A stretch of DNA of 35,026 bases from Elusimicrobiota bacterium. GTDB taxonomy: Bacteria; CAYTYR01; UBA6262. Position numbers and translations under genes: made by a program. The stretch lies in assembly GCA_003153935.1 (NCBI GenBank), contig PMCA01000035.1:1-35026 (forward strand), given 5' to 3'. This document shows, piece after piece, positions 1 through 35,026 of this stretch. Every line of letters begins with the position of its first letter. The stretch's first letter is position 1. Under the pieces are notes generated by a model, which searched no databases, had not been told where the DNA came from, and worked only from the letters and a program-made list of their open reading frames with translations.

Positions 1-48
1 TTCGAAAAGTAAATGTCTCGGCGAAATCAACCACTCAACACTTTACCT

Positions 49-672
49 TCAAAATCCCTTTTCCTTTAAGAACTTAGTAGTTATATATGAGCTGTTGCGA
101 AATTTATCGATCAGTAAATTCATGGTGCTTTTTACCAGCTGGTCATATTCAATATTGACCAGGGCCCCGACTTTCTTGAATCCCAGCGTTGTTTCCTTTA
201 TGGTAAGAGGTATCAACGATACCGTAAAGCCTGTCTGCGTTACTGCTAATACGGTGAGACTGATACCGTCAATAGCGACCGACCCCTTGGGAACCAGATA
301 TTTTAGATTACTGCGGTCAACTTTGATCTCAGCAGTGAATAAGTCAGTTTGTTTGGTGATTTTGGCTATCTTCGCCGCCTCATCCACATGGCCGCTGACA
401 AAATGTCCTCCTACGCTATCGCCGATCTTCAACGCCCGTTCCAGGTTCACCCGGTCATTGGCCTTGAGTTTACCCAGGTTAGTTGCCCTTCTGGTCTCGG
501 CCATGGTATCGAAGTAAAAAATATTCCCCGCCGACCGTTTAACGGTCAGGCATACCCCGTTGATGGCTATGCTCTCGCCTACCACCGGATCAGTGAATCC
601 GGCTTCCACGGCGATCATTTTCGGCGACACCGATCTGACCTTGCCAAGCTTCTGAATTATACCGGTAAACAT
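49..672 (-). CDS. ribE: Riboflavin synthase, alpha chain
   Basis: Catalyses the last step of riboflavin synthesis, dismutation of two 6,7-dimethyl-8-ribityllumazine molecules, in the cytoplasm. The 207-residue protein begins with the family hallmark MFTGIIQ and has two tandem lumazine-binding half-repeats. The first half carries GVCLTV and VSGHVD (about residues 40-95); the second carries GISLTV (about residue 135). Length matches the usual 200-220 residues. The ATG at 672 directly abuts the ribD stop, so the two are co-transcribed and probably translationally coupled behind the FMN riboswitch at 1809-1944. The C-terminus is somewhat extended and basic or hydrophobic. The next rib gene (ribBA or ribH in many genomes) would lie outside the window. 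Some databases call this gene ribC or ribE depending on species. Confidence 0.96.
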   Translation of the reverse strand: MFTGIIQKLGKVRSVSPKMIAVEAGFTDPVVGESIAINGVCLTVKRSAGNIFYFDTMAETRRATNLGKLKANDRVNLERALKIGDSVGGHFVSGHVDEAAKIAKITKQTDLFTAEIKVDRSNLKYLVPKGSVAIDGISLTVLAVTQTGFTVSLIPLTIKETTLGFKKVGALVNIEYDQLVKSTMNLLIDKFRNSSYITTKFLKEKGF

Positions 673-1733
673 TATATTTCACCTTCCATTACCACATTAT
701 CTTCCAGGGTTGTGAACTTAACCCTGGTAAACTTTAAGGCGTCCTTGATCCTTTTGACGCCATTGCCGGCTACCGGCGTTACTGCCTGTCTCCCGCCGAT
801 GATCAGGGGAGCTATGATGGCTACTATTTTATCAACCAATCCGGCTTCTATGAAACCGGCGTGGGTCTGCCCGCCGCCTTCTACCAATATCCTGGCTAGT
901 CCGCGGCCGGCCAGCCGGCGCATTAATTCATGCAAGTCTTTAACCTGCCAAACCTCAACGCCCATCTTCATCAGCTTTTTAGCCTTAGAAGTATCCGCGC
1001 CCTTACCGCAAACGATGATGGTCTTGGCTTCATTATTAAGTATTTTCGCCTTTATGGGTATTTGCAGTCTACTGTCCATGACTATCCTGGTTGGGTTCTT
1101 AGCGGCTTTGAGCAGCCTTACCGTCAAACGCGGATCGTCCTTTAATACAGTGTTTATGCCAACAACAACCGCGTCCACCTGATTGCGCAATTTATGCGCA
1201 AACTTAAGGGATAGTTGATTAGATATCCATTTTGAGTCGCCGGTTTTTGTGGCAAGCTTGCCGTCGGCACTCATGGCCCATTTGCATATGACATAGGGCC
1301 TGTTCCGGGTAATATAGTGCAGGTAATCCCGGTTCAATGCTTTGGCTTCCTGCTCCATGTATCCCTGATAAACTTTTAACCCGTTCTTCCGTAGCTTGAC
1401 GATGCCTTTACCTGCCACCAGCGGATTCGGGTCAGACATGGCGGTATACACCTTCTTTATGCCGGCGGCGATAATAGCTTTGGTGCAGGGAGGCGTTTTG
1501 CCATAATGATCGCAGGGTTCCAGGCTTACATACAGGTCAGCGCCCCGCGCTCTCCCGCCGGCAGAGGCGATGGCGTTAACCTCAGCGTGTAAGCCTCCGA
1601 AGTATTGGTGATAGCCTTCGCCGACTATCCTGCCTCCTCTGACCAGTACCGCGCCCACCATGGGATTGGGGAATACTTTTCCTACTCCCTTCTTAGCCAG
1701 TATTAAGGCGCGTTTCATGTATTTAATATTCAT
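672..1733 (-). CDS. ribD: Bifunctional riboflavin deaminase/reductase RibD
   Basis: Carries out steps two and three of riboflavin synthesis: deamination of the pyrimidinone and NADPH-dependent reduction of the ribose side chain. The N-terminal deaminase domain (about residues 1-145) shows the zinc site H49-A-E51 and the PCDHYGKTPPC loop with C74 and C83. The C-terminal reductase domain (about 146-353) starts near YVICKWAMSADGK and contains the VEGGGQ motif near residue 285. The 353-residue length is normal for the fused enzyme. The ATG at 1733 is preceded by AGGTGG eight bases upstream, directly after the terminator U-tract. This supports the first Met rather than the internal Met6. It is the first gene behind the FMN riboswitch and should be off when FMN is plentiful. 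Confidence 0.96.
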   Translation of the reverse strand: MNIKYMKRALILAKKGVGKVFPNPMVGAVLVRGGRIVGEGYHQYFGGLHAEVNAIASAGGRARGADLYVSLEPCDHYGKTPPCTKAIIAAGIKKVYTAMSDPNPLVAGKGIVKLRKNGLKVYQGYMEQEAKALNRDYLHYITRNRPYVICKWAMSADGKLATKTGDSKWISNQLSLKFAHKLRNQVDAVVVGINTVLKDDPRLTVRLLKAAKNPTRIVMDSRLQIPIKAKILNNEAKTIIVCGKGADTSKAKKLMKMGVEVWQVKDLHELMRRLAGRGLARILVEGGGQTHAGFIEAGLVDKIVAIIAPLIIGGRQAVTPVAGNGVKRIKDALKFTRVKFTTLEDNVVMEGEI

Positions 1734-1748
1734 ACCTGTCCACCTAAT

Positions 1749-1778
1749 AAAAAACCCCGAAGAATTGATTCTTCAGGG
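1749..1778 (-). terminator. Riboswitch-controlled intrinsic terminator upstream of ribD
   Basis: On the transcribed strand a 10-bp stem (arms 1769-1778 and 1755-1764, one G-U pair) closes a four-base loop and is followed by six U (1754-1749). The 5' arm together with flanking bases (1770-1781) is perfectly complementary over 12 bases to the 5' end of the aptamer (1932-1943). Terminator and antiterminator are therefore mutually exclusive. The ribD ribosome binding site lies just after the U-tract, so the switch most likely acts on transcription. Confidence 0.93.
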
Positions 1779-1808
1779 TAAATGATCCAACAGCTTCAAT
1801 AAAAAAAA

Positions 1809-1944
1809 GCTTCTTTCATCCGGACTGTCAGAGACTTGCGCCTCTTTGCCGTCGGCCCCTGAATTTCACAGGATCTGGTCCGATTTACATCGGACCTCGT
1901 GGGCTGTAACCACCGGTTAAGGAGTTTCACCTTACCCTGAAGAC
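1809..1944 (-). ncRNA. FMN riboswitch (RFN element) aptamer
   Basis: The reverse complement shows the ordered RFN core: a UCUUCAGGG 5' strand, GGUGAAACUCC, ACCGGUGGU, AGCCCACGAG, a variable hairpin built from GGUCCGAU/AUCGGACC, GUGAAAUUCAG, GGGCCGACGG, then CAGUCCGGAUGAAAGAAG at the 3' side. These conserved blocks and their spacing are diagnostic for the family. It sits between a promoter whose predicted transcription start (about 1944) coincides with the aptamer 5' end and an intrinsic terminator before ribD. The family is known to bind FMN and repress downstream riboflavin genes. That this copy works by termination follows from the alternative pairing seen in the sequence. Confidence 0.97.
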
Positions 1945-1950
1945 AAAACT

Positions 1951-1979
1951 AGTATATCATGAAAACCTACTAAAGTCAA
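1951..1979 (-). promoter_or_regulatory. Sigma-70-type promoter of the rib operon
   Basis: On the minus strand a -35 TTGACT (1974-1979) and a -10 TATACT (1951-1956) are separated by exactly 17 bases. Both boxes match five of six consensus positions. Transcription would start near 1944, giving an RNA whose 5' end is the aptamer P1 strand. The promoter lies between the kinase stop codon at 1987 and the riboswitch. Confidence 0.87.
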
Positions 1980-1986
1980 CTATTTT

Positions 1987-2961
1987 CTATTTTGTGATGT
2001 TCATCTGGACATAGACGGTGATGCCGACGCCGAGCAGGATGACTATGCCCAGGATCAGGTATAATATCCATAAAGGTATGCCGAATTCCAGCTTAAAGGA
2101 GAATTTGGCTGGCTTGGTCTTCTGGGCCAGGGTCATGGCATTTTCCAGATCATACTTCAGGGATGTGACATCCTGATAACGGTCCTTGGGATTAGGCGCC
2201 AGGGCCTTTAGTATGATCCGTTCGATAGCGGGAGGGATCTGGGGATTGAGCACGCTGGGGCTGATGAAGTTCTGGGTGATTTGCGCGCCAATAATCTCAT
2301 CCAGCGAGCCGTTAAAAGGCAGTTTGCCTGTGAACATGTGGTACATTAAGACGCCCAGCGAATAGATATCACTACGGTAATCGTTGACCGAATGATCCCT
2401 GACCTTTTCCGGCGCCAGGTAAGCCGGAGTGCCTCCCACCGCTACCAGGGACGCCCAAACCTCTCCTTGCAGGCCTTCGGAAAAAGAAATACCGAAATCC
2501 GTTAATTTTACCTGCTTATCTTGGGAAATTATTATGTTCGAGGGCTTTATATCGTGATGGATCACCGTCTTTTGTCTCAGGTATTCCAGGGCGTCGCACA
2601 TTTGCATAGTGTAATTTACGGCGTCCTCACTAGTTAAACGGCGGTTTTTCTCGATCAGGTACTGCAGTGACGGACCATCCACATATTCCATGACTACGTA
2701 AGGGAAAGAACGCTCGTGTTTGGGGATAATGACTTTGACAATATTAGGATGGTCAAGCAAGACCCCTATCTTCTCCGCCTGTTGAAAACGCTGCAGCGAT
2801 GATAACTCTTTATCAAACCCGGGCAGCGGCACTTTTATCGCCACTACTTCCTTGGTCCCCACTACTTCCGCCCGGTAAATAGCGCCCATGGCTCCCTTAG
2901 CTACGATCTTGGTGATCTCGTAGACATCATCTATTACCACGCCTGGTTTGAGTTTGATCAT
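1987..2961 (-). CDS. Membrane-anchored PknB-like Ser/Thr protein kinase
   Basis: A Hanks-type eukaryotic-like kinase of 324 residues. The domain (about residues 14-275) contains a glycine-rich loop AKGAMGAIY (21-29), VAIK lysine K43, the C-helix glutamate about E63, catalytic HHDIKPSN (135-142; D137, N142), DFG (155-157) and APE (183-185). The usual HRD is HHD here. After the kinase domain comes a short basic linker, one transmembrane segment (about 297-317), and only a handful of residues beyond it, so there is no PASTA or other extracellular sensor. The kinase should therefore face the cytoplasm. It is the last gene of the long operon, 15 bases after the metallophosphoesterase. The phosphoesterase is not of the PPM type usually paired with such kinases, so a kinase-phosphatase pairing is not implied. 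Substrates are unknown. Confidence 0.93.
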   Translation of the reverse strand: MIKLKPGVVIDDVYEITKIVAKGAMGAIYRAEVVGTKEVVAIKVPLPGFDKELSSLQRFQQAEKIGVLLDHPNIVKVIIPKHERSFPYVVMEYVDGPSLQYLIEKNRRLTSEDAVNYTMQMCDALEYLRQKTVIHHDIKPSNIIISQDKQVKLTDFGISFSEGLQGEVWASLVAVGGTPAYLAPEKVRDHSVNDYRSDIYSLGVLMYHMFTGKLPFNGSLDEIIGAQITQNFISPSVLNPQIPPAIERIILKALAPNPKDRYQDVTSLKYDLENAMTLAQKTKPAKFSFKLEFGIPLWILYLILGIVILLGVGITVYVQMNITK

Positions 2962-2976
2962 GGTTTGTTCCCGTTC

Positions 2977-3717
2977 TTACCTTCCTTCAGAAAGTCTGGA
3001 TATCAGAGGTTCCGGTAGGCCCGCTTTTTTCATCTCTTCCTGTATTATACCAATATTGTACTCTTTGCGCATCAATTTAAATTTTAAAGTTCCAGTGTCA
3101 AATACGCCGAAGCTGGCGCGCTTATCCCCGTCCCGTGGCTGTCCGACTGATCCGGGGTTAATGATCTGCGCCGTGGTCCGGTCCAGGGCTAACTCTTCAC
3201 CCTCGGCGATAGTCCGGCTGTTCAACTTATTAGTTTCCTTCTCCCGGTAGAAAAACAACGGTAAATGGGTATGTCCGACAAAACAGATGTTCGCTTTCAG
3301 GTCTTCCAGGTTTTTCTCAAATGTATCCACATCCAGTAGGTACTCATCCAACGGGTCTCGCGGACTGCCGTGCACCAGCTGGTAAAATTCCGTGTGTATA
3401 TTATATTCCAGGGCGTTGAGAAAAACCTTATGCTCCGGCTTCAATACCGTTCTGGTCCAGAGTATGGCCTGCCTGGCTTCCTCATTAAAAGACTCCACGT
3501 CTTCCAGTTCAACCGCCGCCCAGTCATGGTTGCCGGCGATGACTCTGACCACAGGTAACTGTTTGATCAGTTCCAGGCATTCATTGGGAAAGGGCCCGTA
3601 ACCTACCGTATCTCCCAGTACCAGATACCCGTCTACCTGTTCACCCTGTAGCACCCCCAGGCATTCCTGTAGAGCCGGTAAATTTGAATGAATGTCGGCC
3701 AAAATGCCTAGTTTCAT
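2977..3717 (-). CDS. YfcE-like metallophosphoesterase
   Basis: A calcineurin-like phosphoesterase of 246 residues. Metal-binding motifs appear in order: DIHSN near the start (D-x-H), GDTVGYGP (GD), AGNHDW (GNHD), LVHGSP and VGHTHLP (GHTH). The late INPGSVGQPRDGD block is typical of this family. I place the start at the ATG at 3717 (MKLGILADIH), which overlaps the upstream TagA-family stop as ATGA. A longer open frame reaches 3822, but that extra stretch has no family similarity and sits inside the neighbouring gene. The family includes cyclic-nucleotide phosphodiesterases and nucleases of uncertain substrate, so the reaction cannot be specified. It is coupled to the glycosyltransferase upstream and the kinase downstream. 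Confidence 0.9.
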   Translation of the reverse strand: MKLGILADIHSNLPALQECLGVLQGEQVDGYLVLGDTVGYGPFPNECLELIKQLPVVRVIAGNHDWAAVELEDVESFNEEARQAILWTRTVLKPEHKVFLNALEYNIHTEFYQLVHGSPRDPLDEYLLDVDTFEKNLEDLKANICFVGHTHLPLFFYREKETNKLNSRTIAEGEELALDRTTAQIINPGSVGQPRDGDKRASFGVFDTGTLKFKLMRKEYNIGIIQEEMKKAGLPEPLISRLSEGR

Positions 3718-4457
3718 GATCCCTTTCCGAACCATTTCTGGCGGTAAACTTGGGCGATAAAAACCGGCAGTAAAATTATTCTTTTTATCCGCCAGGGTTC
3801 CAGCAACAGGCGCCAGAACCATTCCAATCCGATCTTTTGCATAGCCACCGGGGCTCTTTTTATTTTGCCGCTGATCACGTCAAAACTGCCGCCGATACCG
3901 ATAACCACGTGCACACCCAAAGCCGTCAGGTTAGTATTTATCCATTTCTCCTGGAAAGGCACGTTCAGCCCGACGAACAGTATATCAGGAGTAGCCTTCC
4001 TGACCGCAGCTATTACCTCTGTTTCGGTTATCACGTCGAAATAGCCGTGATGCGTGCCGGCTATCTTTAATCCCGGGTACTTTTCCCTTAAATTAACGGC
4101 CGCTTTTTCCGCTACGCCGGGTTTGGCACCCAGTAAATAAAAAGAGTAACCCTTTCTCGAGCTGATATCCGCCAGGCGGTACAGCAGGTCAATCCCCGCC
4201 ACCCTTTCCTTTAATTTATGCCCCAGGATCCGGGCGGCCCACAGCAAGCCGATGCTATCGGGAACAACCAGGCTGGCGTTATCAAAAACCGATTTCAGCT
4301 TATCATCTTTTTGCGCGCTATACAGCATTAAGGCATTGGCGGTGATCACCTGGTGGGCCTGGCGTACGGCCAACAGATTCTCGATCCTGGCCAGGGCTTC
4401 AGCCATTCCCAGGTTGTCAATGTGAAAATCAAGGACTCTAATATCCGTCGCTGACAT
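3714..4457 (-). CDS. WecG/TagA/CpsF family glycosyltransferase
   Basis: A 247-residue protein of the GT26 family, which transfers a sugar such as N-acetylmannosamine or its uronic acid to a polyprenyl-diphosphate-linked acceptor at the inner membrane face. Family marks include ITANALML near the start, VVPDSIGLLWAARILG (about residues 84-99, with the conserved aspartate), ERVAGIDLL, the FVGLNVPFQEKWI block, IGIGGSFDVISGKIKRAP, and a basic, aromatic C-terminal segment (LEWFWRLLLEPWR) likely to contact the membrane. Two bases separate it from the smc stop upstream, and it overlaps the phosphoesterase by four bases. It could act on the lipid-linked sugar made by the WecA/MraY-type enzyme at the other end of the window; that link is inference. 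Confidence 0.92.
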   Translation of the reverse strand: MSATDIRVLDFHIDNLGMAEALARIENLLAVRQAHQVITANALMLYSAQKDDKLKSVFDNASLVVPDSIGLLWAARILGHKLKERVAGIDLLYRLADISSRKGYSFYLLGAKPGVAEKAAVNLREKYPGLKIAGTHHGYFDVITETEVIAAVRKATPDILFVGLNVPFQEKWINTNLTALGVHVVIGIGGSFDVISGKIKRAPVAMQKIGLEWFWRLLLEPWRIKRIILLPVFIAQVYRQKWFGKGS

Positions 4458-4459
4458 AA

Positions 4460-7400
4460 TTAAGCAGGTACGGCGTTCTTGAATTTAACCGAAACGAGCT
4501 TGGATACGCCGAATTCCTCCATGGTAACCCCGTACAAGACATCGGCCATTTCCATGGTTTTCTTGTTATGGGTAATAATAATAAACTGGGTACGGCCCGA
4601 AAATTCCTTTAACATGCGTATAAAACGATTCAGGTTGGAATCGTCCAAAGGCGCGTCAATTTCGTCCAGGACGCAGAACGGACTGGGTTTGACCAGAAAA
4701 ATGGCGAACAGGATCGCGATGGCGGTAAGCGCCTTTTCCCCTCCCGACAACAGGGTGATATTGGTTAGCTTCTTACCCGGCGGCTGCACATTGATATCTA
4801 TCCCGGTCTCCAGCAGGTCATCCGGATTGGTCAGCACCAGCTCGGCCTCACCTCCCTCGAACAACTGGCGGAATAAGTTGGTAAAATTGGCCTGGACCTG
4901 TGTAAAGGTTTTCTCAAAATATTCCTTGGTAGTCTGGTTGATCTTAGTTATAACCTTATGTATGTCTTCTTGCGCCCGGGTCATATCCTCCTGCTGCTTT
5001 AACAGGAAGTTATACCTCTCCTGCAGTTGTTCATATTCGTCGATAGCTACCAGGTTCACCGGCCCGAGCGATTCGATCTTCTTTTTAACGCGGCCGATCT
5101 CTTCTTCATCCGGTACTGCCAGTTCCGCCGGCATGGTTTCCTGGCTGATCTCCATATTATATTTTTCTCTTAATAGGCTGCTGACCTGTTCCAACTGGGT
5201 ATTTACCTGGGTGTACTTGATCTCCTGCTCGTGTTTCTGCTCCTGCAAACTGTCGGCTTCATGGCGCCAGGAATCAATCTTGGCTTCCTGCGCTCTGACA
5301 TTAATGATCTGTTCCTGTTTGCGCACCCTCAATTTCTCCAAAGTACTGTCAGCTTCCTTCTTCTCCGCCAGCAATTTATTTATATTTTCTTCCACTTCGC
5401 CTTTTATCCGGTCCAGGTCACCCAGCTGTTTCTCCATTTCGTTATGCTCGTTTATGACCTTGGCTATCTCCGCTTCCAGGTCGGCCTGGTTCTGGGCGAA
5501 ACGGTTGTTCAGGACCTCGTAATTATCCTTCTTTTCCCGACCGGCGGCCAGTTCTACTTTCAGGGTGGTTAATTCGTCCTGCAGTACGGCCAGGCGGCTG
5601 TTAATATCCACCAATTCGCGTTCTTTCAGGGCTAAACCCTCCTTGGCCCTGGCGGCTTCCTGTTCCCGTCCCGCCTGTTCCCGGACCAGATTGTCGAGCT
5701 CTCCCTGGCGGCCGGATAATTGCCGGCTCAGTTCCAGTTCTTCCTGTTGCAGGGTACCTGTTTCTGTTTGCAGTTCGCGTAGCTTGACATTGGCCTGCTC
5801 ATTATCCTTTTGCATGGAACCCAGCTCCAGCAGCATATTCTGTATATTGCCGCTGTAAGCCTGCAGTTGTTCATCCAGCCCGGTGATGACACCGCTTAAT
5901 GATCCCCGGTTGGCCTGCAGTTCGGTGACTTGCAGATTAAGCCGGTCGCTCTCTTCCTGCAAGTGTTTGATCTGGATCTCCCGGCCCAGCAGTCCACTGT
6001 CTGTCTTGCCGCTTATCGTTATTATCCCGTCTGCGGTCAGGATCTCTCCGGCCAAAGTTACAACCTTCCCGGCAATGCCGCCGGTCAGTAATTGCCGGGC
6101 AGCATTGAGGTCCTGGGCCACGGCTACCTCACCCAGGAAATAGTCGATCATCTTCCGGTAACGCTCGTCGCATTTTATATAACTGCTTAATTTGGTCTGC
6201 GGATCTATCTTACGGTTATCCAGACCGCGGATCTCGCTCAGATTTACCAGGGTGACGCGGGACAGATTATTGGCTTTAATATCCGGTATCAGTCGGTCAA
6301 TGGTTTCTTTATCGTTACAGATCAGGTATTGCAGTTTCTCCGCCAGGGCGATCTCTACCAGCGGCGCGTATTCCTCACGGGTAACTTCGATGATCTCCGG
6401 CAAGGAGCCGAGAACGCCGGCCGGTCTGTTGGTCAAAATTTGCTTAACCCCTTCTTCATAACCGGCAAAAGTGCTCTTTAACTGGATCAATGAAGAAAGC
6501 AAAGAGCTCTTTAAATTAAATTCATTCTTGGTGGTCTCCAGGTTTTTCTCCACACCGGAAAGTTGCTGTTGCTTTTCCTGCTTGGCGCCTGTTAGTTTGG
6601 TTTGTTCCTGGAGTAGTTGATTATAACTCTCGGTTTTCCCCTGACACTGGGCGTTTAATTGTTCTATTCTGGTCTCCAACCCTTTGATCTGACCGTTAAG
6701 GGCGTTATTCTGGTTGGCTAATTTTTCGCTCAGTATTTGCGCGTTCTTCTGCTCCGCAGTCAGGCTGGTAAGACTGTTATTGCCTTGGGCGATCTTGTTC
6801 AATAGGTCGATATATACGGCTTTCTCTTCTTCCAGTTCTTTGGCCCGGGCCCCAGTCTCGTTAATAATCTCCGACTGGCGGCCGCTTTTCTGGTTAAAAG
6901 CTTTCTCCAGCTCCCCGATCCGGACCTGCAGCGCCTCTTTCTCTTCTTTGATGTTCTTTTGCTCCAACTGGAGTGACTTCAGTTTCTCTTCCAGCTCCCA
7001 TTTCTCCTTGGCCACGTCTTCCAGTTTCTTTTCCAGTTCCTTTTTTCTTTCCTCTGAGCCGAAGATCTTATCCTCCAACCGGGCGATGCCTGAATCGATG
7101 CCGAAAGCCTTTTGCTGGGCCGCGACGATCTGTTCATCAAGCGAAGTCAGCTCCAGTTTTATCTCCGCTATGCGGCTCTCGCAGGTAGCTATCTCGGCGT
7201 TGATCTTCTCCGTGCCCTGGCCGTAATGCAGCTCCAGTGAATTAAACTGTTCGGCCTGCTGGCGGAGCTGGTTCCAATTATATGAATAACTGTTAAGTTC
7301 CAGGGTTTTCAGCTCTTGCTGGTGTTTCTGGTATTGCCGAGCTTTACGCGCCTGGTAGTCCAGCGAGCCAATGCGCGTTTTCACTTCGCTGATCACGTCG

Positions 7401-7975
7401 CCCAGGCGCAGGAGGTTCTGCGCGGTTTGCTCCAGTTTATGCAGGGCTTCGTTCTTCCTGACCTTGTATTTCATCACGCCAGCGGCTTCCTCGAACAAAA
7501 ACCGGCGGTCTTCCGGCTTGGAATTCAGGATCATTTCGATCTGCTTGTTTTCTAGGGTGGAATAGGCATCGGTTCCCACGCCTGTGTCCATGAACAGCTC
7601 GGATATATCTTTATGCCGGCACGGTACCTTGTTCAGTAAATATTCACTCTCGCCGCTGCGGAACAGGCGCCTGGTCACGGTGATCTCGCTAAAGTCCACC
7701 GGTAAAGTATTCTGCGAATTATCCAGGGTCAGCGATACTTCCGCCATGCCCAGCGCCTGGCGACTGCGTGAACCGTTAAATATAACATCTTCCATTTTTT
7801 GTCCGCGAAGCTGTTTGGCGCTCTGCTCGCCCAGCACCCAGCGGATGGAATCGGAAACATTCGTCTTGCCGCAGCCGTTCGGCCCGACTACCGCGGTCAC
7901 GCCCGGTTCAAAAAGCAATTCGGCTTTTTCGGCAAAACTTTTGAAGCCAAATACTTCCAGCTTTTTGAAATACAT
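4460..7975 (-). CDS. smc: Chromosome partition protein SMC
   Basis: The core ATPase of the SMC-ScpAB condensin complex. The 1171-residue length is standard. The N-terminal head has Walker A GPNGCGKT (31-38). Then come a long heptad coiled coil (about 165-500), a hinge domain (about 500-670, including FAGYEEGVKQIL and the AGKVVTLAGEILTADG segment), a second coiled coil, and a C-terminal head with the ABC signature LSGGE (1076-1080) and Walker B ending in D1104-E1105, followed by the D-loop. The start MYFKKLEVFGFKSF is the canonical one and shares a base with the etfA stop (TAATG), implying coupling. In many Gram-positive genomes smc directly follows rnc and precedes ftsY; here four metabolic or signalling genes separate rnc and smc, and ftsY is absent downstream. 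Confidence 0.98.
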   Translation of the reverse strand: MYFKKLEVFGFKSFAEKAELLFEPGVTAVVGPNGCGKTNVSDSIRWVLGEQSAKQLRGQKMEDVIFNGSRSRQALGMAEVSLTLDNSQNTLPVDFSEITVTRRLFRSGESEYLLNKVPCRHKDISELFMDTGVGTDAYSTLENKQIEMILNSKPEDRRFLFEEAAGVMKYKVRKNEALHKLEQTAQNLLRLGDVISEVKTRIGSLDYQARKARQYQKHQQELKTLELNSYSYNWNQLRQQAEQFNSLELHYGQGTEKINAEIATCESRIAEIKLELTSLDEQIVAAQQKAFGIDSGIARLEDKIFGSEERKKELEKKLEDVAKEKWELEEKLKSLQLEQKNIKEEKEALQVRIGELEKAFNQKSGRQSEIINETGARAKELEEEKAVYIDLLNKIAQGNNSLTSLTAEQKNAQILSEKLANQNNALNGQIKGLETRIEQLNAQCQGKTESYNQLLQEQTKLTGAKQEKQQQLSGVEKNLETTKNEFNLKSSLLSSLIQLKSTFAGYEEGVKQILTNRPAGVLGSLPEIIEVTREEYAPLVEIALAEKLQYLICNDKETIDRLIPDIKANNLSRVTLVNLSEIRGLDNRKIDPQTKLSSYIKCDERYRKMIDYFLGEVAVAQDLNAARQLLTGGIAGKVVTLAGEILTADGIITISGKTDSGLLGREIQIKHLQEESDRLNLQVTELQANRGSLSGVITGLDEQLQAYSGNIQNMLLELGSMQKDNEQANVKLRELQTETGTLQQEELELSRQLSGRQGELDNLVREQAGREQEAARAKEGLALKERELVDINSRLAVLQDELTTLKVELAAGREKKDNYEVLNNRFAQNQADLEAEIAKVINEHNEMEKQLGDLDRIKGEVEENINKLLAEKKEADSTLEKLRVRKQEQIINVRAQEAKIDSWRHEADSLQEQKHEQEIKYTQVNTQLEQVSSLLREKYNMEISQETMPAELAVPDEEEIGRVKKKIESLGPVNLVAIDEYEQLQERYNFLLKQQEDMTRAQEDIHKVITKINQTTKEYFEKTFTQVQANFTNLFRQLFEGGEAELVLTNPDDLLETGIDINVQPPGKKLTNITLLSGGEKALTAIAILFAIFLVKPSPFCVLDEIDAPLDDSNLNRFIRMLKEFSGRTQFIIITHNKKTMEMADVLYGVTMEEFGVSKLVSVKFKNAVPA

Positions 7976-9174
7976 TAATAATCCCCTCCTAAGACTTTTT
8001 TAAATTGTTTGGTCAAGGCCGGGACCACCTGCAGTACGTCGCCTTCGATGCCAAAAGTGGCCAATTTAAATATAGGCGCCTGCGCATCTTTATTTATCGC
8101 TACTATTACGTCAGATGATTGCATGCCTACTAAATGCTGGATCGCTCCGCTGATACCGCAGGCGATATACAATTTAGGGCAAACCGTGCGTCCGGTCTGG
8201 CCTACCTGGTGCGAATACGGCATCCAGCCCGCGTCTACCGCCGCCCGGCTGGAGCCGACAGCGCCGCCCAATACCTGCGCCAGCTCTTCCAGTAATTTGA
8301 AATTCTCCGGTCCACCCATACCGCGTCCGCCGGAGACGATTATATCCGCTTCCGCAATGTTTATGGTCTTGGTAACTTCTTCCACTATGTTCAGGACCTT
8401 GGTCTTGATGCTGATAGCGGTGAAATCAAATTGTTTTTTTATGATCTCGCCCTTATGGTCAGCCTGGCGCACCGCTTTCTTCATTACTTTGTGCCTAACC
8501 GTGGCCATCTGCGGCCGGTAATTTGGGCAGATGATCGTGGCCATGATATTCCCGCCAAATGCCGGCCGGGTTTGTAATAGATTGCGATTCAGGGTATCTA
8601 CTTCCAAACCTGTGCAATCGGCGGTTAAGCCTGTGCGTACCCGCAGAGCTATTTTCGGCGCCAGGGAGCGGCCGATGGAAGTCGCCCCTATCAATATTAT
8701 CTCTGGTTTTTCTTCCTCCACCAGTTTTATGAAGACTTCACCGTAGGTGTCATCCTGGAAATTGGCCAGAACCGGATCGTCATAGAGATATACTTTGTCG
8801 GCCCCGTGAGCGATCAGTTCAGTGGCCTGCTCGGCAACATTCTGTCCCAGCAAGACGGCGCTAAGCGGCACCTGCAGTCTATCCGCCAGCTTACGGCCCT
8901 CACCCAGTAACTCGTAGGCTACGCCCTCTACCTTGCCTTTGCGCTGCTCGGCGAACACCCAGACGCCGCGATAGCCGGAATAATCCTTGAGAACCACCTG
9001 CTCTCTTTCTATGACAATGGCCCCGAATTTGCACGAGGGTACGCAGGCGCCGCAAAGGTTGCAGCCTTCGCCTATCATAGCCAGTTTATTATCTACCGTA
9101 ATAATGCCGAACGGGCAGCTCTTGATGCATAATTTACAGCCGATACATTTATCTTTAATTACTTTAATGGACAT
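7975..9174 (-). CDS. etfA: Electron transfer flavoprotein alpha subunit with N-terminal ferredoxin domain
   Basis: The large ETF subunit, which binds FAD and passes electrons between dehydrogenases and other carriers. The 399 residues are longer than plain EtfA (about 320) because residues 1-60 form a ferredoxin domain with two CxxCxxCxxxC sets (C10, C13, C16, C20 and C38, C41, C44, C48), predicting two [4Fe-4S] clusters. The EtfA part follows. Its FAD domain has SGGRGMGG near 280-287, then GSSRAAVDAGW, QVGQTGRTVCPKLYIACGISGAIQH and VAINKD. An ATG at 9174 with AGGAG nine bases upstream supports the start. EtfB lies 27 bases upstream and an acyl-CoA dehydrogenase is two genes further upstream. 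Ferredoxin-fused EtfA occurs in anaerobes and may let ETF exchange electrons with low-potential carriers. Confidence 0.95.
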   Translation of the reverse strand: MSIKVIKDKCIGCKLCIKSCPFGIITVDNKLAMIGEGCNLCGACVPSCKFGAIVIEREQVVLKDYSGYRGVWVFAEQRKGKVEGVAYELLGEGRKLADRLQVPLSAVLLGQNVAEQATELIAHGADKVYLYDDPVLANFQDDTYGEVFIKLVEEEKPEIILIGATSIGRSLAPKIALRVRTGLTADCTGLEVDTLNRNLLQTRPAFGGNIMATIICPNYRPQMATVRHKVMKKAVRQADHKGEIIKKQFDFTAISIKTKVLNIVEEVTKTINIAEADIIVSGGRGMGGPENFKLLEELAQVLGGAVGSSRAAVDAGWMPYSHQVGQTGRTVCPKLYIACGISGAIQHLVGMQSSDVIVAINKDAQAPIFKLATFGIEGDVLQVVPALTKQFKKVLGGDY

Positions 9175-9201
9175 TTATTATAGCTCCTATAATTTGAAGG
9201 T

Positions 9202-9987
9202 TTAAACGATTTTCAGTTCCCTGATCTTGGTGACCAGTTTTTCCGCCTGCTCTTCAATCTCCCCATGTAACATCTCGCCGCCTCCGCGCGCCGGCGGGCT
9301 AAATATCTTTACTACCTGGGTGGGCGAGCCGTTCAAGCCTATGTTCTCCGGTATGCTGTTGAGATCATTGGCCGTCCAGGTAACTATCTCCGCTTTCTTG
9401 GCCCGCATCATTCCTTTCAAGCTTGGTAAACGGGGGTTGTTAATTTCCTTGACCACCGTGATCAGGGCCGGCAGTGACATTTCGATTACCTCGTAGCCCT
9501 CCTCCATTAATCTTTCACAGCGTATATAACCGTCCCTTATGTCTTCGATCTTACGTACATACGCGATGAAGGGCAGATTCAGGGTTTCCGCTATGCCCGG
9601 CCCGACCTGGGCGGTATCGCCGTCTATGGCCTGCTTGCCGCAGATTATCAGGTCGGCGTTACCGATCTTCTTTATGCCCTGGGATAAGGTGTAGCTGGTG
9701 GCCCAGGTATCGCTGCCGGCAAAAGCGCGGTCGCTGAGCAGGATGCCTTCATCCGCTCCCATGGCAATAGCTTCCTTGATCGACTCCTTGGCTTGAGGCG
9801 GGCCCATGCAAAGGATACTCACTTTGCCTCCCACTTTTTCTTTTATCCGCAAACCTTCTTCAATGGCGTATACGTCAAAGGGGTTTATGATGCTTTCCAC
9901 ACCTTCCCTGATCAAAGTATTGGTCTTTTCATTGATCTTGACATCAGTTGTGCCAGGTACCTGCTTGATGCATACTACGATGTTCAT
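9202..9987 (-). CDS. etfB: Electron transfer flavoprotein beta subunit
   Basis: The 261-residue partner of EtfA. It starts MNIVVCIKQVPGTTDVKIN, the typical EtfB opening, and contains the AMGADEGILLSD block, the nucleotide-binding CGKQAIDGDTAQVGP segment (about residues 120-134), EEGYEVIEMSLPALITVVKE and NNPRLPSLKGMMRAKK. The GYEV and PSLKG blocks resemble those of ETFs working with NADH- or butyryl-CoA-type dehydrogenases in anaerobes, some of which bifurcate electrons. I cannot assign bifurcation without an alignment of the beta-FAD residues. The ATG at 9987 follows GGAGG by ten bases. The gene lies 29 bases after the HD-GYP gene and 27 bases before etfA, so all three are in one transcript. 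Confidence 0.95.
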   Translation of the reverse strand: MNIVVCIKQVPGTTDVKINEKTNTLIREGVESIINPFDVYAIEEGLRIKEKVGGKVSILCMGPPQAKESIKEAIAMGADEGILLSDRAFAGSDTWATSYTLSQGIKKIGNADLIICGKQAIDGDTAQVGPGIAETLNLPFIAYVRKIEDIRDGYIRCERLMEEGYEVIEMSLPALITVVKEINNPRLPSLKGMMRAKKAEIVTWTANDLNSIPENIGLNGSPTQVVKIFSPPARGGGEMLHGEIEEQAEKLVTKIRELKIV

Positions 9988-10016
9988 TTAAGACTTTCCT
10001 CCGTTTTTCCTATTCA

Positions 10017-11285
10017 TTAATCTGTAACGTATAAATTGCCCTTCTTATGGGCGGACAAGAACGCTTTAACTACGCTAGGATCGAACTGGCTGCCATCGCA
10101 CTTTCTCACTTCGGCGATGGCGTCGTCTATTTTCATGCGTGGGCGGTAAGGCCGGTCGCTGGTCATGGCGTCAAAACTGTCGGCGACGCATATAACCCGG
10201 GACAGGAACGGGATATCATCACCCACCAGGCCATCCGGATAGCCCTTGCCGTCATAACGTTCATGATGCGCCCGGATGATGTTGCCGGCGGCACGCAGGT
10301 CTTCTATAGGTTTCAGGATATTCTGCCCGATGACCGGGTGTTTCTTCATTTCCGTCCACTCCTCGTTATTGAGCGGTCCGGGTTTCTGCAGGATCTGGTC
10401 CGGCAGGGAGATCTTGCCGATATCATGCAGGAGGGCGGATATCAGCAGGGTTTCCTTGACATCTTCGCTGATATCCATGTCGCCGTATATTTGTTGTATC
10501 TCTTCCAGGACGGTAAAGGCTATCTTGGTGACTCTCTCGCTATGGCCGTGCGTATAAGGATCGCGGGCGTCGATAGCTGCGGATAGCGCCCGGGCAAAGT
10601 CCAGGAACAGGTTGCGGAACTTTTTGTACAGGCGCTCGATCTCCATGATCTTTTCTTTAAGATCATCGGTAGCTTTATTGACCTCATCGCTTAATACCTG
10701 GCTGAACTCTTCCAGTTTGGAATTAAGGGTGATATTATCGGCGTTCAGTCTATCAGTCACTTGCTGCTGTTTGATCACTTTATTTATATAGATAAAACAG
10801 ATGATACCCACCAGAGCCATATTGGCCAGCCGGCTGATCAACAGGCTAACCTCATTCATAGAAAATATCTGCTGCTGGTAGAAATAGACGATAGTCGGAT
10901 AGGTAACCAGGGACAGGATGAGGTTGAATTGCAGATGGGACTTATTAAGCGATATGCCTTCGATCAGGATTACGATAATAAAGAGGAACCAGAGACGGCT
11001 GTCCAACCCGTGGGTCGCCCAGATAGCGTAGTTGATCAGAGTAAAATCTATAAGAGATACGTAGTATTCCGTTATATAGCTGACTTCAGCCTTATTTACC
11101 TTCCAGAAAATGTAAGCGTTCAGTAGCAGTATGACAGCGAAGGGAAAATAAAGAAAGTTCAGATTAGTGGGTAATCCGAGGAATTTTTGCAGAATAACCA
11201 TAGCGCCGGCGAAAAAGAAAATTATAAACCGCGCGTAAATATCTCCGGTCAGTTTATCCTTGATACTCTCAATATTATTTAGCAA
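10017..11285 (-). CDS. Membrane HD-GYP domain protein, probable cyclic-di-GMP phosphodiesterase
   Basis: A 422-residue protein. Residues 15-170 hold about six hydrophobic segments, 172-222 look like a coiled-coil linker, and 225-415 form an HD-GYP domain. The domain shows HGHSERV (246-252), HDIGK (287-291), the HH pair at 340-341, GKGYPDG (346-352; the GYP variant) and DSFDAMTSDRPYR (369-381). This is the full set expected of an active c-di-GMP phosphodiesterase. The membrane part may sense a signal but matches no named sensor I recognise. Translation probably starts at TTG 11285, with a GGGAG site five to seven bases upstream that lies inside a repeat-like intergenic sequence; no ATG is available before the first membrane helix. 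It sits between acyl-CoA dehydrogenase and etfB. Confidence 0.92.
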   Translation of the reverse strand: MLNNIESIKDKLTGDIYARFIIFFFAGAMVILQKFLGLPTNLNFLYFPFAVILLLNAYIFWKVNKAEVSYITEYYVSLIDFTLINYAIWATHGLDSRLWFLFIIVILIEGISLNKSHLQFNLILSLVTYPTIVYFYQQQIFSMNEVSLLISRLANMALVGIICFIYINKVIKQQQVTDRLNADNITLNSKLEEFSQVLSDEVNKATDDLKEKIMEIERLYKKFRNLFLDFARALSAAIDARDPYTHGHSERVTKIAFTVLEEIQQIYGDMDISEDVKETLLISALLHDIGKISLPDQILQKPGPLNNEEWTEMKKHPVIGQNILKPIEDLRAAGNIIRAHHERYDGKGYPDGLVGDDIPFLSRVICVADSFDAMTSDRPYRPRMKIDDAIAEVRKCDGSQFDPSVVKAFLSAHKKGNLYVTD

Positions 11286-11342
11286 GTAAACACTCCCATA
11301 CTTCGACTGTGCTCAGCATAGACCGTGTTAAGCCCGGTCTAT
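11286..11342. repeat. Intergenic repeat-like palindromic sequence with hairpin
   Basis: The spacer between the acyl-CoA dehydrogenase stop and the HD-GYP start holds a perfect 8-bp stem (11318-11325 with 11335-11342, nine-base loop) next to CTTCGACTGTGCTCAGCAT (11300-11318). Similar CTTCGAC...CTCAG cores occur as short dispersed repeats in many bacterial genomes. The plus strand has a T-run after the hairpin, but all genes here are on the minus strand, where the hairpin is not followed by U. A repeat remnant that also supplies the Shine-Dalgarno site of the next gene is the simplest reading. Confidence 0.5.
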
Positions 11343-12496
11343 TTTTTACTTGCCTGCTCCTTAATTAATTCTTGGGCGATAACATTGCGTTGTATCTGGT
11401 TGGTGCCTTCGTAGATCTGGGTGATCTTGGCGTCGCGCATCATTTTTTCAACGGGGTATTCCTTCATATAACCGTACCCGCCGAAAACCTGCACCGCGTC
11501 TACGGTAACTTTCATGGCGACATCGCTGGCATAAAGCTTGGCCATGGCGGAAATCTTGGAAACGTCTTTACTGCCGGAATCTATCAGGCGGGAACAAAGA
11601 TAGACCAGCGCCCTGGCCGCTTCAGTCTGCGTCGCCATATCCGCCAGCATGTGCCCGATGGCCTGGAAAGAAATGATCGGATGACCGAACTGCACCCTTT
11701 GGCGGGCGTATTCCAGGGCTTTGTCCAGCGCTCCCTGGGCTATGCCCAGTGCCTGAGCCGCAACTCCGGGCCGCGACTGGTCCAGGGTTTTCATGGCTAC
11801 GATGAAGCCCATGCCCTCCCGGCCCAGTATCTGGTCCTTGTGAACTTTACAATCAGTGAACACCAGTTCCCGCGTAGCTGAGGCCCGGATTCCCATCTTG
11901 TTTTCCTTTTTACCGAAGGAGAACCCTGGCATGCCTTTTTCCAATATAAATGCGGTAGCGCCCCGGGCGCCCTTTTTCTTGTTGGTCATGGCGATGACCG
12001 TATAGGTATCAGCCTCGCCGCCATTGGTGATCCATTGTTTGGTGCCGTTGAGAATATAATAATCCCCGTCCACGCGCGCGGTGGTTTCGATCCCGCCGGC
12101 GTCGCTACCGGCATTGGCCTCGGTCAGTCCGAAGGCCGCCAGCTTGGTGCCTTTAGCCAATGGTGGCAGGTATTTTTTCTTTTGTTCTTCAGTACCGAAA
12201 AGGAGGATGGGGAAAGTTCCCAAAGCAGTCGCGGCCAGTGAAAGCGAAATACCACCGCAGATACGGGACAGTTCTTCCACGGCCAGCACCAGCTCCATAA
12301 CGCCGCCGCCCAGCCCGCCGTAAGCTTCCGGTATATACAAACCGAACAGGTCGGCATCACTCAATGCTTTTACTATCTCCCATGGGAATTCGCCGCTCTC
12401 GTCATACTTGGCCGTCACGGGGGCGATCTTTTCCACCGCCACCTTGTTGGCCATTTCGATTATCATTTTTTGTTCATCGCTTAAGAAATAGTCCAT
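11339..12496 (-). CDS. Acyl-CoA dehydrogenase (short-chain/butyryl-CoA type)
   Basis: An FAD enzyme that interconverts acyl-CoA and 2-enoyl-CoA, exchanging electrons with ETF. The protein is 385 residues from the start used here. Family blocks run in order: FGLTEANAGSDAGG (flavin loop, about 122-135), NGTKQWITNGG, KMGIRASATREL, RQRVQFGHPIISFQAIGHMLADM, VQVFGGYGYMKEYPVEKMMRDAKI and IYEGTNQIQR. The glutamate in YEGT (E363) is the catalytic base position of short- and medium-chain enzymes. A GGAGG directly abuts an ATG at 12505; the next in-frame ATG at 12496 sits nine bases after it and begins MDYFLSDEQK, so I choose 12496. Neighbours are rnc upstream and HD-GYP, etfB and etfA downstream, which makes a physical ETF partnership likely. 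Chain-length preference is unknown. Confidence 0.94.
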   Translation of the reverse strand: MDYFLSDEQKMIIEMANKVAVEKIAPVTAKYDESGEFPWEIVKALSDADLFGLYIPEAYGGLGGGVMELVLAVEELSRICGGISLSLAATALGTFPILLFGTEEQKKKYLPPLAKGTKLAAFGLTEANAGSDAGGIETTARVDGDYYILNGTKQWITNGGEADTYTVIAMTNKKKGARGATAFILEKGMPGFSFGKKENKMGIRASATRELVFTDCKVHKDQILGREGMGFIVAMKTLDQSRPGVAAQALGIAQGALDKALEYARQRVQFGHPIISFQAIGHMLADMATQTEAARALVYLCSRLIDSGSKDVSKISAMAKLYASDVAMKVTVDAVQVFGGYGYMKEYPVEKMMRDAKITQIYEGTNQIQRNVIAQELIKEQASKK

Positions 12497-12535
12497 TGAA
12501 TTCATCCTCCGGGTATTCTAAATTTTAGTATAGCT

Positions 12536-13246
12536 TTATTTAAGTGTTTCCATGGCTTTCTTGGCGGCGTCCTGGTCCGCCTCTCTTTTACTATGCCCCA
12601 CTCCGTGCGCGAGCAACCGATCCTCCAGGTACAGTTCCACCTCAAACATCTTGGCGTGATCGGGACCAAAATCTTTGTAATTCTTGTAAGTCGGCAACCG
12701 CCTGTACAAGGCCTGCAGTTTCTCCTGCAGCGTGGTTTTGTAGTCCATCGTAGCCGGCCTGATCTTGCGTATCTCGTTGTCTTCTTCCAGGAAACGCACG
12801 ATAATTTCGGTCACTTCTTTGGTGCCGTTGCGGTCCAGGAATATCGCGCCCACGATCGCTTCGAAAGCGTCCGACAGGATGCTGGCTTTTTTACGGCCGC
12901 CGGAAACTTCCTCGCCCTTGCCTAACAGCAGGTACTCTCCCAGCAAGATACTATGGGCCCAGCGATAGAGTGTTTCCTGGCTGATAATATACGATTTTAG
13001 CTTGGCCAGCTCGCCCTCGGTCAGGTGCGGCAAGGTAAAGAACAGGTAGTGACAAACGATCATGTTCAGGATGCTGTCACCCAGGAATTCCAGTCTTTCA
13101 TTAGAATAAAAAGTAGCGTATTTAGGATTACTGCTTAATTCGGGGTGCTCGTGCACATAAGAAGAATGGGTCAAAGCCAGGGTCAGAAGATCCTTATTTT
13201 GGAAATCTATCTGCAAGACTTTTTCCAGTTCTTCAGATGTTCTCAT
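12536..13246 (-). CDS. rnc: Ribonuclease III
   Basis: A double-stranded-RNA endonuclease for rRNA and mRNA processing. The 236 residues comprise an RNase III domain (about 5-155) and a dsRNA-binding domain (about 165-235). Catalytic residues are visible: E50, E53 and D57 in the NERLEFLGDS signature, and D126 and E129 in LSDAFEA. The dsRBD shows the TLQEKLQALYRRLPTY start and the SKREADQDAAKKAM end. The ATG at 13246 lies three bases after the fabF stop and lacks a clear Shine-Dalgarno sequence, which points to translational coupling. Position after acpP-fabF matches the common acpP-(fabF)-rnc order. Several hairpins in this operon are possible substrates, but that is speculative. Confidence 0.97.
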   Translation of the reverse strand: MRTSEELEKVLQIDFQNKDLLTLALTHSSYVHEHPELSSNPKYATFYSNERLEFLGDSILNMIVCHYLFFTLPHLTEGELAKLKSYIISQETLYRWAHSILLGEYLLLGKGEEVSGGRKKASILSDAFEAIVGAIFLDRNGTKEVTEIIVRFLEEDNEIRKIRPATMDYKTTLQEKLQALYRRLPTYKNYKDFGPDHAKMFEVELYLEDRLLAHGVGHSKREADQDAAKKAMETLK

Positions 13247-13249
13247 GTT

Positions 13250-14491
13250 TTAGGCCGTAAATTTCTTTAAGATCAATACCCCGTTGTGACCGCCAAAACC
13301 GAAAGAATTGCTCAGGGCCACTTTAACTTCCATGTTCCGGGCCTTATTAGGTATATAATCCAGGTCGCAATCGGGATCCGGATTCTCCAGGTTGATCGTC
13401 GGCGGCACTATCTTGTGATTGATGGCCATGATACAGATAATGGCCTCAACACCTCCCGCCGCGCCCAGCAAGTGGCCGGTCATGGATTTGGTGGAGCCAA
13501 CGGCTATCTTGTAGGCATGCTCACCAAAAACATTCTTGATCGATTGCGTCTCTATCTTATCTCCCAATGGTGTACTGGTACCATGGGTATTTATATAATC
13601 AACTTCCTTAGGATTCATCTTGGCTTTGGCCAGGGCCAGTTTAATAGCCCGGGAAGCCCCTTCTCCGGTCGGTTCAGGCGCGCTGATATGGTAAGCGTCA
13701 CCGGTAGCCGCGTAACCGGGAATTTCAGCGTAGATACGCGCTCCGCGCGCCTGGGCGTGGCTCAATTCTTCCAGGATCAGGATGCCTGTACCTTCACCCA
13801 TGACAAAACCGTCCCGGTCCTTATCGAACGGACGGGAAGCCCTTTTCGGTTCGTTGTTGCGGGTGGACATGGCTTTCATCGAACAGAAACCGCCGAAACC
13901 CAACGGGCTGATGGCTCCCTCTGTACCGCCGGTGATAATAACGTCGGCGTCACCCCGTTTTATTATCTCTCCTGCTTCTCCTATACAATGGGCCGCGGTA
14001 GCGCAAGCGGTGGTAATGGAGAAATTCGGTCCCTTGACGCCGAAATTTATGGATATCTGGCCGCCGGCCATGTTCATTATCATCATCGGGATCAGGAACG
14101 GGCTGATCCGTCCGGGTCCGCCCTCGGCTAATCTTTTCATCTGCGCTTCCATGGTGATCATGCCGCCGATACCCGACCCAACGACCACGCCGATACGGTT
14201 AAGATCTTCCTTGCCCAGTTCCAGGCCGGAATCCTTTAGCGCCATACCGGCCGCGGCTACGGCGAATTGGACAAAGCGGTCCATTCGCTTGGCGTCCTTC
14301 TTATCGACATAATTAACCGGGTCAAAATCCTTGACCTCGGCTGCGATTTTACAGTCGAAATTAGTGGTATCGAAAGCGGTGATCGGTCCCACTCCGGACT
14401 CGCCATTGCATAAGGAACGCCAAACTCCGTCCAGCGACGTTCCCAGCGGCGTGATCCAACCCAGGCCGGTCACAACTACTCTTCTTTGCAT
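13250..14491 (-). CDS. fabF: Beta-ketoacyl-ACP synthase II
   Basis: The condensing enzyme that elongates acyl-ACP with malonyl-ACP in type II fatty acid synthesis. The 413-residue length is standard. The nucleophile C163 lies in TTACATAAH. The two histidines of the Cys-His-His triad are in NTHGTSTPLGD (about 304) and KSMTGHLLGAAG (about 340), and the C-terminal SNSFGFGGHNG loop is present. The start MQRRVVVTGLG at 14491 is canonical. It is separated from acpP by a 100-base spacer carrying a strong stem-loop (14530-14570), unlike the tight spacing elsewhere in the operon. It runs into rnc with only three intervening bases. Confidence 0.97.
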   Translation of the reverse strand: MQRRVVVTGLGWITPLGTSLDGVWRSLCNGESGVGPITAFDTTNFDCKIAAEVKDFDPVNYVDKKDAKRMDRFVQFAVAAAGMALKDSGLELGKEDLNRIGVVVGSGIGGMITMEAQMKRLAEGGPGRISPFLIPMMIMNMAGGQISINFGVKGPNFSITTACATAAHCIGEAGEIIKRGDADVIITGGTEGAISPLGFGGFCSMKAMSTRNNEPKRASRPFDKDRDGFVMGEGTGILILEELSHAQARGARIYAEIPGYAATGDAYHISAPEPTGEGASRAIKLALAKAKMNPKEVDYINTHGTSTPLGDKIETQSIKNVFGEHAYKIAVGSTKSMTGHLLGAAGGVEAIICIMAINHKIVPPTINLENPDPDCDLDYIPNKARNMEVKVALSNSFGFGGHNGVLILKKFTA

Positions 14492-14529
14492 TTAATCCTC
14501 GCTCTGCTTTTGGTATTAACACAAACGAA

Positions 14530-14570
14530 CACGGATCTTAAAGATACCAGGTATCTAAAGAAGACCCGTG
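14530..14570 (-). promoter_or_regulatory. Intercistronic stem-loop between acpP and fabF
   Basis: An outer stem of nine pairs in ten (14530-14539 with 14561-14570) encloses a perfect 7-bp hairpin with a one-base loop (14542-14548 with 14550-14556). After it, in the direction of transcription, comes only a weakly U-rich stretch, so it is not a good intrinsic terminator. It could be a processing or stability element, or a partial attenuator, that lets acpP mRNA outlast or outnumber fabF mRNA. The rest of the 100-base spacer shows no other feature beyond the fabF leader. Confidence 0.55.
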
Positions 14571-14591
14571 CCCGATTTTGTATTAATTAGA

Positions 14592-14828
14592 TTAGGCATT
14601 AGTATGTGCTTTAATATAATCTATAGCTTGTCCCACGCTTTGTAATTTTTCCGCTTCTTCGTCCGGAATTTCGATGTCGAATTCTTCTTCTAAAGCCATC
14701 ACCAGCTCGACAGTATCCAGTGAATCAGCGCCCAGGTCGTTGATGAAACTGGCGTCATTGGTCACTTCTTCCGGATCTACTCCCAGCTGCTCGATGATTA
14801 TTTCTTTGACCTTGTCTTCTACGGCCAT
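14592..14828 (-). CDS. acpP: Acyl carrier protein
   Basis: A small acidic carrier (78 residues) that holds growing acyl chains on 4'-phosphopantetheine. The attachment serine is S36 in [11 protein letters not shown], the universal DSL motif, and helix II ([23 protein letters not shown]) is typical. The ATG at 14828 follows AAGGAGG at good spacing, one of the strongest ribosome binding sites in the window, fitting the high ACP demand of the cell. fabG lies 27 bases upstream and fabF is 100 bases downstream across a stem-loop. Confidence 0.98.
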
Positions 14829-14855
14829 TGTTTCCTCCTTGGAGAGTTTTTTTTC

Positions 14856-15605
14856 TTACATGAAATTCATTACCATGCCGCCGTCCACTACGATAGTCTG
14901 TCCGGTGATATAATCGGAGTCGGGCCCGGCCAGGAATGCCACGGCTTTCGCCACGTCCAGGGGCACTCCTAACTTCGCCAGAGGTATGCGCTTAAGCATT
15001 TCCGATTTTACCGCCTCCGGCAGCACGTCGGTCATCGCGGTTTGGATAAATCCCGGCGCCACCGCGTTCACATTTATACCCCGGCTGGCCAACTCCTTGG
15101 CCGCGCTTTTGGTCAGGGCTATGACCCCGGCTTTGCTGGCGGCGTAATTGGCCTGCCCGGCATTGCCGGCTATGCCGATGATAGAAGCCACGTTTACGAT
15201 CTTGCCTGAACGTGCTTTCATCATCGGGCGGGTAACCGCTTTTAAGCAGTTAAACGTGCCTTTAAGATTGATGCGGATAACCGCGTCCCACTCCTCTTCT
15301 TTCATCCTTAAAAGCAGGTTGTCCCGAGTGATGCCTGCATTATTCACTAATATATCTATTTTACCAAAATTGTCAAGAATTTTATTCACCATTTCTTCCA
15401 CCGGGGCGCTCTGCGAAATGTCGACTTTCATCGCGACGCTTTTCCGGCCCAAAGAAATGATCTCCTGCGCCGTTTTTTCGGCTTGTTCCAGGTTAACATC
15501 GACTATGACAATATCCGCCCCTGCTTGCGCCAGGGTTAGGGCTATTTCCTTGCCGATCCCCTGCCCGGAACCTGTGACCAATGCAACTTTTCCTGCTAAT
15601 TTCAA
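14856..15605 (-). CDS. fabG: 3-oxoacyl-ACP reductase
   Basis: An NADPH-dependent short-chain dehydrogenase that reduces beta-ketoacyl-ACP. The 249 residues show the Rossmann motif TGSGQGIG (11-18), the NNAG motif (about 87-90), a serine in NVASIIG and the catalytic YAASK (about 151-155), plus the conserved C-terminal TGQTIVVDGGM. The frame opens at a TTG (15605) preceded by a GGGGGTGA stretch six to seven bases upstream, giving MKLAGKVALVTG, the expected N-terminus. An ATG start is not available. It lies 16 bases after fabD and is followed by acpP, as in the classical fabD-fabG-acpP order. Confidence 0.97.
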   Translation of the reverse strand: MKLAGKVALVTGSGQGIGKEIALTLAQAGADIVIVDVNLEQAEKTAQEIISLGRKSVAMKVDISQSAPVEEMVNKILDNFGKIDILVNNAGITRDNLLLRMKEEEWDAVIRINLKGTFNCLKAVTRPMMKARSGKIVNVASIIGIAGNAGQANYAASKAGVIALTKSAAKELASRGINVNAVAPGFIQTAMTDVLPEAVKSEMLKRIPLAKLGVPLDVAKAVAFLAGPDSDYITGQTIVVDGGMVMNFM

Positions 15606-15621
15606 CTAAAATCACCCCCTC

Positions 15622-16554
15622 TTAATGTATCCCAGATTGCAAAAAAGCCTGCAAAGTTTTCTCATCTTCAATATTATGGCATTTCACCTTGCGGTCTATA
15701 CGTTTCATCAACCCGCAGAGTACCTTGCCCGGTCCCGCTTCTACAAATACTTCGGCGCCGTTATCCAGCAACTGTTGCATGGATCTCTCCCAGAGCACTG
15801 GTGAAGATACCTGGCTGACCATGGACTGCGCGGCCTCTGCGGTATTTTGCAGGAACTTAGCGTTATAATTAGCGACCACCGGGATTACCGGATCATGCAG
15901 AATATAGTTAGATAAGGCTTGCCCCAGCTTCTTACCCGCTTCCTGCATCAGGCTGGAATGGAACGGCCCGGAAACCTGCAACTGAATCGCTTTCAGGGCG
16001 CCTTGGGCCTGGGCCTGTTTGATCGCCTCCTGTACCGCTTCTGTTTGCCCGGCGATAACCAGCTGGTTGGAACAATTATAATTGACCGGCTCTACCACGC
16101 CGTTCTTAATGTTACGGCAAATTTCTTCTATTTTCTCATTAGCCAGGCCGATGATCGCGGCCATCGTGCCTTTCTGCTGGACCGCCGCTTCCTGCAGCAA
16201 TTCACCACGGATCTGGATTATTTTCAAACCCTGTTCGAAATCAATGATACCGCTGGCTACCATGGCTGAGTATTCACCCAGAGAATGTCCGGCGACAGCG
16301 TTCGGTACTATGTTCTTCTCTTTCAGTATCCGGTATATGGCCACGCTCAGGGAAAATACGGCCGGCTGCGTGTATTGTGTCTGTGTCAGCAGTTCGGCGG
16401 GACCCTCGAACATCATATGGGTCAGGTCATACCCCAGTATCTTATTGGCGGTATTTAAAGTGTCCTGGACTATCTCATGATGCTGGTAAAGCTCCCGGCC
16501 CATACCTACGTACTGCGATCCCTGTCCCGGGAACATAAAGGCGATTTTTTTCAC
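15622..16554 (-). CDS. fabD: Malonyl-CoA:ACP transacylase
   Basis: Loads malonyl groups from CoA onto ACP. The 310-residue protein begins MKKIAFMFPGQGSQYVGMG, with the oxyanion-loop glutamines, and has the nucleophile S91 in GHSLGEYSA and the catalytic histidine near 199 in GPFHSSLM. The C-terminal VFVEAGPGKVLCGLMKR block is typical. The start codon is GTG (16554), not ATG. An 81-base spacer that contains a perfect 9-bp palindrome (16593-16613) separates it from fabH, whereas other spacings in this operon are mostly short. Confidence 0.97.
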   Translation of the reverse strand: MKKIAFMFPGQGSQYVGMGRELYQHHEIVQDTLNTANKILGYDLTHMMFEGPAELLTQTQYTQPAVFSLSVAIYRILKEKNIVPNAVAGHSLGEYSAMVASGIIDFEQGLKIIQIRGELLQEAAVQQKGTMAAIIGLANEKIEEICRNIKNGVVEPVNYNCSNQLVIAGQTEAVQEAIKQAQAQGALKAIQLQVSGPFHSSLMQEAGKKLGQALSNYILHDPVIPVVANYNAKFLQNTAEAAQSMVSQVSSPVLWERSMQQLLDNGAEVFVEAGPGKVLCGLMKRIDRKVKCHNIEDEKTLQAFLQSGIH

Positions 16555-16577
16555 TCTTCTGATTTTCCTTTGCTTTT

Positions 16578-16629
16578 AACTGTCATCTGCAAGTCCCGAT
16601 TATAAATCGGGACGGACTATCAACTGTCA
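16578..16629. repeat. Palindrome flanked by 8-bp direct repeats in the fabH-fabD spacer
   Basis: A perfect inverted repeat (GTCCCGATT at 16593-16601, three-base loop, AATCGGGAC at 16605-16613) is bracketed by two copies of AACTGTCA (16578-16585 and 16622-16629). The bracketing repeats resemble the footprint of a small insertion. On either strand the hairpin is not followed by a U-run, so it is not an intrinsic terminator. I read it as a short dispersed palindromic repeat, or possibly an mRNA processing hairpin. Confidence 0.55.
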
Positions 16630-16635
16630 ACCGTT

Positions 16636-17631
16636 TTACTTTCCCCATTTGATCACAGCCGCGCCCCAGGTCAGACCGGCGCCAAATGCTACCAGCTCCA
16701 CATAATCACCCTTTTTGATCCGGCCTTCATGGTAAGCTTCATCCAGCCCGATGGCTGTAGTGGCGCCGCTCATGTTGCCGTATTTCTGGATGTTAACGAA
16801 TATTTTCTCCACCGGTAGTTTCAACCGTTTGGCGGTAGCTTCAATTATCCTGATATTGGCCTGGTGAGGTATCAGTAGGGTGATATCCTCGCACTTAAGC
16901 TTGGCCTGGTCCAGCGCTTTGCGCGCGGAATCCAGCATCGCGGTTACCGCCAGCTTGAATATTTCATTGCCGCTCATCTTTATGTAGTGCATCCTGTCCG
17001 CTACGGTTTTAGCCGTGGCCGGATTCCTTGATCCGCCGCCGGGCTGATGTAACAGGTGCGTTAACGCTCCGTCAGCGCCGATATATATGGAATGTATACC
17101 CTGTTCCCCGGTGGTAGGTTCCAGCACCACCGCGCCAGCACCGTCGCCAAAGAGAACGCAGGTACCGCGATCGGTCCAATCAGTGATCCGTGACAACAGG
17201 TCCACGGCTACGATCAATACTTTTTTATAGGTTTTGGATTCTATGTAGGCTTTGCCGATGCTGAGGGCGTAAATAAAACCGGTGCAGGCTGCGGAAATAT
17301 CAAAAGCTGCGGCGTTCTTGGCGCCGATCAGGTTCTGGATAAAACAAGCTGTCGCCGGAAAAGGCATATCCCCGGTAATGGTCGCGACGATCAGGCAATC
17401 TATCTCTTCTGGCTTAACTTTAGCTTCTTTTAACGCTCGCCTGGCGGCTTCCGCCCCCAGGTCGCTGGCGGCCTCTTCCGCAGCAGCCAACCGACGTTCT
17501 TTCACTCCGGTCCGGGTTGTGATCCATTCATCATTAGTGTCAACCATCTTTTCCAGTTCGGCGTTAGTTAATATCTTAGCAGGCAGATATGAACCGGTAC
17601 CGGTAATAGTGGCTCTAATTTTTGTCTCCAT
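16636..17631 (-). CDS. fabH: Beta-ketoacyl-ACP synthase III
   Basis: Starts fatty acid synthesis by condensing acetyl-CoA (or another primer) with malonyl-ACP. The 331 residues show the active-site triad: C116 in FDISAACTGF, histidine in IPHQANIRII (about 256) and asparagine in YGNMSGATTAI (about 287). GTGSYLPAKILTN at the N-terminus and NDEWITTRTGVKERR are typical. The ATG at 17631 lies inside the 3' end of plsX, overlapping by 17 bases, which suggests coupled translation. Primer preference (straight or branched chains) cannot be read from the sequence by eye. Confidence 0.97.
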   Translation of the reverse strand: METKIRATITGTGSYLPAKILTNAELEKMVDTNDEWITTRTGVKERRLAAAEEAASDLGAEAARRALKEAKVKPEEIDCLIVATITGDMPFPATACFIQNLIGAKNAAAFDISAACTGFIYALSIGKAYIESKTYKKVLIVAVDLLSRITDWTDRGTCVLFGDGAGAVVLEPTTGEQGIHSIYIGADGALTHLLHQPGGGSRNPATAKTVADRMHYIKMSGNEIFKLAVTAMLDSARKALDQAKLKCEDITLLIPHQANIRIIEATAKRLKLPVEKIFVNIQKYGNMSGATTAIGLDEAYHEGRIKKGDYVELVAFGAGLTWGAAVIKWGK

Positions 17632-18637
17632 TCGCTCCCTCGTCCCAACTGTAAAGCATAATTTCTTCTTTTAAGTAATTGATAACTTTGCGTTCGACAA
17701 ATTCATTTGATACTTTCAGGGCGTTCTTGATCGCCTTGGGATTACTGGCTCCATGGGCAATAATGCAAACGCCCCGCAGTCCTAACAGCGGCGCTCCGCC
17801 GTACTCGGTATAATCCACTCTTCTGGCGATCTCCCTGAAAGCCGGTTTTATGGTCAAGGCGCCCAATTTCCTGATCAGCTTCTTTTCAATCTCCGTTTTA
17901 ATCAGAAAGAAGAGGCTTTCCGCCAGCCCTTCAGCGAACTTAAGGATGACATTGCCGGTAAAGCCGTCGCACACCACCACATCTGCTTTTCCCTTTACTA
18001 TATCCCGACCCTCGATGTTGCCGATAAAATTAAGCGACGTTTCCTTGATCAACGGAGCCGTGGCCAGGGTTAATTCGTTACCTTTGTTATCCTCTTCGCC
18101 GATGCTCAATAATCCGATGGTCGGGTTCATTTCGTCTAGAATATACCGGGCGTAAATATCGCCCATGATCGCGAACTGCAGTAAATGCTTAGGCTTGCAA
18201 TCAACGTTGGCCCCGGCATCTACCAGGACGCATACGCCTTTTAAGGACGGCATTAAACTGGCAATAGCCGGCCGGGCCACTCCGGGCAGTCTCTTGATGT
18301 TCATCAGTCCCGCGGCCATCACCGCGCCGCTGTTCCCCGCGGAAACAAAGGCGTCGGCTTTCCCTTCTTTGACCAGCCGAGTGCCGACCATGATGGATGA
18401 ATCCTGTTTCTGGCGGCAAGCCTGGGCCGGTGTTTCATGCATTTGCACTACTTCGCTGGCGTGCTGAATAATGATCTTATTACTGACTTTCGGATGCTTA
18501 GCCAGTTCTTTTTCCAGCACGGGTTTCTGGCCAACCAGGATTATTTCCGCGTCTATTTCTTTGCTGGCCTGAATAGCTCCTTCTACCTCTACACCGGGGG
18601 CGTTGTCGCTCCCCATGGCATCAAGCGCTAAACGCAT
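17615..18637 (-). CDS. plsX: Phosphate acyltransferase PlsX
   Basis: Makes acyl-phosphate from acyl-ACP, the donor for PlsY in membrane phospholipid synthesis, as a peripheral membrane protein. The 340-residue protein begins MRLALDAMGSDNAPGVEVEGA, the family signature, and contains SAGNSGAVMAAGL, ARPAIASLMPS, LLSIGEEDNKGNEL, VVCDGFTGNVILK and GAPLLGLRGVCIIAHGAS. Length is standard. The ATG at 18637 immediately follows the rpmF stop (TAG-ATG). The rpmF-plsX-fabH order is widely conserved and links ribosome, phospholipid and fatty acid synthesis. Confidence 0.97.
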   Translation of the reverse strand: MRLALDAMGSDNAPGVEVEGAIQASKEIDAEIILVGQKPVLEKELAKHPKVSNKIIIQHASEVVQMHETPAQACRQKQDSSIMVGTRLVKEGKADAFVSAGNSGAVMAAGLMNIKRLPGVARPAIASLMPSLKGVCVLVDAGANVDCKPKHLLQFAIMGDIYARYILDEMNPTIGLLSIGEEDNKGNELTLATAPLIKETSLNFIGNIEGRDIVKGKADVVVCDGFTGNVILKFAEGLAESLFFLIKTEIEKKLIRKLGALTIKPAFREIARRVDYTEYGGAPLLGLRGVCIIAHGASNPKAIKNALKVSNEFVERKVINYLKEEIMLYSWDEGANGDKN

Positions 18638-18877
18638 CTATTTTTCCTTCTCTTTGGATTTGCCTTCCGTTTCTTTTTCTTTGCCCTTTTCTTTCTTGAC
18701 CTTGATCTTGATCACTTCCAGGCCGTTGTAATAACCGCAATTAGGGCACACCTGATGCGGTAATTTCGGTTCTTTGCACTGCGGGCAGGTCATTACATTC
18801 GCTTTTTCCACCCGGCGCCAATGTGCCCGGCGCTTGTCGCGGCGTGAAGGCGAATGCCTGCGTTTTGGATTTGCCAT
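18638..18877 (-). CDS. rpmF: Ribosomal protein bL32 with charged C-terminal tail
   Basis: A large-subunit ribosomal protein. The first ~56 residues match bL32: MANPKRRHSPSRRDKRRAHW, then a zinc-binding set C31, C34, C44 and C47 in CPQC...CPNC, then GYYNGLEVI. Typical bL32 is about 57-60 residues; this one has 79, because about 20 residues made almost only of Lys and Glu are appended. The ATG at 18877 follows GGGAGG at ideal spacing. It is the first gene of the fab operon, downstream of the promoter at 18920-18948. Confidence 0.96.
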   Translation of the reverse strand: MANPKRRHSPSRRDKRRAHWRRVEKANVMTCPQCKEPKLPHQVCPNCGYYNGLEVIKIKVKKEKGKEKETEGKSKEKEK

Positions 18878-18919
18878 TTGTTTCCTCCCGATTTTGACGT
18901 TTTGTTAGTAAACTTATAT

Positions 18920-18948
18920 TTTATATCGTTATTTCGACGATTTGTCAA
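18920..18948 (-). promoter_or_regulatory. Near-consensus sigma-70 promoter for the rpmF-plsX-fab operon
   Basis: On the minus strand a perfect -35 TTGACA (18943-18948) and a -10 TATAAA (18920-18925) are spaced by 17 bases. Transcription would start near 18912, about 35 bases before the rpmF ATG. It lies in the 87-base gap after nfnB. I see no clear intrinsic terminator for the preceding operon, so some read-through is possible. Confidence 0.88.
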
Positions 18949-18955
18949 TACAAAT
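18940..18955. promoter_or_regulatory. Palindrome overlapping the -35 box, candidate operator
   Basis: The plus strand reads ATTTGT-CAAT-ACAAAT, a perfect 6-bp inverted repeat overlapping the TTGACA -35 hexamer. A second, shorter inverted repeat (ATCGT at 18925-18929 and ACGAT at 18937-18941) lies in the promoter spacer. Either could bind a repressor of fatty acid genes. Neither matches the FapR or FadR sites I know, so the regulator is unidentified, and AT-rich promoters form such repeats by chance. Confidence 0.35.
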
Positions 18956-18964
18956 TAAGGCAAT

Positions 18965-20350
18965 TTATTTCAGCTTTTTCAGGTACTGATCGATGGCCTG
19001 GGCGCTCTTCCTGGCCGCGCCCATAGCGGAGATCACCGTAGCTGACCCGGTGACGATATCGCCCCCGGCAAATACCCCTTCCTTAGCAGTCTGGCCGGTA
19101 TTCTCGTCCGCTTCCAGGTAGCCCCATTTATTGGTTTTAAGGTCGGGTGTGGTGGCGGATATCAAAGGATTGGCCGAGGTGCCGATGGCCATGATCACCT
19201 GGTCCACTTCCAGTATGAACTCGCTGCTCTTTAGAGGTATGGGACGGCAGCGCCCGCTTTCATCGCAAGCCCCCAGCTCCATCCGGATGCATTCCAGCCC
19301 TTTGACCCAGCCGTTACCGTCATCCATGATGCGCAGCGGATTGACCAGGAATTCCATGGCGATGCCTTCTTCTATGGCGTTCTCCACCTCTTCCAGGCGG
19401 GCCGGCATTTCTTTGCGCGACCTACGGTATACATTATATACTTTTTCCGCTCCCAAACGCAACGCTGTCCTGGCCGAGTCCATGGCTACGTTGCCGCCGC
19501 CTACCACCGCCACTTTTTTAGCGGCCTTGATCGGCGTATCATATTCCGGGAAACAGTAGGCTTTCATCAGGTTCACCCGGGTGAGAAATTCATTGGCGGA
19601 ATAAACGCCGTTCAGGTTTTCGCCGGGGATGTTCATGAACTTGGGAAAGCCCGCGCCGCTGGCCACGAATATCGCCCGGTAGCCGTATTTCTTCAGTTCA
19701 TCCAGGGTGAAGGTCCGGCCTATAAGCTGGTCCAGTTTCAATTCCACTCCCAGGGTCTTGATATATTCAACTTCCTGCTCCACAATTATCTTGGGTAACC
19801 GGAACTCCGGTATGCCGTAAACCAGTACTCCGCCCGGCTTGTGCAGGGCCTCGAATACCGTTACCTGGTAACCCATTCCTGCCAGGTCGCCGGCGATAGT
19901 CAGCCCCGCGGGACCGGCTCCTACCACGGCTACTTTTATCCCGTTAGTTTCCCGTTTTACGGGAATTCCTATCTTGCCAAAATCGGCAACTGCCCTTTCC
20001 AGCCGGCCGATGGAAACCGGTTCGTTCTTGCGTCCCAGGATACAGACTTTCTCGCATTGGTCCTCTTGCGGACAAACCCGGCCGCATACTCCCGGCAGGC
20101 TATTCTTGGACTTGATTATTTGCAAGGCGCCGTTAAAATCACCTTCCATGACAGAGGCGATGAATTGGGGTATGTCTACGCTTACCGGGCAACCTTCCAC
20201 GCAAAAAGGCTTTTTGCAGCCCAGGCAGCGCTTGGCTTCCAGGATAGCCTCTTCCTTCGTATAACCCAGCGCCACTTCTTTGAAGTTGCGGGCGCGCTCC
20301 GCGGGTTGCTGTTTGGACATGGAAACTTGTTTTGGGTTAATGGCTGGCAT
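18965..20350 (-). CDS. nfnB: NADH-dependent ferredoxin:NADP+ oxidoreductase, large subunit (NfnB; GltD-like)
   Basis: The large subunit of the bifurcating transhydrogenase that couples NADPH oxidation to reduction of NAD+ and ferredoxin, or the reverse. It resembles the glutamate synthase small subunit. The N-terminus has cysteine clusters CLGCKKPFCVEGCP and CGRVCPQEDQCEKVC for two [4Fe-4S] centres. An FAD-binding GAGPAGLTIAGDLA and a second dinucleotide fold GGGNVAMDSARTALRLGA follow, and the C-terminus has the GDIVTGSATVISAMGAAR flavin block. A GTG at 20365 could also start translation, but the ATG at 20350 gives MPAINPKQ, like known NfnB N-termini, and 461 residues. The start overlaps the end of nfnA. 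A plain glutamate synthase subunit is less likely because the NfnA partner is adjacent and no gltB is seen. Confidence 0.9.
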   Translation of the reverse strand: MPAINPKQVSMSKQQPAERARNFKEVALGYTKEEAILEAKRCLGCKKPFCVEGCPVSVDIPQFIASVMEGDFNGALQIIKSKNSLPGVCGRVCPQEDQCEKVCILGRKNEPVSIGRLERAVADFGKIGIPVKRETNGIKVAVVGAGPAGLTIAGDLAGMGYQVTVFEALHKPGGVLVYGIPEFRLPKIIVEQEVEYIKTLGVELKLDQLIGRTFTLDELKKYGYRAIFVASGAGFPKFMNIPGENLNGVYSANEFLTRVNLMKAYCFPEYDTPIKAAKKVAVVGGGNVAMDSARTALRLGAEKVYNVYRRSRKEMPARLEEVENAIEEGIAMEFLVNPLRIMDDGNGWVKGLECIRMELGACDESGRCRPIPLKSSEFILEVDQVIMAIGTSANPLISATTPDLKTNKWGYLEADENTGQTAKEGVFAGGDIVTGSATVISAMGAARKSAQAIDQYLKKLK

Positions 20351-21176
20351 TTTCACACCGCTCACATTTCTCTATAGATATCTTTTCTTCGGTCTTATAG
20401 GTGCCTAAGCGCTTCATCAACAGATCAAAATCCACCAGGTGGCCGTCGAAATCGGGCCCGTGGAAACAGGCGAATTTTGTTTCGTTATTTACGGAAACCC
20501 GGCAGACACCGCACATCCCAGTCCCGTCCAGCATGATCGGGTTCAGGCTGACCATGGTTTTAATACCGCATGACTTGGTCAAATGGCTCACTGCTTTCAT
20601 CATGATGACCGGACCGATGGCCACCACCAGGTCGATCTTTTCCTGCCGGCGGATCATTTCCTCCAGAGGCTTGGTTACCAAACCTTTAACCCCATATGAA
20701 CCGTCATCAGTGGTGATGATCAATTGGTCGCTGATAGCGCCGATCTCTTTTTCCCAGATGATAAATTCTTTGTTCCGGCCGCCGATGATGCTGATAACCT
20801 TGTTGCCCGCTTCCTTGAACGCGCGGGTGATCGGATGCATGGAAGCTGTGCCGACGCCTCCGCCCACGCAAACCACAGTCCCCAATTTAGCGATATGGGT
20901 CGGCTGGCCCAAGGGTCCCAGCAGGTTATGGATGTTATCCTGTTCCTTCATGGCTCCCAGGTCGATAGTGGTCTTGCCCACCTCCTGAAAAATTATGCTG
21001 ATAGTGCCGGCCTGACGGCTAAAATCAGCTACGGTCAGGGGTATCCTTTCTCCCTGCTCGTGAAGGCGTAAAATAACGAATTGGCCGGGTTGTACCGTTC
21101 TGGCTACGTCTGGTGCCTGGATATCTATATGCACGATTTTCGGTGCCAGCTGTTTCCTTTTTATTATCTTGGGCAT
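20337..21176 (-). CDS. nfnA: NADH-dependent ferredoxin:NADP+ oxidoreductase, small subunit (NfnA)
   Basis: A 279-residue flavoprotein of the ferredoxin-NADP reductase / dihydroorotate dehydrogenase electron-transfer family. It has the FAD-binding region (about 1-100, with GQFVILRLHEQGERIPLTVAD), an NAD-binding domain beginning VVCVGGGVGTASMHPI, and a C-terminal [2Fe-2S] site formed by an aspartate and three cysteines in LDGTGMCGVCRV...FACFHGPDFDGH. This Asp/Cys pattern is characteristic of NfnA. The overlap with nfnB confirms the pair. acetate kinase lies 12 bases upstream in the same operon. Balance of NADPH, NADH and ferredoxin would serve the IDH and malic enzyme encoded further upstream. 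Confidence 0.91.
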   Translation of the reverse strand: MPKIIKRKQLAPKIVHIDIQAPDVARTVQPGQFVILRLHEQGERIPLTVADFSRQAGTISIIFQEVGKTTIDLGAMKEQDNIHNLLGPLGQPTHIAKLGTVVCVGGGVGTASMHPITRAFKEAGNKVISIIGGRNKEFIIWEKEIGAISDQLIITTDDGSYGVKGLVTKPLEEMIRRQEKIDLVVAIGPVIMMKAVSHLTKSCGIKTMVSLNPIMLDGTGMCGVCRVSVNNETKFACFHGPDFDGHLVDFDLLMKRLGTYKTEEKISIEKCERCENASH

Positions 21177-21188
21177 CTATTGTCCTGT

Positions 21189-22394
21189 CTACTTCAACCG
21201 TTCAACTATATATCTGGTATCGCGGGCGATGATGATCTCTTCATTGGTTGGAATGACCAGCACTTTGGTTTTGGCGGATTTGGTGCTGATCAGGCCTTCC
21301 TGGCCTATCATGCTCTTATTCTTGGTCTTGTCGATCTTGACGCCGATGCATTCCAGGTTTTCGCAGGCCAACTCACGTATCGGCGCGGCGTTCTCACCGA
21401 TGCCGGCGGTAAAGATAATTGCGTCGGCCCCGCCCATGGCTCCATAATAAGCGCAAATGTATTTTTTCAGGCGATAGCAGAATATATCCACCGCCAGTTT
21501 GGCCCGTTCGTTGCCAGCTTCCATCTGCTTAAGGATCTCGCGCATATCGTTGGAAATGCCGCTGATGCCGTCCAATCCGCTGTGCTTGTTAAGCAGGTTA
21601 TCTATTTCGCTGATGGACAATCCCTGTTTGGAGGCCATGGTGAAAATAATGGCCGGGTCGATGTCACCGCAACGCGTACCCATAACCAATCCCTCCAGCG
21701 GCGTATAACCCATGGAAGTGTCGAATGATTTGCCGTTCTTGATCGCCGTGATACTGCACCCGTTACCCATATGGCAGGTGATCAGGTTCAAGGTTTCGTA
21801 TTTTTTCTTCAATATTTTAGCGGCGCGCTCGCTGACATAACGATGGCTGGTGCCGTGGAAACCGTAGCGGCGGATATTATTAAGCTGGTATTCGCTGTAA
21901 GGCAGGGCATACAGGAAGCTGATCATGGGCATGCTTTGGTGGAAGGCCGTGTCAAAAACCGCGACCTGGGGGATTCCCGGCAGCAATTCCGCGCAGGCGT
22001 TTATACCGCGGAAATTGTGCGGGTTATGCAATGGCGCCAGGTCGATGCACTCCCTGATCTTATCCTTGACCTCTTCCGTTATCAATACCGAAGTGGCGAA
22101 CTTCTCGCCCCCGTGCACTACCCGGTGCCCCACCGCCCGGATCTCGGACTTATCGGGTATCACGCCGTAATCCGCGTGGATCAGGGTATTAATTACCAGT
22201 TCTATAGCCTTGGCGTGATCGGGAATGTCGCTGACCGATTTAATGTTCTTGCCGTCCTCGAAACAATGAGTCAGCACGGCATGGTCGGTACCCACCCGTT
22301 CCACCTGGCCCTTAGCCAGCACCCGCTCCGTAGTCATGCTGATAAACTGGTATTTTACGCTGGAAGAGCCGCAATTCAAAACTAAGATCTTCAT
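21189..22394 (-). CDS. ackA: Acetate kinase
   Basis: Converts acetyl phosphate and ADP to acetate and ATP, the substrate-level phosphorylation step of acetogenic fermentation. The 401 residues carry the family signatures: MKILVLNCGSSSVKYQ at the N-terminus, VGHRVVHGGEKF (about 107-118), FDTAFHQSMP, GFHGTSHRYVS, MGYTPLEGLVMGTRCGDIDP and TAGIGENAAPIRE. Length is standard and no key residue is missing. No phosphotransacetylase gene lies in the window. It sits between ndk and nfnA with short spacers, so ATP production and redox balancing are co-expressed. Confidence 0.97.
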   Translation of the reverse strand: MKILVLNCGSSSVKYQFISMTTERVLAKGQVERVGTDHAVLTHCFEDGKNIKSVSDIPDHAKAIELVINTLIHADYGVIPDKSEIRAVGHRVVHGGEKFATSVLITEEVKDKIRECIDLAPLHNPHNFRGINACAELLPGIPQVAVFDTAFHQSMPMISFLYALPYSEYQLNNIRRYGFHGTSHRYVSERAAKILKKKYETLNLITCHMGNGCSITAIKNGKSFDTSMGYTPLEGLVMGTRCGDIDPAIIFTMASKQGLSISEIDNLLNKHSGLDGISGISNDMREILKQMEAGNERAKLAVDIFCYRLKKYICAYYGAMGGADAIIFTAGIGENAAPIRELACENLECIGVKIDKTKNKSMIGQEGLISTKSAKTKVLVIPTNEEIIIARDTRYIVERLK

Positions 22395-22422
22395 ATCTAC
22401 CTCTTTCTAAAACTATGAAATT

Positions 22423-22869
22423 TTATTTTTTATAAATTTTATCTTCCCAGTCAAAAATCTCCGCAGCGGTGAAAAAGAAAGCTATCTCGCGCTCAGCTGA
22501 TTTCACGCTATCCGAACCATGGACGGCGTTGTGACGGTTATCCGTCGCGTAGTTGCGCCTGACCGTGCCTTCCTTCGCCTGCGCCGGATCGGTGGCGCCG
22601 ATCACTTCCCGGGCTCTTTTTATAGCGTCCGGGCCCTCCCAGGCCATGGCCAGGCAAGGATTGCTGGTCATGAACTGCACCAGCGGCTCATAAAATTCCT
22701 TGCCTCTATGCTCGGCGTAGAACTGTTCTACCTGTTCCCGGCCCAAATGAATGAACTTCGCTCCCACTAACCTGAGGTTATTTTCTTCAAAAGCGCTGAT
22801 TATCCGTCCGCCCACTTTCTTGCTGAGCGCGTCCGGTTTTATGATAATTAACGTTCTCTCCTGGTTCAT
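22423..22869 (-). CDS. ndk: Nucleoside diphosphate kinase
   Basis: Transfers gamma-phosphate between nucleoside triphosphates and diphosphates through a phosphohistidine. The 148-residue protein begins ERTLIIIKPDAL. The active-site histidine is H117 in NAVHGSDSVKSAEREIAFFF, the family signature; the more common NRNIIHGSDS is slightly varied to DNRHNAVHGSDS. Length is slightly longer than the 140-residue norm. The start overlaps the fumarase beta stop as ATGA, so translation is likely coupled. Confidence 0.97.
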   Translation of the reverse strand: MNQERTLIIIKPDALSKKVGGRIISAFEENNLRLVGAKFIHLGREQVEQFYAEHRGKEFYEPLVQFMTSNPCLAMAWEGPDAIKRAREVIGATDPAQAKEGTVRRNYATDNRHNAVHGSDSVKSAEREIAFFFTAAEIFDWEDKIYKK

Positions 22870-23372
22870 TTATAGATACTTCTCCCCCTGCTATCTACCC
22901 CTACGATCGCCGGAAAATCTTCCAAGCTTAATTCATAAACCGCTTCGCAACCTAGGTCAGGGTAGGCTACCATCCGGGCGGCTTTCACCGTCTCCGACAA
23001 CAGAGCCCCGCAACCTCCGGGAGCAATGAGATAAACCGCTTTATTCCGGCGCAGCGAGGAAACCACCTCCGCGCCAAGCTTGCCTTTACCTATGACTGCC
23101 TTCAGCCCTTTTTCCAGCAATATCGGGGTATAGGCATCCATGCGGCTGGAAGTAGTCGGGCCGCAAGAACCGATCACCGTCCCGGGTTTGGGCGGTGTCG
23201 GGCCGGTATGAAAAATAGTCTGTCCTTTGATCATAAAAGGCAATTTTTTTACCATCCGGGCATGGGCAGCATCACGCGCAGTGTAAACTGTCCCCGATAA
23301 TAATACTTCATCGCCGGCTTTTAATTTCCTTATATCTTTTCCTGTTAGAGGTAACTGTATGTTGTGTATCAT
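22866..23372 (-). CDS. Class I fumarate hydratase, beta subunit
   Basis: The C-terminal half of the iron-sulfur class I fumarase, here as a separate polypeptide of 168 residues. It carries LKAGDEVLLSGTVYTARDAAHARM, the GPTPPKPGTVIGSCGPTTSSRMD block (about 57-79) used in substrate binding, and IGKGKLGAE. The alpha subunit is encoded four bases upstream, matching the two-subunit form of anaerobes and archaea. The related L(+)-tartrate dehydratase has the same arrangement, but the malic enzyme and TCA genes alongside favour fumarase. It overlaps ndk by four bases. Confidence 0.93.
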   Translation of the reverse strand: MIHNIQLPLTGKDIRKLKAGDEVLLSGTVYTARDAAHARMVKKLPFMIKGQTIFHTGPTPPKPGTVIGSCGPTTSSRMDAYTPILLEKGLKAVIGKGKLGAEVVSSLRRNKAVYLIAPGGCGALLSETVKAARMVAYPDLGCEAVYELSLEDFPAIVGVDSRGRSIYK

Positions 23373-23376
23373 GATT

Positions 23377-24219
23377 TTATATTATTATCGTCCTGGCCCG
23401 GTGGCACCAGCAGCCGATATTCACGGCGACGGGCAGGCCGGCGATGTGCGTAGGAAAAGTCTTAATATTCACTTTCAACGCCGTAGTAACCCCGCCTAAT
23501 CCTGCCGGACCGATCCTTAATTTATTTATGTCGCTAAGTATTTCCCTGGATAATTTCGCTAACTCTTTATCCCTGACCCGTTGACCTCCGCCTATTTCGA
23601 ACAAAGCTTCTTTGGCCAGCAAGGCCGCGTAATCCATAGTACCGCCGATGCCTACGCCTACGACTATGGGAGGACAGGGATTGGCCCCGGCGGTTTTAAC
23701 CGCTGCGAGAACAAAATCCTTCACTCCTTTGACCCCGGTGGCAGGCTTCAGCATCTTTACCTGTCCCATATTTTCACTGCCGAAACCTTTCGGCACGACG
23801 GTGATCTTGATCTTGCTCCCGGAGACTATCCGGCTATAAATGACCGCGGGCGTATTGGTCTGCGTGTTTTTCCTGGTCAATGGATCAACCACTGACTGCC
23901 TCAGATAACCGTCCAGACAGGCTTCAGCCAAGCCGAGATTGATGGCGGTATTCAGATCACCGCCGGTGATCCTGACGTCTTGCCCTATTTCCGCGAAAAC
24001 GACCGGCAAACCTGTATCCTGGCAAACGGGCATTTTCCTGGCTTCAGCTATACGGCAATTATCAATGATCTGGCTTAACGCTTTAGCCGCTAATCTATGG
24101 GTTTCTTTGGCCAGAGCCCTTTTTAACCCGGAGGTTTGCTCAGGAGTTATCCGGGTATTGGCTTCAATGTATATTTTTTTTACCTGGCTGGTAATGATCT
24201 TTGCGTTAACGGTTCTCAT
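23377..24219 (-). CDS. Class I fumarate hydratase, alpha subunit
   Basis: The iron-sulfur catalytic half of class I fumarase, interconverting fumarate and malate. The 280 residues show three conserved cysteines fit to bind a [4Fe-4S] cluster: C66 in MPVCQDTG, C182 in GANPCPP and C270 in NIGCWCHRA. GGT residues in VGVGIGGTMDYAALLAKEAL and the IGPAGLGGVTTAL segment are typical. The ATG at 24219 overlaps the malic enzyme stop by four bases. This oxygen-sensitive enzyme class fits an anaerobic organism. Tartrate dehydratase is the main alternative. Confidence 0.94.
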   Translation of the reverse strand: MRTVNAKIITSQVKKIYIEANTRITPEQTSGLKRALAKETHRLAAKALSQIIDNCRIAEARKMPVCQDTGLPVVFAEIGQDVRITGGDLNTAINLGLAEACLDGYLRQSVVDPLTRKNTQTNTPAVIYSRIVSGSKIKITVVPKGFGSENMGQVKMLKPATGVKGVKDFVLAAVKTAGANPCPPIVVGVGIGGTMDYAALLAKEALFEIGGGQRVRDKELAKLSREILSDINKLRIGPAGLGGVTTALKVNIKTFPTHIAGLPVAVNIGCWCHRARTIII

Positions 24220-25460
24220 TTGGCTCCGATCAAAAGGCGCGCCTGTTTTTCAATTTCCCGGCCGCTTTTTTTCAAACGCGCCACTTCGGTCCTGCTCGCC
24301 TCTTCCGCGACGGCCCTGGCTACTTTGGGCGCGATGCGCAGGTCATAAGCTTTGGGTATGAAATATTCCGGGCTGAGTTCCCTGGCGGGTATTATATCAG
24401 CGATCGCCAGACTGGCGGCTATCTTCATCTCATCATTGATCATATCCGCCCGCACATCCAGAGCGCCCCGGAATATCCCGGGGAAAGCCAGCACATTATT
24501 CACCTGGTTAGGAAAGTCACTGCGTCCGGTAGCGATAAATTTGGCTCCGGCTTTTTTAGCCAGGGAAGGCAGGATCTCAGGATCAGGGTTAGCCATGGCG
24601 AAAATAACCGGGTTCTTGGCCATGGACCTGACCATAGTTTCAGTCAGAACATTGCCCACCGAAACTCCCAGGAAAATGTCCGCGCCTTTCATGACCTGGG
24701 CCAGGTCGCCTTTTATCTCTTCAGGATTGGTTATCTTGGCTATCTCCGCCTTGGCGGGGTTCATTCCCTCGGCCCGGCCGTCATAAATGCTGCCGTGGGT
24801 ATCGCAAAGAATAATATTCCTGAAGCCGTATTTTAACATGAATTTAGTGATAGCTATACCAGCCGCGCCGGCGCCGTTCATGACCACTTTTACCTTTTCC
24901 GGTTTGCGTTTATCCATCTTCAATACATTTATCAGGCCGGCCAGCACCACTACCGCCGTACCATGCTGGTCATCGTGGAAAATAGGGATATCGGTCTCCC
25001 TGATCAATCTTTCTTCGATGGCGAAACAGCGCGGCGCGGAGATGTCTTCCAGGTTAATGCCGCCGAAGCTGGGGGCCAGGTATTTGACCGTGTTCACGAT
25101 CTGGTCCACATCCTGCGTGGCCAGGCACAGCGGGAAAGCGTCAACGCCACCGAAAGTCTTGAATAACACCGCTTTGCCTTCCATTACGGGCATGGCCGCT
25201 TCGGGACCGATATTACCCAATCCCAGAACAGCGCTGCCGTCGCTTACTACGGCGACCATATTGGCGCGTGAGGTATATTTATAACTCAGTTCCTTTTTCC
25301 GGGCGATGGCCAGGCAGGGCTCCGCTACGCCGGGCGTATAAAGCAATCCCAGGTTATCTTTCGTCACCGGGGTTTTACTCTTAACGACTATCTTGCCATG
25401 CAGTTTTTCATGCAACGCCATGGCTTCTTTTTTGTAATCTATTTTTTTGGCTGCTTTCAT
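24216..25460 (-). CDS. Malic enzyme (malate dehydrogenase, oxaloacetate-decarboxylating)
   Basis: Interconverts malate and pyruvate plus CO2 with NAD(P)+. The 414-residue protein is of the short bacterial type without a phosphotransacetylase-like extension. Blocks in order: LLYTPGVAEPCLAI (about 48-61), VVSDGSAVLGLGNIGPEAAMPVMEGKAVLFK, DIPIFHDDQHGTA (metal site), VVMNGAGAAGIAI (dinucleotide fold), FAMANPDPEI and GRSDFPNQVNNVLAFPGIFRGALDV. Cofactor choice cannot be read by eye. It lies two bases after the IDH gene and overlaps fumA. With fumarase it connects fumarate to pyruvate through malate. Confidence 0.95.
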   Translation of the reverse strand: MKAAKKIDYKKEAMALHEKLHGKIVVKSKTPVTKDNLGLLYTPGVAEPCLAIARKKELSYKYTSRANMVAVVSDGSAVLGLGNIGPEAAMPVMEGKAVLFKTFGGVDAFPLCLATQDVDQIVNTVKYLAPSFGGINLEDISAPRCFAIEERLIRETDIPIFHDDQHGTAVVVLAGLINVLKMDKRKPEKVKVVMNGAGAAGIAITKFMLKYGFRNIILCDTHGSIYDGRAEGMNPAKAEIAKITNPEEIKGDLAQVMKGADIFLGVSVGNVLTETMVRSMAKNPVIFAMANPDPEILPSLAKKAGAKFIATGRSDFPNQVNNVLAFPGIFRGALDVRADMINDEMKIAASLAIADIIPARELSPEYFIPKAYDLRIAPKVARAVAEEASRTEVARLKKSGREIEKQARLLIGAK

Positions 25461-25462
25461 GG

Positions 25463-26521
25463 TTATTTCCCTAACTTCTTAATGATCGCGTCAGCCATCT
25501 GGCTGGTACCGGCTTTGCCGCCCAGGTCGTAAGTCACGTCTTTACCTTCGCCGATAACATCGGTAACCGCCTGGTAAAGGGCCAGGCTTTTCTCCGTTTC
25601 GCCGAGATAATCCAGCATCAGCGCCGCGGACAAAATAAGAGCTGTGGGATTTACCTTGTTCTGCCCCTTGTACTTGGGAGCGCTGCCGTGCACTGCTTCA
25701 AATACCGCCGTGTCCCTGCCGAAATTCGCCCCCGGAGCTATGCCCAGGCCGCCGATAAGACCGGCGCACAGGTCAGAAATGATGTCCCCGTACAAGTTGG
25801 GTAAAACCATTACGTCGTAGAGATGGGGTTTCTGCACCAGCTGCATGCACATGTTATCGATCAAGCGTTCTTCATACTCGATATTCGGGTATTGTTTGGC
25901 TACTTCCCTGGCCACATCGAAGAACAGGCCATCGGTATACTTCATAATATTGGCTTTGGTTACCGCGGTCACTTTGCGGCGTTTATGTTTAATAGCGTAG
26001 TTAAAAGCGAATTCCACTATCTGCCGGCTGCCTTCACGGGAGATCGGCTTGATGCTGATAGCGGCGCCCGGCCTTATCTTGCCTTTGGCCTGCGTGATGA
26101 TGGCTTCGGCTTCCGGCGACCCGCTGGCATACTCCACTCCGGCGTACAGGTCTTCGGTATTTTCCCTGACTACTACCAGGTCAATGTCCTTATAATAAGA
26201 TTTAACCCCAACGATAGACCGGCAGGGACGCAAGCAGGTATACAAGTCCAGCTCTTTGCGCAACGCCACGTTGACACTGCGGAATCCGGTGCCTATGGGC
26301 GTGGTTAACGGCCCTTTGAGCGCTACTTTATTTTTGCGCACGGACGCCAGCACAGCCTCCGGCAGCGGCGTACCGTATTTTTCGATCACGTCGGCTCCCG
26401 CTTCCTGTACGTCCCAATTTATCTTGACACCGGTGGCTTCCACCACCCGGCGGGTAGCTTCGCTGATCTCTTGCCCGATCCCGTCTCCCGGGATCAATGT
26501 CACGTTATAAACTTTACTCAC
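25463..26521 (-). CDS. Isocitrate dehydrogenase (IDH/IPMDH family)
   Basis: Oxidatively decarboxylates isocitrate to 2-oxoglutarate. The 352-residue length is that of NAD-type IDH and IPMDH enzymes. [17 protein letters not shown] (69-84; S82 and N84) and [17 protein letters not shown] match IDH rather than isopropylmalate dehydrogenase, as does [13 protein letters not shown] (118-130). The [19 protein letters not shown] block is strongly conserved. The cofactor region reads [16 protein letters not shown], with K283-Y284 at positions that favour NADP in E. coli IDH, followed by TYDLGG (330-335), more like NAD types. So NADP use is suggested but not certain. The start codon is GTG at 26521 with GGAAGGGG eight bases upstream. 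It lies between the response regulator and malic enzyme. Leucine synthesis (LeuB) is less likely. Confidence 0.88.
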
Positions 26522-26550
26522 TAAATATTCCCCTTCCTGATTTTTGTTTT

Positions 26551-27501
26551 TTATTCTTTTCCTGGTTCCGCCCGGCGGTCCTTGATATAGACGCTCTTAG
26601 AGAACGTCTTGGCGTAATTACCCAGGTCGGCGCCGATTTCTCCTATCTCTTCCGCGCATTCCAGGCTGATCCGCTCGTTCGTGACTACGGCTATGTACAT
26701 GGTCATGACCGGGAATTTATTGATATTGCCCTTGCGGTCGTGGCTGATGATATAGCCCCGGGAGCGGTCCTCAGCCGAATAGAAACCGGTGATACCAGCG
26801 TCAAAGCGACTGAGCACTTCCTGGCATATCTTGTCGACGATATCTGGTCCGCAGATGATAATAAAGTCATCCCCGCCGATATGTCCGGCAAAATCATGCT
26901 CGCGCGCCATGGTTTTGACCACATTAGTGATCAATTCGCCGGTGAACTTAATGACCTTGTCCCCGTGCTCAAACCCGTATTTATCGTTAAAGGCCTTGAA
27001 CTGGCGCAGGTCGATATGGCAGACCGCCATTTTCTCTTTTTTCTCGATCCTCTTGTTGATCTCCTGCTTGATGGAAATATTTCCCGGCAGTTTGGTGAGC
27101 GGATTGGCGTCCAGTGAGGTCATAGTGCGCCGCAGTATCATCTTGATCCGCGCCAGCAGTTCAATGGGCTCGAACGGTTTGACGACATAATCATCTACAC
27201 CGGCTTCAATACCTTTCACCTTATCGTCCACCTCGCCTTTGGCGGTCAGCATGATGATCGGGATGTGCCGGTATAAAATATCACCTTTCAGGATCTTGGC
27301 CACTTCATGCCCGTTCATTTCCGGCATCATGAAATCCAGGATGATCAGGTCGGGAGGCATGCTCTTCACCTGATCGATCGCTTCCTTACCGTTAAACGCC
27401 TGTTTTATTTCATAACCGTCATTCTCCAGCGTCAGCTTAAGTATCTCCTGGATGTCATAATTGTCGTCTACGGTAAGAATAGTCCCTTTACTAGCCGCCA
27501 T
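26551..27501 (-). CDS. Response regulator with degenerate GGDEF (GGDDF) domain
   Basis: A 316-residue two-domain protein. The receiver domain (about 5-122) has acidic D12-D13, phospho-acceptor D56 in [13 protein letters not shown]86 and K108. The GGDEF-type domain (about 130-300) has NPLTKLPG in place of [28 protein letters not shown] and GGDDF (209-213) in place of GGDEF. The c-di-GMP inhibitory-site motif RxxD (R200-D203) stands five residues before GGDDF, the expected spacing. Loss of the metal-binding glutamate makes cyclase activity doubtful, but c-di-GMP binding remains possible. No histidine kinase is nearby. It lies between the aconitase-like small subunit and IDH in the same transcript, an unusual place for a signalling gene. 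ATG 27501 with GAGGTG upstream. Confidence 0.9.
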
Positions 27502-27533
27502 TTCACACCTCGCTAAGTTTTATGGACCTATTT

Positions 27534-28037
27534 CTATAAATTAAAACCATGATGTTTTTTGATATGTTCCACCAGTCCGCCGTCCTGCAGCAGGCTTAAC
27601 ATAACCGGGGGCAGCGGTTTGATCTTTATATCCTTATTCTGGGTAATATTAGTGACCACGCCTTTAGCCAGGTCCAGTTTCAATTCATCACCGTCCTTGA
27701 TCTGGTCGGTATCGCATTCGATCAAGGGCAAGCCGATATTGAAGGCGTTGCGATAGAATATGCGGGCGAAACTCTTGGCCATGACCGCGCTGATCCTGGC
27801 GTATTTGATGGCCTGGGGCGCCTGCTCACGGGATGATCCGCAGCCAAAATTCCTGCCGGCTACGATAAAATCGCCATCCTGGCGACGCTGGAAAAACCCT
27901 GGATCCAGATCCTCCATCACGTGGGTAGCCAGCTCGTTCGGGTCCTGGATCTTGAACTTATAGCGACCGCTGATTATATAATCGGTATTAATGTCGTTAT
28001 CCTGTGAGAACCTGCGCGCTTTACCTTGGAATATCAT
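27534..28037 (-). CDS. Aconitase/isopropylmalate dehydratase family, small subunit
   Basis: The swivel-domain subunit of a two-chain hydro-lyase. The 167 residues contain DINTDYIISGRYKFKIQDP (15-33), HVMEDLDPGF, the GRNFGCGSSREQAP motif (61-74) and the AKSFARIFYRNAFNIGLPLIECD block. The loop that sets substrate choice reads Y26-K-F-K instead of the YLRT-type loop I recall from archaeal homoaconitase. Gene context (IDH, fumarase, malic enzyme) suggests citrate/isocitrate as substrate, although isopropylmalate or homocitrate cannot be excluded. The ATG at 28037 follows GGAG by five bases, and the large subunit is encoded 15 bases upstream. Confidence 0.9.
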   Translation of the reverse strand: MIFQGKARRFSQDNDINTDYIISGRYKFKIQDPNELATHVMEDLDPGFFQRRQDGDFIVAGRNFGCGSSREQAPQAIKYARISAVMAKSFARIFYRNAFNIGLPLIECDTDQIKDGDELKLDLAKGVVTNITQNKDIKIKPLPPVMLSLLQDGGLVEHIKKHHGFNL

Positions 28038-28052
28038 TACGTCTCCTCATAA

Positions 28053-29309
28053 TTATTTAAGGTGTTTCCGGGGATCGGTGATCTTGCCGGTGATGACCGA
28101 AGCCGCGACGGTAGCCGGGGACGCCAGATATATAAACGCATTCGGGTTGCCCATCCGGCCTTTAAAGTTGCGGTTGGCAGTAGAGATCACATTTTCATTG
28201 TCTGACGGCACCCCGTTGTGCGTTCCCACGCAGGGTCCGCAGCCGGGCGTGACCAGGGTCGCGCCGGCATCCAGTAAAGTATCGATATATCCTTTTTTCA
28301 TGGTTTCCTTGAGAATCCAGTTGCTGGCCGGGGCGACGATCAGACGCACTCCCTTTTTTATCTTCTTACCCTTGAGTATCTTCGCGGCAATGCCGAAGTC
28401 TTCCACTCGGCCGTTGGTGCAGGTGCCGATAAACCCCTGGGCGATCTCCGTACCAGCCACTTCCCTGACCGGGCAGACATTATCCACTTGATGCGGCTTG
28501 GCTACCTGCGGTTCCAGTTTACTGACGTCAAAGATCAGGGTCCGGAAGTATTTGGCGTCGGGATCGGCGCTCTGGCACAGGAATTTTTTGCGGGAATGTT
28601 TCTTGACCCAATCCAAGGTCTTCTTATCGCACTCCATCAAGCCGAACTTAGCCCCCATCTCTATGGCCATATTGGATATGGTGAACCTGGCGTCCACGCT
28701 CAGGTTATTGATAGCCGGCCCGGTATACTCACAGGACATGTAAGTGGCCCCGTCCGCGCCTACCTGTCCGATTAGGAATAGTATCAGGTCCTTGCTGTAC
28801 ACGCCTTTGGGTAATTTACCGTTACAGATGAATTTTATAGACTCCGGTACTTTGAACCAGTTACGTCCGGTAGCGGCACAGGCGGCCACGTCCGTCGACC
28901 CCATGCCGGTGGCGGCGACATTAAGCGCGCCGTAAGTGCAGGTATGGGAATCCGCGCCTACGACCAGATCTCCGGGCACCACGAATCCTCTTTCCGGAAC
29001 TAATTGGTGGCAAACCCCCTGGCCGACATCAAAAAACTGCAGTTTCTGCTGCAGTGAAAAATCCCTAATTTTCTTATGTATGGCGCTGACGCCGCTATTC
29101 GGGCTGGGCGATGAATGGTCGATAATTACAGCCATCTTCTTGCTGTCAAAAACCCGGGTCGCGTTCATCTTTTTGAAACTGTCGATAACGATGCCGCTGG
29201 TGCCGTCCTGCCCCAGGCAAAAATCAATTTCCGCGATGACTATCTCGTTAGCCGCGACATTTTTGCCGGCGTGTTTGGAGAATATTTTTTCGATGATTGT
29301 TTGTCCCAA
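28053..29309 (-). CDS. Aconitase/isopropylmalate dehydratase family, large subunit
   Basis: The iron-sulfur catalytic subunit, 418 residues, the size of LeuC/homoaconitase-type chains rather than monomeric aconitase (about 650-900). Cluster cysteines are C297 in GTCTNGR, and C357 and C360 in TPGCGPCVG. Other marks are VIIDHSSPSPNSG (61-73), VVGADSHTCTYGALN (116-130) and the RNFKGRMGNPNAFIYLASPATVAAS tail. Translation opens at TTG 29309 with AGGAG six bases upstream. The enzyme should interconvert citrate and isocitrate given the IDH gene nearby; 3-isopropylmalate is the alternative. It is the first gene behind the promoter at 29345-29373. Confidence 0.9.
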   Translation of the reverse strand: MGQTIIEKIFSKHAGKNVAANEIVIAEIDFCLGQDGTSGIVIDSFKKMNATRVFDSKKMAVIIDHSSPSPNSGVSAIHKKIRDFSLQQKLQFFDVGQGVCHQLVPERGFVVPGDLVVGADSHTCTYGALNVAATGMGSTDVAACAATGRNWFKVPESIKFICNGKLPKGVYSKDLILFLIGQVGADGATYMSCEYTGPAINNLSVDARFTISNMAIEMGAKFGLMECDKKTLDWVKKHSRKKFLCQSADPDAKYFRTLIFDVSKLEPQVAKPHQVDNVCPVREVAGTEIAQGFIGTCTNGRVEDFGIAAKILKGKKIKKGVRLIVAPASNWILKETMKKGYIDTLLDAGATLVTPGCGPCVGTHNGVPSDNENVISTANRNFKGRMGNPNAFIYLASPATVAASVITGKITDPRKHLK

Positions 29310-29344
29310 ATTAAGCTCCTTATTTCCCGCAATTTAATTTAATA

Positions 29345-29373
29345 AGTATACCGAAAATAAGCAAAATATTCAA
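29345..29373 (-). promoter_or_regulatory. Promoter of the aconitase-IDH-malic-fumarase-ackA-nfn operon
   Basis: On the minus strand a -35 TTGAAT (29368-29373) and a -10 TATACT (29345-29350) are 17 bases apart. The -35 overlaps the stop codon of the upstream O-antigen ligase gene. Transcription would start near 29338, leaving a leader of about 30 bases that ends in AGGAG. This separates the carbon/redox operon from the polysaccharide operon, although read-through is possible. Confidence 0.78.
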
Positions 29374-31028
29374 GGTTTTTTTGCGCCCTGGAGATGGGCA
29401 AATTCCTTCCGGAACTCCTCTACGTTGGGAGCCAGCACCAGTACCTGCCGGTAGACCTCGATCGCCTTTTCTTTCTGCCCTATATGCCAGTAGAAATCAG
29501 CCAGGGTCCGGTAACGGAAAGGATTCAGCGACTGCAGGTGTGCCGCTTTTTCCAGGTAATGCCCGGCTGCCCAGATAAAGATACCGTCTTTCAGCTGCAT
29601 GCCTTCATTATAAAAAGTTATACCAGCCTTGCTCATGATCTCCGGATCAATAGGGTTAAATTTCATGGCCCGGTCGTAGTAGACCATGGATTCAAGGTAA
29701 TTAAGGTTGTTAGCGGCCATATCACCCTGTTCTTCCTGATTGGCGGCTATTACCGGCATGGACAGTATGGCGGCCAGTAAAATTACCAGGCCCCAGGAAA
29801 GTCCCAGCCATAAATTCCTTCTCACCACTTTGATCTCGGCGATCTTACCCTGTTTCTCTTTGGCCAGGCTTACCGTGACCGCCAGCAAGGCCATGAATAT
29901 CATAGCCAGCCCCGGGGAATGCAGGTTGAATTCTATCATTGATTGCGCCAGTATTCCAGTAACCACTGCTACAAAACCGATCATAGCACTATTCTTTTCT
30001 ATCCCTACCTGCCTGGATGCGTTCCGGAAGTAGACAACCAGTATCCAGATAAATAACGCCACTCCCGGCAGGCCGAAATCGGTCCAGATGTTCAATAATT
30101 CGTTATGCACGTACGGAGCGGAACGCAGCCCGGGCATGGTTTTGTAACGCGGGAAATAGTACCTGAAAGTCTCTAGTCCCGTACCTAAAACGGGATAATC
30201 CTTGATATAATTGATCGTCTCCTTGTATAAAGCCACTTTCTCAAAAGTGTAAGGATCATGTATCTCGCGGCTGAAAACCACGCCGCGCAGCGGAGTCATG
30301 ACGATCAGTACCAGCGCCGCAGCGGCCAAGCCGGCGAAAATATAGGACCACTTGCGCCGGTAAATGAACAAGATCACAAATATACCTATCCCCAGGCTTA
30401 AGGCGCCGCCCTTGGATTTAGTCAACCAGAGGGCGGTCAGTTCCACCGCTATGACTAAGACCCATAAAAAGCGGTCCTTTATTTCCATCGTACCGTAAAA
30501 CAGCTGGTAACAGATAAAGGTCAAGCCGCAGGCCAGGAAACCGGCAAAATGATTGGGATTGGGAAAGGTCGAGAGCACCCTGCCACCGGCCGGTATTCCC
30601 CATAGACCGAAAAAGTACTCATATATAGACAGCACCGCCAAAATGAAACTTAACCAGATGACCAACCGGTAAATATACTTTACCAGGGCGTTCCGGTTTT
30701 CGTAATTGAGCAGGATCAGGCCGAATATTAGCAGCGATAAAAACTTCAGCAGAGCCATCAGGCTCTCCAGGATATGAGGCGATTTAAAGAAGCCGATCAG
30801 CCCTACCAGTATAGCCAGGATCAGGGGATTGTCCAGCGGAGTCGACCGGGTAGAGATCTTGCCGGCCATTATCATCTGCGTCAACCAGATGCCCAGGGTT
30901 ACAAAGACGCCTACTATCAGTAGAGTATCGCCCATCAGGGACGGGATATTGGGTATAAAAGCGGCGCCGCCCAGCAGAACCATTATCATAATGGTTTTCA
31001 TTTTTAGTAGATGGTCGTTGGCAGGCAA
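29370..31028 (-). CDS. O-antigen ligase/polymerase family protein with C-terminal TPR
   Basis: A 552-residue polytopic membrane protein. Residues 10-440 hold about a dozen hydrophobic segments; the large periplasmic loop and the HNELLNIWTDFGLPGVALFIWIL block (about 303-325) mark the Wzy_C/O-antigen ligase family. Residues about 450-545 form soluble tetratricopeptide-like helices (AMKFNPIDPEIMSKAG, LADFYWHIGQKEKAIEVYRQVL). Such proteins ligate or polymerise lipid-linked glycans on lipid A, proteins or other acceptors outside the inner membrane; the acceptor here is unknown. The start is probably TTG 31028 with GGGAG six bases upstream; an internal ATG at 31001 is the alternative. It is the last gene of the polysaccharide operon, one base after the GT4 gene. 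Confidence 0.9.
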   Translation of the reverse strand: MPANDHLLKMKTIMIMVLLGGAAFIPNIPSLMGDTLLIVGVFVTLGIWLTQMIMAGKISTRSTPLDNPLILAILVGLIGFFKSPHILESLMALLKFLSLLIFGLILLNYENRNALVKYIYRLVIWLSFILAVLSIYEYFFGLWGIPAGGRVLSTFPNPNHFAGFLACGLTFICYQLFYGTMEIKDRFLWVLVIAVELTALWLTKSKGGALSLGIGIFVILFIYRRKWSYIFAGLAAAALVLIVMTPLRGVVFSREIHDPYTFEKVALYKETINYIKDYPVLGTGLETFRYYFPRYKTMPGLRSAPYVHNELLNIWTDFGLPGVALFIWILVVYFRNASRQVGIEKNSAMIGFVAVVTGILAQSMIEFNLHSPGLAMIFMALLAVTVSLAKEKQGKIAEIKVVRRNLWLGLSWGLVILLAAILSMPVIAANQEEQGDMAANNLNYLESMVYYDRAMKFNPIDPEIMSKAGITFYNEGMQLKDGIFIWAAGHYLEKAAHLQSLNPFRYRTLADFYWHIGQKEKAIEVYRQVLVLAPNVEEFRKEFAHLQGAKKP

Positions 31029-31029
31029 T

Positions 31030-32187
31030 TTAAACTCCCTTAGTCAATATTTTTAGATACAGTTTGCTTTGTTCCTGCACCATTTCATCAATATCAAAAT
31101 CTCCGGAGGCCTGTATCAAGGCGGCTGCTGCGGCGGCCAGTTTCTGCGCCGCCTCTGGATCTTTAAGCAAAGATATCACTTTCTCCGCCATTATCCCCGG
31201 CTGGTGAAAATCAGCTAAATATCCAGTGATGCCGTCTTTAACAATTTCTTTGACCCCGTCCGCCGGCGTGGCCACTACCGGTTTACGAGAGACGAACGCT
31301 TCCACTATTACCCTGGGCAGGCCTTCCCATAAGGAAGTCAGGACAACCACATCCATTAGTTGCAGGACTACATTCGCATCACGGCGCCAGCCGGAGAGTA
31401 CCAGGTGTTTCTCCAGTCCCAGCTCACGGCTGAGTTTCTCGATCTGCGGCCTGAGTTCGCCATCGCCGACCAGGAGGAACCTGGTTTCCGGCAGTTCCTT
31501 GCTGATTAGGGCCGCCATCCTGACAAAATCAAGCGGCGCCTTCTGCGGCTTGAAGCAGGCAACCATGCCCACCACCTGAGCAGTCGGCGGAATGCCCAAT
31601 TTATTTTTCTCTTCGGTTATATTAACTTTGACCCGATAAGCCGCGGTCTTGATCCCGCTGTGTATTACCTGGTATTGCTGGTCATGCCCGATACCCAACT
31701 TGAGAGCTTTCTTCGTATTTTCTCCCGACACTACTATCAGCCTGGAGGTGATACCGGCGGTTAATCTTTCCAGCCAGATGAACAACCACCTGGTCCAGAA
31801 TTTTTGCTCGTCGTTGAAGCCGAACCCGTGGAAAGTATGAATGATCACCTTAACGCCGGCGAATTTAGCGGCCCAGCGTCCCAATATACCCGCTTTGGAA
31901 GAATGCGTATGAACTATATCAAAATTATAGCGCCGGCAGATACGGTATATTTTTATCAGGCTCAGCAAGTCTTTTCCGGGACAAAGCCGCCTGACCAGGG
32001 TTGGGACAAATAACAGCCGCTGGCCCAGATTGATCTTAGCGTCCTGGTCCAGCAAGCCGCCCGGGCCCGTAACCAGGTATGTTTCATAGAGTGCCGGATC
32101 CAGGTAGGTGGCGGTATAAAGGGTGTTTTCCTGGGCTCCGCCCAGCTCCAGCTGGGTAATGATGTGGGCGATCTTTATCTTATCCAA
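31030..32187 (-). CDS. GT4 family glycosyltransferase
   Basis: A GT-B fold retaining glycosyltransferase, 385 residues. The N-terminal domain starts IAHIITQLELGGAQENTL, with the GGAQ acceptor-side loop. The C-terminal donor domain contains LVGDGELRPQIEKLSRELGL, VVLTSLWEGLPRVIVEAFVSRKPVVAT (the E-x7-E motif) and DGVKEIVKDGITGYL. It should add a sugar to a lipid-linked glycan on the cytoplasmic face of the membrane. The sugar and acceptor cannot be deduced. The start overlaps the epimerase stop by eight bases, which suggests a coupled operon. Confidence 0.94.
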   Translation of the reverse strand: MDKIKIAHIITQLELGGAQENTLYTATYLDPALYETYLVTGPGGLLDQDAKINLGQRLLFVPTLVRRLCPGKDLLSLIKIYRICRRYNFDIVHTHSSKAGILGRWAAKFAGVKVIIHTFHGFGFNDEQKFWTRWLFIWLERLTAGITSRLIVVSGENTKKALKLGIGHDQQYQVIHSGIKTAAYRVKVNITEEKNKLGIPPTAQVVGMVACFKPQKAPLDFVRMAALISKELPETRFLLVGDGELRPQIEKLSRELGLEKHLVLSGWRRDANVVLQLMDVVVLTSLWEGLPRVIVEAFVSRKPVVATPADGVKEIVKDGITGYLADFHQPGIMAEKVISLLKDPEAAQKLAAAAAALIQASGDFDIDEMVQEQSKLYLKILTKGV

Positions 32188-33136
32188 TTTTCAGGCTCTT
32201 TCGCATGTATTCGATCTGGCTTAAAAGGCCTTGCTCGAAATTCATCTTCGGGTCATATCCGAGCTGTTTACGCGCGTTACCGATATTAGCCAAAGTATTA
32301 ATCACATCCCCCTTGGCTCTCTCCGTATATCTTACCGCCAAACCTTTACCCGATATTTTTTCTATTTTACTCAGCACCTCATTTACGGTCAAATTACTGC
32401 CGCTGCCAATATTAAAGCATTCCCCGGGTCGGAAGTTATTCAGGGCCAGGATATTGGCTTCCACAATATCAGTGACATACGTAAAATCCCTCTTCTGGCT
32501 GCCGTCACCATAGATCTCAATCTCTTCATTCTTCAAAGCCGCTTTAATGAATTTGAATAATCCCATGTCCGGACGCTGTCTCGGTCCAAAGACGGTAAAA
32601 TAGCGCAAACCGAGCGCCTGCACGCCGTAATTCTTCCAGTATACCTGGACTAATTTCTCGGCGGCCAGTTTGGTAACCCCATAAGGGGAAACAGGGTTTA
32701 AAACCGCTTTCTCCACCAGTTCATCCTGGGTGGAATCGCCGTAAACGGAACTGGAGGAGGCGAAGATCATTTTCTTATCCTTCTGTCCTCTGAGCGCTTC
32801 CAGAAGCTTCTGCGTGGCCATGATATTGTCATTTACATAAATGCCAAATTCCTGTCCCCAACTATTCCTGACCCCGGCCTGGGCGGCTTCATGAAAAACG
32901 TGATATACCCTCTTAACTATAGATCCCAGGTCCAGTTCATTCAGGTCCGCTTCAATAAATTCAAAATTATCATGCTTCAGCGAGTTCAGGTTCTGTTTCT
33001 TGATCGCGACGTCATAATAATCCCTGAGGGCATCCACGCCAATGACCGCATACCCGTCAGCCAGAAGCTTTTCCGTTAAGTGTGAACCGATGAATCCCGC
33101 GCAGCCCGTTACCAGGCAGGTTTTCTCTTTTAACAT
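32180..33136 (-). CDS. NAD-dependent nucleotide-sugar epimerase/dehydratase
   Basis: An extended short-chain dehydrogenase of 318 residues. It has the NAD-binding TGCAGFIGSHL (10-20), SSSSVYG (about 127-133), the catalytic YxxxK in SPYGVTKLAAEK (about 150-161) and LRYFTVFGPRQRPDMGLFKFI. The last block resembles UDP-glucose, UDP-GlcNAc and UDP-glucuronate 4-epimerases, so a C4 epimerase producing a galacto-configured sugar nucleotide is the best guess. The neighbouring UGM-like protein would be consistent with a galactose-type product. The substrate cannot be fixed from sequence. It overlaps both neighbours by a few bases. Confidence 0.93.
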   Translation of the reverse strand: MLKEKTCLVTGCAGFIGSHLTEKLLADGYAVIGVDALRDYYDVAIKKQNLNSLKHDNFEFIEADLNELDLGSIVKRVYHVFHEAAQAGVRNSWGQEFGIYVNDNIMATQKLLEALRGQKDKKMIFASSSSVYGDSTQDELVEKAVLNPVSPYGVTKLAAEKLVQVYWKNYGVQALGLRYFTVFGPRQRPDMGLFKFIKAALKNEEIEIYGDGSQKRDFTYVTDIVEANILALNNFRPGECFNIGSGSNLTVNEVLSKIEKISGKGLAVRYTERAKGDVINTLANIGNARKQLGYDPKMNFEQGLLSQIEYMRKSLKIG

Positions 33137-34440
33137 AAGTCCTCTTTTATGCTCGTGGCAGTACGCTCGCCCCAGTTCAGGGCGTCCTGCATCGCTGAAT
33201 ATTCCCAGGCGCCATAACGGCCGATGGAATGAATACCCCTGGTTCGCAAGTAATCATTTATAACTTTAAGACTCGACTCCCGCTTCTGGTCGTAAATGCA
33301 ATAGGCCGGTTCGATCACAAAATTCCTGACGGTGATTATCTTTGAGTCGCGTTCCAGTAAGCCAATCTGGCGCATCAGGGCCACGGTTTGCTTCACCTGG
33401 CGTTCAATGTCTCCTGTGTTACCGTCCCACTGTCCCGGCCGGCCGGCAATCTCCACATAGAGAGAGCTGGTATTCCGCGGATGGTTATAGGCGGAAAAAT
33501 TACTGCAGAAACCTATCCGGTAGAATGGATATTTCTTTTCTGGGAAATATATCCAGTGCTTGTCGTTTTTAAGAGTTGGACTTACTCCCAGGTTTATATT
33601 CAAAATCGAGTTATATCTTAAATGTCCCGCCGCTTTCCTTACCGCGGCAGGCAAGTCTTCTATCATATTCAGCAGCTCTTTTAGGCTCATAGTGCTGACG
33701 AGTCGCTGATAATGATCAACCCGGCCAGAGCTGAAAAGAACCGCTTTATCCCTGGCATTGATCTTCAGGGCGCTCTCCGCCAAGTTCACGTGGCCGGTCC
33801 TGGCTGCCAGTGCATCAGATAAACTCTGGATCCCTTTATATTTAGGATACCAGAATGTGGCGTTATAACCAAATTTTTTGGTCTGGTCGGACAAAGCCCC
33901 GGTTATAACTTCCTCGACTGTGGTCCGGGGTACATACTTCCCCACCCAGCCGCTAGATAAATACTTCACTGGCAGGGTCCACAACTTCTCATTATAACCA
34001 AAGAAGAAATGCCGGCCAAAGCCGGAACCAAAATTAGCTATAACCCAGTCATAAAAATTGCCGGATTGTTTCCGCGGCTTTAACCTTGCCTGTAAAAAAC
34101 CAAGCACGCATTCCTTAACCACTTTAGACGGCAATCCATAGGTATTGGCCTGGAACGGATAACGGGTAAAAGTCTGGTGTGAATAGATACAGCTATTACG
34201 GTTAAGATGATTCAGGTTTTTCCCCAGCAGGGATCTTACCAGAGCGGCAGACGGGTCCTGGCGCAGGTGCAATAAATGACCGGTATAATCAAAATAGAAC
34301 CCGTCCTGGCTGACGCTGCGGCACAAGCCACCGACTGTTTTTTCCTTCTCATACAGGCCGTAGCCGATCTTTTGACCCAGATGCAGGGCGCAACTCAATC
34401 CGGAAAGCCCCGCTCCTAAAATAACTACGGGCTTACTCAT
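33130..34440 (-). CDS. FAD-dependent oxidoreductase, UDP-galactopyranose mutase/amine oxidase-like
   Basis: A 436-residue flavoprotein starting VVILGAGLSGLSCALHL (dinucleotide-binding GxGxxG at 8-13), followed by YEKEKTVGGLCRSVSQDGFYFDYTGHLLHL, the block common to UDP-galactopyranose mutases and protoporphyrinogen-oxidase-like proteins. It ends with GIHSIGRYGAWEYSAMQDALNWGERTA, the typical second FAD-binding region. Position in a glycan operon suggests it modifies a sugar nucleotide, for example ring contraction, but it is longer than classical bacterial Glf (about 370-390 residues) and may have another reaction. It overlaps the transferase upstream by eight bases and the epimerase downstream by seven. 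Confidence 0.88.
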   Translation of the reverse strand: MSKPVVILGAGLSGLSCALHLGQKIGYGLYEKEKTVGGLCRSVSQDGFYFDYTGHLLHLRQDPSAALVRSLLGKNLNHLNRNSCIYSHQTFTRYPFQANTYGLPSKVVKECVLGFLQARLKPRKQSGNFYDWVIANFGSGFGRHFFFGYNEKLWTLPVKYLSSGWVGKYVPRTTVEEVITGALSDQTKKFGYNATFWYPKYKGIQSLSDALAARTGHVNLAESALKINARDKAVLFSSGRVDHYQRLVSTMSLKELLNMIEDLPAAVRKAAGHLRYNSILNINLGVSPTLKNDKHWIYFPEKKYPFYRIGFCSNFSAYNHPRNTSSLYVEIAGRPGQWDGNTGDIERQVKQTVALMRQIGLLERDSKIITVRNFVIEPAYCIYDQKRESSLKVINDYLRTRGIHSIGRYGAWEYSAMQDALNWGERTATSIKEDLC

Positions 34441-35026
34441 GATGTTTGGCCTTGTCCATATTCACCTTGCTTAAATTGTATCCCATGCCGAGGGAAAAAA
34501 TGGCGACCAGGATATAAATCGTCAACGCCCAGCTAAAGGTGGCTTTGGTGATCAGGAATGCCGCCGAGCATAGACATATAGATACCATGTAGGTTAACCA
34601 GGTTACCTTACGGCGGCTGAAGCCGAACTTTTCCAGTCTTAGCGCGAAATGGTCGGGACTGCCCCGGAATATGGATTTGCCCTGCTTAAAACGCAGGATC
34701 ATGACCAGGAAAGTATCATAGATTGGGATACCCAGTATTAATATGGGCGCATAGAGAGCGATATTATTAACGTTGCTGTAACTGGTCCCGATGCTTAAGG
34801 TCGCCAGGATAAACCCCAATACCAGGCTGCCGCTGTCCCCCATGAATATCCTGGCGGGAGGGAAATTATACTTCAAGAACCCTAACGTGGCCCCGGCTAG
34901 TGCGGCCGCGGTATAATTGACATACATCTGTTCGGTCGGCGGGTTGATAAAAAGAAAAGCCAGCGCGGCGATCACCGCCACTCCGCCGGATAAACCGTCC
35001 ATGATGTCTATCAGGTTCAGCGCGGG
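34433..35026 (-). CDS. WecA/MraY-type polyprenyl-phosphate sugar-1-phosphate transferase (5' end outside window)
   Basis: The C-terminal part of a membrane enzyme that attaches a sugar phosphate to undecaprenyl phosphate to begin glycan assembly. The open frame has no start here; it runs past the window edge, and its visible first codons read PALNLIDIMDGLSGG, the family's N-x-x-D/DG motif. PARIFMGDSGSLVLG gives the catalytic MGDSG aspartate, and SPDHFALRLEKFGFSRRK matches the cytoplasmic loop that binds the nucleotide. About five to six membrane segments are visible. WecA/TagO is more likely than MraY because other glycan genes follow and no peptidoglycan genes are present. It is the first gene in the visible polysaccharide operon. 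Confidence 0.92.
   Translation of the reverse strand, partial: PALNLIDIMDGLSGGVAVIAALAFLFINPPTEQMYVNYTAAALAGATLGFLKYNFPPARIFMGDSGSLVLGFILATLSIGTSYSNVNNIALYAPILILGIPIYDTFLVMILRFKQGKSIFRGSPDHFALRLEKFGFSRRKVTWLTYMVSICLCSAAFLITKATFSWALTIYILVAIFSLGMGYNLSKVNMDKAKHHE

Follow-up and report, generated by a model that had tools for sequence, protein, structure and literature searches.

The stretch of DNA analyzed here, referred to as the window, covers positions 1 to 35,026 of contig PMCA01000035.1 (35,026 nt) from an Elusimicrobiota bacterium, whose genome has its highest-identity relatives among MAGs labelled 'bacterium' or Elusimicrobia/Elusimicrobiota. Its minus strand carries a run of genes for LeuC-type and LeuD-type proteins, the response regulator RR1, an isocitrate-dehydrogenase-type enzyme (IDH), malic enzyme, fumarase alpha and beta, NDK and AckA. 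The last two, which lie beyond fumarase on the same strand, were named from their translations without a family search. The RR1 open reading frame starts with ATG and encodes 316 aa. Its location between the aconitase-type and IDH genes, as described in the initial annotation, was confirmed. The features are as follows.

28053-29309, minus strand: LeuC/aconitase-type large subunit (family models)
27534-28037, minus strand: LeuD/aconitase-type small subunit, directly upstream of RR1 with a gap of 32 nt (family models; 5/5 genomes)
26551-27501, minus strand: RR1, response regulator of 316 aa with a receiver (residues 8-120) and a GGDDF domain (about residues 130-312) (ORF, Pfam, AlphaFold2 model)
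27142-27480, minus strand: receiver domain, residues 8-120 (Pfam E 2.1e-30; D56 alignment)
26566-27117, minus strand: GGDDF domain as delimited by subfamily profile A2 (profile match)
27079-27105, minus strand: NPLTKLPGN, residues 133-141, the subfamily version of DxLTxLPNR (sequence, alignment)
26893-26904, minus strand: REHD, residues 200-203, an I-site-like RxxD (alignment; Arg in 1/31)
26863-26877, minus strand: GGDDF motif, residues 209-213 (sequence, alignment)
25463-26521, minus strand: IDH, next gene downstream of RR1 with a gap of 29 nt (4/5 genomes)
24216-25460, minus strand: malic enzyme, same operon (family search)
22866-24219, minus strand: fumarase alpha (23377-24219) and beta (22866-23372), same operon (family search)

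The same-strand cluster is extended by genes for AckA, a FAD/NAD-binding protein and an NADPH-glutamate-synthase-like protein (18965-22394, minus strand), whose order is kept in G004, one of five genomes of the candidate phylum used for comparison (G000-G004: that of the window, three from its family and one from its class). Promoter and terminator scores around the operon are close to those of shuffled sequence; judged by strand and intergenic gaps, RR1 is probably co-transcribed with the aconitase-type genes in this small candidate phylum.

The LeuC-/LeuD-type pair of the window matches aconitase/isopropylmalate family models, with scores below the leucine equivalog cut-offs (494.9 against 610.65 and 185.5 against 245.85). 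Both cut-offs are exceeded (707.1 and 261.2) by a second leuC-leuD-leuB-asd set of G004, which lies behind the apparent end of leuA; G000 carries matching second leuD-leuB-asd genes. The pair was therefore not taken to be a leucine isomerase and, given the missed cut-offs and the second leu sets, is probably the aconitase. Si-type citrate synthase was found in 0/5 genomes of the phylum, for which reason a homocitrate-synthase-like protein common to G000 and G004 (71% identical; L232:1483-2727(+) and L234:12442-13698(+)) can be regarded as a candidate Re-type citrate synthase. In G004, its gene lies directly before that of IDH.

Domain structure and subfamily signature of RR1

Both domains of RR1 are recognized by Pfam, the GGDEF-type domain at residues 134-229 (E 4.5e-15, 56.2 bits against a cut-off of 23.8), and this search returned no further domain, in particular none that is DNA-binding. 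The receiver landmarks D12, D13, D56, T86 and K108 are all present, and the phosphoacceptor D56 is invariant among the aligned members (31/31). In these two respects, an intact receiver and the lack of a DNA-binding domain, the initial annotation was correct. An AlphaFold2 model generated with 31 aligned relatives as input (mean pLDDT 92.9, pTM 0.76) places a long alpha5 helix (112-131) and a turn between the receiver and the second domain. Foldseek searches with this model gave the Rec-GGDEF enzymes WspR, DgcR and PleD as top whole-chain matches. The VIA-align results are dominated by receiver matches and also list PleD and WspR at a large rmsd, which is taken to be an effect of domain orientation. 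Profile A2 matched 48 PDB chains with a best score of 52.9 bits, and a solved structure of this subfamily was not recognized among them.

The subfamily signature, derived from 31 aligned members that served for all residue counts, reads NPLTxLPGN ... FKAFNDxYGF..GD ... GHIGGDDF ... DRxG ... K. Invariant are G140, K169, H207, R256 and K298 (31 each), while D164, D211 and D212 occur in 30 members and N172 in 29. The guanine position 181 is occupied by Asp in 24 and by Asn in seven, and the first position of the NPLT motif by Asn in 28 and Ser in two. The catalytic Glu is replaced by Asp (D212) in 30/31 members and found at motif position 4 in none (0/31); GGDDF is also present in 46/46 proteins from stretches outside the phylum, a set that partly overlaps the aligned one. 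RR1 retains the metal ligands D164/D211, the guanine ligands N172/D181 and one phosphate contact (K298), a mapping onto PleD/DgcR residues that draws in part on the DgcR paper. The Arg of the second phosphate contact, four positions past the conserved Lys, is replaced by K302 in RR1 and by Gly in 18/31 members. From the receiver Lys to the Thr of PLT, 26/31 members have 28 residues and 5/31 have 29. For G001-G003, dN/dS is 0.040 in the GGDDF half and 0.059 in the receiver half (dS is saturated or unreliable in pairs with G000), and by this measure the GGDDF domain is under strong purifying selection.

Although RR1 does not match the canonical GG(D/E)EF cyclase motif ([G/A/S]G[D/E]E[F/Y]), its metal and guanine ligands are nevertheless present. 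A Hypr GGDEF domain (cGAMP synthase) would be expected to have Ser at the guanine position, and this assignment was rejected in view of D181 and the Asp or Asn of all 31 members. The initial annotation had listed GGDDF and a 'degenerate DPLTGLPN'. Both unusual motifs exist, the latter actually being NPLTKLPGN, but on the residue counts they are signatures of a subfamily rather than decay, and 'degenerate' is the wrong word.

The same annotation pointed to a correctly placed inhibitory RxxD. It is indeed found at residues 200-203, its Asp five residues ahead of GG at the usual spacing, but conservation fails already among the closest siblings, where Lys takes the place of the Arg in G001 and G003 and Asn in G004. 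Overall, the Asp is commoner (21/31) than the Arg, which occurs in 1/31 aligned members, namely RR1 itself, and in 0/46 members outside the phylum. Because of these counts, I-site sensing of c-di-GMP is not supported as a conserved role and was rejected as such; they argue against a shared function of this kind, though not against binding by RR1 alone.

Linkage to metabolic genes and paralogues

The LeuD-type gene directly precedes RR1 in 5/5 genomes of the candidate phylum. Both are located together on one contig in G000, G001, G003 and G004, and in G002 the LeuD-type gene and the start of RR1 are found on contig C26, with the remainder of RR1 opening contig C105. IDH follows RR1 in 4/5 genomes; the exception is G004, whose IDH gene is found on a different contig beside the homocitrate-synthase-like gene. 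As gene order in the genomes of the same family follows the window over most of its length, they add little, and G004 represents the one independent comparison. It shows the order leuC-leuD-RR1-RR'-ndk-ackA-FNR-gltD-type, in which leuC-leuD-RR1 and ndk-ackA-FNR-gltD-type are kept at 51-62% protein identity; this cluster contains neither malic enzyme nor fumarase.

Outside the phylum, blastp and tblastn searches with the window proteins as queries (E 1e-8) detected LeuC, LeuD, IDH, malic enzyme, fumarase, NDK or AckA in 0/51 stretches around members, of which six have less than 1.5 kb on one side; the sole hits were a glutamate-synthase-like protein in one stretch and an epimerase-like protein in another. 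Instead of citrate-cycle enzymes, the neighbours that recur here are histidine kinases, receivers and HDOD proteins. A histidine kinase is the immediate same-strand neighbour of 15/46 members, and such kinases account for 26 of the 660 non-member ORFs, those 15 included (the member itself was among the picked ORFs in 41 of the 51 stretches, so that the kinase count refers to 41 loci and 46 proteins). The metabolic link thus exists, but only within a single small lineage. Recurrence of the neighbour pair, proposed as a check in the initial annotation, holds within the phylum for the LeuD-type gene and, with one exception, for IDH, but not beyond it. The suggested control of the citrate branch accordingly keeps its link to the aconitase-type small subunit, and is weakened by the separate IDH of G004 and the outside stretches.

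A paralogue with 44% identity to RR1, RR2, occurs in G000-G003. It shares a stretch with leuD2 and leuB in G000, G001 and G003 and with leuB in G002; the two genes that come after it in G000 are an exonuclease gene and a canonical GGDEF gene, in this order. The RR2 of G000 (L121:7975-8913(+), contig G000:C12) has Asn at the guanine position, with GN instead of GD. In G004, a tandem RR2-type copy lies behind RR1 (L128:4494-5417(-), contig G004:C184) and has GGVNF for GGDDF and NSLTKLPGD; its receiver is intact and the other family residues are kept. RR1 and RR2 form a supported group of nine in the tree (97/91), in which RR2 and the GGVNF copy are well joined (100/99) and RR1 and the RR1 of G004 weakly (83/34). 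Since the GGVNF copy groups with RR2, the RR1/RR2 duplication predates the divergence of the two families. The loss of the motif next to an intact receiver points to a non-enzymatic role that is probably played in at least one close relative.

Relation to known proteins and possible functions

By description, RR1 fits the group 0 Rec-GGDEF proteins. In Teixeira et al. (2021; PMC8041772), group 0 is defined by (S/N)PLT in place of DxLT, a receiver plus GGDEF in fewer than 360 residues and a linker outside the heptad length rule, and is set aside in structural work with its activation mechanism unknown. RR1 agrees in domain content, length (316 aa) and NPLT at residues 133-136, and differs from this description in its location within a metabolic operon. 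It shares domain order, fold and the metal, guanine and Lys contacts with DgcR of Leptospira biflexa, WspR and PleD. Unlike these enzymes (16-25% overall identity), it has GGDDF rather than GG(D/E)EF, NPLT rather than DxLT and K for the phosphate Arg, and its subfamily lacks a conserved I-site Arg.

Activity of GGDDF proteins has been addressed in the literature, although a search returned no activity test of a Rec-GGDDF member. The Geobacter cGAMP/c-di-GMP synthase GSU1937 is, according to PMC8835794, needed for part of a cGAMP reporter signal and active in one of the tested fusions, with a dead GADDF mutant; the authors argue that Glu is the base and that Asp may keep function. It shares with RR1 a GGDDF motif in a GGDEF-type domain, but its guanine position is occupied by the Hypr Ser (PMC8835794), where RR1 has D181, and its architecture is transmembrane/HAMP. 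PA3258, described as a GGDDF/EAL protein and grouped here with the RapA-type EAL-CBS-GGDDF proteins, is cited in the same paper as inactive and without effect on c-di-GMP, and PMC12900916 describes apparent residual cyclase activity once its EAL site is mutated. It shares the GGDDF motif with RR1, in which the partner domain is instead a receiver; a subfamily member with EAL, CBS and GGDDF was found in L040.

On the best reading, to which we assign an even chance, RR1 is a phosphorylation-gated, GTP-binding and possibly active diguanylate-cyclase-like response regulator in an aconitase-type operon. A histidine kinase encoded elsewhere would be expected to phosphorylate D56, and the changed receiver dimer could then, via the alpha5 helix and the NPLT turn, alter the pairing of two GGDDF domains, a step modelled on DgcR, WspR and PleD, from which the linkage in RR1 differs. 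The GGDDF domain would most likely bind Mg-GTP through D164/D211 (metal), N172/D181 (guanine) and K298 (phosphate), and c-di-GMP would probably be made, though perhaps weakly, with D212 serving as base. Either this product or the dimer in its loaded state might act via PilZ proteins or protein contact, and the level of RR1 would follow the aconitase-type operon. Six strong GGDEF matches and 13 PilZ matches form the c-di-GMP kit of this genome. That RR1 controls aconitase or IDH directly through contact is speculation.

The cyclase reading is favoured by the shared signature with its group 0 mark and nearly constant spacing, the kept active-site residues, purifying selection, the structural matches, GSU1937, the residual activity of PA3258, the kinase neighbours outside the phylum and the c-di-GMP kit; Asp for Glu, the lost phosphate Arg, the GGVNF paralogue and the reported lack of a PA3258 effect on c-di-GMP speak against it. 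Its main rival is a non-catalytic group 0 regulator, in which the former active site holds GTP or c-di-GMP, or the domain has no ligand at all, and phosphorylation switches protein contact. The fixed change from Glu to Asp (30/31 and 46/46), the missing phosphate Arg and the retention of a sister paralogue devoid of the motif speak for such a switch, but metal and guanine ligands are kept in 24-30 of 31 members, beyond the need of a pure scaffold, and published work describes signs of activity for GGDDF proteins (PMC8835794, PMC12900916); we regard it as possible, if doubtful. That RR1 senses rather than makes c-di-GMP, as the initial annotation proposed, is not supported, given the Arg counts, the conserved catalytic-site ligands and the active GGDDF example of PMC8835794. 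In its full form, an I-site c-di-GMP receptor controlling aconitase and IDH by direct contact, this model could draw on the well-placed RxxD and the constant LeuD-type neighbour, and is rendered highly improbable by the Lys and Asn residues of the siblings, the Arg missing from all 46 outside members, the relocated IDH of G004 and the 51 outside stretches devoid of the linkage.

A further explanation, that RR1 has an unrelated target (surface, motility, cell cycle) and rides on the metabolic operon as a neighbour by history, falls just short of an even chance. It agrees with the kinases, receivers and HDOD proteins found next to members elsewhere and with RR2 lying beside an exonuclease gene, a canonical GGDEF gene beyond it. 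However, the gene order on both sides of RR1 has persisted in G004 in a cluster that lacks IDH, malic enzyme and fumarase, although this amounts to a single independent comparison. Because the explanation concerns the target of RR1, it is compatible with either a cyclase or a non-catalytic protein, and the likelihoods given here do not sum to a whole.

RR1 is an ordinary member of a widespread, little-studied class that is known already, and any wider importance would lie in this class: the domain profile matches 110/386 sampled genomes at E 1e-30 or better, with fixed GGDDF and NPLT, and annotations calling such proteins 'degenerate' may be wrong. Its architectures include Rec-GGDDF, Rec-GGDDF-EAL, Rec-GGDDF-Rec, HAMP-GGDDF and EAL-CBS-GGDDF. 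An improbable, more far-reaching proposal is that the domain forms its own functional class of nucleotidyl-cyclase-fold output (invariant H207, R256 and K298, fixed Asp base) and that the phylum member is phosphorylation-gated and wired into a citrate/2-oxoglutarate operon; if true, citrate-branch flux in this candidate phylum would be coupled to a kinase signal and to a cyclic or linear nucleotide. Among the outside loci, a Rec-GGDDF gene flanked by one for a histidine kinase and one that is RnfC/Nuo51-like (L134:4011-8082(-)) is another case beside energy metabolism, and two outside genomes (G288 and G151) carry three tandem Rec-GGDDF genes (L219:1282-4168(+) and L228:7141-10132(+)).
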